From positions 1,005,568 through 1,069,567 of the forward strand of contig NZ_CP033455.1 in NCBI RefSeq assembly GCF_009728835.1: a stretch of 64,000 nucleotides of DNA, read 5' to 3'. Below the pieces are notes generated by a model, which saw nothing but the letters and a program-made list of their open reading frames with translations, ran no database searches and had not been told where the DNA came from. Position numbers and translations under genes: made by a program. Of the stretch, positions 1-64,000 are shown in pieces (position 1 is the first letter of the stretch; every line of letters begins with the position of its first letter). Origin of the DNA: Ehrlichia ruminantium. GTDB taxonomy: Bacteria > Pseudomonadota > Alphaproteobacteria > Rickettsiales > Anaplasmataceae.

Positions 1-93
1 CATAGTACTTTCAATCAAATTACTTAATCCTACTTTCACTGCATGCACTTTGGTTTCTCCATTATTTATTACTAAACTAGAATAATATAACAA
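1..93 (-). other. Possible 5' end of a gene cut by the left edge
   Basis: On the minus strand one frame stays open from just inside a stop at about position 97 to the window edge. Possible starts are TTG at 93 or GTG at 48; the GTG has a GGAG about 7 bases upstream. About 31 residues are visible and I do not recognise them. The plus strand is also open here, so this may be chance. It is recorded only so that the edge is not read as empty. Confidence 0.2.
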
Positions 94-423
94 ATTTTAT
101 ACCATACAACTTAAAATTGTAAAGTAATATGTTTTTTTTAGAATAAAAGTGAATAAATTTTTACTTATCTGAGACACTTAATAATAATTTATTAGCTACT
201 GTGCTAAATTTATTAATAACAGAAAGTTTATACCAAACATTTACATACAATATTTTTTATTAATGTAAGACAGACTCACAACACATTCCTAAAACACCAA
301 CATTTATTAAAAAGATCTGACAAAAACTTTTGAATAAATAAATAGATGAATTTTTCACTTTTTTTATTTTGAAGATTCAGTCTTAGTAGTTTATATTATT
401 AGGAACTTAATTCTTATTACATC
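94..423. other. AT-rich leader region upstream of carB
   Basis: No gene, repeat or RNA was recognised here. The stretch is very AT-rich. An AGGAA lies about 18 bases before the carB ATG, too far for a normal ribosome binding site. Promoter-like hexamers occur by chance at this composition, so none is called. Confidence 0.4.
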
Positions 424-3400
424 ATGCCAAAACGTACAGATATAGAATCAATACTAGTAATTGGAGCTGGTCCAATAGTCATAGGACAAGGGTGTGAGTT
501 TGATTATTCAGGAACACAAGCTTGCAAAACATTAAAAAAAGAAGGTTACAGAATTATCTTGATTAACTCTAACCCTGCAACAATAATGACTGATCCAGAA
601 ATAGCTGATGCCACATATATTGAGCCAATAACACAGCACATCTTAGAAAAAATAATCATCAAGGAAAAACCAGATGCTATACTTCCAACAGTCGGAGGAC
701 AAACTGCTTTAAATGCTGCAATAAGTCTCTGTGATGCAGGAGTATTAGAAAAATATAATGTAGAATTAATAGGTGCTACAAAAGAAGCAATAAAAAAAGC
801 TGAAGATAGAAATTTGTTCCGTCAAGCAATGGATAAAATCGGTGTAAAATACCCAAAAAGCATCATTATAAGAAATGCAGATGAAATAAATCATGCTTTA
901 GAATACATAGGATTACCAGCAATAATTAGACCATCCTTTACACTAGGTGGTATAGGAGGAGGTATATCATATAATAAAGAAGAATTTCAAAAAAATGTAG
1001 AATACGGATTAAGTATCTCACCAATATCTGAAGTTCAAGTAGATGAATCCATCATCGGATGGAAAGAATTCGAAATGGAAGTAATAAGAGATCGTAGAGA
1101 TAATTGCATAGTGGTATGTTCGATAGAAAATCTTGATCCGATGGGAGTTCATACAGGAGATAGCATAACAGTAGCACCAGCATTAACTCTACGAGACATA
1201 GAATACCAAAAGATGCGTGATATATCTTTTTCTATCCTTAGAGAAATTGGAGTAGATACTGGTGGATCTAATGTACAGTTTGCAATTAATCCAAAAAATG
1301 ACAATGATATACTCGTAATAGAGATGAACCCAAGGGTTTCAAGATCATCTGCATTAGCATCAAAAGCAACAGGATATCCTATAGCTAAAATAGCTGCTAA
1401 ACTTGCTGTAGGATACTTTTTAAATGAAATACAAAATGACTGTACAAACGCTATTCCTGCATCTTTTGAACCAAGTATCGATTATATAGTAACAAAAATC
1501 CCAAGATTTAATTTCGATAAATTCCGAGGAACAGACAAAGAATTATCAACTTGTATGAAGTCCGTAGGAGAAGTAATGGCACTTGGTAGATCATTCCCTG
1601 AATCACTACAAAAAGCATTATGTTCACTCGAAACTGGATGCTGTGGACTAGATGAATTTTTTGATAGTAACGTAGATATAGATCAAATCTATAATTCTCT
1701 TGTGAAACTGTCCCCTGAAAGAATTTTTATCATAGCAGATGCCTTAAGACATAATATCAGCATAGAAGAAATAAATAAAATCACAGGATATGATAAGTGG
1801 TTCTTAATGCAAATCCAAAACATTATATATCATGAACAATATATAAAGGACCATGGACTACCGGAAGACGCAGAAAAACTACTATTGTTAAAAAAAATGG
1901 GATTTTCAGATGCAAGATTAGCATACTTAAGTAATAATACTGTAGAGTACGTAGAAGATCTAAGATACTCACTATCTGTAAAACCTGTATATAAACATAT
2001 AGATACCTGTGCTGGAGAATTTGAAGCTAATACATCATACATGTATAGCTGCTATGAAGGTAATACACTTACTAAACCCGAATGTGAATCTGTGATAACA
2101 AATAACAAAAAAGTTATAATTTTAGGAAGTGGTCCTAATCGTATTGGTCAAGGTATAGAATTTGATTATACATGTGTACATGCAGCACATACCATAAAAA
2201 AAATGGGATATGAATCTATAATGATAAACTGTAATCCAGAAACCGTCTCTACCGATTATGATATTTCAAATAAATTATACTTTTCTCCCTTAACGAGAGA
2301 GAATGTATTAGATATCATATATAAAGAACAGGAAACATCCTCTTTATTAGGAGTTATTGTACAATTTGGAGGTCAAACCCCTTTAAAACTCGCAAAAGTA
2401 CTACAAGAAAAAAATATCAATATACTTGGCACATCTTTTGATTCTATAGACTTAGCTGAAGATAGAATGAAATTTCAACAGTTACTGACACAATTAAATC
2501 TAAAACAGCCATCTAATATTACATGTAATTCTGAAAACGAATTACTCAAGCACATACAAACCTTAGATTTTCCCATACTAGCAAGACCATCCTATGTACT
2601 AGGCGGACAGTCAATGTCAATTATACGAGATAAAAATGCCCTGCTTAACTATCTTTCAACACATAAAAACATATTTGATCATGGTTCACTGTTACTAGAT
2701 CAATTTTTAACCAATGCAGTTGAAGTTGATGTAGACGCTATTTGTGATAGAGAAGATGTATATATAGCTGGTATAATGGAACACATAGAAGAAGCTGGTG
2801 TACACTCAGGTGATTCAGCATGTTCTTTACCTGCATATACCTTAACAAAAGACATAATAGAAACTATAGCTGATTATACCAAGAAAATCGCATTAACATT
2901 AAAAGTACAAGGTTTTATCAACATACAATACGCAATATATAATAGTGAAATTTACATACTGGAAGTTAACCCCAGAGCCAGTAGAACTGTACCCTTTATT
3001 GCAAAGGCAACAGGTGTTCCTATTGCTAAAATTGCAACTGAAGTAGTATTAGGTAAAAAACTTCCTAAAAATCTTGAGCATAAGTTTAAGTATGTTGCTG
3101 TCAAGGAAGCAGTCTTCTCTTTTTCAAGATTTCCTAATATAGATGTATTACTAGGACCCGAAATGAAATCCACCGGGGAAGTTATGGGAATTGATCAGTC
3201 ATTTGAAATCGCTTTTGCAAAAGCACAAATGGCTGCAGGATATGAACTTCCAACAGAAGGAGCAGCCTTTATATCTGTTAAAGATTCAGACAAACCACTA
3301 ATTCTTGAAACAGCAAAAATATTAAAAGAAATTGGTTTTACTATTTTTTCTACTACGGGCACATCTACATATTTGAACAAAGCTGGAGTAATGACACAAC

Positions 3401-3654
3401 ACGTCAACAAAGTTAGAGAAGGAAGACCACACATACTAGATTTATTACAAGATGGAAAAATAAACTTAGTGATTAACACATCCGAAGGGATAAAATCATT
3501 TTCAGAAAGCAGCAGCATAAGAAAAACTGCACTGGTAAAAAAAATCCCATATAGTACAACAATACCTGGAGCAAAAGCTATAGTACTAGCAATCAGAACT
3601 TCAAGAAAACAAGGAATCCAAGTAATGTCTATGCAGGAATATACAGTACAATAA
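424..3654 (+). CDS. carB: Carbamoyl-phosphate synthase large chain
   Basis: Makes carbamoyl phosphate from bicarbonate, ammonia delivered by the CarA glutaminase, and two ATP, for pyrimidine and arginine synthesis in the cytoplasm. The 1076-residue length is normal for the family. The internal duplication is clear: the first ATP-grasp half opens with [10 protein letters not shown] near residue 15 and the second with [10 protein letters not shown] near residue 570. An oligomerisation segment lies between them and an MGS-like allosteric domain forms roughly the last 125 residues. Both halves keep the [11 protein letters not shown] / EVNPRASRT metal-binding strands. carA is not in the window, so the two subunits are encoded apart. 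Together with pyrC at 8.4 kb it supports de novo pyrimidine synthesis. Function is secure from sequence. Confidence 0.98.
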
Positions 3655-5027
3655 TAACACAATGGTTTATATTAAATTCATTAAATAAGTAATAAATTTA
3701 ACTATTACTCATTATAAAAAAACAAAATACATGAGTAATAAATAACAATATAAGCAGCATTACCTGTAATATTATAAAATTCTTATAACTAAATACTCAA
3801 ACAACTAATCTCAAGTAATTATCAAAAAATTAATACGTATTATATAGTTGTATAAGATTCAGAATTAATCATACAATAATCAAAAAGCTATCTTTTTTAT
3901 TAATCATCACAGTTGTACTAACAAATACAACATATAATTTATCAGTACAAATAACTAGATACTTAAAAATACAATAAAAACAAGTTAACGTGATGTACTA
4001 TAATAATATATTCTAAGAAACAAATTAGAATATTGTAGATAACAATACTGAAAACCATAGACTTAATTACACATATAGAAAAAAATGTTTATTGAGGTCT
4101 AAAAACATGTTCAACACCAGATTTTTAAATAAAAAAACTAACACTAACATTAAAAAAACATATATTATATAGTATATAGTAAATCATGATAAAATCAGAA
4201 CTTCAAAATACATGCATAAATACAGTTTTTATTATGATACATAAATAAGATTTGATTACTTACACAAGATCAAAACATATATACAGTCCTTTTATCATAA
4301 AGAACACTAATTATAATACTTCGACATCATTATTACTGATAATAACCATTTTTAACAAATAGTATAATATTAAATTAACAACTTCATAAATAAACATTAC
4401 TAGTAACATGAGCAATATAATAATTACATAACTTAAGCTGATTAAAGTTAACATTAAATGTAATATAAAAAAACAGATACACAAATATGTATTCTTTACA
4501 ATAGTTATAAAAAATACATCACGAATCATATTATACAATAACAATGTTATCTAAAGAAAAGAACACATATACATAAAAAGAGCAAATTTTCAAGTACTTA
4601 CAGCAATTAATATCTCTCAAATGATTCTTCAAAATATATATAGTACCTACTAACAACTTAATCATCACCTAATAAAGGATAAGCCCTAAGAAATACTAAT
4701 TACATACAAAATAACATATTATGATAATCAAAAGGAACTTTAAATCTTATTAGCTTCTAACCTAAATTTAATAAAAGCCTACATAACCACAAGTAGCAAA
4801 AGCAACTCTTTTAACAATAACCAAAACAAAGACTCTATATACCTAATAAGACATATACTACATAACCCCCACTACTCTAGATATATGAAACACATAAAAC
4901 AACTATATCAGAAACATCTATAAAGCACTAAAATCACATGCTAACATCTTACATGAGTAAAGGTAAAATAATTGAAAACCTACACAGCTATTTATAAATA
5001 ATTCGATAGAATACTAGAAAAAAATAC
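3655..5027. other. 1.37-kb gap between convergent genes, no gene recognised
   Basis: Very AT-rich sequence between the 3' ends of carB and the small coiled-coil gene. I found no tRNA, no clear tandem array and no recognisable protein fragment. A hydrophobic open frame at 4311-4544 on the minus strand looks like a chance reading of AT-rich DNA. It is one of the few convergent gaps here without an evident repeat array. Confidence 0.5.
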
Positions 5028-5345
5028 TTAACTATCATTTTTATTAGATTTAAGAACGTGACGCTCTAGCCTTGCAACACGTTTCCTGAGCATTTTTAGT
5101 TCTTCTAAAACCTCATTAATTTGAGTATGAGCTACACTATCACTATTAGCTCCTATACGTTTCACTTTTGACTCTCCTTCAGTTAAAGCTCCATTTTCAT
5201 TACTTTGAGCACTAGCCGTCATAACCTTTTCTTGAATCTTTACAACAGATTCAAACATTTGTTCAAAAGTTTTACTATCGCCCACAATTTCTTTTACTGT
5301 ATCTATATACTGCTTTATTACATCCTTATAATTTTCATCCGCCAT
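5028..5345 (-). CDS. Small coiled-coil protein, BMFP/UbiK- or phasin-like
   Basis: A 105-residue hydrophilic protein with no signal peptide or membrane segment. The N-terminal half (residues 5-45) is predicted helical. The C-terminus carries a heptad-rich segment, NEVLEELKMLRKRVARLE, around residues 78-95. This resembles the C-terminal coiled coil of the BMFP/UbiK accessory family, in which an LRxRVxxLE motif forms a trimer; a phasin-like role is the alternative. It is convergent with carB and lies upstream-to-downstream with fumC's 3' end about 110 bp away, on the same strand. The family link rests on the short C-terminal motif alone. Confidence 0.7.
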   Translation of the reverse strand: MADENYKDVIKQYIDTVKEIVGDSKTFEQMFESVVKIQEKVMTASAQSNENGALTEGESKVKRIGANSDSVAHTQINEVLEELKMLRKRVARLERHVLKSNKNDS

Positions 5346-5454
5346 AAAACTACTACATAAAATACTACATTTAGAACTATTATAACTACATAACGCAAGT
5401 TGTCAATATTATTAGATGTAAGATTAATAATATCAATAATACACTAGTAATATG

Positions 5455-6840
5455 CTAGCTAGTAGGATATACCATATTTTCTGGCTTTATAATTTTATCG
5501 AATTCTTCTTCACTTATCAACTTTAACTTCATAGCAGCATCTTTTAATGTTATACCTTGCTCAAAAGCAGTTTTTGATATCTTTGCTGCATTATCATAAC
5601 CTATATATTTATTTAATGCTGTGACTAACATTAAAGATTGATCTAGTAAAAATGAAATACGTTTTGTATTAGCCCTTATTCCATATACACACTTTTGCAC
5701 AAAACTAATGCTAGCATCAGATAATAACCTAATAGACTGTAAAATATTATAAATTATCACAGGCTTAAATGTATTTAATTCAAAATGACCATTCGACCCA
5801 GCAATACTAACAGTTACATTATTACCCATAACTTGAGCACATACCATAGTTACCGCCTCACATTGAGTAGGATTAACCTTACCTGGCATTATAGATGATC
5901 CTGGCTCATTTGTAGGTAAAACAATTTCTCCTATACCACATCTTGGACCTGAACCTAGCAATCTAATATCATTAGCAATTTTCATTAAACTGACAGCAAT
6001 AACATTTAAAGCACCACTAAATTCAACTAATGCATCATGTGTAGCCAAAGCTTCAAACTTATTTACAGAAGAAACAAAATTAAAACCTGTCATTTTCTTT
6101 ATCTCATTTGCAAAATGAACATCAAACTGTTTTCTAGAATTAATACCTGTACCCACTGCAGTACCACCTTGTGCTAATTCAAGCAAGTTACTCAACGCTA
6201 CTTTGACCCGGCCAATACCTTGTAAAATTTGATATGCATACCCAGAAAATTCCTGCCCTAAAGTTAATGGAGTTGCATCTTGGAGATGAGTACGCCCTAC
6301 TTTCACAATATTTTGAAATGCTATAGATTTACTATGCAAAGCATCATATAAATTCTTCAAACTTGGCAATAAGAAATTTTCGGTTTCAGTAACAGCAGCA
6401 ATATGCATTGCTGTCGGAAAAGTATCATTTGAAGATTGCGAATAATTTACATGATCATTCGGATGAACTGGAAATTTACTACCTTTCTCCCCACCCAAAA
6501 TCTCAATAGCACGGTTTGCTATAACCTCATTAACATTCATATTAGTTTGAGTGCCAGAACCAGTCTGCCATATTACTAAAGGAAATTCATCATCTAATTT
6601 GCCATCTACAACTTCAGCAGCAGCTTCACAAATTGCATTACCTATAACTTCATCTATGTCACCATTTCTCATATTAACACGAGCTGCAGCTAATTTTACA
6701 AGTCCAAGCGCCCTTATTAAAGACTTAGGCATTTTCTCTGAACCAATTTTAAAATTATCAATAGAACGTTGTGTCTGAGCTCCCCAATAGTGACATGCTG
6801 GTACATCTACCTCCCCTAAACTATCTTTTTCTTTTCTCAT
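5455..6840 (-). CDS. fumC: Fumarate hydratase, class II
   Basis: Interconverts fumarate and malate in the TCA cycle, which Ehrlichia relies on for energy from amino acids. The protein has 461 residues, the usual length for the iron-independent homotetrameric class II enzyme. Visible signatures are SGTQTNMN near residue 95, the HPNDHVN(Y)SQSSND substrate loop near 130, [12 protein letters not shown] near 185 carrying the catalytic histidine, and the fumarase/aspartase signature [13 protein letters not shown] near 315 carrying the catalytic serine. The FumC-type residues separate it from aspartase and adenylosuccinate lyase. It is transcribed alone or with the small gene downstream. Confidence 0.97.
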
Positions 6841-7068
6841 AACTTATTTAATCCCTAATTCGCAACAACAGAACCTATATAATCCAGTTTCTCATACATG
6901 TCCACTGATAGCTCGTTGCATTAATATATCTAACAAAACATGTATACCATAAATTAAAACATCATGTACACTTTAATTCTTCACATGTACTATTCATTTT
7001 TTATACTATATATTCTACAGTTTTTGTACTACAATAAAAGCGCAAAATAAAATATAATATTAGTTTTT

Positions 7069-7713
7069 ATGATCAATGTGCTAATCACAGCTGGGCCAAC
7101 ACGTGAAAAAATAGATCCTATAAGATATATAAGTAACAATTCTTCTGGTAAACAAGGTTATGCAATAGCAGAATACATGAGTAAGATTGGATGGAAAGTA
7201 AACCTAGTATCCGGGCCAGTAGAGATTAAATGCGATAATATAGAAAATATTATATACATAAACACTGCACATGAAATGCTACAAACTTGTATAAAGCTAT
7301 TACCAGTAGACATAGCAATATTTGCAGCAGCAGTAACTGACTGGTGTCCTGTATATTCCTCCATAAAAATAAAGAAAGAAAAAATTACAAACATTCAAGT
7401 TACACCAAACCCAGACATTATATATCAAATAAGTACTCATAAAAAAAGACCTAAACTAGTAATTGGATTCTCATTAGAATCAGAAAATATAATAGAAAAC
7501 TCACAAATAAAATTGCTTAATAAAAAATGCGACTGGATTATCGCAAACACCCTACACATTAATAACAAAGAAGTTATGGGAAATGATAATAATCAAATTA
7601 CTATTATCACACAAGATAAACATTATGAATTTCCAATAATGTCAAAAAAAGAAATTGCTAGATTAATCACAGAAAAGATCATAGATTTTTTGGATAATAA
7701 TTTAGTAAACTAA
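7069..7713 (+). CDS. coaB: Phosphopantothenate-cysteine ligase, stand-alone CoaB
   Basis: Joins 4'-phosphopantothenate to cysteine using a nucleotide triphosphate, the second step from pantothenate toward coenzyme A. The 214 residues match only the C-terminal ligase half of the usual fused CoaBC (Dfp) protein. The nucleotide-binding stretch TAGPTREKIDPIRYISN begins near residue 7. It is followed by SSGKQGYAIAE, the AAAVTDW motif near residue 87, and the conserved lysine in KIKKEKI near residue 100. No flavin-dependent CoaC domain precedes it, so the decarboxylase must be encoded elsewhere. It is divergent from fumC with a 228-bp gap. Confidence 0.93.
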   Translation: MINVLITAGPTREKIDPIRYISNNSSGKQGYAIAEYMSKIGWKVNLVSGPVEIKCDNIENIIYINTAHEMLQTCIKLLPVDIAIFAAAVTDWCPVYSSIKIKKEKITNIQVTPNPDIIYQISTHKKRPKLVIGFSLESENIIENSQIKLLNKKCDWIIANTLHINNKEVMGNDNNQITIITQDKHYEFPIMSKKEIARLITEKIIDFLDNNLVN

Positions 7714-8427
7714 GAAAATTTTTTTGAAATTACAATAACAGTTTACTGAAAGATCTAAAATTATCTACCTAATAAATAATTATACTTAACTATCAAATAT
7801 ATGAAACCATATTAAATAATTTATTCCAATTAAAACATAGAAAACATATAACCATCACTTTTTCATATAATATCAATTACTAAATACTTTCAATACAATG
7901 CAAATTGCTAAAATTAAGAAGAAATTGATAACAAATTTATTATTGATATATTACTTGTAGGGTCAGTATATCAAAATAATTTAATACCCTTATAAACCAC
8001 TGAATCATGTAGAGTATAATTTACAATAAACTATAATAAAATTATTGATTCCATAAACACTATCAGTAAGATAATAAATCTTACAAACCTATATTAAAGG
8101 CTTTTAATTATCCAAAACAAAAAATTATAAAATATATAAATAACTATATAGTCCTATCTATATCAAATTTACATGTAAATTTGATATATTTTACAGCACC
8201 ATTTTTATTACATTAATATCACATTAGTATCACATAAAGTAAAATAGCAAAAATTATATGCATACATTAACACAGTATGACTTATAACATAAACATTATC
8301 ATAAGTAGATATCTATACATTAAAAAGAAATTCGTACATACAAATTAATTGACTATTTAACCCTTTATAGGTACTGTAGATAAGCGTTATACAAATTACT
8401 CAATTTTAAGTTTTTTAGGCATTCAAG
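7714..8427. other. Gap between coaB and pyrC
   Basis: AT-rich sequence with no gene or tRNA recognised. The one clear structure is a perfect 30-bp palindrome at 8159-8188, listed separately. Confidence 0.5.
8159..8188. promoter_or_regulatory. Perfect 30-bp palindrome
   Basis: The two 15-base halves are exact reverse complements and meet at the centre of ACATGT. It lies 240 bp upstream of pyrC. With no loop it is more like a binding site for a dimeric protein, or a cruciform-prone site, than a terminator. No function is established. Confidence 0.5.
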
Positions 8428-9774
8428 GTGTATCAGCAATTTTGGGAGTTGTTAGGAAATCGACAACATAAAGATTATAGTGTTGCATACATTAATGCAC
8501 GAATTATCGATCCAGAATCCAAGCTAGACATCACAGGGTCACTTCTTACTAAAGGAGATAAAATAGTAGACTTTGGAAGTAACTTATTTGCTAACGGTAT
8601 ACCCACTGGAATCAATGAAGTAGTAGATTGCAAGAATAATATATTAATGCCAGGACTAATTGATATTCATGTACATTTTCGTGAACCAGGTCAGGAACAC
8701 AAAGAAACTATTGAAACAGGAAGCAAATCAGCTGCTGCAGGTGGTATAACTACTGTAGTTTGTCAACCTAACACTATACCTACTATTAGCAATGTCATCA
8801 TTGCAAAATACATAAAAATGAGAGCGTTAGAAACTGCTTATGTAAACATAGAGTTTTATGCTTCTATAACAAAATCTGATAACTCACTATCCGATATGGC
8901 CTTATTGAAAGATGCAGGAGCAGTTGGCTTTACTGATGATGGTATGCCAGTAATGAATTCCCTTATAATGAGACAAGCATTAAATTACTCAAGTATGTTA
9001 GACACAGTTATTGCCCAACATGCAGAAGACTTAAATCTATCAAGCAATGGATGTATCAATGAAGGAGAAGTGTCATACGAATTAGGAGTAAAAGGAATAC
9101 CTGATATTTCAGAATCCATCATTGTCAATCGTGACATAACTTTAATGAATAACCTAAGAAATGTACATTACCATGTTCTACATATTTCTTCTAAAAACTC
9201 TCTAGACATAATCAAACAAGCAAAGAATCAAGGATTAAGAGTTACTTGTGAAGTAACTCCTCACCATCTTACTTTAACAGAACAAGATGTCATACAACAT
9301 GGTACTTTTGCAAAAATGAATCCTCCTTTACGTACTGAAAGTGACCGTATTAGTATGATCGAAGGATTAAAAAGTGGGATTATAGATTGCATAGCAACAG
9401 ATCATGCCCCACACGACACAGGTTCTAAAGAATTACCTTTGGACACAGCTGCTTTTGGAATAGTTGGACTAGAAACAATGCTTCCAATTTCTTTAGAATT
9501 GTATCACAATGGCACTATACCTTTAATAGATTTACTTGCAACGCTGACATATAAGCCAGCAGATATTATTAAGGTACCAAGAGGACGCATAAGAAAAGGG
9601 TTTACTGCAGACCTTATTATATTAGATCTTGATCATGAATGGACTATTGATATATCAAAATTTGCAAGCAAATCAAAAAATTCTCCTTTTCACAATCGCA
9701 AAGTAAAAGGTAAAGTATTAAGAACAGTAGTTTCTGGAAAAACTACATATAAATTTGAAAGGCAAACTTTATAG
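8428..9774 (+). CDS. pyrC: Dihydroorotase
   Basis: Cyclises carbamoyl-aspartate to dihydroorotate, the third step of pyrimidine synthesis. The 448-residue protein is of the long class I type. The metal-binding DIHVHFREPG motif lies near residue 75, followed by AAAGGITTV. Later metal-ligand regions are QHAED near 195 and VLHIS near 250. The catalytic IATDHAPH motif is near 328. The start is GTG at 8428, because no in-frame ATG precedes the family's N-terminal segment. The gene stands alone. Its last codons and stop codon form the edge of the downstream 160-bp repeat array, whose units repeat the CTTTATAGAT-like sequence around the stop. Confidence 0.96.
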   Translation: MYQQFWELLGNRQHKDYSVAYINARIIDPESKLDITGSLLTKGDKIVDFGSNLFANGIPTGINEVVDCKNNILMPGLIDIHVHFREPGQEHKETIETGSKSAAAGGITTVVCQPNTIPTISNVIIAKYIKMRALETAYVNIEFYASITKSDNSLSDMALLKDAGAVGFTDDGMPVMNSLIMRQALNYSSMLDTVIAQHAEDLNLSSNGCINEGEVSYELGVKGIPDISESIIVNRDITLMNNLRNVHYHVLHISSKNSLDIIKQAKNQGLRVTCEVTPHHLTLTEQDVIQHGTFAKMNPPLRTESDRISMIEGLKSGIIDCIATDHAPHDTGSKELPLDTAAFGIVGLETMLPISLELYHNGTIPLIDLLATLTYKPADIIKVPRGRIRKGFTADLIILDLDHEWTIDISKFASKSKNSPFHNRKVKGKVLRTVVSGKTTYKFERQTL

Positions 9775-10505
9775 ATTAAAATGTTACTAAACACACATAT
9801 AGCAAAATTACATGAGATAAAACATCAATCACATTATTAGTACTTCCCTTTATATAAAGCTAATCAACATTCAAAACCATACATTAAAACATTACTTATA
9901 AAACAAAACTGTATCTACTTACATTACCTTATAGATCTAGATGCCACCAAACACATACACAGCAAAGTTACATTAAACAAAATATCAATCAAATTATTAG
10001 TACTTTCCTTTATATAAAGCTAATCAACATTCAAAACCATACATTAAAACATTACTTATAAAACAATAACTGTATCTACTTACATTACCTTATAGATCTA
10101 GATGCCACCAAACACATACACAGCAAAATTACATTAAACAAAATATCAATCAAATTATTAGTACTTCCCTTTATATAAAGCTAATCAACATTCAAAACCA
10201 TACATTAAAACATTACTTATAAAACAAAACTGTATCTACTTACATTACCTTATAGATCTAGATGCCACCAAACACATACACAGCAAAGTTACATTAAACA
10301 AAATATCAATCAAATTATTAGTACTTCCCTTTATATAAAGCTAATCAACATTCAAAACCATACATTAAAACATTACTTATAAAACAAAACTGTATCTACT
10401 TACATTACCTCATAGACCTATGATGCCACCAAACACATACACAGCAAAATTACATGAGATAAAACATCAATCACATTATTAGTACTTCCCTTTATACAAA
10501 ACTAT
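9765..10505. repeat. Tandem repeat array, about 160 bp x 4.6
   Basis: Anchor sequence GCTAATCAAC recurs at 9859, 10019, 10180 and 10340, and in degraded form near 10500, so the spacing is 160, 161, 160 and 160 bp. Inner copies are nearly identical; the outer ones have diverged. The first copy starts at the end of pyrC: the sequence spanning its stop codon aligns with the CCTTATAGATCTAGATG part of each unit. The array lies between the convergent genes pyrC and lipB and has no open frame. Confidence 0.9.
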
Positions 10506-10731
10506 ATACATACTAAATATACATATAGTAAAGTTATATTAGACAAAGCGTTCACTAAAACTATTAGGACTTTTCTTGACATCATTACAATGAACTAGCA
10601 ATTTCAAAAATACATTAAACATTACCTACGAAATAATACCTACACTTACTATTACTTCTTATGCTAATTCTAGTAAATTACTTAACGTCAATGTTATTTA
10701 ATCAACATAATGTATAAATATCAATCTATAT

Positions 10732-10815
10732 GTTGTATTAATTTATTATGCCCTTGTAGTAATTTTTTTTTCTTTCTTTCATATTGTTGTAGTACTATTT
10801 TATCAGGGAATTATG
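10732..10815 (+). repeat. 84-bp inverted repeat, left arm
   Basis: This arm is the reverse complement of 11175-11258 with two mismatches. It includes a nine-T run and the CTTTCTTTC block. Together the arms enclose 359 bp whose plus strand is richer in G than C, the opposite of the surrounding non-coding DNA. Confidence 0.9.
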
Positions 10816-11174
10816 TAAAAGATTTTTAGTAGATATGTATTGGGAATAGTTGTGTTTAATAATCAAATCTGCTAAATTGTGTAAATATAACTTACTGATA
10901 ACATTAAAAAGAAGTAGAAATATCAATTATGTTAATTAACGTCAATATGGCTTACTCTAGAAGCACATGAATTATAAAACATGAATTTCTGGCAAGCTTT
11001 ATAATTTCCTAAATGATATAGGGAGTGTATATAATTAAGGGAATGTTTTTTTAATTATGTAACAGTTGTTTCTCTATAGTCTTCTATATAATGTTTGAGT
11101 ACTATCTCTTTACTGTAGTTGTTATTGTGTAAGTAAGTAATTTTATATTACTTATAAATATTTATGTATTAATC
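10816..11174. other. Segment enclosed by the 84-bp inverted repeats
   Basis: No open frame or RNA gene was recognised. On the plus strand G clearly exceeds C, whereas flanking intergenic DNA shows C over G. This fits a segment lying in flipped orientation. It does not look like an insertion sequence, since it has no transposase. Confidence 0.55.
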
Positions 11175-11258
11175 CATAACTCCCTGATAAAATAGTACTA
11201 CAACAATATGAAAGAAAGAAAAAAAAATTACTACAAGGGCATAATAAACTAATACAAC
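11175..11258 (-). repeat. 84-bp inverted repeat, right arm
   Basis: Reverse complement of the left arm at 10732-10815, with 82 of 84 positions matching by eye. It is followed by about 280 bp of featureless AT-rich DNA up to the lipB stop codon. Confidence 0.9.
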
Positions 11259-11537
11259 TCTTAAGCAACCACACTCTTTCTATTACTTAATATCAAAATA
11301 CCTAACATTGTTTATTTATACACAATAATTACCAATTAAAATCATTGTAATCTACATAAGTTAAATACATCATTACATATGAATAACAAAATAATGGTCC
11401 TATAATTCTTAGAAAAAATTATCTATAAACTTAATTAGAAGCTTATAAAAACATTGACTTTCAGAATTTTCACATGCTCTATACTAATACAAATATTACC
11501 ATTTAATAATGAGTAGTCGATTAATCACTAAACTAAA

Positions 11538-12167
11538 TCAACAATCACAAGGAAAAATTTTATAAAACTCTTTCTTTAATATAACATCAAACTCTTCATA
11601 CGAAACATTTACTCCCAATTTTTCAAGTGAAGTTACTCCATATTCTTTTATACCACATGGCACTATACCTGAATAATGAGAAAGATCTGTAAAAATGTTA
11701 ATAGACATTCCATGGTATGTTACCCATTTTCTTATTCTAATACCAAATGCAGCAATTTTTTCTTTAACTCCATTATGGTCTATCCACACCCCTATTAAGT
11801 TAGGATTAAAATATGATTGTATTGAAAAATGCTTCAATGTTTCAACAATCCATTTCCCCAAACTCTCAATATATAATTTAACATTACATATATTTCTTAC
11901 TTTTAAATCCATCATTACATAAGCAATTCTTTGACCAGGACCATGATAAGTATATTTACCACCCCTACCTGTAGTATATACAGGAAATAAACTATCAGTT
12001 AATAACTCTTCACCTTTTGCACTAGTACCAGCTGTATACAATGGAAAATGTTCAAGCAACCACACTAGCTCATCCTGCAACTTACTAGCTATACCCTCTA
12101 CTCTTTGTTGCATCAAACTTACAGCCTGCTCATAAGGTACAGGCAAAGATTCAATCTTCCACTCCAT
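11538..12167 (-). CDS. lipB: Octanoyl-[acyl-carrier-protein]-protein transferase
   Basis: Moves octanoate from acyl carrier protein to the lipoyl domains of 2-oxoacid dehydrogenases, the first step of lipoate synthesis. The 209-residue length is typical. The family signature GRGGKYTYHGPGQ is at residues 67-79. The catalytic pair is visible as Lys137 in KIAAFGIRI and Cys171 in VPCGI. HGMSIN at 152-157 completes the active-site wall. There is no signal peptide. It is convergent with pyrC across the 160-bp array and lies downstream of purN on the same strand with a 165-bp gap. Confidence 0.96.
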   Translation of the reverse strand: MEWKIESLPVPYEQAVSLMQQRVEGIASKLQDELVWLLEHFPLYTAGTSAKGEELLTDSLFPVYTTGRGGKYTYHGPGQRIAYVMMDLKVRNICNVKLYIESLGKWIVETLKHFSIQSYFNPNLIGVWIDHNGVKEKIAAFGIRIRKWVTYHGMSINIFTDLSHYSGIVPCGIKEYGVTSLEKLGVNVSYEEFDVILKKEFYKIFPCDC

Positions 12168-12332
12168 ACAATTAACAACACTTTGAGATAATACTATAAT
12201 AAACCAATAGAAAGTTTACTAAAACATAAAACTAAAGACAAAAAAGTAATCATAACAACTTTGAAAAACATACCACCATGGTACTTTGTCATATTAATAC
12301 CTTTTTCATCATCATCTCAACCAAAAAGCAAT

Positions 12333-12968
12333 TTAGACAAAAGTTTCATTATAAAATAGATGTAGTGTTTCCGATGACAAAGCCAAACTATCATTAAGTT
12401 GTAGCTTGCTGCGAGCAATTAACTCTACAGCTTTAGGATAACAAATATGCTCCATCTTTAATATTCTATTAGCAAGTTCTTGCACATCATCAGATGAAAA
12501 TACTGGCACTGCTGCTTGTACAATAATAGGACCACCATCAACTTCCGGGTATACATAATGAACTGTACATCCAGCAATCTTTACCCCAGCCTTTAACGCT
12601 TGAGCTTGTGCACTTAACCCTTTAAATGACGGTAAAAGAGAAGGATGTATATTAATAACTTTATACAGCCACTTATTGATAAACTTTTCAGGCACAATAC
12701 TCATAAAACCTGCAAGACAGATCAAATCTACTTCATGTTCTTCAAGTATAGCATCAATAGCATCAAAATCTACAGGACGACCTTGCACTACAAAAGTTTT
12801 AACATTACTCTGCTGCGCAAGTATTAGACCATTTGCATTGGGTTTATTTGATATAACACAGGACACATTCGCAGGAAAATCATCCCGCTGGCAAGCATTA
12901 ATTAGTGCTTGCATATTAGAACCTCTACCTGAAATTAAAATACCTAACCTAAGTGGCTTCATAGTCAT
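12333..12968 (-). CDS. purN: Phosphoribosylglycinamide formyltransferase
   Basis: Transfers a formyl group from 10-formyl-tetrahydrofolate to GAR, step 3 of purine synthesis. Clear motifs are ISGRGSNMQALINA near the N-terminus for phosphate binding, NIHPSLLPSFKG carrying the catalytic Asn and His, and TVHYV.PEVDGGPII carrying the catalytic Asp. The open frame begins with TTG at 12971. I prefer the ATG at 12968, giving 211 residues; another ATG follows at 12962. The window also holds purL, purQ and purM, each at a separate locus. Confidence 0.95.
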   Translation of the reverse strand: MTMKPLRLGILISGRGSNMQALINACQRDDFPANVSCVISNKPNANGLILAQQSNVKTFVVQGRPVDFDAIDAILEEHEVDLICLAGFMSIVPEKFINKWLYKVINIHPSLLPSFKGLSAQAQALKAGVKIAGCTVHYVYPEVDGGPIIVQAAVPVFSSDDVQELANRILKMEHICYPKAVELIARSKLQLNDSLALSSETLHLFYNETFV

Positions 12969-13192
12969 CAATTAACCCATACAAAATAGCATTATAAACG
13001 TAAACTTTTAATCCCACAAGAGCATACTCTTATCTCAATAACAATACTGCAAAAAAATAGTAAACTATCAAATAAAAAACCAAAATAATAAACATAAACT
13101 AATATTTATTATTTTTACTTATTTACTTAAGTATGCCTAAAATGTTAAACACAGCCTATTTCAATAAAATATCAAATACTAATAAGGACATC

Positions 13193-14695
13193 CTAATGAG
13201 TTTCATAATATTTAGACACAAATCTATTTAGTAGCCTTATTCCAAAACCAGTTGCACCTTTTGGACATATCTCAGTGCCTTCAGAATCCCACGCCATACC
13301 TGCAATATCCAAATGCACCCAAGGAACACCATTTACAAACCTTTGTAAAAATTGTGCTGCAGTAATACTATCTGCACCATATCCTTTTGTTGAAATATTT
13401 TGCATATCAGCAATTGACGAGTCTATAAGCTTATCGTAAGCTTCATCTAAAGGTAAGCGCCATAACTTTTCACCAGATTCATTGCCAGCTACAATCAACT
13501 GATTTGCAATATTATCATCATTTGAAAAAAGTCCAGCATATTGATTATTTCCCAAAGCAACAACTACTGCACCAGTCAATGTTGCTAAATCTATCATCAG
13601 CTTAGGAGAAAACATTTCCTGAGTATACCATAAAGCATCAGCCAGAACCAACCTTCCCTCTGCATCAGTATTTAAAACCTCAATTGTTTGCCCAGACATC
13701 GAAATTACAACATCACTTGGTCTTTGTGCATTTCCATCTACTGAATTCTCAACTAGCCCTACTACCCCAACAGCATTAACCTTTGCTTTCCTTGCAGCAA
13801 GAGTGCGCATAATTCCAACAACAGAAGCAGATCCTGCCATATCATACTTCATATCCCACATACCTTTAGAAGGCTTTAATGATACACCACCAGTATCAAA
13901 AGTCACACCCTTTCCAACAAATGCTATAGGACTGTCTGAGTTTCCAGTGCCATTCCACTTCATTACTACAAGCCTAGACCTTTTAGCGCTACCCTGACCT
14001 ACTCCAAGAAGTGCCATCATCTGATTTGCCTTCATGTAATCTTCATCAAATACTTCAACTTCAACACCAACTTTACTTAACTCTTCATATATCATTTGAG
14101 CATATGTCTCTGGATATAAAATATTAGGAGGTTCTGAAACAAAAGAACGAGCCAAGAATACTGATTCACCCTCAGCTTTTAAAGCATCAAATAAAGCTGT
14201 AGATTCTTGCGGGTTACTCTTTAAAAAGAAAACCAATTTATTCAAATAACTTGAGTTTTTATCTTTTTTCTCCACAAAATACTTATCAAATTTAAAACTA
14301 CGCAAAAGTGCTCCGTAAGCAATATTAGCACTTAGGTTACTATCATTACTACTAATAATCGATGCCTCTGATACTTTCATCTTATTAAGTTCAGAATATA
14401 TTACACCACCAATTTTTAAGGATTTATTGTCATTAAAATCTTCAGCTTTACCTAACCCCACTACTATTACAACAGGAAAATTTTTTTCTAAACCAATAAT
14501 TGGTAATACCTCTGCAAACTTACCATCAAAAGATTGATATCCATTTATTATTTCCATAATCTTATCATGATAACCTTCCAACGCGCCATTATCCTCTAAG
14601 TGATGACTCCCTTCAAAAATACCCACAACTATTACCGTTGTCTTCAATAACGCAGATATTCCAGACATTAAACTTAAAAATGATATATTTATCAT
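13193..14695 (-). CDS. pepA: Cytosol aminopeptidase (leucyl aminopeptidase, M17)
   Basis: Removes N-terminal residues from peptides; a hexameric two-metal enzyme of the cytoplasm. The 500 residues comprise an N-terminal macro-like domain (about 1-160) and the catalytic domain. Metal and catalytic residues are visible in KGVTFDTGG, KYDMAGSA and the M17 signature NTDAEGRL. The N-terminus MINISFL matches the neighbouring truncated copy, which supports this start. In some bacteria PepA also helps XerCD resolution of chromosome dimers, and xerC is encoded at 55.9 kb, but no such role is shown here. Confidence 0.96.
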   Translation of the reverse strand: MINISFLSLMSGISALLKTTVIVVGIFEGSHHLEDNGALEGYHDKIMEIINGYQSFDGKFAEVLPIIGLEKNFPVVIVVGLGKAEDFNDNKSLKIGGVIYSELNKMKVSEASIISSNDSNLSANIAYGALLRSFKFDKYFVEKKDKNSSYLNKLVFFLKSNPQESTALFDALKAEGESVFLARSFVSEPPNILYPETYAQMIYEELSKVGVEVEVFDEDYMKANQMMALLGVGQGSAKRSRLVVMKWNGTGNSDSPIAFVGKGVTFDTGGVSLKPSKGMWDMKYDMAGSASVVGIMRTLAARKAKVNAVGVVGLVENSVDGNAQRPSDVVISMSGQTIEVLNTDAEGRLVLADALWYTQEMFSPKLMIDLATLTGAVVVALGNNQYAGLFSNDDNIANQLIVAGNESGEKLWRLPLDEAYDKLIDSSIADMQNISTKGYGADSITAAQFLQRFVNGVPWVHLDIAGMAWDSEGTEICPKGATGFGIRLLNRFVSKYYETH

Positions 14696-14783
14696 GACTA
14701 CTCTTTATTGGTATAACTCAGATACATAATCTAGTCTTTTTTTAAAGCTTTTCAAGCAAAATCTCAATATTTAATAAAGCATT

Positions 14784-15359
14784 TTATCCCGCATTTTTTA
14801 GAGTATTAAAAAAATCAGTAGCCTTTGAAACTTGACGTGGTCCTAAAAAGCAAACCAACTTCTTCACATGTACATAGCCATCATCTTCTTTTTCTATACC
14901 GTCTTTATTCATTTCCATACTACGTAAAAATGCACCGTAAGCAATATGTGCAGCTATATTACTATCATTAATAGTAATAACTGATGCATCTTCATTGAAA
15001 TCTTGGTCAGGAACAATACTTTTATCTAATGCCTTAGCTTTACTAATTTCAGAATATATTATACTACCAAGCTTTAAAGCCTTTTCGTTATCAAAATCTT
15101 GAGATAAACCAAGCCCTACTACTATCACTGTAGGAAAAACTGGATCACCTAATTGTATAGGAATTGTGATGACTCTCCCAAATTTACCATTCTCAAAAGA
15201 CTTACAATTTCTAATCTTTTCAAGAAGTGTGTTATCATCACTAAAATACCCATAATCTTCTAAGTGATTACTTCCTTCAAAAATACCTAATACTATTACT
15301 TGTGTATTTACCAATTGAGCAAAACCACTGTATACATCTAGAAATGTTATATCTATCAT
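14784..15359 (-). pseudogene. Truncated tandem copy of pepA (N-terminal domain only)
   Basis: 191 residues that align along their length with the first ~175 residues of the pepA gene just downstream. Shared strings include VIVLGIFEGS versus VIVVGIFEGS, HLED, VIVVGLG, KLGSIIYSE versus KIGGVIYSE, and AHIAYGAFLRS versus ANIAYGALLRS. It stops just after the position of LKAEG in pepA, so the entire metal-binding catalytic domain is missing. I chose the ATG at 15359 rather than 15374 because a GAGGGG lies about 7 bases before it and MIDITFL matches MINISFL. The frame is intact and a ribosome site is present, so a small expressed protein is possible. It cannot be an aminopeptidase. Confidence 0.85.
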
Positions 15360-15379
15360 TTTAATACCCCTCAAACATA

Positions 15380-16571
15380 TAAATTGAAATTACTATATTC
15401 TCTTTTTTAAGTTATTCAATAAAAGTTTTAATATTAGTTAACAAAATTGCTTGACAAGATATCATATATATAACCCCTAATGTTATTTTTATTAACATAG
15501 AATAGTTATATTGTTAATAAACTGACAATATATATTAAAAAAAACCACACCCTTAATTTCAAAATAACAGTAGTAAAATACATTACTTAATTATAGACTT
15601 AACAATAATACTATAATGAACATTGTTTTAAATTACACCATCAATCATAATCACTTAACACAAGATATATGTTTATTTTTCCCTACTCTAATACATTAGA
15701 AAATATTACATTATCATTGATTCATACAATAATATCTAGTACTGAATATATAAAATATCCTACATAACATTGGCACTCTATAGCTCTATATCCAATAATG
15801 CTAACAGCAAAATCAAGCAAGTTAAGTCTAATTTATGACACAACACATAAAATACTACATAGTTTATACTAATTCTAAAACGATCAATAAACATTGTATC
15901 TGAGCTCCTGCATTAGTAACATACTAGAAGATCCTTTTTCCTCTCAAGCTCATTTTTTCCGATATACAGTACATCCTGTGTTTACTAAATTTTGAAAAAT
16001 AATAATACAATACATTTATATTTCTCATCAGTTTTCTTCTTAACACTTTCAGTCTACTTTACATTAAACATTACTTTCGTAGTATTACATACTAGGTACA
16101 AATAATCCTAATTTTCACAATTACTAATTATAGTGAATAATTTATCCTTAGTTTAATCCATGCAAATTTTCTACAGATGCACAAAATTCATTGTGTTAAT
16201 AAAATCACTATCAAAATACATTCATAATAAATACATTAAGAACCGTTTAATTTATAAATTAATAGCCTTTTGTTTTATAAATTCATAACAATCAATATTA
16301 GAAATCCACTCAAAACATATTAGACTGATAGTGATTTCTCAGTCTAATACTAATCTATCAGATTATTATTGAAATAAATGTTTATTAAACAACTATAAAC
16401 ATCTTTTTTATTAACCATAGTACAAATATCTACATAATTGATATAATAAAAATATAGCAATACACTTTAGATATTTATAGAATACAACATTGCATCAAAT
16501 TAAGTTGAATTATATAATGCAGCATGGAATACTAATTTGTTATCACTTAAAAGTTTTATTACGGTAATAAA
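15380..16571. other. 1.2-kb divergent gap with one strong hairpin
   Basis: Lies between the 5' ends of the truncated pepA copy and the dioxygenase-like gene. No gene, tRNA or tandem array was recognised. The only clear structure is the hairpin at 16318-16349. Confidence 0.5.
16318..16349. other. Hairpin with perfect 11-bp stem
   Basis: Stem arms 16318-16328 and 16339-16349 (core TTAGACTGA / TCAGTCTAA) are exact reverse complements around a 10-base loop. It is about 220 bp upstream of the dioxygenase-like gene and has no T-run after it, so it is not a typical intrinsic terminator. Confidence 0.45.
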
Positions 16572-17255
16572 ATGAATTACTTAGCAAAGTTATTATTATG
16601 CGTATTTATAAGTACTATGTACACAGATATTGCAGTAGCAAACGATCCTGTATTAGTCAATTGTAATAAAAAAACCCCAGAAATCTATGACCTTAGTAAT
16701 AAACCAAGTAAATTTTCATTATCAAATAACCTAAGACGTAAAATAAGCAGTCCGATATCAGCTGAAGGAGAGCTTATATATATTGTTGGCAAAGTTACTG
16801 ATACAAATTGTATGCCTATTAGAGGAGCTAATGTTTTTATATGGCATACCAATGCATATGGAATATATCAACATAATCCCTATGATAATGGTAATATGTT
16901 AGAATTAATTCCAGAAGAATTGGATATGTATGATTACCAGTTTATTGGTTCTGGAAAATCAGTTACTGATAATTTAGGAAATTATGGTTTCATCACCATT
17001 ATGCCTGGAACTAACAATAAAAATAAAGTTCCACATGTACACTTTATGTTACAGCATTCAGAATTTCCTGAATTTAATACAACAATGTTTTTCCCAGAAT
17101 ATGATAACAATCAATATACAAAATTTAAAGAAATCAATGATACAAAATTACAAGATCTATTAACAGCTCAATATACTACAAATCATCTTGGGATAAAAAC
17201 ATATCACTTTAATATCACAATTGAAGGCAAGAGTCCTTATAAATCTTTCAAGTAA
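16572..17255 (+). CDS. Exported intradiol-dioxygenase-like protein
   Basis: 227 residues with a Sec-type signal peptide of about 23 residues ending in AVA. The rest is the beta-barrel fold of intradiol ring-cleavage dioxygenases (catechol and protocatechuate 3,4-dioxygenases). Family landmarks are GKVTDTNCMPIRGANVFIWH near residues 72-91, GIYQHN with the equatorial tyrosine, GNYGFITIMPG, and PHVHF with two iron-binding histidines. The known enzymes bind non-haem Fe(III) with two Tyr and two His. Here the segment between IMPG and PHVHF reads TNNKNKV, so the axial tyrosine normally in PGPYPW is absent. Ring cleavage is therefore uncertain. Export is also unusual for the classic enzymes. The last 11 bp lie inside a 107-bp inverted repeat. 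Confidence 0.8.
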   Translation: MNYLAKLLLCVFISTMYTDIAVANDPVLVNCNKKTPEIYDLSNKPSKFSLSNNLRRKISSPISAEGELIYIVGKVTDTNCMPIRGANVFIWHTNAYGIYQHNPYDNGNMLELIPEELDMYDYQFIGSGKSVTDNLGNYGFITIMPGTNNKNKVPHVHFMLQHSEFPEFNTTMFFPEYDNNQYTKFKEINDTKLQDLLTAQYTTNHLGIKTYHFNITIEGKSPYKSFK

Positions 17256-17351
17256 TCTTATCCTAAAATGCATATTTAAAATAGATAGCCTTATGTTATA
17301 TTTGTACATAGCACTATAACTTATTGCTGTGATAAGGCCTATTATTATAGA
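17245..17351 (+). repeat. Perfect 107-bp inverted repeat, left arm
   Basis: Exact reverse complement of 17625-17731 over all 107 bases by eye. The arm begins 11 bases inside the upstream coding region and includes its stop codon, so swapping the arms would not alter the protein. Confidence 0.95.
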
Positions 17352-17624
17352 CACGTTTTATAGTTAATATTATTCTAGGCTGAGTAGCTTTTCTTTATTT
17401 GTATTAGAGTAAGTATGGTACTTATTATCGTAGTTGGTTTTGATTGAAAGAGTGTTCTTAATTATAAGATATGAAAACAATGTTATTCTATCTCGAAGAA
17501 GAGTTAGAGTATAGTTGTATAGATTAGTTATTGTAGTTGATGTTACTGTAGTATATGTAAAGCTTTTTGTGTGTATTGGAATAGGTGTTAGCTTATGATC
17601 TTGGTCAATTTTAATTAAAAAGTA
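17352..17624 (-). other. Flipped 273-bp segment between the inverted repeats
   Basis: The plus strand is rich in G and T, unlike all surrounding non-coding DNA. Read as its reverse complement it resembles the 167-173-bp array that follows: the string ATAGAATAACATTGTTTTCA, then CATATC, AATTAAG, ACAAATAA and AATATTAACTATAA, matches array units in order. It is therefore an inverted copy of the neighbouring repeat. No gene was seen. Confidence 0.75.
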
Positions 17625-17731
17625 TCTATAATAATAGGCCTTATCACAGCAATAAGTTATAGTGCTATGTACAAATATAACATAAGGCTATCTATTTTAA
17701 ATATGCATTTTAGGATAAGATTACTTGAAAG
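17625..17731 (-). repeat. Perfect 107-bp inverted repeat, right arm
   Basis: Exact reverse complement of 17245-17351. Its outer end carries an inverted copy of the final 11 coding bases of the dioxygenase-like gene, showing that the arm was copied from the gene end. Confidence 0.95.
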
Positions 17732-17734
17732 TAA

Positions 17735-19100
17735 GACTAATCTATAAAATTCATTTTTTTCTTTTTGACATAGGATAATACTATTTTCATACCCTGTAAT
17801 TAAGAATATTTTTCTAACTAAAATTGATCAAAATTATAAGTCACATTGATCCCAAGATAAATAAAAGAAGATTCCGTTACATTAAGAACATAAATAATAA
17901 CACTGATCTCTAGAACTTAATTTCACCCTTTTTGACATAGGATAATACTATTTTCATACCCTGTAATTAAGAATATTTTTCTAACTAAAATTGATCAAAA
18001 TTATAAGTCACATTGATCGCAAGATAAATAAAAGAAGATTCCGTTACATTAAGAACATAAATAATAACACTGATTTTTAGAACTTAATTTCACCCTTTTT
18101 GACATAGGATAATACTATCTTCATACCCCTATAATTAAGAATATTTTTCTAACTAAAATCGATTAAAACTATAAGTTAGATTGATCCCAAGATAAATAAA
18201 ATAAGACTCAATTATTAGTAGCATCAACATAATAATACTGATCTATAAAACTTACTTTCACCTCTTTCTAACATAGAATAATACTGTTTCCATATCTCAA
18301 AATTAAGCCGCTCAAGATTATAAAGCTATACCTATTTTAACACAAATAATAAGATCCACCTATTCTAAAAACAATATTGATCATAACATTAATATCTAAA
18401 ACCTATCCTAATCCCTTTCTTGAATAGAATAACACTACTCCTGTACTTAATAACCAGGAATATTTTTGTTCAAATAAACCCGACTAAGACCATAAACCAT
18501 ACTTATTTGAACACAAATAAATTAAAGTCTACCTATTCTAAAAACAATATTGATTATAACATTGATATCTAAAGCCTATCCTAATCCCTTTCTTGAATAG
18601 AACAACACTACTCCTGTATTTCAAACCAAGAATATTTTTGTTCAAATAAACCCGACTAAGACCATAAACCATACTTATTTTTAACACAAATAAATTAAGA
18701 TCCACCTATTCTAAAAACAATATTGATCATAACATTGATATCTAAAGCCTATCCTAATTCCTTTCTTGAATAAAATAACACTACTCCTGTACTTAATACC
18801 AGGAATATTTTTGTTCAAATAAACCCGACTAAGACCATAAACCATACTTATTTGAACACAAATAAATAAGGCCCACTTATTCCAAAATAATATTGACTAA
18901 TAACACTAGCTTCTAAAATTTAACTTTACTTTTTTTTGAGAGAGAATATGAATATTTTCATACTCTATCATTAACAATATACTTTCTAAATAAAATTACC
19001 CAAAACTATTAGCCATACTTATCCTAAGACAAATAACAAAGATTCACCATAAGGCAATACCAGCACAATATTGACGATGAAACCTATTTTAAACTGCTTA
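17735..19100. repeat. Tandem repeat array, 167-173 bp x about 8
   Basis: The anchor CTTTTTGAC / CTTTCTTGAA recurs at 17761, 17928, 18095, 18264, 18415, 18588, 18761 and 18929. The first three copies form one near-identical group with a 167-bp period. Those at 18415-18761 form another with a 173-bp period. The copies between and after are divergent. The last unit runs up to the clpB stop codon. It lies between convergent genes and has no open frame. Confidence 0.9.
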
Positions 19101-19105
19101 TATGA

Positions 19106-21685
19106 TTAACTAACCTTATTAATAACAAGATCATCATCTAATAAATCTACAATCAATTTATCACCTTCAGTTACCTGATTAGCAAGAATCAATTTTGCCA
19201 AATTATTTTGTATTTGCTGTTGTATTAATCTTTTTAAAGGCCTTGCTCCATATAAAGGATCATATCCATTATTCATTAACCATACCTTTGCATTTGAAGA
19301 TAAAGTAATTTCTAATTTCCTTTGAGCAACAATTTTCTGCAATATAGAAAACTGGACATCAATAATCTTCTCAATATGTTCCTTAGTTAACCTATGGAAT
19401 ATAATAATCTCATCTAATCTATTTAAAAATTCTGGCCTAAAATGATGACGTAATACATCGTTAATAGACTGTTTCATTGACTCTTCACTCATATTCTCAG
19501 ACTTATTATCTATTAATATTTCTTGCCCTAAGTTTGATGTCAAAACCAGTATTGTATTACGAAAATCTACTAACTTTCCATGACTATCAGTCAATCTTCC
19601 CTCATCCAATACCTGTAATAAAATATTAAAAATATCCCCATGAGCTTTTTCAATTTCATCAAATAATATTACCTGATAAGGCCTTCTCCTAACAGCTTCA
19701 GTCAACGCACCTCCTTGATCATATCCTACATATCCTGGAGGAGCTCCGATTAACCGTGAAACAGCATGCTTTTCCATAAATTCTGACATGTCAAATCTTA
19801 ACAGCGCAGACTTATCACAAAATAAAAATTCAGCTAATGTCTTAACTAATTCAGTCTTACCTACTCCAGTTGGCCCAAGGAATAAAAAAGACCCTAATGG
19901 TTTTTGTGCATCTTGTACTCCTGCACGTGACCTTCGGACAGCATTACTTACTGCTCTAACAGCACTATCTTGCCCAATAACTGTTTTTCCTATTTCTTCC
20001 TCCATACGTAGCAACTTTTCTCGTTCGCTACTCATTATGTTTTCAATAGGTATACCTGTCCATTTCGATACAATACTTGCTATATCATGTTCTGTAATCT
20101 CCTTTTTAAAGAGACTACTTGTAAACTTCTCATGCTCCTTCAACTCCTTTTCAATTTCCGGAATGACGCCATACATCAACTCCCCAGCTTTTGCTAAATC
20201 ACCAGACCTTTGTGCTCTTTCTAGATCACTCCTAGCAGTATCAAGTCTTTCCTTACATGCTTTCATCTTTGACATCTTCATTTTTTCTGCTTGCCACTTA
20301 CTATTTAGCTCTGCTGACTGAACATCAAGTTTTCCTAGCTCTTCCTTCAATTGCAGTAACCGCTGTTTTGAAGATTCATCACTTTCTTTTTCTAATACTC
20401 CTATTTCAATTTTGAGTTGCATGATTTTTCTATCTAATTTATCAATGATCTCAGGTTTACTATCAATCTCCATTCTTGCACGACTTGCTGCTTCATCAAT
20501 AAGGTCTATTGCTTTATCTGGTAAATACCTATCTGTAATATAACGTTGCGATAAAGTTACAGCAGCAATTATTGACCTATCAGGAATATGGATACCATGA
20601 TGCCCTTCATATCTTTCTTTTAATCCACGCAACATAGAAATTGTATCATCACAACCTGGTTCTGCAATAAATATAGGTTGAAACCTCCTAGCAAGTGCTA
20701 CATCCTTTTCTATATGATTCCTATACTCATCCAATGTTGTTGCACCTATACAATGTATTTCACCCCTAGCCAAAGCTGGCTTCAATAAATTCGATGCATC
20801 CATTGCCCCATCTGTTGCTCCAGCACCAACTAATGTGTGTAGCTCATCAATAAACAGTATAATACTACCATTAGAAGAAATAATTTCATTAACTACAGCT
20901 TTTAATCTTTCCTCAAATTCCCCTCTATACTTAGTTCCTGCAACAAGCATTCCAAGATCCAATGACATTATTTTCATATCTCGTAATCCAATTGGAACAT
21001 CTCCCTTTACTATCTTATGTGCCAATCCTTCAATAATTGCTGTCTTACCGACACCAGGCTCCCCAATTAATACAGGGTTATTTTTTGTTCTTCGCAACAA
21101 TACTTGTATCGTACGTCTAATTTCTTCATCTCTCCCAATAACCGGGTCTAATTTCCCTGCTCTAGCAACTTCAGTAACATCTTTAGCATATTTTTTAAGT
21201 GCATTGAATTTTTGCTCAGAATTTACAGTATCAGCTTTCGCACCATTACGCATATTCACTATCAATGATTCTAACTTTTGAGGAGTCACTCCATGCGCAA
21301 TTAATATCTTAGAAACAGTAATATCTCTTACTATTGTCAGAGCTTGCAATAATCTCTCTACAGTAACATAGGAATCTTGATGTCTTTTTGCAAGACTAAC
21401 AGCCTCTTGTAAAACTTGAGCCATTTCTTTTGATAAATGTATATGACCACTACCAGGACCACTCACAACAGGTAATTTATTTAAGGCTGACACAATATCA
21501 CTATGTAACTTGTCTATACTACATCCACAAGAAGTAAGTAACACTTCAACAATTTCATCTTTATCATCTAACATTACCTTAAGTAGATGCTCAGGTAACA
21601 AAGACTGATGTCCTAATGCAACAGCTGAAGTTTGTGCCTGTACTATGAAATTTTTTGATATATCAGTAAATTTATTTAAATCCAT
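19106..21685 (-). CDS. clpB: ATP-dependent chaperone ClpB
   Basis: Hexameric AAA+ disaggregase that rescues heat-aggregated proteins together with DnaK. The 859 residues show the full architecture: an N-terminal double Clp repeat (about 1-145), the first nucleotide-binding domain with GEPGVGKT near residue 205, a coiled-coil middle domain (about 400-530) rich in Glu and Lys, and a second domain with GPTGVGKT near 605 and ILFDEIEKAH. The middle domain separates it from ClpA and ClpC. An arginine-finger GARPLKRLIQ sits near residue 810. Transcription is single and divergent from the SDR gene. Confidence 0.98.
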   Translation of the reverse strand: MDLNKFTDISKNFIVQAQTSAVALGHQSLLPEHLLKVMLDDKDEIVEVLLTSCGCSIDKLHSDIVSALNKLPVVSGPGSGHIHLSKEMAQVLQEAVSLAKRHQDSYVTVERLLQALTIVRDITVSKILIAHGVTPQKLESLIVNMRNGAKADTVNSEQKFNALKKYAKDVTEVARAGKLDPVIGRDEEIRRTIQVLLRRTKNNPVLIGEPGVGKTAIIEGLAHKIVKGDVPIGLRDMKIMSLDLGMLVAGTKYRGEFEERLKAVVNEIISSNGSIILFIDELHTLVGAGATDGAMDASNLLKPALARGEIHCIGATTLDEYRNHIEKDVALARRFQPIFIAEPGCDDTISMLRGLKERYEGHHGIHIPDRSIIAAVTLSQRYITDRYLPDKAIDLIDEAASRARMEIDSKPEIIDKLDRKIMQLKIEIGVLEKESDESSKQRLLQLKEELGKLDVQSAELNSKWQAEKMKMSKMKACKERLDTARSDLERAQRSGDLAKAGELMYGVIPEIEKELKEHEKFTSSLFKKEITEHDIASIVSKWTGIPIENIMSSEREKLLRMEEEIGKTVIGQDSAVRAVSNAVRRSRAGVQDAQKPLGSFLFLGPTGVGKTELVKTLAEFLFCDKSALLRFDMSEFMEKHAVSRLIGAPPGYVGYDQGGALTEAVRRRPYQVILFDEIEKAHGDIFNILLQVLDEGRLTDSHGKLVDFRNTILVLTSNLGQEILIDNKSENMSEESMKQSINDVLRHHFRPEFLNRLDEIIIFHRLTKEHIEKIIDVQFSILQKIVAQRKLEITLSSNAKVWLMNNGYDPLYGARPLKRLIQQQIQNNLAKLILANQVTEGDKLIVDLLDDDLVINKVS

Positions 21686-21714
21686 AACTAACTTCGTTTT
21701 ACAACTCTATACCA

Positions 21715-21745
21715 ATTATATAAGCATTATTAAAAAAAATTAAAG
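21715..21745 (-). promoter_or_regulatory. Candidate clpB promoter
   Basis: On the minus strand a perfect TATAAT (21715-21720 complement) lies 30 bases before the clpB start codon, giving a short leader. The matching -35 region is a weak T-rich stretch. In DNA this AT-rich a TATAAT can occur by chance, so the call rests mainly on position. Confidence 0.3.
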
Positions 21746-22081
21746 ATATGTTTATCATTTTATATTAATAAAGAATATTTGATTAATAACATTAACTAGA
21801 AACTAATTAATAACTAGGCAGACTCAATTACAAATAGTAACTACATATTACATAAACAACATATAAAAGGTACTGTACTAATCTATATTAATTTATTAAT
21901 AAATACATCAAATATTATCAACACTGCTATAGATCACTATAGTAAGCTTAAAAATTCATACACTCTAATCATACCTATTACACTACAATTCATTACTACT
22001 TAACCAAGCATACGTATCGTTTATGAAGTCAATTGACAGTTTTCATGATTAAGATATTATAAACTAAAATATAGGTATCAT
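21746..22081. other. Divergent gap between clpB and the SDR gene
   Basis: AT-rich DNA that must hold the start signals for both genes. No repeat or RNA gene was recognised. Confidence 0.4.
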
Positions 22082-22816
22082 ATGGAGAAACAATTAGAAG
22101 GTAAAGTAGCAATAATTACAGGTGCATCTGAAAGAATAGGATCAGCTGTTGCACAAAGGTTTGCCAAAGAAGGTGCTTTACTTATTTTAGTAGCTAAAAA
22201 CATTAATAAATTAAACACAGTATACGACTCCATAAAAGAACAAGGAGGAGACGCAATATTAGCACCTGTAGACTTGGAAGATTTTGATGGCATAAAAGAT
22301 TTTGCTATGTCCATAGAAAACAGGTTTAAAAGCATAGATATATTGATATTAAATGCTGCAGTATTAGGAAATCTAAGTCCAGTGCAGGATTATGAATACA
22401 GTACATGGAATAGAATCATGAATATTAACTTCACAGCCAATTGGTACTTAATAAAATATTTTGATCCATTATTAAAACTTTCTCAAGCAGGTAGAGTAAT
22501 TGCAACTACCTCTGAAGTAATACAATCACTTTCTAATTATCCATATTGGAGTCCATATGCATCAAGTAAAGCTGCATTAGAAACAATGATCAAAATATAT
22601 GCAACAGAAACAAAACATAGCAAGTTATGCATTAATATGGTATATCCATCATTGATAGATAGTGGAGTATATATTAAGGCTTTCCCAACAAAAGATACTC
22701 CATCATCACTACTTCCAGAAGATTTTACAGATAAATTTGTTGAATTATCATCTAGTCAATGCAATGTAACAGGACAGGTCTATCAACTACCTTCTGCAGT
22801 TGGTATTAGGCCCTAG
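22082..22816 (+). CDS. Short-chain dehydrogenase/reductase (SDR)
   Basis: A 244-residue classical SDR, cytoplasmic, using NAD(P)H. The cofactor motif TGASERIG is at residues 13-20 and the structural NAA motif at 91-93. The catalytic set is Asn115, Ser144, Tyr159 and Lys163 (YASSK). An Ala/Lys rather than an acidic residue after the second strand (LVAKN) hints at NADPH preference. The C-terminal region around TGQVYQL resembles FabG-like reductases, but the substrate cannot be read from sequence. The start ATG follows a weak AGG-like leader. It is divergent from clpB and convergent with groEL across the 132-bp array. Confidence 0.9.
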   Translation: MEKQLEGKVAIITGASERIGSAVAQRFAKEGALLILVAKNINKLNTVYDSIKEQGGDAILAPVDLEDFDGIKDFAMSIENRFKSIDILILNAAVLGNLSPVQDYEYSTWNRIMNINFTANWYLIKYFDPLLKLSQAGRVIATTSEVIQSLSNYPYWSPYASSKAALETMIKIYATETKHSKLCINMVYPSLIDSGVYIKAFPTKDTPSSLLPEDFTDKFVELSSSQCNVTGQVYQLPSAVGIRP

Positions 22817-22984
22817 TCTATCATAATTTTATATTAGCTAAAACAACTGCAATTGGCACAGCTATTTCCTATATCATATATGAATGTTGTACATCTTTTG
22901 CATATTTAATAGAAAGTTTCTTTCTGATATTACAAGTAATTGTATATGCCTACCTAATCACAAAAAACCCTTAAGAATAATACG

Positions 22985-23880
22985 AAATACCTTATAAATT
23001 CAATTACAACCTACACCGACAACAACATGTAACAATTTGGCCCATTAATAAAGAAATAATACTCATATATACTTATTATATCATATAAGTACGTGCAATT
23101 AACTCTATTAAACTACAATTACAAAATAACTCATCTGCAATTTATATCACAACAATATGTAATAAATTCAACCAATTAAACAAAGAAATATATTTACACA
23201 TACTCACCACATCATAATAAGTACGTGCAATTAACTCTATTAAACTACAATTACAAAATAACTCATCTGCAATTTATATCACAACAATATGTAATAAATT
23301 CAACCAATTAAACAAAGAAATATATTTACACATACTCACCACATCACAATAAGTACACACAATTAACTCTATTAGACTACAATTACAAAATAACTTACCT
23401 GCAATTTATATCACAACAATATGTAATAAATTCAATCAATTAAACAAAGAAATATATTTACACATACTTACCACATCATAATAAGTACGTGCAATTAACT
23501 CTATTAAACTACAATTACAAAATAACTCATCTGCAATTTATATCACAACAATATGTAATAAATTCAACCAATTAAACAAAGAAATATATTTACACATACT
23601 CATCACATCATAATAAGTACGTGCAATTAACTCTATTAGATTACAATTACAAAATAACTCATCTGCAATTTATATCACAACAATATGTAATAAATTCAAT
23701 CAATTAACAAAAAAATATATTTATATATACTTACTACATCATAATAAGTACGTGCAATTAACTCTATTAAACTACAATTACAAAATAACTTACCTGCAAT
23801 TTATATCACAACAATATGTAATAAATTCAATCAATTAACAAAAAAATATATTTATATATACTTACTACATCATAACAAAC
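22985..23880. repeat. Tandem repeat array, 132 bp x about 6.8
   Basis: The anchor GTACGTGCAATT recurs at 23089, 23221, 23353 (variant), 23485, 23617 and 23748, so the period is 132, 132, 132, 132 and 131 bp. Central copies are almost identical. The edges are degraded. The array lies between the convergent SDR and groEL genes and has no open frame. Confidence 0.92.
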
Positions 23881-24333
23881 ATGCATATATATGTTTATGA
23901 AACTGTACTCTACATAATATCTAAGTACTATATATAAAATTATGCAATCACTACATAAACAGAAATATTGCATATAAAAAACTCATAACATTTTACTATT
24001 TTAAATACATACAGAACTATGACATTCCTCAAAATCATAAGCTTATAAGATTAAGATTACCCACATAATAATAAAAAAACTTATTAAGCTTGATATTAAC
24101 AAGGATATTACAAAGTATGGATAGTATTCCTATAAATGTTATTTAAACATACTCTATAAATATTAAAAGAAGCACATATTTACAAATACCTATCAATAGT
24201 CAAATACAAAAACCTCTACTACTTATACTGATATAACTATATATTCAGTATAACTACTAAACAATACCTATTGAATATAGACATAAACAAGATATAGAAC
24301 TTAACTCTAAAGAGCAAATATAATGCAATCACA
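23881..24333. other. AT-rich spacer between the array and groEL
   Basis: No gene, RNA or repeat was recognised between the array and the groEL terminator hairpin. Confidence 0.4.
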
Positions 24334-24356
24334 GGAGGAAGTTTTATACTTCCTCC
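24334..24356 (-). terminator. Hairpin after groEL
   Basis: An 8-bp perfect stem (GGAGGAAG / CTTCCTCC) around a 7-base loop, 27 bases past the groEL stop. It is by far the most GC-rich element in the local non-coding DNA, which suggests a selected transcription end or mRNA-stabilising structure. A strong T-run is lacking on the minus strand. Confidence 0.65.
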
Positions 24357-24382
24357 ATGATAACATAAAAGAGATATGAAGA

Positions 24383-26035
24383 TTAGAAACCTCCCATGCC
24401 TCCCATGCCTCCCATGCCAGCACCACCAGCATTACCATCATCTTTAGATGGAATATCTACAACAATAGCATTAAGAGTCATAAATACTGCAGCAAGAGAT
24501 ACAGCAAAATCAAATGCTATACGCACTACCTTAAGTGGATCAATTACTCCAGAAGTAAATGCATTAGCAAAATTCATTGTGTCTACATTAAAGATAAGCT
24601 CCTTATCATTTTGTTTCAATAAATGAGCAATAACACATGGTGCATTTTCTGATCCAGAGTTTTTAATAATACGCTTAATAGGAGCTTGTAAAGCACGTTT
24701 TATAATGTTAATACCTAATTGTTCATCATCATTCTTACTTTTTAAGTTTTCAAGAGCCGACAATGTATATAATAATGCAGCACCACCACCTGGTACAACA
24801 CCTTCTTCAACTGCAGCCCGAGTTGCATGAAGAGCATCTTCTACACGATCCTTACGCTCTTTAACTTCAACTTCACTAGAACCACCTACCTTTAATACAG
24901 CAACACCACCAGAAAGTTTTGCTAAACGTTCTCTCAGTTTTTCTTTATCATAATCTGAAGTAGAATTTTCAATTTGCATTTTAATCTGACAAATTCTACT
25001 TTGAACATTAGCAGAACTATTATCTACGCTACCAATAATAGTTGTAGTATCTTTTGTGATACGTATATTTTTAGCAGTTCCTAAGTCACATAAAGTCAAA
25101 TCTTCCATCTTAATAGCAAGTTCATCATTTATTACGTGTCTAGCTCCAGTTAAAATAGCAATATCACCCAACATATCTTTTCTTCTATCTCCAAATCCTG
25201 GAGCTTTAACTGCTGCAACATGTAAACCACCACGTAATTTATTTAATACAAGTGTGCTAAGTGCCTCACCCTCTACATCCTCTGCAATAATTAAAAGAGG
25301 TCTACCTGATCTAGCAATATTTTCTAAGATTGGCAGTATAGGCTGTATTATATTAAGTTTTTTCTCTGTTAATAAAATATAAGGATTTTCAAACTCAACT
25401 AACATCTTTTCTGAGTTAGTAACAAAATAAGGAGAAAGGTATCCTCTATCAAATTGCATCCCATCAGTTTTCTCAACATCTAACTCTTTAAATCCTTTAC
25501 TCTCTTCAACTGTAATAACGCCATCTCTACCTACTTCTTGAACACACTGTGCAATTTTAGTTCCTATATTCTTATCCCCATTAGCAGAGATAGTTGCAAC
25601 TTGAGCAATTTCTTCTTCAGATAATATTTCACGCTTCATAGACATTAAAGCTTCTAACACTGCTTCTTTAGCTTTAAGTACACCTTCTTTAATACAAACA
25701 ATATCCGCACCAGCAGCTTTAGCCTTAGATACTTCCTCAATAACTTTAGCAGTTAAAATAGAACATGTAGTTGTCCCATCACCAACTTTATCGTTACATT
25801 GAGAAGCACTTTGAGCAATGATATTAGCAATAGCAAGAGCCAATGGATCTTCTGGCTTTATACTTTTCATAACCTTATATCCATCTTTTGTGACTTCTGG
25901 TGCCCCGTAAGGTTTACTAATAGCCACAGTTAATCCCTTAGGACCAGCCGTACATCCTACTGCATCTTCTAAAATACGAACAACTTCTCTAATTGATTTA
26001 TCTAGTTGCTCACCTGTTACAACCATATTTGCCAT
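24383..26035 (-). CDS. groEL: Chaperonin GroEL (Hsp60)
   Basis: Forms the double-ring folding chamber that works with GroES and ATP. The 550-residue protein has the normal length. ATP-binding motifs are visible: [10 protein letters not shown] near residue 30, [11 protein letters not shown] near 86, and the GGG loop in [10 protein letters not shown] near 412. The C-terminal tail is the typical flexible GGMGGMGGF repeat. It follows groES by 103 bp on the same strand, a long spacing for this operon. Cells of this group make it abundantly, and it is a known antigen in Ehrlichia. Confidence 0.98.
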
Positions 26036-26138
26036 GTTTTTACCCCATTTATAATGAAAAAATTAACTAAAACCATCTTATACTTGAGCCATTGCAAAAA
26101 AACACATGTATATTACGGTTTAAATCCAATGCGATTTA

Positions 26139-26423
26139 TTATACTTCTTTTGCTATTATATCACTTTCCTTCATGACTATATATTTCTTATCAGCAAACT
26201 CAATTTCGTTACCAGCCCACTGACGGTAAAATACTACATCACCTGCTTTTATAGTCATAGGAAGAATATTGCCATTACTATTGCAAGCTCCTGGACCAAC
26301 AGCTACTACTTTACCTTTCGTAGGTTTCTTTTTTGCAGAATCAGGAAGCTGTATAGGAGAATTGCTAAGACTCTCTTCTAAAGCCTCAATCAAAACATTA
26401 TCATGTAACATACTTAAATTCAT
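26139..26423 (-). CDS. groES: Co-chaperonin GroES (Hsp10)
   Basis: Heptameric lid of the GroEL chamber. The 94 residues show the family start LHDNVLIEALEE, the mobile loop (about 18-34), the VGPGACNSNG turn and the AGDVVFYRQWAGNEIE strand. An AGAGGT ribosome site (complement of 26429-26434) sits about 5 bases before the ATG. It is the first gene of the groESL pair. Confidence 0.97.
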   Translation of the reverse strand: MNLSMLHDNVLIEALEESLSNSPIQLPDSAKKKPTKGKVVAVGPGACNSNGNILPMTIKAGDVVFYRQWAGNEIEFADKKYIVMKESDIIAKEV

Positions 26424-26474
26424 ACACTACCTCTGTAAAAATAAATTATCAGCAATGCTAGCTGAATAAAACCA

Positions 26475-26503
26475 TATATAATATTAAGAAATCTAATTTC
26501 AAG
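26475..26503 (-). promoter_or_regulatory. Candidate groESL promoter
   Basis: On the minus strand CTTGAAA is followed after 16 bases by TATATA, about 50 bases before the groES start. TTGAAA-16-TATATA fits a vegetative promoter, while CTTGAAA is also the heat-shock sigma-32 -35 consensus. The -10 lacks the C-rich sigma-32 form, so control may be mixed or purely vegetative. Confidence 0.5.
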
Positions 26504-26685
26504 TACCAGTCAAATATATTTTATCATACATACTATACAAATTTTTACAAGACCGAGAAGCATGTACAACTTAAGAATGTAAGCTTTTTATACACGGTAA
26601 CGTTATTTAAGGTAATATATAAAAAATTAATTGACTTCACAACCTAAAAATCCTGATATTTAAACAATGAATTAAACAAAAGTCC

Positions 26686-27378
26686 ATGAGCACGGAAGCA
26701 AAAAACAAAACTCAATATCTTGGACACAGAAAGAGAACAAGAAAAAAAATACTATCTGGTGGCAACAAAGGATTATTAGATTATGAAATATTAGAAGTAA
26801 TTCTATACTGTGCCTATCCAAGACAAGATGTAAAACCACTTGCAAAAAGGCTAATTAAACATTTTGGAAGTTTCGGAAAAGTATTTTTTGCTGACCCTAA
26901 TCAATTAAAAGAAGTACCAGGTGTAGGAGAAGTGTCAGCATCTATAATTCTTTGCATTAAAGAAGCATTAGGCAGAATTTTACGTGAAGAGATAAATGAT
27001 GGTATTATTATTAACCAATGGCAGAAACTAATAGAATATCTAAGAATAAAAATAGGTAATGGTAGTATAGAAAACTTTCATATATTATATCTCAATACAA
27101 AATACAAACTCATCGCAGATGAAATACAAGACGTAGGTACTGTTAACCAAACTCCCATATATATTCGAGAAGTAATAAAGAAATCTTTACTACTAGGTGC
27201 AACTTCTATCATTATTGCACACAATCACCCAAGTGGTGATGCTAAACCTTCCAAAGCAGATATTGAAATTACCAATCAACTAGCTTCTGCATGTAATAAT
27301 ATGGGTATCATATTAGTAGATCATGTAATTGTAACATCAAATAACCACTACAGTTTTAAAACCCATAACTTACTATAG
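26686..27378 (+). CDS. radC: RadC family JAB/MPN-domain protein
   Basis: 230 residues. The N-terminal helix-hairpin-helix part contains the VPGVGEVSA turn near residue 77. The C-terminal domain carries an intact JAMM zinc motif: His179, His181, Ser189 and Asp192 within HNHPSGDAKPSKAD. Despite the old name, a role in radiation repair has been withdrawn for the E. coli protein and the family function remains unsettled. The metal site suggests a metallohydrolase. It is divergent from groES, with a leader of about 260 bp shared between them. Confidence 0.93.
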   Translation: MSTEAKNKTQYLGHRKRTRKKILSGGNKGLLDYEILEVILYCAYPRQDVKPLAKRLIKHFGSFGKVFFADPNQLKEVPGVGEVSASIILCIKEALGRILREEINDGIIINQWQKLIEYLRIKIGNGSIENFHILYLNTKYKLIADEIQDVGTVNQTPIYIREVIKKSLLLGATSIIIAHNHPSGDAKPSKADIEITNQLASACNNMGIILVDHVIVTSNNHYSFKTHNLL

Positions 27379-27540
27379 TCATTCATAGCTCACTTACTAA
27401 CCACAATGTTAAACCCTAGAATTATAACTAACTAACTCTACATAGAACTATGACATTAATAGACTATATAACTGTAATCTCCAATGAAACATTATAAACA
27501 AAGTATACAACCTACTTAATCATAACAAAAAAACTATATA

Positions 27541-27556
27541 CCCCCCCCTTTTTTTT
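27541..27556. repeat. C8-T8 homopolymer tract
   Basis: Eight C followed directly by eight T, an outlier in this AT-rich non-coding DNA. It lies between radC and the 133-bp array. It is prone to slippage but touches no gene. Confidence 0.7.
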
Positions 27557-27564
27557 ATATACAA

Positions 27565-28440
27565 GTAATAAGTAGGACTAATACTACTATTATTTAACAG
27601 GAACAAAAGCTTAATTTACTAGAAACTATAAAATATACAAATTAAGAGTTATAACTTATTAATATAAAAAACTACATATCCCCTAATACATTAAGGTAAC
27701 TAAATAACACCAACACTGTTATTACTCACAGCAGCAAAAGTTCCATTTATTAGAAAATATGAAATACTATTAAAGAAAATAGATAACTTACTACTACCAA
27801 AAATTACATATCTCTTACTTCTATATAGGTTATAAAAACAGTACTAACATTGTTATTACTCACAGTAACAAAAGTTCCATTTATTAGAAACATGAAATAC
27901 TATTAAATAAAATACATAATTTGCTACTACCAAAAATTACATATCTCTCACTTCTATATAGGTTACAAAAACAGTACTAACACTGTTATTACTTACAGCA
28001 GCAAAAGTTTCATTTATTAGAAACATGAAATACTATTAAATAAAATACATAATCTGCTACTACCAAAAATTACATATCTCTTACTTCTATATAGGTTATA
28101 AAAACAGTACTAACATTGTTATTACTTACAGCAGAAAAAGTTCCATTTATTAGAAAATATGAAATACTATTAAATAAAATACATAATTTGCTACTACCAA
28201 AAATTACATATCTCTTACTTCTATACAGGTTATAAAAACAGTACTAACACTGCTATTACTCACAGTAACAAAAGTTTCATTTATTAGAAACATGAAATAC
28301 TACTAAAGAAAATAGATAACTTACTACTACCAAAAATTACATATCTCTTACTTCTATACAGGTTATAAAAACAGTACTAACACTGCTATTACTCACAGTA
28401 ACAAAAAAACCTATTTATTAAAAACTATGAAAATATTTCA
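27565..28440. repeat. Tandem repeat array, 133 bp x about 6.5
   Basis: The anchor GTACTAACA recurs at 27841, 27974, 28107, 28241 and 28374, with degraded copies at about 27708 and 27575. The period is 133-134 bp. The last unit enters the 3' end of purQ: the unit's TTTATTAGAAACATGAAATA aligns with the CDS end TTTATTAAAAACTATGAAAA, so each unit carries a copy of the region around the purQ stop. It lies between the convergent genes radC and purQ. Confidence 0.9.
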
Positions 28441-29215
28441 CAGCATTGCAAAAAATTTTCATTCCATCACCATAAATAGGATAAGGTATATTAGCACGTA
28501 AGCATTGTTCTTTAATTTGAGCCCAATTATCTTGCTGCAAGCAAAACACTGCTCTTTCTGGATGTGGCATCATTATTAGTATTCTTCCATTATTGGCTGA
28601 TAATGCTGCTATATCACATATCGACCCATTTGGATTATCCGGAAATTCTTGATTTGCAAGATCACCTTTATCTGTTACATACTGTAATGCAATTTTATCT
28701 TTAATAGACAAATTAACAGCACTTTCCTCAAAAAAGAATCTTCCCTCTCCATGCGCAATTGGAATGTATAACGTATCTAATCCATTCAACCATATTGAAT
28801 TACTTGACGAATTTATTTTAACTTTCACCCACCTACATTGATACTGCTTAATAGAGTTATTTAAAAGAGTAACACATGAAAAATCCGATATTAATCTCAT
28901 CAATATCTGACATCCATTACATACACCCAGAACTAATTTATCTTCAGTAAGAAATTCTTCTATTTCTTCTTTCAAATTATTTAATATTCTTAACGCAAAA
29001 GCATTACCAGCACCAGTATCATCACCATAAGAAAAACCACCAGGAATCACAAGGACATTATAACTTTTCAGTAATTTAGGATTTGACACAATTTCATTAA
29101 TATGTACTATCTTGCCTTGTACATTACATGACAATAATTCTCCAGCTTTTAAAAAAGCAAACATGGTTTCTTCTTCACAGTTTAAACCATATCCAGATAA
29201 AACAATTACATTCAT
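28418..29215 (-). CDS. purQ: Phosphoribosylformylglycinamidine synthase, glutaminase subunit
   Basis: Hydrolyses glutamine and passes ammonia to PurL for step 4 of purine synthesis. The 265-residue class I amidotransferase shows the oxyanion-side PGGFSYGDD near residue 58, the nucleophile Cys99 in GVCNGCQ, and the His/Glu pair in MPHPERA. At 265 residues it is longer than PurQ proteins of about 220-230 residues that work with PurS, in keeping with the long PurL at 41.6 kb. The three terminal codons lie in the edge of the 133-bp array. The AAGGA directly abuts the ATG. Confidence 0.96.
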   Translation of the reverse strand: MNVIVLSGYGLNCEEETMFAFLKAGELLSCNVQGKIVHINEIVSNPKLLKSYNVLVIPGGFSYGDDTGAGNAFALRILNNLKEEIEEFLTEDKLVLGVCNGCQILMRLISDFSCVTLLNNSIKQYQCRWVKVKINSSSNSIWLNGLDTLYIPIAHGEGRFFFEESAVNLSIKDKIALQYVTDKGDLANQEFPDNPNGSICDIAALSANNGRILIMMPHPERAVFCLQQDNWAQIKEQCLRANIPYPIYGDGMKIFCNAVKYFHSF

Positions 29216-29480
29216 TCCTTAATTTACAACAAGTATATAAAACTTTAGATTAACATAAAAAGTAAATTCTTGAACTTTCTTTATACAAAAAATTAGACCA
29301 TTAGATATAACAGTCACATATAGAATAAAGATAGGATAATATACAAGCACAGTATAATTGTATTAAGAATATATCACTACAAATCAGTATGTATTGAACT
29401 ATAAATATACCTTCAAAATCACTAATATTTTTTACTAGCACACTCAATTAGAAACCCTATAATATTCATTAAAACAATAC
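29216..29480. other. Upstream region of purQ
   Basis: AT-rich spacer with no recognised element. Confidence 0.35.
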
Positions 29481-29481
29481 C

Positions 29482-29665
29482 CTAGCATTCATAGATTAGA
29501 TAGTACATTACTTCATAAATGTATGGCCTCATATTCATCTTGCCATGCAATTTCACCAAAAATTCTATCTCTATCTGAGTAAGTTCCCTAATACCATTAT
29601 GTGGCTTGACACCTACTTTATATCTTTTACTTGAAACATAACATAAGATTATATTGTGATTATAT
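29482..29665 (-). pseudogene. Possible decayed gene relic
   Basis: A patch that is less AT-rich than its surroundings and reads as protein in pieces on the minus strand. One frame gives about 60 open residues including KVGVKPHNGIRELTQ. An overlapping frame gives SDRDRIFGEIAWQDEYEAIHL (split here as SDRDRIFGEIA and WQDEYEAIHL) before a TGA. The second piece has a natural, charged composition and could be the C-terminus of a frameshifted gene. I do not recognise the family, so this stays a suggestion. Confidence 0.3.
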
Positions 29666-29950
29666 GACTATTAGTAAATAACAAACACAAATTATTCATC
29701 ATCTAACATAAAAGATGTATATTACATTCACAGTAGTCACATAATGCATACACAAAATTCACATATCTCCTTTTTAAGGGCAGTAATCTACTCCCTAAGA
29801 TAAAAAAACCTTGATCCAATATTACTTATTATTAACACAAATAATTTTGTACTATCACAACTACACAATATAACACTAAGCTAAATTATAGAATCAGTAC
29901 TACTATCTTAATTTAGTATACACATTGCCTATTTATAATAATATAAGTTC
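29666..29950. other. AT-rich spacer
   Basis: No gene, RNA or clear repeat was seen between the possible relic and the 223-bp repeat. Confidence 0.35.
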
Positions 29951-30480
29951 ACTTTATATCTTCAACTATTAAAACAAGCAGTCACTATTAAACATTAAAG
30001 ATGTAACACTTGATTTATATACAAGAACATTACAGCTAATAAAACAAGTTTATCCAAAATTTATCTTCAACTATTAATACAACGTAGTTATTGCTAATAT
30101 TCATAGTATAAAATTTAATCTACACACTAAGAACATTCTTATCAATAAATTAACATAATCCTGATTTTAAAAATCTATACCTCGCTACTAACATAAACAG
30201 TTATACTAGCGTTATAAAGATGTGTAATACTTCATTTATTACAAAAACATTACGGCTAATTAATAATACAAATTTATCTAAAAAACCTATCTTCAACTAA
30301 TACAACGTAGTTATTGCTAGTATTCATAGTATAAAATTTAATCTACACACTAAGAACATTCTTATCAATAAATTAACATAATCCTGATTTTAAAAATCCA
30401 TACCTCACTACTAACATAAACAGTTATACTAGCGTTATAAAGATGTGCAACATTTGATTTATATATAAAAATGCCACTAT
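29951..30480. repeat. Tandem repeat, 223 bp x about 2.4
   Basis: The anchor AACGTAGTTATTGCTA recurs at 30081 and 30304, 223 bp apart, over almost identical units. A degraded partial copy begins near 29955. Unlike most arrays here it sits between divergent genes (purQ and mnmG), so copy changes would alter the distance to start signals. Confidence 0.88.
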
Positions 30481-30639
30481 TAACAACTCATATTTAGTAG
30501 ATCTTGTACTACTAATATAACTAAGGAAAATTACACAGAACCACAGATAGATAATGTTTATATTAACGTAACTATATTGACAATTTCAAAAGAGTAGTAG
30601 CATAATTAACCATTCGTCACTTTTTAACATATCTTTTTC

Positions 30640-32517
30640 ATGAAGAAGTATGATGTAGTAGTAATAGGGGGAGGTCATGCTGGATGTGAAGCTGCAGCTG
30701 CAGCTGCTCGCATTGGGGCACAAACTTTACTTATTACCCATTCTATATCCACAATTGGAGAAATGTCCTGCAATCCAGCTATCGGTGGTATTGCAAAAGG
30801 TACAGTGGTAAGAGAAGTTGATGCGTTAGATGGATTGATGGGCAAAGTCATCGATAATGCTAGCATACATTCTATTACACTCAACAGAAGTAAAGGACCA
30901 GCAGTATGGGGGCCAAGAGCACAAGCTGACAGAGCTCTATATAAACGTGCAATGCAAGGTTATATACTAAATTATAAAAATCTAACAGTTTTAGAAGCAT
31001 CAGTAGAGAATTTTACCATAACAAATACTCAAGGAGGTCCTACTGTTGAATCCATTATCACTGCAGATCAGCAAATTATATATACTAAGAAACTAATATT
31101 AACTACTGGTACATTTTTACAGGGCACCATCCACATAGGAGATTATAATACTCCAGCAGGTAGATTAAATGAACAGTCATCCATTGGATTAGCAAAAACA
31201 TTAGCATCATATAACTTTAAATTAGGTAGATTACGTACTGGTACACCTCCACGACTCGACAGAAACAGCATTAATTTCTCAGAATTACAAGAACAGAAAG
31301 GAGATATACCACCCTCACCTTTTTCTTATATGTCACAATCAATAGATCTACCACAAATATCCTGTTACTTAACTGCAACTAATACTAAAACACATGAAGT
31401 TATTAAAAACAATTTACACAAAGCTGCAGCTAATAACCTATTAAAAGACATCAAAGCACCAAGATATTGTCCATCTATAGAAGAAAAAGTAAGAAGATTC
31501 TCGGGACGCAATAGTCATCAAGTATTTCTTGAACCAGAAGGATTAGATTCCGATCTCATATACCCGAATGGTATTACAACTTCATCTCCACTTGATGTAC
31601 AGCAAGCAATGCTTCAAACTATACTAGGTTTAGAGAATGTAAAGATAGTAAGAAGTGGCTACAGTGTTGAGTACAATTTTATTGATCCAAGAGAATTATT
31701 CCATACTTTAGAAACAAAAAAAATAAGTGGACTATATTGTGCAGGACAAATAAACGGCACTACTGGATATGAAGAAGCAGCTGGTCAAGGCATTATTGCA
31801 GGAATTAACGCAGCGCTTTCTCTTGATTCAAATTATGAACCATTCATACTAAAACGAAGCGATGCATATATTGGTGTTATGATAGACGACTTAGTAACAT
31901 TAGGAACATCCGAACCATACAGGCTTTTTACATCAAGAGCAGAATATAGATTGAGGTTACGATCTGACAATGCAGACTTACGATTAACAGAACTTGGTTA
32001 CAAAATCTCAGCTGTATCACCTAAAAGATATCTTACTCTAAACCGTAAGAAAGAACAGATAGATACATTAACAAATATATTAAAAGAAACAGTCGTTTCA
32101 CCAACACAACTTATTCATTACGACATATATGTATCACAAGACGGTACCAAAAGGAGTGCTTTTGACCTACTCAGTCATCAAAATATCAACATGGAAGTTT
32201 TATCGAGAATATGCAGTTCAATAAAAAGTTACGACAAAAGCATTACACAACAAGTAGAAATTGAAGCAAAATATACTCCTTATTTTATAAAACAAGAAAT
32301 AGATATTAAGTCTTTTATAGAAGAAGAAAATACACATATTCCTTGCGACATAGAATTTTCAAAAATCCATGGACTATCAACAGAAATACAAGAAAAACTA
32401 CAATATATGAAACCACCTTCTATAGGATCTGCAAGACGTATACCAGGTGTAACCCCAGCAGCAATCACTAATATTCTTTTGTATTTACGTTACTATAAAA
32501 ATAAAAAGATTTCCTAA
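30640..32517 (+). CDS. mnmG: tRNA uridine-5-carboxymethylaminomethyl enzyme MnmG (GidA)
   Basis: With MnmE it modifies the wobble uridine of several tRNAs, using FAD and folate. The 625 residues begin with the FAD-binding [10 protein letters not shown] at 10-19. Family landmarks follow: [11 protein letters not shown] near 48, RTGTPPRL near 200, [13 protein letters not shown] near 372 and [15 protein letters not shown] near 427. The helical C-terminal tRNA/MnmE-binding part includes IPGVTPAAI. The full length separates it from the shorter TrmFO. It is transcribed alone. Confidence 0.97.
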
Positions 32518-32694
32518 GTATAGTTATTAGAAATATTCATGCATATAGTGTATGTAAAATTACCTCCTACAGTACTAAAATATTTTATTGATTCAGCTAA
32601 TTTATATGACTTATAGCAACCAAAAATATAGCTTTTATAGTATACTACACATATACTATTAACACATACGTATAATGTAAGTACATACTACACA

Positions 32695-33735
32695 AATCAC
32701 CTATATCTCTAGACACTACGTTTACACATTCAAAAACATCAATACTCAGTAACATGTATATTAATAGGTACAATGTTGAGAATATATAATAAATATATAC
32801 AGACTAATGTACTATATATAAAACGTTATACACAATACCACTCTCAATATTATAACAATACACCCCCTTTAATCCTAAATCTTAGAACATAATTCACTAC
32901 ACTAGATATTATGTTCACAAACTCAAAACCCTAATACTTAACATATGTATTAATTAGGTACAATATTGAGAATATATAATAGATATATACAAACTAATGT
33001 ACTATATATAGAACATTATACACAATACCACTTTCAATATTATAACAATACACCCCCTCTAATCCTAAATTTTAGAACATAATTCACTACACTAGATATT
33101 ATGTTCACAAACTCAAAACCCTAATACTTAACATATGTATTAATTAGGTACAATATTGAGAATATATAATAATATATACAGACTAATGTACTATATATAA
33201 AACGTTATACACAATACCACTCTCAATATTATAACAATACACCCCCTTTAATCCTAAATTTTAGAACATAATTCACTACACTAGATATTATGTTCACAAA
33301 CTCAAAACCCTAATACTTAACATATGTATTAATTATGTATAATGTTGAGAATATATAATAGATATACACAAACTCATGTACTATATATAGAACATTATAC
33401 ACAATACCACTCTCAATATTATAACAATACACCCCCTCTAATCCTAAATTTTAGAACATAATTCACTACACTAGATATTATGTTCACAAAATCAAAACCC
33501 TAATACTTAGCACATGCAATTAATTATGTATAATGTTGAGAATATATAATAATATATACAGACTAATGTACTATAAAAACGTTATACTTAATGCCATTCT
33601 CAATATTATAACAATACACCCCCCCTTAATCCTAAATCTTAGAACATAATTCACTATATCAGATATTACATTTACAAATTAAAAAAATATCAATACTAGA
33701 TCATACTACCAATAGGTATAGTATTATTGATACGC
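32695..33735. repeat. Tandem repeat array, 190 bp x about 5.3
   Basis: The anchor CTCTCAATATTATAAC recurs at 32841, 33031, 33220, 33410 and about 33597, with a period of 187-190 bp. Units include a run of 5-7 C. The final unit runs into glpX: the unit string TTAATTAGGTACAATATTGA aligns with CCAATAGGTATAGTATTATTGA inside the last glpX codons (shown in shortened form here: AATAGGTATAGTATTATTGA). The array lies between the convergent genes mnmG and glpX. Confidence 0.9.
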
Positions 33736-34631
33736 ATAATACATGCAGACTTAATAATAACAGATTCTATAACAAAAAAATCTTTGGTGTACTTAATTCC
33801 TTTAACTAGACTACCATCTGTGATACCTGTAGCTACAAATATTGAATCAGATTTTACCATCTCCTCTATACAATAAATTTTATCTATATCACTAATTCCA
33901 AACTTCTTTGCTCTTGCTTTTAATTGATCTGTATTAATAATAAGACGACCTTCAATATATCCTCCTGTTGACAACAATGCAGCCGCTGCAAGCACACCCT
34001 CCGGAGCACCACCAATACCAACATATAAATCATGATGTCCTTGTCCTAAAGAAACTACAGTTGAAATATCCCCATCATCTATAAGTTTTATACGTGCCCC
34101 ACATTGCCTAATATTTCTAATTAATTCTAAATGTCTTTCTCTATTCAATACTGCAACCACCAAATCACTAATGTTGCATTTTTTTATCTCTGCTAAATTA
34201 CATAAATTAGTTCTTATATCATACCGCAATGACACTACTCCCTTAGGGACATCAGATCCAACAGCAATTTTTTCCATATAAACATCAGGAGCATTTAAAA
34301 ATCCTCCCTTTTCTGTCACTGCAAGAACAGACATTGCTCCATCTTTATAATGTGCACATATAGTGGTTCCTTCAAGTGGATCAAGTGCAATATCAAGTTC
34401 AATACCACCAAGACCAACCTTTTCTCCAATATACAACATAGGAGCATTATCTCTCTCACCCTCTCCTATTACAACAGTACCACTAATATCTAAAGAATTT
34501 AACGATTTACGCATAGCATCAACTGCAACCGCATCTGCTTTTTTCTCATCACCTATACCTAAACACTTATAAGAAGCTACAGCAGCAGCTTCAGTAACTG
34601 ACAGCAACTTAAAACATAAATCTTGCATCAT
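33696..34631 (-). CDS. glpX: Fructose-1,6-bisphosphatase, class II (GlpX type)
   Basis: Dephosphorylates fructose 1,6-bisphosphate for gluconeogenesis, supplying hexose and pentose phosphates where no sugar is imported. The 311-residue protein shows the lithium-sensitive phosphatase motifs: GEGERDNAPM near residue 56 and LDPLEGTT near 82 with metal-binding acids. GIGGAPEGVLAAAAL near 205 is a GlpX hallmark. Two ATG codons open the frame (34631 and 34628). The last ten or so codons are homologous to the adjoining 190-bp repeat unit. Confidence 0.95.
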   Translation of the reverse strand: MMQDLCFKLLSVTEAAAVASYKCLGIGDEKKADAVAVDAMRKSLNSLDISGTVVIGEGERDNAPMLYIGEKVGLGGIELDIALDPLEGTTICAHYKDGAMSVLAVTEKGGFLNAPDVYMEKIAVGSDVPKGVVSLRYDIRTNLCNLAEIKKCNISDLVVAVLNRERHLELIRNIRQCGARIKLIDDGDISTVVSLGQGHHDLYVGIGGAPEGVLAAAALLSTGGYIEGRLIINTDQLKARAKKFGISDIDKIYCIEEMVKSDSIFVATGITDGSLVKGIKYTKDFFVIESVIIKSACIMRINNTIPIGSMI

Positions 34632-35089
34632 TTAACTCATACAGCATAACAACAAAAAAACTATAATATTATATAAATACCATTTATAGCAACTTATCAT
34701 AATATTTTTCACTACTATAATTATACCATTAATATCAAGCACAATTATCATATTCCAGCATCAGTTAATTAGTACCAATGTAGTATGATAAGAACCGTAA
34801 ATCTAAAAAAATAACTATTTGACATATCTAGTGATGATTAAACAAATAATTATTACTATGCTGACATAAGATATACAAATCCATCATAAACAACAACACA
34901 ACTCCTACAGCATAAATTTATAATATATTTTTATTTATTATTGGCATAAAGAAATTCCCAACTTTATCAAAACTATTAATTATTAGTTAACAAGAATTTT
35001 ACATTGCTAAACCTGTGATAGTGTACTACTATACTTGCTAAGTAAACAAGATTACAAAAAATATCAACATTGAAACTTAGTAGGTATAT
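34632..35089. other. Divergent gap between glpX and the LytM lipoprotein gene
   Basis: AT-rich DNA of about 460 bp without a recognised repeat, RNA gene or coding remnant. It must contain both promoters. Confidence 0.4.
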
Positions 35090-35713
35090 GTGACAATACG
35101 GAAAGCACTTTTAATTATATTATTATGTTTTGGTTGTACACAAAAACCAGCACCATATTTTCTAAAAGGTGAAGAATTTCATGGGAATAGGAAATTAGAA
35201 GAAGCTGATGAGTATCATCTTGTAAAGTACAAAAACCAGGAAACTAATAAATCAGAAAAAACTTCACAGGTTAATAAAACAACTAGTATAGCACCATCTA
35301 CTAAACAAGAATGTGTTTTTATTACACCTATCGAAGGAATTATTACTTCAAAATTTCTCACAGATAACCAAGATCAAAATTGTAATAAAGGAATAATTAT
35401 AAAATCAAACAGTGAGCAACAGGTAAAAGCATCAGCTGGTGGGAAAATACTATATACAGGTCATGGATTAAAACAACATGGTAATGTAGTAATAATAGAA
35501 CACAATAGAAACACAATTACTATATATTCTTATTTAAGTACTGTACATGTCAAAGTCGGAGATAGAGTCACACAAGGACAACCTATAGGATCCATCACAA
35601 CAGACGACAATACCATAACACAGGATAACATAGCTTATTTATGTTTTTCCATGCGAAAACATGGCAAATCTGTAGACCCATTATCATATATCAATTGTAA
35701 GTCATTACAATAA
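35090..35713 (+). CDS. Degenerate LytM/M23-domain envelope protein, NlpD-like
   Basis: 207 residues starting at GTG 35090; the ATG two bases earlier is out of frame. A short hydrophobic N-terminus ends in LLCFGC, a probable lipoprotein cleavage site at Cys16, though its -3 residue is atypical. After a Lys/Glu-rich linker, a LytM domain covers about residues 80-200, with KGIIIKS, AGGKILYTGHG, NVVIIEHN and VKVGDRVTQGQPIG. The zinc ligands are lost: the HxGxD motif reads NKGIII and the HxH motif reads LCF. Such domains in NlpD and EnvC activate amidases rather than cut peptidoglycan. A similar role is inferred here, which is of interest in a genus thought to keep little or no peptidoglycan. Confidence 0.8.
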   Translation: MTIRKALLIILLCFGCTQKPAPYFLKGEEFHGNRKLEEADEYHLVKYKNQETNKSEKTSQVNKTTSIAPSTKQECVFITPIEGIITSKFLTDNQDQNCNKGIIIKSNSEQQVKASAGGKILYTGHGLKQHGNVVIIEHNRNTITIYSYLSTVHVKVGDRVTQGQPIGSITTDDNTITQDNIAYLCFSMRKHGKSVDPLSYINCKSLQ

Positions 35714-35744
35714 TTTTGCCTATTCAGTATCACTAAACAGTCAA

Positions 35745-36125
35745 CTTTAAATATAAAACAATTCAAGCCACACAATCAAAATGTACAATATAGTCTTAAC
35801 TATAACATATTTTCCAAAACATAATATACAATCTATACTAACCTAAATAACTAACTGAAAACCATTAGTAATTGTACATACGTAGTAACACTTAATTCAA
35901 CATCAGATGTAAAACAATTCAAGCCATACAATCAAAATGTACAATAGAGTCTTAACTATGACATATTTTCCAAGGCATAATACACAATCTATACTAACCT
36001 AAATAACTAACTCAAAACCATTAGTAACTGTACATACGTAGTAACACTTAATTCAACATCAGATGTAAAACAATTCAAGCCATACAATCAAAATGTACAA
36101 TAGAATGGTAACTACTATTTATCTT
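35745..36125. repeat. Tandem repeat, 156 bp x about 2.4
   Basis: ATTCAAGCCA recurs at 35761, 35917 and 36073, exactly 156 bp apart. The first two full units are about 95% alike. The array follows the LytM lipoprotein gene, with the next gene on the same strand. Confidence 0.9.
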
Positions 36126-37485
36126 CCAAAACATAATCCATAATACACAAAACCCATATCAATCTATAAAATATATTAATTAATACATTAGCTTCTATAT
36201 TATAGGGTATGTTATATCAAGCAATTTTTACATTATAGATTATAGCTGATTGAAATATATTACTATTAAAATTATATATACAACTACTAAAGCAAAATAA
36301 GCACACTTTTTCACATTTAATGTTAAAACATCATTTAATTATTACACACTAAATAACCATAATATCTACTAAACAGTTTCTTCATAAAATACAAAAGCTT
36401 ATCTTTCACAAATATAAAGTAGTTTTAAACATATTACCTAACAAACTAATATAGAACATTTTTATAACCATATACAATACCCTCACTTAGTGAACAACCA
36501 AATTAAAGTGACGTATAGACTACTATACCCTTCAAGATATAGAACCATCCATTGCAGTAATTTTTTATTGATTATACTTATAAATGCGCATTAGGATATA
36601 GGTATTCCACCTCTATATAGGTCACTCTATTTATAACCGTTAATAAATACAAAATACCTGTTTATCAGCTCAACCTCTAGTTTGGATATTTACCTAATAA
36701 TTTTACGAAGACATAAATTCTGAAAGTTGAGCCTGTTATAAAATGATTACACAGAAAGTATTTTTAATAATGTACCTAACACTTAAATTACAGTTTGTCA
36801 GTTATTATCCCACATTCTAACATAAATATGTACTTATTAAATAGAATCACAGTTACCGTATACCCAGTTTAATATCAAGATTATGTAACACAATATTAAT
36901 TACCGACATTTTTTTCACTATTTTTCTATACTACTTTGATTAAATCCCAATATTTACACAATTACCTTATATTTATTACAGCGTAACTATATAAATTAAG
37001 ACTACCTGTAAAAGACCATTAAAATACTATAACATCTTTCTATAAGCTAAGTATTTTAAGTAAGTTGTTAGTTTACTCTTTAACAGCTATACCATATGCT
37101 CTAGAAATCTATAATGTCACATGAGCCAATTTAGCACGTTTCTTTGCATATATAAGGTAAATATTCAATTATATTAAAAGATACATATTAACAATATCAG
37201 ACAATTTACAGATATTTGTAATTTTAACTATAGTAGTTTTATTTTTTATATGTAAATAAAAAAACTAATTAGATTATTAATTTATATAATTAATAACCTA
37301 ACAAATCATAAAACAATATAATCTTCAAGTATATATTCTAATATGGCACAACTGATAAGATTAAAAAACATACCACAACTAAACTATCGATATACAAATC
37401 AATTACTAACTAATATTAATAGCAAGTAAGAGAAAATCAATACATTTATTGTAAATTCTTATTCATTACAAGATTAAGGTCGCAA
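36126..37485. other. 1.36-kb gap, no gene recognised
   Basis: Long AT-rich stretch upstream of the PAS_5 gene. I found no tRNA or tandem array. A 7-bp inverted match GCTCAAC / GTTGAGC spans about 36678-36753 but is too weak to call an RNA. The sequence may hold a gene decayed beyond recognition. Confidence 0.4.
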
Positions 37486-37941
37486 ATGCCAGAATATGTA
37501 TCAGAAAGAAGAGCAATAAAAATATTATTTTCTTACTGGAACGAGCTACGTGCTGATAAAGCTTTTCCTAGCATAGAAGAAATAGATCCTGAAGAGATTA
37601 CAGATATTTGGCCTTATTGTTTCATTATTGAAGTAAGAGAAAACAGTGAAGAAAAATACCATTGCACTTACATAGGTGAAGCAGCCAAAGACCTATACAA
37701 ATCAGACATTAAAGTATATGCTGAGTCTCAAAATATCAAACTATTTTTCCCACAAGTTATAGAAAATTTATTTGATTATCTAGAATCAGTATTAGAAAAT
37801 CAAGAACCAATAATAGATGAATCAGAAACTGAAGGTGCTGACGGAAACTATATTAAAATAAGAGAATGTCTACTACCTCTTGGAAATAATGGTAAAATAA
37901 CCCACATCATTGGAGTAATAGGAGGAAGAATATACTACTAA
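37486..37941 (+). CDS. PAS_5-family (formerly DUF1457) PAS-domain protein
   Basis: 151 residues, cytoplasmic, a single domain. YWNELRADKAFPSIEEIDPEEI near residues 18-40, shown here in part, matches the W-x-x-LR...P...DIDP pattern of alphaproteobacterial PAS_5 proteins. It is followed by a PAS-like core ending in LGNNGKITHIIGV. An AAGG ribosome site lies about 6 bases before the ATG. PAS domains sense small ligands or mediate contacts. No output domain is present, so it may act as a partner to other regulators, but no target can be named. Confidence 0.8.
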   Translation: MPEYVSERRAIKILFSYWNELRADKAFPSIEEIDPEEITDIWPYCFIIEVRENSEEKYHCTYIGEAAKDLYKSDIKVYAESQNIKLFFPQVIENLFDYLESVLENQEPIIDESETEGADGNYIKIRECLLPLGNNGKITHIIGVIGGRIYY

Positions 37942-38111
37942 ACCTTCGTACAAATTTGCCAACCATACATTAGAAAACACAATAGTTGATAACTATAAAT
38001 ATTAAAAAAAAATTAATTGACTATTTTGCTAATGTTGAATACCATTCTTTACCTAATGAGAGCAAGGTAGGTACTATTTATCTTAAGTTACTTTAGTACA
38101 ATAGGTTGTTT

Positions 38112-38333
38112 ATGAGGTTTTTCTTACATGATATGTCAAAAGTCAGTATATCTCTTCTTGGAATCGCGTTAGGTACATTTAGTATTACAAATAAAGCTTT
38201 TAAGAAGGGGTTATCTACGTATCTAAGAAACAACAATTTTGTTACTCATGATGATCTAGAGTCTTTGAATAACTCAATTAAAGAGATAATGTTAAAACAA
38301 GAAAAAATCGAAGAACAATTATCACAAAAATAA
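38112..38333 (+). CDS. Small conserved-looking protein upstream of bioB
   Basis: About 73 residues. The frame opens at a TTG (38106), but ATGs at 38112 and 38133 are better starts; the choice is uncertain. It has a weakly hydrophobic N-terminal stretch ([14 protein letters not shown]) and a charged C-terminal helix with coiled-coil character ([19 protein letters not shown]). The stop is only 2 bases before the bioB ATG, which implies co-transcription and perhaps translational coupling. I do not recognise the family. Confidence 0.65.
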
Positions 38334-38335
38334 AC

Positions 38336-39301
38336 ATGAGTATTTCAATAAGACATGACTGGCAATTACCTGAGGTATTGGAGCTTTTTAACCTTCCATT
38401 CAATGATCTAATACTGAATTCTCACTTAATACATAGGCAATTTTTCAGTAGTAATGAACTACAAGTTGCTGGTTTGTTAAACATTAAGACCGGTGGTTGC
38501 CCAGAAAATTGTAAATACTGTTCACAAAGTGCTCACTATAAGACACCACTACAAAAAGAAAATTTACTCAATATCGAAACTATAAAGGAAGCAATAAAAA
38601 AAGCCAAAGCTAGTGGAATTGACAGATTTTGTTTCGCAGCAGCTTGGCGTCAAATAAGAGATAGAGATATAGAATATATTTGTAGTATTATCAATTTAAT
38701 AAAGAGTGAAAACTTAGAAAGTTGTGCTTCACTAGGAATGGTCACTTTAAAACAAGCAAAAAAATTAAAGGACGCAGGCTTAGATTTCTATAACCATAAT
38801 ATTGATACTTCACGTGATTTTTATCATAACGTCACTACCACACGTAGTTATGACGACAGATTATCAAGTTTAAACAACATTAATGAAGCAGAAATTAATA
38901 TATGTTCTGGTGGCATTTTAGGACTTGGAGAAAGTATAGAAGACAGAGCAAAAATGTTATTAACTTTAGCAAATTTAAAAAAACATCCAAAATCTGTACC
39001 TATTAACAGGTTAGTTCCAATAAAAGGAACACCCTTTGAGAGTAATACCAAAATAGACAATATTGATTTCATCAGAACCATTGCTGTAGCTCGTATTCTA
39101 ATGCCAGAGTCATATGTACGCCTTGCCGCAGGAAGAGCAAGTATGTCAGATGAGATGCAAGCACTATGTCTATTTGCAGGAGCAAATTCTATATTTCATG
39201 GAGAAAAATTGCTTACAACTCCTAATGCAGATCGCAATGATGACAAAAATTTACTGTCAAAGCTCGGAGTAAAAACAAAACAAGCTGTTTTCTTCGACTA
39301 A
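38336..39301 (+). CDS. bioB: Biotin synthase
   Basis: Radical-SAM enzyme that inserts sulphur into dethiobiotin, the last step of biotin synthesis. In the 321-residue protein the SAM-cluster cysteines are Cys55, Cys59 and Cys62 ([12 protein letters not shown]). The C-terminal part has [10 protein letters not shown], with the arginine that binds the second iron-sulphur cluster, and [18 protein letters not shown]. Biotin synthesis is found across Ehrlichia and has been proposed to benefit tick hosts; this is family knowledge. The gene follows a small ORF with a 2-base gap and is followed by rnpB. Confidence 0.97.
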
Positions 39302-39346
39302 TAAATTATCTATTTACTATGCCTAATTCATCACATATAATAGCAC

Positions 39347-39690
39347 GTCAGGTAAGAAAGTAGTTGCTGTATTTCACAACAAATACAGAGGAAAGTCCGG
39401 ACTCCAAGGGAAAATGGTGACAGGTAACCCCTGTCGGAGGTAAAACTTTAGGTATAGGACTACAGAAAACAACCGCCTTATTTATATAAGGTAAGGGTGA
39501 AAAGGTGTGGTAAGAGCACACCGTACTTATGGCAACATACAGTAGCTAAGCAACCACCACCAGGAGCAAGACTAAAAAAGATATATGTGTTTTCCCTCAC
39601 AAGTATCTAGGTGAGTCGCGTGAGGTAGGTAGTGATATTTACCCCAGATGAATAACTACATAAACAGAATCCGGCTTATTTTTACCTGAC
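39347..39690 (+). ncRNA. rnpB: RNase P RNA (bacterial type A)
   Basis: Catalytic RNA that trims the 5' leader of tRNAs. The ends pair to form helix P1 (GTCAGGTAA with TTACCTGAC), which sets the limits. The universal core is present: GAGGAAAGTCCGGACTCC near 39390, CACCAGGAGCAAGA-like sequence near 39560, and the 3' AGAATCCGGCTTA near 39666. The 344-nt length is normal. It is clearly more GC-rich than its surroundings. It begins 45 bases after bioB, so it may have its own promoter or be processed from a longer transcript. Confidence 0.96.
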
Positions 39691-39879
39691 ATATATAACA
39701 ATAATACTCAACAAAATATACTTTATAGCTTTATGTGCCCACTACTAATACGATACTCACAATTTATAATATACTGTACCTTTATAACACAAACCCAACA
39801 TGTACTATCAGCTTATAAAAAACCCTAATCATTATATGATAATATCAACGTTAATTTCCCATATACTGTATAAACTATA

Positions 39880-40480
39880 AACGCTTAACCTAAATTACAA
39901 CATAAGAAAATTAAAGTTAATAAAACTTACAATTCAACATTAGAAGCTATAACATTTTGCTTATAAAGCTATATTAAGTAAAAAAAACTTTCACTACTAC
40001 ATTAATACTCAATGATAGTTAGATTCATTATTATAAATACTTAATCCAAGTTATAACATAAAAAAATAAAGCTAATGTAACGACACTTATTCAATATGAA
40101 AACCATAACATTCTGTTATAAAACTATAAAAGTACGCAAAGAACTTTCAACACTATATTACAACATAGCTCAATGATAATAATTTTTATATATCATTACC
40201 ATAAACACACTACCTAAGTCATAGACACAAACAAAATTTAAATCTAATGCAACCTACATTTATTTAATATGAGAAGCTACAATATTTCACTTGCTGTTAC
40301 ATCAAGCATCCAAATATAATCTATTATTATACATCATTACCATAAATATCTAATCAGAATCATACATATAACAAAACTTACAATTCAATATAAGAAACTA
40401 CAACACTTCGCTACAAAGCTATACTAAGTATACAAAAAACTTTCACTAGCAGATTAAAGTTCAATTACAACTTGTGACAT
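39880..40480. repeat. Decayed tandem repeat, irregular 120-175 bp units
   Basis: Motif groups such as AACATTTTGC...AAAGCTATA, CTTTCA.TA.TA and ATCATTA.CATAAA recur near 39951, 40107, 40281 and 40402. Spacing varies and many substitutions are present, unlike the clean arrays elsewhere. It reads as an old array no longer kept uniform. It lies between rnpB and the ligA relic. The spacer 39691-39879 holds nothing recognised. Confidence 0.55.
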
Positions 40481-40799
40481 ACCATTATAAGCACACTACT
40501 CAATGTTATACTCATATACACTAACTATGCATATTTCTCATTAAATAAAAAGTATTTCTCAAGTGTATTAACAGCAATGCTTAAATAACTTCATCAATTC
40601 AAGTAATTACAATTTACAGTTCCAATACTTACAACATATAATAATTAATTTATATAAAAAACACCATATTAATTACACTGGTTAGTAGTTTTTTTTATTC
40701 ATAATTAACAATCTAATACACAATTTCAAAACCACAACATACAATATTAGCAATTTCATAATAGATAGCATTTAGCTGATCAGAATATTTAAACTACAG

Positions 40800-41155
40800 C
40801 TCATCATAGTCCAATAATTTAAAATGTATTGTAACCATAGGTCCTCAGCTAGGATTTATATATTCAGAGATTGTGCTTTTTTATATTTTGAACCAGGATT
40901 GTTGCCTACAACTAGAAAGTCTGTATTTTTTGAAAGTGATAAAGAAACTTTTGCTCCAGCAGTTTCTGATTTTAATTTTGTTTCCGACGTAACATGCTTG
41001 ATAGTTCTCCGGTAAACACCATGGTCTTTCCATGAACAAGGGATAAATAGTTATTAGATTTTGTATCTAGCATTGTGAGATGTACTATTAAGTTATTTAT
41101 CATGTTTAAATTGTCAAGATTTGCTGATTTCAGGATATAACTATAATATAACTAG
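40800..41155 (-). pseudogene. ligA C-terminal (BRCT domain) pseudogene fragment
   Basis: Read on the minus strand, one frame gives [20 protein letters not shown] and, after a one-base frameshift near 40990, [20 protein letters not shown], then [20 protein letters not shown] follows where a lysine codon is expected, then ILAEDLWLQYIL. This is the BRCT domain that ends NAD-dependent DNA ligase LigA, with its typical GKTxVFTG, [10 protein letters not shown] and GSKxxKAQ motifs. The upstream ligase domains are absent. The frameshift plus the internal stop show it is dead. A functional ligA should exist elsewhere in the genome. Confidence 0.85.
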
Positions 41156-41569
41156 TTTTAAGAACTAACTGATAACAAATCTTATCATAAAATTTATAAC
41201 AACAGAAAAAAGCAATTTCAAAGAACTAAATAACTTTCCCTATAGTAATAACACAGAATACTCATATAATTCATTGATAAAACTTACTTCAATACATTCT
41301 GATATTACATCATACAATGCTTGAATACTACAAATAAAAGAAATACAGTTCACTATATCACTACAAAATATTATAAAAAATACTTCCCGTTTTAAAGAAC
41401 ATTATATTAACTACAACATATTTTAATATCACTCAATAAAACACCAACAAAATAACATATATTATACAAGTGATAATTAATAATATATATTAACAATATA
41501 ACAAATAATAATTTGAAATTACCATAAATTACTATACAGTGTAGATACATCACATAACAAAAATACATT
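41156..41569. other. AT-rich spacer upstream of purL
   Basis: Separates the ligA relic from purL, which are divergent. No further ligase sequence, repeat or RNA gene was recognised. Confidence 0.4.
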
Positions 41570-44500
41570 ATGATTATCCGGATTGGCGTAGCAGCCAAAG
41601 TATTATTAGACAACTATAGAAGTACCAGCGTTGTTGTTTATACAATAGATGTTCAAAACAATCTAGATGTTGAAACCATTAATAAAATTGGTACTCTACT
41701 TACAAATCCAATAACACAAAAGTTTTTTGCCTTTGTATACAATGATGCAGTATTAAACTATCAAGAAGTTAGCACTACAAATAACTACAATTTATTAAAT
41801 GTATTTAATGCAAATTGGTCATTAGAAAAAAGCTTTTTACCTGGAGTTACAGATAATATTGGGAATACAGCCAAATGTATAATAAAAGAGACATTAAAAT
41901 GTACCCTTAATCTAGATGTTATAACATCGCAAGTTACATTTGGTCAGGGACCAATACCTCACGCAAAAGATATACTGAAAATTTACAACCCACTTATAGA
42001 ATATTGTAAGCTATCAATTAAAAAAGAAAATGGATTTAAAGTAAACTTTTTTGGTAATAAACAGATACTAGATCTGAACAAACTATATGATGATTCTAGA
42101 ACATATAATACCATATTTATTATACCATATGTAAGACAAGAAGACCTTGCTTCCCAATGCACAACACAAAATATTTGTGCAACACCTGTAAATTTAAACA
42201 TTCAAGATCAAGACTTAATGGAAATAAGTAAATACGGTATTAATGGGAGAGGAGCACTAAATCTTTCACTAGAATCCATGAAAGCTATCCAAGCATATTT
42301 TAAAAAAATTAACAGAAATCCTTATGACATAGAATTAGAAACACTAGCACAAACTTGGTCTGAACACTGTAAACATAATATATTTTCTTCCCCTATAGAT
42401 GATATTACAGATGGGTTATATAAGTATTATATAAAACGAGCAACATATGAAATAAATTCAGAAATATGTGTATCAACATTTTCCGACAATGCAGGAGCTA
42501 TAATATTCGATGATAATTTTGTTATTGCAGACAAAGTTGAAACCCATAATAGTCCATCAGCACTTGATCCATTCGGAGGAGCAATCACTGGTATATTAGG
42601 AGTAAATAGAGATATTATTGGATTTGGTAAAGGAGCAAAACCAATATTAAATGCCTATTACTTTTGCTTCTCCGATTTAGAAAAGGAGTTATATCGGGAC
42701 AAAATGTGTACCATAAGTGTATTACCCTCTGAAACAATAATAAACGGAGTAATAAAGGGAGTCAATTCAGGTGGCAATTGCTCTGGTATTCCAACAGGAT
42801 TAGGATCCGTATACTTTGACGAGAGGTTCCAAAGCAAACCATTAGTATTTGTCGGATGTACTGGAATCATACCACGCATAATAGACAATATCCCATCACA
42901 TCTCAAGGGACCTATGGATGGAGATTACATAGTAATAGTTGGAGGTAGAACCGGACGTGATGGTATACATGGAGCAACTTTTTCATCTAATGCATTAACA
43001 GAAAACAACAGCAATAGTACTGTAGTACAAATAGGAGATCCAATAACACAAAAGAAATTGTCTGATGCCATTATCAAAGAAGCAAGAGATTTAAATTTAT
43101 ACAATGCAATTACTGATAACGGTGCTGGAGGACTATCATCTTCCATAGGTGAAATGGGAAATAACGGATTTAAGGTAGAATTAAATAAAGTACCACTAAA
43201 ACATAAAAACATGCAACCATGGGAAATATGGGTTTCAGAATCACAAGAAAGAATGACACTAGCTATCCCTCCAAGCAAATTCCCAACTTTCGAAAAAATT
43301 ATGAAAAAACATGACGTCGAAATCAGTATCATTGGCACATTCAATCATACTAAAAAAGCAGTAGTTTCATATAACGACTCTATTATTATGGATATGGACA
43401 TAGATTTCTTACATAATGGTGTCCCAAAAACCCATTTAAAAACCATACCATGGCTAAATACTATACCATCAACAACATATACAGAGCACAATAAGCCACT
43501 AGATATTGAACTAAATGAAATGATGCAAAGAATGAACATATGTAGTAAAGAATTCATCTCTGCACAATATGATCATGAAGTACAAGGTACATCTGTTATA
43601 AAACCTATACAGGGCAAAGGACGTGTAGATGCAGAAGCAATAGTTATTAGACCTATATTATCGTCAAATAGAGGAATAGTAAAATCACATGGATTAGGAT
43701 CAAGCTATGGAGAAATCAGCACATATCATATGGCTGCATGTGCCATAGACACAGCAATACGTAACTACGTTGCAATCGGAGGAAACTTTCGTCACTTAGC
43801 ACTATTAGATAATTTTTGTTGGTGCGATTCCACAAACCCACAAAGATTATGGCAATTAAAAAATGCTGCTCAAGCATGTTATGAATATGCTGTATCCTTT
43901 AATACACCGTTCATTTCTGGTAAGGATAGTATGTTTAATGATTTTAAAGGTTATAATAATAAAGGAGAATCCATTAATATTTCTGCTCCACCTTCACTAC
44001 TAATTTCAACAGTAGGGATCATAGAAAATATCTACAATGCTGTAACACTTGATGCAAAAAATCCAGGAGATTTAATATATATATTAGGGATGACTTATGA
44101 CGAACTGGGAAGGTCTGAGTACCAAAAATACAGTGGATTAGGAAATAATAATGTACCACAAGTACATGCTGAACAAGCAAAAAAATTATATACACTATAC
44201 TACAACGCCATTAATACAAATATTATAGCATCAGCAATTGCATTAAATTTAGGTGGGTTAATCATAGGTTTAACAAAATCACTAATTGGAGGAGAACTAG
44301 GAGCAAAAGTTGATATATCATTAGTACCAACACATAATATTGAAGATAATACTATAAAAGATAAAGTTATTTTATTTTCAGAATCACAAAGTAGAATCTT
44401 AGTAACAATAGCACCACATAATAAACAGAAATTTGAAAATCTTTTTAAAGATATACCACATGCAAATATAGGTATACTAACCGATACAAATATCTTAGCT

Positions 44501-44602
44501 ATCAACAATATATATACTATTAATTTAAATGAAATAAAACATAGCTATAAAAAGTTCAGTAATATGAAAATGCAAGCATACGCAGATGCAGAATATATTT
44601 AA
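41570..44602 (+). CDS. purL: Phosphoribosylformylglycinamidine synthase, synthetase subunit (long form)
   Basis: Converts FGAR to FGAM with ATP and PurQ-delivered ammonia. The 1010 residues are longer than the ~740-residue PurL that works with a separate PurS. The first ~150 residues look like a fused PurS-like domain (VVVYTIDVQNNLDVETINKI), followed by a linker and two AIRS-type halves. Landmarks are QTWSEHCKHNIF near 262, ETHNSPSALDPFGGA near 323 and GGRTGRDGIHGA near 455. Unlike the E. coli type there is no C-terminal glutaminase; purQ is at 28.4 kb. The stop codon lies within a hairpin. Confidence 0.96.
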   Translation: MIIRIGVAAKVLLDNYRSTSVVVYTIDVQNNLDVETINKIGTLLTNPITQKFFAFVYNDAVLNYQEVSTTNNYNLLNVFNANWSLEKSFLPGVTDNIGNTAKCIIKETLKCTLNLDVITSQVTFGQGPIPHAKDILKIYNPLIEYCKLSIKKENGFKVNFFGNKQILDLNKLYDDSRTYNTIFIIPYVRQEDLASQCTTQNICATPVNLNIQDQDLMEISKYGINGRGALNLSLESMKAIQAYFKKINRNPYDIELETLAQTWSEHCKHNIFSSPIDDITDGLYKYYIKRATYEINSEICVSTFSDNAGAIIFDDNFVIADKVETHNSPSALDPFGGAITGILGVNRDIIGFGKGAKPILNAYYFCFSDLEKELYRDKMCTISVLPSETIINGVIKGVNSGGNCSGIPTGLGSVYFDERFQSKPLVFVGCTGIIPRIIDNIPSHLKGPMDGDYIVIVGGRTGRDGIHGATFSSNALTENNSNSTVVQIGDPITQKKLSDAIIKEARDLNLYNAITDNGAGGLSSSIGEMGNNGFKVELNKVPLKHKNMQPWEIWVSESQERMTLAIPPSKFPTFEKIMKKHDVEISIIGTFNHTKKAVVSYNDSIIMDMDIDFLHNGVPKTHLKTIPWLNTIPSTTYTEHNKPLDIELNEMMQRMNICSKEFISAQYDHEVQGTSVIKPIQGKGRVDAEAIVIRPILSSNRGIVKSHGLGSSYGEISTYHMAACAIDTAIRNYVAIGGNFRHLALLDNFCWCDSTNPQRLWQLKNAAQACYEYAVSFNTPFISGKDSMFNDFKGYNNKGESINISAPPSLLISTVGIIENIYNAVTLDAKNPGDLIYILGMTYDELGRSEYQKYSGLGNNNVPQVHAEQAKKLYTLYYNAINTNIIASAIALNLGGLIIGLTKSLIGGELGAKVDISLVPTHNIEDNTIKDKVILFSESQSRILVTIAPHNKQKFENLFKDIPHANIGILTDTNILAINNIYTINLNEIKHSYKKFSNMKMQAYADAEYI

Positions 44603-44633
44603 GAGTAATTGGTTCTACTTTCATTACTCTTAA
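44599..44633 (+). terminator. Hairpin spanning the purL stop codon
   Basis: An 11-bp perfect stem (TTAAGAGTAAT / ATTACTCTTAA) around a 13-base loop; the TAA stop is part of the left arm. A T-run is lacking. It may end transcription or protect the mRNA. Confidence 0.55.
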
Positions 44634-44639
44634 GCTGAA

Positions 44640-45000
44640 TTATATTGTTGAAAATGTAGATAATATCAACCTGAATGAATTACGATAAAACTATACAAAA
44701 CCTAGCAATATCAAAACATAAACAAACATATTTAGAGACTATTTTCACTTCTACTACATCAACAGTTTATCCAACTTAATACTAAATCATTATAAACACC
44801 ATTACTATTAAAAACATATAGATATCAGATAAATAACAACACAACTTAATAATGTCAAAATATACAAATATATATTAGTAACAGTCCAATTTATATTTAA
44901 TATCCAATTGATATGATACATATAGTTTATATATTGATAAATACTATAAACAATGAATTTGCGGATGCTGAAAATATATACCATTGATTAAATGATCTAT
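44640..45000. repeat. Degraded copies resembling the purL 3' end
   Basis: The stretch AACCTGAATGAATTACGATA at about 44670 and its continuation parallel the purL codons AATTTAAATGAAATAAAACA (near 44523) for roughly 60 bases. TGCGGATGCTGAAAATATA at about 44960 recalls the final purL codons ACGCAGATGCAGAATATATT. The similarity is weak and imperfect. It suggests an old, decayed duplication of the gene end. Confidence 0.35.
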
Positions 45001-45481
45001 AACAAAGTTACAAAAACTCACTAACTTTATAAAAGTATGTATACGTTAACGTAATCTGTAATTCTATCAATTTAATTAATTAATTTGTATATTCACAGAT
45101 GATAATCTAATAAACTAGTAAGAATTATAAAAACTTATTTTCTATCTTCAAAGATAAACACATGTATAATAAACTCATGATATCTTAGACATAGAAGAAC
45201 ATAAAAAAGTGTAATATTTTACAATATAGGATTAAGTATGGTAATAACAAACCATAAAAAACTTGATTGATTTTCTATCTATTTAAGTAATAACCATATC
45301 TACAAATGATATTTTGGCACATCAATTTAAAATTTTGTGCATATATACATAGAATATGTGTAGTGTTTTTCGCATACTCAGTAGTACTTGTACTATATTT
45401 TTCTCACTTTAGTAGTTGAAATGATTAAAAACTTATTCTATAATTCGTATATCTTATTACAACTTAACTTAAGTAATATTT
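45001..45481. other. AT-rich spacer upstream of folK
   Basis: No gene, tRNA or clear repeat was recognised. Confidence 0.4.
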
Positions 45482-46015
45482 ATGGAATTGGTGTGTCCAT
45501 CTTATAACAATATAGTAGTACTAGCGTTAGGTAGTAATTGTGGCAATATGTTATCGCACATTAAATCCGCTATTAATATGTTACCCTTATATAACATAAC
45601 ATATTCCTATGTTTATAAAAGCATGGCTTTATTACCAGAGAATGCTAGTAGTGATTGGGATACTCCTTTTTTTAACATGGTAGTATCAGGTTATACAAAT
45701 CTTTCACCAAATTTCATGTTAGAGAGAGTTAAGTATATTGAAAAAAAACTAGGCAGATTTAATAATGAACATTGGTCACCTAGGTGTATAGATATAGATA
45801 TTATCCTATGGGGAGACAAGATAATAGATGAAAAACATTTATCTATCCCTCACAAACATATGCAAGACAGGGACTTTGTACTTGTGCCATTATCTGACAT
45901 CCATGCAAGATTTCCCCATCCAAAATTAAAACTATCAGTCCAAGAGATGATTCTTAATTTACACGAAATTAATTTAATAAAACAAAACAAATATATATTA
46001 TACAATCACCTATAA
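45482..46015 (+). CDS. folK: 2-amino-4-hydroxy-6-hydroxymethyldihydropteridine pyrophosphokinase
   Basis: Transfers pyrophosphate from ATP to the pterin precursor in folate synthesis. The 177-residue length is typical. The protein opens with ALGSNCGN near residue 17. It carries FNMVV, then LGRFNNEHWSPRCIDIDIIL with the metal-binding DIDI near 113, and the closing IPHKHMQDRDFVLVPL signature near 124-140. No other folate gene is adjacent. The folate made would feed PurN and MnmG, both encoded in this window. Confidence 0.95.
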   Translation: MELVCPSYNNIVVLALGSNCGNMLSHIKSAINMLPLYNITYSYVYKSMALLPENASSDWDTPFFNMVVSGYTNLSPNFMLERVKYIEKKLGRFNNEHWSPRCIDIDIILWGDKIIDEKHLSIPHKHMQDRDFVLVPLSDIHARFPHPKLKLSVQEMILNLHEINLIKQNKYILYNHL

Positions 46016-46579
46016 CTATGTAATTTTATGGAATACATAACCTTTACACTAAGGTATGTATAATAAATATACAGTAAATTATATAAAAAATATGTAATGG
46101 TATTATCATAAGATAAATAATCACTATAAGACATTTTCAGTGATTAACACTTCTACAATATATGACACTTATCATCAATATTCATTACTTATAAAGCTGT
46201 AATTTTTTCACCCATAATAAAACATAAATCTTTATCTACCCATATATTATATACCTTATACGTGTACAGAATTCTTCAAATAATATACTATAAATTACAC
46301 ACATTAAGACTACTTTATAAATAACTATTGTTTACTACAAAAGCTATACCACTGGTTATAAGTTATGCATAACTTTCTTAATATAAATAATACATCAATC
46401 TCCACCTTTATAACTCAAGTACTAAGTAAGTCTACACCATACAGTAGCATTACTTAATTACAAAACCTAAACATATTTTGTGTAATTAACACACTCGCAT
46501 CATATATAAGGTTTCCTATTGTAATTTATAAACCTAAGATATCATAAACACTAGTTAATATTAGCTGACTATCATAAAG
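46016..46579. other. Convergent gap without a clear repeat
   Basis: AT-rich DNA between the folK and Cys-rich gene 3' ends. No tandem array, RNA gene or coding relic was recognised. Confidence 0.4.
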
Positions 46580-47218
46580 TTATTTCTTATCACAAAATGC
46601 TACACATTTAGTATAAGTTGTAATTTTTCCACCACAACCAGTAAAGCACAAATCGTAGTCACTCCTACATAATCTATCACAATCATTCACCCTACATAAA
46701 CTCACAGGTTTTATTGGAATTACAGACTTTATACCAGCTCCAAAAGACTTTGAAGTGCTACTACTTTGCATTTCTTTACGAAAAGATCCTGAAGAAGAAT
46801 TCATATCAGACTTAAACCGTTGTTCAGTACTACACATACTAAATTGCATATCACATTCACTTTCACAAAAAATGCTATTTTCACATGATTTCATACATTT
46901 TTGTCTATTATTCTCACATAGATTATCTTTGCGATCATTTTCTTTATAATCACTACTTCTATTAACATTATTATTTATTATATTAATAAATGGATTACGA
47001 TTAACTTGCACATCAATCATCTTCTCTGCTAACCGACAATCTGTTAACTTCACTTGACACTGCCGATAGCAATCATTTTTCGCATAATTACATTGCAGTA
47101 CACATGCTTTTCCAACCTGATCCTCTGGAGCTTCGTATTTTGATCTAGTTTCATAAACTGCACTACAAGATACCTGCAACACAAAAAACACTAACAAAAA
47201 CAAATTGACTATTCTCAT
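46580..47218 (-). CDS. Exported cysteine-rich protein of unknown function
   Basis: 212 residues with an N-terminal signal peptide (MRIVNLFLLVFFVLQVSC). Cys18 could be a lipoprotein anchor, although Gln at -3 is atypical. About 19 cysteines are spread in short CxxxC and CxxxxxxC patterns: QCNYAKNDCYRQCQVKLTDC, CENNRQKCMKSC, CESECDMQFSMC and CDRLCRSDYDLCFTGC. The spacing recurs two or three times, as in a repeated disulphide-bonded helical hairpin. The middle is Asn/Ser-rich and low in complexity. Cysteines this dense imply oxidative folding in the periplasm or at the surface. I do not recognise a family. The M48 protease gene follows upstream on the same strand. Confidence 0.8.
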   Translation of the reverse strand: MRIVNLFLLVFFVLQVSCSAVYETRSKYEAPEDQVGKACVLQCNYAKNDCYRQCQVKLTDCRLAEKMIDVQVNRNPFINIINNNVNRSSDYKENDRKDNLCENNRQKCMKSCENSIFCESECDMQFSMCSTEQRFKSDMNSSSGSFRKEMQSSSTSKSFGAGIKSVIPIKPVSLCRVNDCDRLCRSDYDLCFTGCGGKITTYTKCVAFCDKK

Positions 47219-47373
47219 AAAATTACCACACTTATAAAAAAATTAAATCCTATAGTACATACATAGTACTGCTCATTTATCGATTATCATGACTTTTAAT
47301 ATTTGTTTCTATACATAACATTATAGATAAAGATAATTAACATTACCTATATACTAGAACCAGAAGAGTAATT

Positions 47374-48669
47374 TTATAAATTAGTCCTTAAATCACGCAT
47401 GTACTCTAAATGTACACTATCTTTTGGTAAATATCGTTTAGCTAAATCAAAATATTTGTCAAAATCCTTCTTGTTATACTCAAAAAAAGATTTATTTGCT
47501 AACGAAAAGTATGACATTCCTAAATCTCCCATCATACCATATCCCACAGCTAATTGTTTCCAGGCAAAAACATTATCTGGTTCTTGATATATTACCTGCT
47601 CTAAAAAATTCACTGCTTCTTTTTCATCATATAACAACAACGCTTGAGACATTTCAAGTTTCATTAAAATATCATCAGAAGAAAATTGAAGAGCTAATTT
47701 ATAATTCTCTATAGATTGCTTAATATCACCAACTTTATACAAAATTTGTGCTTTTAATTCATAAAGATAAGGGTCTTCTGGAGATTGTAATATCATCTTA
47801 TTCAACGTATCTAAAGCCTTTTGAACATTAGATTGTCTATAAAAAATAATAGACTGCATATATGGAGACAATTGATCAATACTTGTGTTACTATTCAGTA
47901 AAACATCTAACGGAGTAAAAAATGCATTCATTTTTTCTACTATTCGTTGAAATTTTTTTATATATTCATCTGTAAATCCATTCACTTTATTAACATTATG
48001 GTAATTTTGCATTTGGAGTAACCTATCACTACTCAGAGGATGAGATAACAAATACTGATCAATACTCCCCCTATACTGTGATTCCAGAAAGTAGAAATGT
48101 TTAAACATTTTAATTAATCCTTCTTTACTGTATCCAGCACTATCTAGATAACGCAATGCACACTGATCTGCTGCTGTTTCTTGTAAACGACTATAAAGGA
48201 AAAACATCCTCTTTGTAATATCATTAGTGGCTAAAGCAATTGCTTGACCAACATCAGGATTAATTGTAATTGCCGTAATAATGCCTAATACATATCCAAT
48301 TCCAGACATAATCATAGAATCTTGCATTTTATCCTTACGTAGCAAAACATGCTTTTGAGATATATGACCAATCTCATGCGCCAATACCCCAATAAGCACA
48401 TTAGGATCTTTTGAAAATTCAAACAATCCGTAATTTAAAAATATATCATTATTATTTCCTGTAACATAAGCATTTACCATCCTATCATCGACAATAAACA
48501 CTCTAACCGCCTCTGGATTAATCTTTGCAGCAACAAATATTGGAAATGCCATTTTTTTTATTACAGATTCAACTTCACTATCACGAAAGATCATATAACT
48601 ATCCTGGCAAAAAGATATATTACCATAAAGCAGGATAATTAGAGGTAAGCATAAAACTCTTATATTCAT
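47374..48669 (-). CDS. M48-family metalloprotease with TPR repeats (BepA/YfgC-like)
   Basis: 431 residues, exported by a signal peptide ending near residue 21. The zinc protease motif HEIGH is at 98-102 and the third ligand Glu164 lies in LQETAADQ. The C-terminal half (about 265-430) is built of TPR-like helices, with NMLDTLNKMI-like and SPEDPYLYELKAQILYKVGD segments (here abbreviated). This layout is that of BepA, the periplasmic protease/chaperone that checks assembly of outer-membrane proteins such as LptD. A like role is inferred. It is divergent from rsfS and upstream of the Cys-rich gene. Confidence 0.92.
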   Translation of the reverse strand: MNIRVLCLPLIILLYGNISFCQDSYMIFRDSEVESVIKKMAFPIFVAAKINPEAVRVFIVDDRMVNAYVTGNNNDIFLNYGLFEFSKDPNVLIGVLAHEIGHISQKHVLLRKDKMQDSMIMSGIGYVLGIITAITINPDVGQAIALATNDITKRMFFLYSRLQETAADQCALRYLDSAGYSKEGLIKMFKHFYFLESQYRGSIDQYLLSHPLSSDRLLQMQNYHNVNKVNGFTDEYIKKFQRIVEKMNAFFTPLDVLLNSNTSIDQLSPYMQSIIFYRQSNVQKALDTLNKMILQSPEDPYLYELKAQILYKVGDIKQSIENYKLALQFSSDDILMKLEMSQALLLYDEKEAVNFLEQVIYQEPDNVFAWKQLAVGYGMMGDLGMSYFSLANKSFFEYNKKDFDKYFDLAKRYLPKDSVHLEYMRDLRTNL

Positions 48670-48878
48670 AAATTAACCCAATTATACCTATTAAAGTATA
48701 CCACATATAACTTATAGTGTACCAAAAAATTAATACTTAAACTATAATACCAATAATACTTAACATATATATATATATTTGAATATAAGTATACTACTTT
48801 TAGTACATTTATAATATTTGTATTATATATAACATATGGTAAAATGAGGTTATTAAGCTCTAATAAATGCGAGGAATT

Positions 48879-49244
48879 ATGAACTCAAAAGGACCTAAAG
48901 CACCATTTAGCTCTGAAGAAGAGTTGAGAGATTTAATAATACATATCCTTGACCAACATAAAGCAGATAACATTATTAGCATCAATATCAGCAACAAAAG
49001 TAATTTAGCTAAACACTTGATTATTGCTTCAGGACAATCAAATTACCACGTAAAGTCATTAACAGAAAAAGTAAGAAAAGTAATCAAACCGTATAAAAAA
49101 GTATCAGTTGAAGGACTAAAAGAAGGCAACTGGGTCATACTAAGTTGTTACAATGTATTAGCCCATATTTTTAGACCAGAAGTACGGGAATATTATCAGC
49201 TGGAAAGCCTATGGAATTGTCAAATATCAGATCAGCAGTCTTGA
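48879..49244 (+). CDS. rsfS: Ribosomal silencing factor RsfS
   Basis: Binds ribosomal protein L14 and blocks joining of subunits when nutrients are short. The frame opens at ATG 48867, but I choose ATG 48879 because GAGGA lies about 5 bases before it; this gives 121 residues. The DUF143 core is clear: LIIASGQSNYHVKSLTEKV near residue 52, VEGLKEGNWVILSCYNVLAHIF near 80 (shown in part), and the closing REYYQLESLW. It is transcribed alone. Confidence 0.94.
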   Translation: MNSKGPKAPFSSEEELRDLIIHILDQHKADNIISINISNKSNLAKHLIIASGQSNYHVKSLTEKVRKVIKPYKKVSVEGLKEGNWVILSCYNVLAHIFRPEVREYYQLESLWNCQISDQQS

Positions 49245-49654
49245 TACCAAACATTATACAAATAATACAATTAATTATAGTAGACTTCAGAGAATTTTAA
49301 TATGTTAGTAATAAGTACGCTATAATATTTTATCCAATAATTCATCATCACTATAATAAATAGTATGTCTGTCATCGAATAAATTTAACACTATATCCTA
49401 TATGGAAATGTATACTCATAAGCTATATCTTGATTAATTGAATATTAGTGTTTTCTAACTACAAGGTTATTTTTCTAAGTACTATATTTTATTATTTAAT
49501 TAAATATTTATGAAACTAAACCTTATAAATTTCGAATAACCTTATGAACAATTCATTAACTAGATACATAAACAGAACAATAGAAATAAAATTTTTGTAC
49601 ACACAAAGTAATAAAAAGTTTTTAATCCCTAAAACTCATGAATAAGAGAAAAAT
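49245..49654. other. AT-rich spacer
   Basis: About 410 bp between two same-strand genes with no repeat, RNA gene or remnant recognised. Confidence 0.4.
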
Positions 49655-50542
49655 ATGAATGACTTTATAGTTGCAAGAAGGGCTGATGATTCTGTAATCT
49701 CAGTACAACAAAACAATAGTACTAAAAATCTAACCATTACTAGCCTAAATAAACCAGCAGAACTTCTTCTCAATTATACAAATTCTGAACTTTCTAATAA
49801 ACCACTATCAACAATTCTAAACAAAAACTTAGCAGAAGACCTGAATAACTATTTAGAATATACAAATGATGGAACTGATTTGTTTGATATTATATCTAAA
49901 ATGAGCAATTTAACTTTCATAGGAAAAAATAATAATAATGTAACAGTAAAACCAAAAATCTTTCGCACAACGACTTTTGATAGAAATATAATAAACTACG
50001 AATTTTTAATACGAGACACCACCATCTCTCAAAAACTCGATATATTTAGAAAATCTATATTTGAGGATACAAAATATCAAATGCATCCAATGTTTAATAT
50101 AATGGATGAATCATCAACTATCGAAGAGATTAAGATTATATTAGATTTTTTACATAAGTATAATATAAAAGCCACAATTGTAATGTTAAACATAGATCCA
50201 CCACATAATAGTAGCACAATAGATAATTTAACAAAAAGTACTATAGATTTATTACATAAAAATATAAGAGAAAGCGATATAATAGGTTATTTTGGAGAAT
50301 ATAAAGTAATTTGTATATTACTAGGATGCAAATCTGAAGACGCATACTCAGTAGTTTCCAGATTACATAAAAATATAAACAACAAATTAGAAACTTCTCA
50401 TACAAAAGTATCAATAAGCTATGCTCAAATGTACAACGAAATTGATGCGACAGAACTCATAAATAAAGTAAATAAGATGCTATTCATTGCTCAACAAGAA
50501 ACTGGAGGAGGATCAATCAAAGACGCAACAAACATTGTTTAA
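49655..50542 (+). CDS. PAS domain plus degenerate GGDEF-like domain protein
   Basis: 295 residues, no membrane segment. Residues about 25-125 form a PAS-like domain (NKPAELLLNYTNSEL, then LIRDTTISQKL). Residues about 165-285 follow the GGDEF fold: ATIVMLNIDPP at 173-183, the IRESDIIGYFGEYKVICILL stretch at 204-223, and VSISYAQM near 260. The signature that reads RYGGDEF in active diguanylate cyclases reads GYFGEYK, so two of the key residues are gone. It probably cannot make cyclic di-GMP and may act as a sensor or binding partner. Ehrlichia is known to have one canonical GGDEF protein, PleD. Confidence 0.75.
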   Translation: MNDFIVARRADDSVISVQQNNSTKNLTITSLNKPAELLLNYTNSELSNKPLSTILNKNLAEDLNNYLEYTNDGTDLFDIISKMSNLTFIGKNNNNVTVKPKIFRTTTFDRNIINYEFLIRDTTISQKLDIFRKSIFEDTKYQMHPMFNIMDESSTIEEIKIILDFLHKYNIKATIVMLNIDPPHNSSTIDNLTKSTIDLLHKNIRESDIIGYFGEYKVICILLGCKSEDAYSVVSRLHKNINNKLETSHTKVSISYAQMYNEIDATELINKVNKMLFIAQQETGGGSIKDATNIV

Positions 50543-50939
50543 AGATTATCAAATCAGATATTTGAATATAGTAAATTAACACCTTATAAATTCCATAACA
50601 AAATAGACATTCACTTGCAAAAACTATTACAATATTATTAAGTAAAAATCAGAGAACTCTAAAATATAATTAAGTAACTCATTACATAACACTAGGCTAG
50701 TAACACTATATCATTGTTATAGGAAAATTATACTTTAAAAAATTGATTGTTTTATTTGGCCATATACACACAATACAAACACTATAAGGTACTTAATTGT
50801 ATAAAGATAAACTCATTGCTATATAACCAATCAAAAAATAAGTGACATATTACAATGATACATTATTTAAAAATACTAAATTTACATAATCTTACATTCC
50901 GTAAAAATTGCTTCTTCATTTATATAATATCTATTCCAT
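50543..50939. other. AT-rich spacer before the 171-bp array
   Basis: No recognised gene or RNA. Confidence 0.35.
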
Positions 50940-51600
50940 ACACTCATATGATACTACAACAAGAGCAATACTATATCTTTAAACTTCACCAGAGTAGAAA
51001 GTTTACATACAACCAATAAAAGACTATGTTTCCCAGTAACATATTCCAGAAATGTTAAATTGATATAATCCTATATTTTGTACCTTTTGTTCATGCAATC
51101 TCGATTTCACACAACCTCATGATACTACAACAAGCAGCAATACTATATCTTTAAACTTCACCAGAGCAGAAAGTTTACATACAACCAATAAAAGACTATG
51201 TTTCCCAGTAACATATTCCAGAAATATTAAATTGATATAATCCTATATTTTGTACCTTTTGTTCATGCAATCTAGATTTCACACACCTCATGATACTACA
51301 ACAAGAACAACACTATATCTTTAAACTTCACCAGAATAGAAAGTTTACATACAACCAATAAAAGGCTATGTTTCCCAGTAACATATTCCAGAAATATTAA
51401 ATTGATATAATCCTATATTTTGTACCTTTTGTTCATGCAATCTCGATTTCACACAACCTCATGATACTACAACAAGCAGCAATACTATATTTTAAACTTC
51501 ACCAAAATAGAAAGTTTACATACAACCAACAAAAGACTATGTTTCCTAGTAACATATTCCAGAAATATTAAATTGATATAATTCTACGTTCTAAAAATTA
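50940..51600. repeat. Tandem repeat array, 171 bp x about 3.9
   Basis: TGATACTACAACAAG recurs at 50949, 51120, 51291 and 51462, exactly 171 bp apart, in units that are over 95% alike by eye. 171 is divisible by 3, but no frame stays open. The array lies between the convergent GGDEF-like and chpT genes. Confidence 0.93.
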
Positions 51601-51889
51601 CTTTTATTTTTAATAAAGCACATACAATTAGGTACTGCCAATAAAATTACCAATATACACTGATTATTATTAATACAAAGTTGATATGAATTACATGAAA
51701 TTTGTACAGATATTTATAATATACTACATCAGATTTTAATGTTTTTACACTAATGCCTTAAAAACACTATGTTATGTAACAACATAAAGTTATCATATAT
51801 TATAACATCCCTTATCTTATTTTAAATCTTAGACAACAGACTATAACAAAGTATCATATTTACAAAATATTATACCTATTCTCATTACT

Positions 51890-52528
51890 CTATAATGGAA
51901 AATTAATAATAAATTTAAAGACAGCTTGTTGTATTTCATATGTAATACGTGCATTGTAATTGCTGATAAGTAACATAAGAAAACTTACTTGAACGTTTCT
52001 AGTTGTTAATTCTCCAGGATTCACCTCTCCATTAAGAATTTTCCTAATGCTTTCATGTATTTCTATACTCTGTGCATCTGCAATTACCTCAATCAAGAGA
52101 TCACTAACTCCAATATTAGACAGCATTATCTTTACTTTATTGCCACCAATCATAAAAAGCATTAATATCATAATTATATTAGTCAGCAACTTATTAACTT
52201 TTTCAACCAACTCAACATCAAAAATCTGTACATTAATATCCCACTCAAGGCTAATTTTTTTTCTTGCTAGATAATTCTCTACGTTACATTTAGTACTATT
52301 AAAATCACCATTATCATCTGAAATACTATAAGCCTGCTTTAACAACCTAAATTTATTCATTACATCATTAGCTGCATCAGACAGTAAAGGCATCATATTT
52401 CCAGATAAATTTTCATCATCACCTAAGCATTCTATATAATTTACTATAGCACCAACTGATCCAGCTAAATCATGCAACAATCTTGCAGATATTAGCTCAA
52501 TATTTGATAAAACATCATCTTTTTGCAT
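51890..52528 (-). CDS. chpT: ChpT-like histidine phosphotransferase
   Basis: 212 residues. The N-terminal helix carries ELISARLLHDLAGSVGAI, with His19 at the position phosphorylated in ChpT (LCHDL...GAI in Caulobacter). The rest resembles a degenerate histidine-kinase ATPase-like domain, as in the HPTransfase family, without an intact ATP-binding G box. In Caulobacter ChpT passes phosphate from CckA to CtrA. Ehrlichia encodes CckA and CtrA, so this protein plausibly fills that gap in controlling the developmental cycle. The family call is firm; the partners are inferred. Confidence 0.85.
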   Translation of the reverse strand: MQKDDVLSNIELISARLLHDLAGSVGAIVNYIECLGDDENLSGNMMPLLSDAANDVMNKFRLLKQAYSISDDNGDFNSTKCNVENYLARKKISLEWDINVQIFDVELVEKVNKLLTNIIMILMLFMIGGNKVKIMLSNIGVSDLLIEVIADAQSIEIHESIRKILNGEVNPGELTTRNVQVSFLMLLISNYNARITYEIQQAVFKFIINFPL

Positions 52529-52678
52529 AAAAATCCTAAATCTTATATAATGTGTCTACACGTTAACATATCAAACAAATAACTTTATTAACTAGTAAAC
52601 AATTTTTTATATGAAGTCCAAGCATTTAATGCTATTCTAGTTAACTAAATGTAAAGATTTAACATTACTAAGGTACCT

Positions 52679-53710
52679 ATGAAGACATACTCAAGTGCTG
52701 GAGTTGATATTGAATCAGGCAACAGTCTAGTAGAAAAAATTAAGCCAATTGCATCTTTAACATCTAGGCCTGGTGTAATCAGCAGCATAGGATCTTTTGG
52801 AGCTCTTTTTGATATCTCAAAAGTTAAACAATACAGTAATCCAGTTTTAGTATCTTCAACTGATGGAGTGGGAACAAAACTATGCATAGCTCAAGACACA
52901 AATCACCATAAAACTATAGGTATAGACTTAGTAGCAATGTGTGTTAACGACGTTCTAGCACAAGGAGCAGAGCCACTATTTTTTTTAGATTACTTTGCAA
53001 CAGGAAAAATTCATCACGATGTCACTTTAGAAGTTATTAGTAGTATAGCAAAAGGGTGCAAAGAAGCAAATGTCGCACTAATAGGTGGAGAAACTGCTGA
53101 AATGCCTGGAATGTACGATAACAGTAAATATGACATAGCAGGTTTTTCAGTTGGCATTATAGAGGCAGATTCCATATTACCAAAAACCGACAATATCAAG
53201 ATTGGTGATACAATTCTTGGCTTAGCATCAAGTGGCTTACATTCAAATGGGTTTTCTCTTATAAGAAATATAATACATGAATATCATATCAATTATCACG
53301 ATACGTGTCCATGGTCGGACCAAACATGGGCAAGCTACTTATTAACTCCCACTAGAATTTACGTTAGCAGTTTACTACCTATAATACCACTAGTCAGTGG
53401 ATTAGCACACATTACTGGTGGAGGATTTATCTATAATATACCACGTATTTTACCCAATCACTTATCGGCACAAATAAACTTAAACTCATGGAAAATGCCA
53501 GAAATATTTCATTGGTTACAAACCACAGTACAAGTACCACATACAGAACTTTTAAAAACTTTTAATTGTGGTATTGGAATGGTAATAATTGTATCACAAG
53601 AAAATGAAAAACAAGTATTATCTATGCTACAAGCTACAGGTGAAACTGTATACAATATTGGAAAAATTATAGATAACGTCACTGGAAGTCAAATTTTATT
53701 CTACTCATAA
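52679..53710 (+). CDS. purM: Phosphoribosylformylglycinamidine cyclo-ligase (AIR synthetase)
   Basis: Closes the imidazole ring of FGAM with ATP, step 5 of purine synthesis. The 343 residues show STDGVGTKL near 60 for ATP and metal binding, the MCVNDVLAQGAEPLFFLDY signature near 87, GGETAEMPGMY near 137, ASSGLHSNGFS near 183 and HITGGG near 243. It directly follows PurL/PurQ in the pathway, yet each gene is at its own locus. It is divergent from chpT with a 150-bp gap. Confidence 0.97.
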   Translation: MKTYSSAGVDIESGNSLVEKIKPIASLTSRPGVISSIGSFGALFDISKVKQYSNPVLVSSTDGVGTKLCIAQDTNHHKTIGIDLVAMCVNDVLAQGAEPLFFLDYFATGKIHHDVTLEVISSIAKGCKEANVALIGGETAEMPGMYDNSKYDIAGFSVGIIEADSILPKTDNIKIGDTILGLASSGLHSNGFSLIRNIIHEYHINYHDTCPWSDQTWASYLLTPTRIYVSSLLPIIPLVSGLAHITGGGFIYNIPRILPNHLSAQINLNSWKMPEIFHWLQTTVQVPHTELLKTFNCGIGMVIIVSQENEKQVLSMLQATGETVYNIGKIIDNVTGSQILFYS

Positions 53711-54289
53711 AACATAATATAACAAGTTATAAACATAATTAGTCTATTAAGGTATGGCTATTATTTTCAGAATAATAAAAACTAAGATCTTAGTAGCAGC
53801 ACTCAATCAATAAAGATACAACATATATAAACATACGCACAGTGCTATATAGATACCTTTATTCTTAACAACTCGTCCAATAACTTATAAAACAAGCCGG
53901 CTTTAAACAGAAATAAATAAAGTACTGTAGAATTTATTTATATAGATACTTTATATAATAATAACTCTACAAAAGTTTATACTTACAAATACAGTTGACA
54001 CTGCAAAAATACCCCATCAGTCATACAATAATAAACTAATTTTAATTACAACAAGAATATAGTTTTTTTTATAAATTAAACTATAGTACCGTGAGAATGA
54101 AAATTATCAACTCGATTCCTACCTAACAAACTTAAAATCTAGATAACCTACTATGGATTAAATAATTCAATCATATAAAAAATAGAAAAATCTTTAGGAC
54201 ATATATATAACTATCAAACATTAGTAATATAAATGAGTTTCATCACAAACATAAATTTTAAAACTTATAAATAAATATACGCAACCTTT
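53711..54289. other. AT-rich spacer downstream of purM
   Basis: Contains a lone AAGCCGGCTTT-like palindrome near 53895, a possible weak terminator core. No gene or tRNA was recognised. Confidence 0.35.
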
Positions 54290-54840
54290 TAAATGACAGA
54301 AATATGATTAAAAACACATATTTGAGATAGAAGTCATATAAAACTTCGATATTAAACATTTCAAACAATAATACATATTAACATTATATACAACTCTCAA
54401 TTGTACAATAATTTCAATAAGAATCTTTTCTATTATTTATAAGAATATAAATGTCTATCATAACATAATTAGAAAACACATTTTATATACAAACTATACA
54501 AAATTTTTTATTGAATTTCTCACACAATTATATATATTAAAGTTCTATACAAGCCTTAACTGTCACATAGTTTTAATAAGGATCTTTTCTATTATCTATA
54601 AAAATATACATGTCTATCATAACATAATTAGAAAACACATTTTATATACAAACTATACAAGATCTTTTATTGAATTTCTCACACAATTATATATATTAAA
54701 GTTCTATACAAGCCTTAACTGTCACATAGTTTCAATAAGGATCTTTTCTATTATCTATAAAAATATACATGTCTATCATAACATAATTAGAAAACACATT
54801 TTATATACAAACCATACAAGATTTTTTATATTAAATCTTT
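54290..54840. repeat. Tandem repeat array, 159 bp x about 3.5
   Basis: TGTCTATCATAACATAATTA recurs at 54452, 54611 and 54770, exactly 159 bp apart. A degraded copy begins near 54290. The two central units are almost identical. Confidence 0.9.
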
Positions 54841-55129
54841 CACACAACCACACATACTAATATTAACATTTTAGACAAACTTTCACTATATTCTTCACAT
54901 ATACAACAGATATTGTACCTATATTAATGTTAACATAATGAATACTACTTACATTATGTACCAATACCTTTTATTATACTAGTACACCACTATTACAACA
55001 CAAAAACAAAATTGACCACTAACACTACAAAGTAAACCATAAAGCAATTATTCAACATTAGGTAGAATACTAATATTACAAATAACATAAACCCACATAG
55101 AAGCTTGGTACATGATAACCGAAGTATTT
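54841..55129. other. Spacer between two unrelated arrays
   Basis: Just under 300 bp of AT-rich DNA without a recognised element. Confidence 0.3.
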
Positions 55130-55875
55130 TAACAATAAGAAATTTTTCAAATAAAAATGCAAAATTTCTACTTTCTACCTAATCAAATAGATATCTAGCA
55201 ATTCACCCCTTATAACTTCAGCTAACATATCTCTTAACAAATATATTGAGAACAATGACTGACATATTTCTCATAATAAAAAAACTTTTCAGCTAAAAAC
55301 TAAAATTTCTACCTACTACCTAATCAAATAGATATATAGCAATCTATCTCTAATAACTTCAGCTAACATATCTCTTAACAAATATATTGAGAACAATGAC
55401 TGGAATATTTCTCACAATAAAAAAACTTTTCAGCTAAAAACATAAAATTTCTACTTTCTACCTAATCAAATAGATATCTAGCAATTCATCCCTTATAACT
55501 TCAACTAACATATCTCTTAACAAATATATTAAGAACAATGACTGAAATATTTCTCATAATAACAAACTTTTCAGCTAAAAACATAAAATTTCTACTTTCT
55601 ACCTAATCAAATAGATATTTAGCAATCTATCCCTAATAACTTCAGCTAACATACCTCTCAATAAATATATTAGATATTAGCCTATACATAATGACCAGAA
55701 TATTTCTAATAATTAAGCACCTTGTCAATTAAAAATACAAAACTTATATTTCTTACATAATTCATAGATATCTAGCAATTCATTCCTATACAACTTAGTT
55801 AGCATATTTTATAAATATATAAAAATACTGACTAGTAAATGATGATCAAAATATTTTTAACAATCAGTAATTTTC
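55130..55875. repeat. Tandem repeat array, 141 bp x about 5
   Basis: CTACCTAATCAAATAGATAT recurs at 55175, 55316, 55458 and 55599, spaced 141, 142 and 141 bp. A diverged unit follows up to 55860. Its sequence AATGATGATCAAAATATTTT aligns with AATGACCAGAATATTTCT in the previous unit and overlaps the xerC stop codon. The unit is unrelated to the 159-bp array just before it. Confidence 0.88.
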
Positions 55876-56795
55876 TTCACCGTTTGAGGATGAAAAGTTT
55901 TATAATGTTCAATAATACTCTTATAGTCTAAATGAGTATAAATTTGTGTACTAGATAAACTAGCATGACCTAGCAGTTCTTGAACTGACCTAATATCAGC
56001 CCCACCTAAAAATAAATGAGTAGCAAAACTATGACGGAATGCATGAGAAGTTGTAATATCAGGTAATCCTATTTCCCTACGCAGTCTTTGCACTACATTT
56101 GCAAAATAAGTTCTACCAAGTCTTTTACCTTTTACTCCAACAAAAATGTATTGATCATTAGGTCGTGAACCTAAATAATACGGACAACATTCTACATATT
56201 TGTATAAGCTTTCATTTACCAATGACAAAATAGGGACTACTCTCTCCTTATTACCTTTACCAGTAATAAAAATCCCATCTTGCTTAATATCTTGAAATTT
56301 TAAATTAACTGCCTCACTAATTCTGAGACCACATCCATAAAGCAACATCATAATTGCAAAATTACGCATATCTACCCAATCTTGAGGCAATTGCTTATAA
56401 TAATGAAGTATTGTTTCAATGTGAGATGATGTTAACACCTTAGGCAATGGCTTTTTAAGATGTGGTCTAGATAAATAAAATACTGCTTGACTATCTATAC
56501 AATATGTACGTGATAAATAACGAAAAAAATTTTTCAAAGTAGACAATGATCTTGCATTTGTAGCTGCTTCGACTCCACTCGTATATCTATAAGCAAACCA
56601 CCTTCTTAAATCTACAACTTTAATATTAACAATATCATCTAATGTTACACAACATTTCAGATACTTATGCAAAAATTCTATAAACTTATTAAGATCCCGT
56701 ACATAAGAAACAATTGTATTCAAAGAATATCTTTTTTCCTTTTCCATCCATACTGTCCAATCAGTTACTACATTACAAAGCTCTTTACTTGACAT
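55857..56795 (-). CDS. xerC: Tyrosine recombinase XerC
   Basis: Site-specific recombinase that, with XerD, resolves chromosome dimers at dif. The open frame extends to 56852, but its first 19 codons are hydrophobic and unlike the family, so I start at ATG 56795 (MSSKELCNVV), giving 312 residues. The N-terminal SAM-like core-binding domain is followed by the catalytic set: Arg in GCGLRISEA, Lys in GKGNKERVVP, HAFRHSFATHL, LGHASLSSTQIY with the tyrosine nucleophile, and the closing FHP. THLDY after the tyrosine fits XerC better than XerD. Confidence 0.93.
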   Translation of the reverse strand: MSSKELCNVVTDWTVWMEKEKRYSLNTIVSYVRDLNKFIEFLHKYLKCCVTLDDIVNIKVVDLRRWFAYRYTSGVEAATNARSLSTLKNFFRYLSRTYCIDSQAVFYLSRPHLKKPLPKVLTSSHIETILHYYKQLPQDWVDMRNFAIMMLLYGCGLRISEAVNLKFQDIKQDGIFITGKGNKERVVPILSLVNESLYKYVECCPYYLGSRPNDQYIFVGVKGKRLGRTYFANVVQRLRREIGLPDITTSHAFRHSFATHLFLGGADIRSVQELLGHASLSSTQIYTHLDYKSIIEHYKTFHPQTVKKITDC

Positions 56796-57040
56796 ACATT
56801 TAAAATTAAATAGTAATATAATAAAAATACCACACAACCAATAAAAAAACACTCAATAGCCTTTATAAAAGCATCACAAATATAATACATACTGATATAT
56901 TTCAAAGTTACTATATTACCTATCACACATAAAATAATACCAAATACAATCAGCAACAGCTCTACGTCTCTTAACACTAGATAATATATAACAAATAATA
57001 TATACTTTTTAACTGGTTTCTTAATATAAATAGGTAAAAA

Positions 57041-58024
57041 ATGAAAACCACTATTTTAGGTGCAGGATCATTTGGAACAGCAATAGCAATTGTACTTTCA
57101 TCATATGGTATACCTGTTAATCTATGGGGACGCAACCACGAAAGTATCAGATCTATAAAAACTCATAGGGAAAACCTAAAGTATTTACCTAAATACCAAC
57201 TACCAGATAACATATACGTAACCAGCAACATAGATGAAGTATTATCTGACAATAATATCTGTATAATTATAACAATTCCAACACAACAATTACGTAGTGT
57301 ATGTTTTCACATACAACAGAAACAACACATGTGTAAAAATATTCCTATTTTAATCTGTAGCAAAGGTATTGAAATCACATCTCTTAAATTTCCTGGTGAA
57401 ATAGCAAAGGAAATTTTACCAAATAACCCGATTTTTATATTATCTGGTCCAAGTTTTGCCAAAGAAATTGCAGAAAACCTTCCTTGTAGTATAGTTCTTG
57501 CTGGAGATAATCAAGAACTGGGTTTATCACTGATAGATAAAATAAGTAGTAACGTATTCAAAATAACATATAGCCAAGACATCATAGGCATACAAATTGG
57601 CGCTGCTTTAAAAAATATTATTGCAATTGCCTGTGGCATAATCACTGGAAAAGATTTAGGTAACAATGCTATTGCCACTGTCATCACTAAAGGAATGAAC
57701 GAAATTAAAACACTATATATAGCAAAAAATAACTCCATAGATTTTCATACACTAATTGGACCATCATGTCTTGGAGATCTAATATTAACATGTACAACTG
57801 CATATTCACGCAATATGTCATTTGGATTGGAAATCGGCAAAGGTAAAAATATACACAAACTAAGAGATAATAACTTCAACCTTGTAGAGGGTATCAGTAC
57901 TGTCAAACCATTGATATTATTAGCAGAAAAACTTAATATAGACCTACCAATTTGTTCATCTATTTATAACTTATTGTATAAGGACATGTCATTAGATAAG
58001 ACCATTTCAAATATACTATCTTAA
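57041..58024 (+). CDS. gpsA: Glycerol-3-phosphate dehydrogenase [NAD(P)+]
   Basis: Reduces dihydroxyacetone phosphate to sn-glycerol 3-phosphate, the backbone for phospholipids. The 327 residues start with the dinucleotide-binding GAGSFGTA at 7-14. They continue with [10 protein letters not shown] near 145, the substrate region [13 protein letters not shown] near 188 with the catalytic lysine, [13 protein letters not shown] near 210, and LGDLILTCT near 245. An AGG lies about 7 bases before the ATG. It is divergent from xerC. Confidence 0.97.
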
Positions 58025-58225
58025 GTAACACTTACTTTTTAATATTTTGATAAGCTTTAGAATACAAATCTTCAAAAGCACAAATGGGACTTAATATCAT
58101 CTACATATATACTAAAAAGCACTGAAAATACTAAATCAACTCAGTTATGTAGTAACCATCCCTTTCTTAAACTTTACCATCAGTATAATCTAATTCAACC
58201 GTCACATAATCCTAGCATACAAAGT

Positions 58226-58351
58226 TTACTACTTATTACTTACTACTTACTACTTACTACTTATTACTTACTACTTACTACTTACTACTTACTACTTACT
58301 ACTTACTACTTACTACTTACTACTTACTACTTACTACTTACTACTTACTAC
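58226..58351. repeat. Heptanucleotide microsatellite, (TTACTAC) x 18
   Basis: 126 bp made of eighteen 7-bp units. Two units near the start read TTATTAC, the rest TTACTAC. No other short-unit repeat of this length occurs in the window. It lies about 200 bp past gpsA and 520 bp past the 3' end of ntrX, so it is outside genes. Such tracts change copy number by slippage. Confidence 0.95.
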
Positions 58352-58872
58352 AATTAATAATGCTACCTAAATTGACTATTTAGTAAAACTAAATTTCTAT
58401 TTATTTGCAGAACTATACATCCTAAAGTACTATACAACATCAACAATTACTTATAAATACTATAATATCATCTTATAGACAAGCGACTAACAAACATGAA
58501 CTATTTATACATTAATATGCACAAACCACAATTTGGGTATGTAATGATATAAGTGACTAAAATTACAGGTTATAACATTATACATATCTTACACATCAAA
58601 AATGTGACAAGCTTCTTTATATTATTATATTTCCCATATAATACCATAGACAGCAAATATAACTAGTAAGAAAGTTACTATTAATCAAAAACATGATAAG
58701 GGTATACTTCGCTATAATACAAGTTAAGCATACCCTATTCAATAAATAAATGTCACAACTTTTAGTACATATGTTTTATATACTAAACTATCAAGTTTGT
58801 AATCACATACCCCACACTTAAAAAACATCATCATGTAAACCACCCTACATAACTAAGAATAACCCTAAAAAG
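58352..58872. other. AT-rich spacer between the microsatellite and ntrX
   Basis: No gene, RNA or array was recognised. It forms the rest of the convergent gpsA/ntrX gap. Confidence 0.35.
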
Positions 58873-60288
58873 TTATTCAGAGATATTACATAATCCTAGA
58901 ATTTTCAATTTACGATGTAATGCAGAACGTTCCATCCCAACAAACTCAGCAGTTTTTGATACATTACCTCCAAAACGTGATAACTGGGTTTTTAAATACT
59001 GTCTTTCAAATTCTTCACGAGCTTTGCGTAATGGTACAGAAATAACCTTAGCACTTAAAACATCATTAATTGGGGAATTAGAAACTATATCTACTGGTAA
59101 ATCCTTTGCAGTAATAACTTCTTTAGGAGATTTCATGATCAATATCCATTCTATCACATTACGCAATTGCCTTAAATTACCTGGCCATTCATACGATTGC
59201 ATTGCTATTAAAGCTTCATCACTTAATACATGAGTACATAAACCTATCTTCTTGCAGATACTATTCATAAAATATCTACACAACTCCGGTATATCAGTAC
59301 AATACTCTACTAAAGATGGAACCCTAATCGGAAGAACATTTAATCTATAATACAAATCTTCACAAAATCTTCCAGCCTTTACTTCACTTTCAATGTCTTT
59401 AGAAGATGATACAATAACTCTCACATCTACACTGACAGGAATTTTACTATTTTCCCGATATATTTTCCCTTCTTGCAACAATCTGAGCAACCTCAATTGA
59501 GTATCATACCTCAAATCCGTCACTTCATCTATAAACAATGTCCCATGATTTGCTTGTTCTATGATCCCAATATGAGGAGGTACCCTATGAGACAATATAT
59601 TATTACTTTCTTCACTGCCAAATATATTAACCAAGTAATTATTAGCTGGTAACATAGATGAATACATCGATATAAATGGAGTATCATATCCTTTTGATTT
59701 CTTATGTATTAATCGAGCAACTACTTCTTTCCCAACCCCAGGTGAACCAGTAATTAGTATACGACTAGACGTAGTGGATGCTTTATTAATCATACTTCTC
59801 AAATTACGTATAACAGGTGAGTTACCTACTATCTCATAATCTTCAAAGGCTGATTTTAATTCATCATTTTCCCTACGCAATCTACCAGACTCTATAGCCC
59901 TCTTTACAACCAATTTTAGTCTACCTTCTGTAAAGGGCTTCTCTATATAATCATACGCACCCATGTGCAGAGATTTTACAGCAGTAGCAATATTACCATG
60001 CCCGCTAATCATAATAACAGGTAGATAAGGATACCTCTCCTTTAATTTCTCTAAAACGCTTAGCCCATCAATATCAGATCCTCTCAACCATATATCTAAT
60101 AATACAACATCAGGCTCTTTTTCATAAGCCATCTTAATTGCAGACAAACCATCAACTGCCAACTTAGTGACATAATTATCATCACTTAATATATCTTTGA
60201 TTAGATTCCTGATATCAACTTCATCATCAACAACTAATACTTCAGAAATATACAATCTTTCCTTGGACATTTCAAAATCCTGTGCCAT
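58873..60288 (-). CDS. ntrX: Response regulator NtrX
   Basis: 471 residues in three parts. The receiver domain (about 14-130) has Asp21/Asp22, phospho-acceptor Asp65 in VVLLDIWLRG and Lys117. The AAA+ domain (about 155-390) has Walker A GSPGVGK at 181-187 and GTLFIDEV at 249-256. A Fis-type helix-turn-helix (about 430-468) ends in NVSKTAEFVGMERSALHRKL. The GAFTGA loop that contacts sigma-54 is missing: the region between FGSEE and GIIEQA is shortened and altered. In Ehrlichia NtrX pairs with the kinase NtrY in nutrient response, and these genomes lack rpoN, so action through another polymerase form is expected. Confidence 0.94.
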   Translation of the reverse strand: MAQDFEMSKERLYISEVLVVDDEVDIRNLIKDILSDDNYVTKLAVDGLSAIKMAYEKEPDVVLLDIWLRGSDIDGLSVLEKLKERYPYLPVIMISGHGNIATAVKSLHMGAYDYIEKPFTEGRLKLVVKRAIESGRLRRENDELKSAFEDYEIVGNSPVIRNLRSMINKASTTSSRILITGSPGVGKEVVARLIHKKSKGYDTPFISMYSSMLPANNYLVNIFGSEESNNILSHRVPPHIGIIEQANHGTLFIDEVTDLRYDTQLRLLRLLQEGKIYRENSKIPVSVDVRVIVSSSKDIESEVKAGRFCEDLYYRLNVLPIRVPSLVEYCTDIPELCRYFMNSICKKIGLCTHVLSDEALIAMQSYEWPGNLRQLRNVIEWILIMKSPKEVITAKDLPVDIVSNSPINDVLSAKVISVPLRKAREEFERQYLKTQLSRFGGNVSKTAEFVGMERSALHRKLKILGLCNISE

Positions 60289-60558
60289 AATTACCTACAA
60301 TACTAATGAAATACTGCAAACACAATGTACTCCTTAAAAGTACACCTCATAATACTATCACACACATTAATGATCAACAACCAATATATTAAATTCATTA
60401 TTTTTTATTTATGAATTTAAACACATTATAAAAATTAGTTATCATTATTACTAATTTATCAAACATAGGCTTCCTATATATCCAAAAAAGTAAATAAACC
60501 AGTGAAAAAAGAACTTATCATTAATTTTGTCAACCTATAATAACCAATTATTAATAAA

Positions 60559-61386
60559 TTACTTAACTATATCTACCTTACCTGGAATACGCATATCTAT
60601 AGTTTTCCATACCAAAAATTCACTTGAAGCTTTATACATATCTAATAAATTACACCAAACAACATAAGCTTCTTCTTTAGGTAATTTTATATTTAAACCA
60701 CTTGATAAAACTATATCCCACCAACTATTATCAACATAGGTTACAGAAGATACCATACCACTAACAATACTATTATCATTTATTATCTTGCGGATAAAAT
60801 CTAAATGACTTAATGCTTTATCTCCATATATTGAAGTCAAATCATCACGTATGTTACAATCATCAATAATCACATGCCCTAAATCATCAATTAGAGCATT
60901 TTTACGATCATGATACCAATTTGCAAAAGGAGAATACTCTTGAATTGCTATCTCTAAAGTACTAGGCAACACTCTTCTTACTGATACATCCTTAATCCAC
61001 TGATGACTAGATATTATTTTATTCCTCAACTCACTTAAAGACACAAAAAAGATAGATCTTGCATCAACAAGCTTTCGTATATCATCTGAATTTACATGTT
61101 CATTACCATTGATAATTATTTCATTAACAGCAAATCCATAGTTCACCAGCTGATCTGATAAATTATATAGCATAACAAGAGAATAATTTTCTATTTTATT
61201 AGTGATTTTAGTTGTAAGAAAACACGTAACCACAACACTAATAACAATTGCAACAATTAAACCCTTATAAGAAACATTTACCTTCTTTTTATCCACCTTA
61301 GAGGTATAAGAATTCTCAACATTATTTAAAAATTGACGCTCGTTTATACCTATAAGATCACCAATTCCTTTTATAATAGTTTTCAT
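60559..61386 (-). CDS. ftsQ: Cell division protein FtsQ
   Basis: 275 residues, a bitopic inner-membrane protein of the divisome. A short cytoplasmic part is followed by one membrane helix near residues 43-61 (KGLIVAIVISVVVTCFLTTK). A POTRA domain (about 85-155) follows, with VNEIIINGNEHVNSDDIRKL, then the FtsQ domain with IKDVSVRRVLPSTLEIAIQE and ALIDDLGHVI. It retains the FtsQ layout although Ehrlichia has a reduced cell wall. No ddl or ftsA gene is beside it in the window. Confidence 0.92.
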   Translation of the reverse strand: MKTIIKGIGDLIGINERQFLNNVENSYTSKVDKKKVNVSYKGLIVAIVISVVVTCFLTTKITNKIENYSLVMLYNLSDQLVNYGFAVNEIIINGNEHVNSDDIRKLVDARSIFFVSLSELRNKIISSHQWIKDVSVRRVLPSTLEIAIQEYSPFANWYHDRKNALIDDLGHVIIDDCNIRDDLTSIYGDKALSHLDFIRKIINDNSIVSGMVSSVTYVDNSWWDIVLSSGLNIKLPKEEAYVVWCNLLDMYKASSEFLVWKTIDMRIPGKVDIVK

Positions 61387-62386
61387 AACAGTACTACGCC
61401 TCTCAATTCAAACATCCTAATAATTCAGCAGTACTTACTAATAGCACAAATATAATAATGCATATTTTCATTCAAACTACTAACTGATTACTATACTAAC
61501 AAAAAGCAAAATATCTAACCAGCTACTATATTATGAAATCACTTATACAAAGCTGATTACAACAGTAAGACACCTCTAATCCTTCTTAATATAATAAAAT
61601 ATTCCTCCTTAGCAAAATAACTTTATAGTACAATTTAAAGCTACAAGCATTATATGAAATCCAAAGACAATATCAAAAACATAATACAAGATATAAACTA
61701 AAGTTGATAAAAACTAATATACTAAAGGCAAGAAACAGATTTAACCCAATAAACAAAAACACTCATTTGATAAAATTATAAAAAGATATATTTTTCTAAT
61801 ATGAATAACGAATTATCAAAGAAATGTAATAAATAACCAAAGGTATTTTTATACTAACATATGTATATATTCACAATAAATAAATTTACCCTAAAAAGAC
61901 TTTTTATTACTTTTACAAGACCATAACATAAACATATTTTTATAAGAACATCAAATAACTTTTACAAGCCATAATTACACACTGACATTAGTTCTTTGTT
62001 GTTAACCTATAACAACAGTCATCAAAATCAACGACTAATCAAATAATGGAATCCTATTCTAATATTGCAATTTTGATATTAAATAAAAACATTACCTGTA
62101 AAAATCACTTACAAAATTTTATTCAAAACACCAATAATAAGCTTATCTCTAACAAAAACTTAGCCACAGGAATAATAAAGCATTTTACATGTATATAACA
62201 ATACACAAATCTCGTAAAACATATAACACGCTTTATATCACATTAAAATTATTAATACAAGTAGTTAACTCATAGACTAAGATTAATCAACAACATTTAA
62301 TACATAATTAAAATATACTAAATACAACCATGATTATAATGTACAACACATAAAAAAAACTGCCAGTATGATAAAATAACAATTTA
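61387..62386. other. 1-kb gap upstream of ftsQ
   Basis: AT-rich DNA between ftsQ and the gshB 3' end, which are on the same strand. A small stem GTTGTTA / TAACAAC lies near 61998. No array, tRNA or coding relic was recognised. Confidence 0.4.
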
Positions 62387-63322
62387 TCAGCTATTACACT
62401 TTGCATAAAATTTTTCTTCAAAACAATCCCAACATTTTTTTTCCAAACACATATTATATAATCTATTAACTTCTAAAATTCCACAAGGAGAAGTAACATT
62501 AATTTCTATTAGATATCCATCTAATACATCTATTCCAGCAAATATTAAGCCCTTTTCTGTTAATTTATGTTCTATTGCTAAACATATATTACGATCTCTA
62601 TCTGACAATTCAGCAGGTTCTGGAACTGATCCAACCCGTAAATTAGTTCTTATTTCCCCAGCAGACAATATTTTACGCTTAAAAACTCCTATTGGTTTAC
62701 CATCTAAAAGTAGAATTCTTTTATCATCATTGATATTTTTTATAAATTTCTGCGCAACAATGGGACATCCATATTTTTCTACCATAAGTGCAACTATTAC
62801 TTTAATATCAATACCATCTTTTACCCTCATAACATCGTTTCCACCATAGCTATATAGAGGTTTTAATACAATATCCTCATGCTCACGATAAAAATCCTGT
62901 AACATAGAATAATCCTCAGTAATTAAAGTACTTGGAATGAAATCATGAAATAACAATGGTAATAATTTTTCAGTACAATCTCGTAGAAACTTAGGATTAT
63001 TTACTATAAGTGGATTTTTCAACTTTTCTAGAATATAAGTTGAAGTAATATATCGCATATCAAAAGGAGGATTTTGACGAATAAATATTATATTCACATT
63101 TTCAAGAAATAATTCTTGTACACCACCAAACTTCAGAGCCCCACTTTCCACAGTCACTAAACAAGCATTAGCAATTGGTACAGTACCTTTTATAGCCAAC
63201 TGACTAGGAGTAAAGAAAAATACAGTATGTCCTCTTATTTGTGCTTCTTGTATAAATTTCACTGATACATCTTTACCAACAACAACATCCTTATCCATCT
63301 GAAAAGCTACAACCAATGTCAT
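62387..63322 (-). CDS. gshB: Glutathione synthetase
   Basis: Joins gamma-glutamylcysteine and glycine with ATP. The frame is open to 63379, but the family start corresponds to MTLVVAFQMD, so I use ATG 63322 (311 residues), which has GAGAG about 9 bases upstream. Features are an N-terminal Rossmann-like domain (FIRQNPPFDMRYI near 95) and the ATP-grasp part with KPLYSYGGNDVMRV near 155, RILLLDGKPIGVFKR and EINVTSPCGI near 280. It lies just downstream of the 256-bp duplication, which holds its leader region. Confidence 0.95.
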   Translation of the reverse strand: MTLVVAFQMDKDVVVGKDVSVKFIQEAQIRGHTVFFFTPSQLAIKGTVPIANACLVTVESGALKFGGVQELFLENVNIIFIRQNPPFDMRYITSTYILEKLKNPLIVNNPKFLRDCTEKLLPLLFHDFIPSTLITEDYSMLQDFYREHEDIVLKPLYSYGGNDVMRVKDGIDIKVIVALMVEKYGCPIVAQKFIKNINDDKRILLLDGKPIGVFKRKILSAGEIRTNLRVGSVPEPAELSDRDRNICLAIEHKLTEKGLIFAGIDVLDGYLIEINVTSPCGILEVNRLYNMCLEKKCWDCFEEKFYAKCNS

Positions 63323-63387
63323 ACTTATTTCTCTCTTGAATTTATCAAACTTAATATTTTCTACTATACAAGGCAACAACCTCTAAC

Positions 63388-63899
63388 AGAGTCTTTTTAT
63401 ATATTTTAAAAATAACAAATACTAGTTTCCATACACCATATGTATCAACTTAACTTACATATTACTAATAAAAATATTCAAATTCATTTTGCAATAATAT
63501 CACATTTTACCAAGTACCAGTTTCAGTAAAACTTATCAGCATATATTTTTACAATTTATATAAACATTATGCTGTATTAGCTAATAAAATTAAGGATAAC
63601 AATGTAATTACATATATTAACCTGTACATTACCTATAAACCTAAGAGTCTTTTTATATATTTTAAAAATAACAAATACTAGTTTCCATACACCATATGTA
63701 TCAACTTAACTTACATATTACTAATAAAAATATTCAAATTCATTTTGCAATAATATTACATTTTACCAAGTACCAGTTTTAATAAAACTTATCAGCATAT
63801 ATTTTTACAATTTATATAAACATTATGCTGTATTAGTTAATAAAATTAAGGATAACAATGTAATTACATATATTAACCTGTACATTACCTATAAACCTA
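63388..63899. repeat. 256-bp direct tandem duplication upstream of gshB
   Basis: 63388-63643 is repeated at 63644-63899 with only a few differences, for example TATCACATT/TATTACATT, TTTCAGTAAA/TTTTAATAAA and TTAGCTAA/TTAGTTAA. It is the longest unit in the window. Its first copy starts 65 bp before the gshB start codon, so both copies carry the likely promoter region of gshB. Confidence 0.93.
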
Positions 63900-64000
63900 A
63901 CTGATATATTCGAAAAACATCAACATATAGCAGATAACTTATTCTATATTTTAATACCAGAAAGTACAAAATTCATATGCTTAAGGATCAATTTTTTTAT

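Follow-up and report, generated by a model that had tools for sequence, protein, structure and literature searches.

The spacer between an intradiol dioxygenase-family gene and the convergent clpB gene on this Ehrlichia chromosome contains a long inverted repeat at the very edge of a tandem array, which raises the question of how such a structure came about and whether the segment that it encloses still changes its orientation. A first-pass annotation of the window, that is, of the whole stretch of 64,000 nucleotides that was analysed, had described perfect arms of 107 bp, and 17245-17351 and 17625-17731 are indeed exact reverse complements. The match runs on inward at seven of nine further positions to give arms of 116 bp at 98% identity (114/116), so that "perfect 107" denotes the exact core only. 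Three 64-kb controls obtained by shuffling gave inverted matches of at most 17 bp. The dioxygenase gene, counted with its stop codon, reaches into the left arm with its last 11 bases (17245-17255, eight coding bases followed by TAA), and the right arm carries an inverted copy of these bases at its outer end, as the annotation had reported. Since the right arm holds the end of the dioxygenase gene, it is the copy and the left arm is the original (Table 1).

Table 1. Features of the two inverted repeats and their surroundings, in window coordinates
Feature	Position	Strand	Remarks
Intradiol dioxygenase-family gene (PF00775), intact	16572..17255	+	contributes the 11 gene bases found in both arms
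Left arm A (native copy): last 11 dioxygenase bases and 3′ flank	17245..17360	+	exact core 17245-17351
Loop X: degenerate repeat units (about 1.5), reversed relative to the array	17361..17615	-	17352-17624 counting exact arms only
Right arm: inverted copy of A	17616..17731	-	exact core 17625-17731
Tandem arrays: 167-bp units, then 173-bp units	17732..19105	+	begin right at the right arm, degenerate toward clpB
clpB, convergent neighbour	19106..21685	-	
Second repeat, left arm	10732..10815	-	exact core 10742-10809; likely the copy, by strand composition
Second repeat, loop	10816..11174	-	reversed skew +0.26
Second repeat, right arm	11175..11258	+	exact core 11181-11248

When it is reverse-complemented, the loop between the exact arms (17352-17624) aligns with the downstream array at a strict score of 85, compared to 27.1 ± 3.6 and a maximum of 43 for dinucleotide shuffles, which served as the null; the loop as written scores only 19. 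BLAST of the loop against the array likewise returned inverted matches, at 67-78% identity over 75-254 bp. The homology of a flipped loop to the array, on which the earlier proposal had been built, is thus borne out by this alignment, and the reversed strand composition reported at the same time is equally clear. The intergenic plus strand shows a strong excess of C over G here: while 273-bp windows from intergenic DNA average a GC skew of -0.34 across the whole window, the 273-bp loop has a skew of +0.51. Values above +0.2 were obtained for 9 of 644 intergenic 273-bp windows, counted over the window and two nearby stretches, and all nine lie within the inverted repeats at 17245-17731 or 10742-11248. 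In a wider sample, some segments of flipped skew are found without a flanking inverted repeat; flipped skew alone is therefore not diagnostic, and its link to inverted repeats is a local one rather than a rule. A stop-free frame of 105 codons extends along the minus strand from 17370 to 17687. A coding gene at this position was considered and rejected, since comparable stop-free runs (at least 84 codons) occur in 7 of 169 273-bp windows taken from other spacers.

The second inverted repeat, which lies in the pyrC-lipB spacer and had been overlooked in the first reading, is of similar design, with a loop of reversed skew between arms that are exact over 68 bp and 98% identical over 84 bp. This spacer also contains a tandem array (9789-10504). 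Homology between the loop and the array at 9789-10504 was not detected, so that strand composition is what argues for the flip of the second loop.

The arrangement that preceded the duplication at the dioxygenase gene is suggested by the phase of the repeat units. With arms of 116 bp, the end of the loop at 17361, read in its native orientation, maps to 18063, 18231, 18383, 18556, 18729, and 18899, and the base at which the array starts, 17732, maps to 18065, 18233, 18384, 18557, 18730, and 18901. The offset between loop end and array start is thus 1-2 bp in six places, some of the single matches being weak. If arms of 107 bp are taken instead, a 9-bp overlap of unlike sequence results, and phase agreement therefore requires the 116-bp arms. 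Since the native loop end meets the array start nearly in phase, the likely ancestor had the order gene, arm A, loop X, array.

In E. ruminantium Welgevonden, E. canis, E. muris, and E. mineirensis, too, the dioxygenase gene and clpB lie side by side and converge, and the orthologous spacers of these four genomes are free of such an inverted repeat, as are the spacers between pyrC and lipB in E. ruminantium and E. canis. Given these relatives, the repeat looks young, and the comparison of spacers points to the inverted duplication as the derived state. A polarisation of the loop with E. ruminantium as outgroup was attempted and rejected, as spacers are saturated between species. The view that identical arms mark a repeat as recent or as still being homogenised can be retained, with the qualification that arm identity is a sign of either, not of flipping.

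Local inverted duplications, including those of gene parts, recur among Ehrlichia genomes. The survey behind this statement consisted of evenly spaced stretches of the genomes, and every count refers to these samples; a raw figure of 145 inverted repeats in the sample of the present genome was inflated by one overlapping palindromic satellite and was not used. In E. ruminantium Welgevonden, a perfect 186-bp inverted partial duplicate of the NADH dehydrogenase 30-kDa subunit gene is present (8430-8615 / 9161-9346, numbered within the sampled stretch). Another sampled Ehrlichia genome contains an inverted repeat of 588 bp at 99.7% identity (381-968 / 1490-2077, same kind of numbering), one arm of which lies within the gene for the DNA polymerase III beta subunit. 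An inverted partial duplicate of ntrX that undergoes gene conversion has been described in E. ruminantium (PMC9937504).

We consider it probable that the structure arose as a local inverted duplication by replicative template switching at the array edge, starting from the order gene, A, X, array. In the ancestor, the gene end and arm A would have been followed by degenerate edge repeats (X) of some 255-273 bp and then by the array. On approaching the end of A, a strand under synthesis would have left its template for the complementary strand, at a point close to the end of X. From there it would have copied backwards, first X and then A, as far as the final 11 gene bases, before rejoining its own template near the array start. 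A single event of this replicative kind would generate A, reversed X, reversed A, and array, and hence the arms and the flipped loop at once. This scenario is supported by the exact arms, the identity of the right arm as the copy, the homology between loop and array, the near-phase junction, and the relatives that lack the repeat. In particular, the direction of copying, the near continuity of phase, and the absence from the spacers of four relatives uphold the original suggestion of an inversion or foldback duplication at an array edge. Additional support comes from the recurrence of inverted duplications in Ehrlichia, from the lack of SbcD matches described below, and from a precedent in yeast, where template switching homogenises arms and inverts spacers (PMC8604942). 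The points that count against it are the diverged spacers, the dependence of the phase on 116-bp arms, a junction microhomology consisting of TTTTA only, which is weak in AT-rich DNA, and the lack of array homology in the second loop.

A history in two steps would lead to the identical sequence, phase continuity included, and the sequence alone cannot separate it from a single event. A fold-back would first have placed an inverted A at the boundary of X and the array without turning X itself, and the loop would have been inverted later by RecA-dependent recombination or by template switching between the arms, with occasional inversion perhaps continuing. RecA is present, inverted repeats with unflipped loops occur in the sampled E. 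ruminantium genome, and inversion of a spacer between perfect arms has its precedent in the yeast system (PMC8604942). However, such a history requires one extra event, and the reversed skew of the loop excludes frequent alternation over long periods, so that we regard it as a doubtful alternative.

The orientation of the loop, as it stands in this assembly, is reversed; it may nevertheless have been set by short-read assembly, if the genome is one of the isolates of PMC7343930. According to this explanation, which seems unlikely to us, the repeat is real, but the assembler joined the loop wrongly between the identical arms, and did so in both inverted repeats. The isolates in question were sequenced with Illumina paired-end reads averaging 160-221 bp after trimming, and the authors state that repeats were incompletely resolved (PMC7343930). 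It also fits this explanation that the skew is reversed in both of the short-loop repeats found in the window, as opposed to the native sign of the loops in the Welgevonden sample, a comparison of very small numbers in which several of the Welgevonden loops contain gene sequence. On the other hand, a 107-bp arm is spanned by reads longer than about 120 bp, the coverage reported in PMC7343930 exceeds 100-fold, and the membership of this genome among those isolates is itself inferred.

Whether the segment flips, as had been proposed, is a separate matter. Alternation would average the skew of the loop toward zero, and at +0.51 frequent flipping over long periods is therefore unlikely; recent or rare flipping is possible and would be compatible with the observed composition. 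The anatomy of identical arms around a short segment is shared with known switches, in which site-specific or recombination-driven inversion alters the expression of a neighbouring gene. Yet a functional switch is extremely improbable here, as the reversed skew is undiluted, promoter-like sites are within shuffled expectation, the flanking genes converge so that the segment faces no gene start, and the repeat is missing in relatives. Moreover, serine recombinases gave no match in seven Ehrlichia genomes, with a control search positive in 10 of 14 well-known genomes, and tyrosine recombinases number only two, as many as XerC and XerD would account for. The idea of a segment that flips as a switch is not supported. 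A role for the repeat as a structured RNA element or as a bidirectional terminator serving the two convergent genes, suggested by the 107-bp stem that a read-through transcript from either gene would include, is highly improbable: no terminator-like site was found, Rfam returned no match, single arms fold no better than shuffles, and relatives with the same convergent genes lack the repeat at that place. Given convergent genes and no promoter excess, terminator, or RNA family, inversion would have no obvious effect, and the inverted repeat is most likely a young scar without function. Its arms could be homogenised, and its loop re-inverted, by an event similar to the template switch that we favour as its origin.

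The persistence of such repeats may be connected with the repair machinery of the genus. SbcD had no match in any of seven Ehrlichia genomes, while the control search succeeded in 13 of 14 well-known genomes. In E. coli, SbcCD and RecA counter rearrangement at an interrupted palindrome (PMC3315005). Lack of SbcCD, of which the search covered SbcD, may help inverted repeats to persist in Ehrlichia. It is very unlikely that Ehrlichia genomes accumulate inverted repeats for want of SbcCD and that their loops invert by template switching to give recombinase-free local variation concentrated in repeat-bearing spacers.

Several further observations concern tandem arrays and duplications. Long-period tandem arrays are over-represented between convergent genes in the sample of this genome: spacers of this type contain 23 of the 39 intergenic arrays but make up 31% of the non-array spacer bases (p = 0.0003; genes taken as ORFs of at least 100 codons). 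The enrichment is less marked in E. ruminantium, as sampled (p = 0.097), and was not seen in a sample of two other Ehrlichia genomes. At 58226-58351, a 7-bp unit, TTACTAC, is repeated in eighteen copies. A truncated second ORF (14784-15374) encodes a product that is 44% identical to the N-terminal portion of the leucine aminopeptidase-like protein encoded next to it (13193-14695).

The evidence as a whole suggests a known kind of mutational scar, produced by an ordinary mechanism, and nothing that was found points to a genetic switch. The locus represents a clear natural bacterial example of an inverted duplication with a flipped loop, the history of which is recorded in the composition of the strands and the phase of the repeat units. 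Should lack of SbcCD be the reason why the genus tolerates such repeats, this could help to explain local rearrangement and gene conversion, as in the case of ntrX. The segments inverted by conservative site-specific recombination resemble the present repeat in that inverted repeats flank a short segment. They differ in that here a dedicated recombinase was not detected, a promoter excess is absent, and there is no gene start to control; the arms are also far longer than recombinase sites. The interrupted palindrome studied in E. coli is likewise chromosomal, long, and prone to hairpin-driven rearrangement, but E. coli possesses SbcCD and the interruption measures 24 bp, whereas in the present case SbcD is undetected and the loop exceeds that length about tenfold (PMC3315005). 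The ntrX case, from a close relative, is an inverted duplicate of unique sequence near its source, and gene conversion keeps its arms alike; it comprises 421 bp at a distance of about 2 kb from the source and lies inside a coding gene, whereas the gene content of the repeat described here is confined to 11 terminal bases and the flipped loop that it encloses is non-coding (PMC9937504). In yeast, the arms concerned measure about 10-16 bp and the spacers are very short, compared to 107-116 bp and about 255-273 bp in this bacterium; nevertheless, the template switch characterized there predicts what is seen at this locus, namely identical arms and an inverted spacer from one event (PMC8604942).
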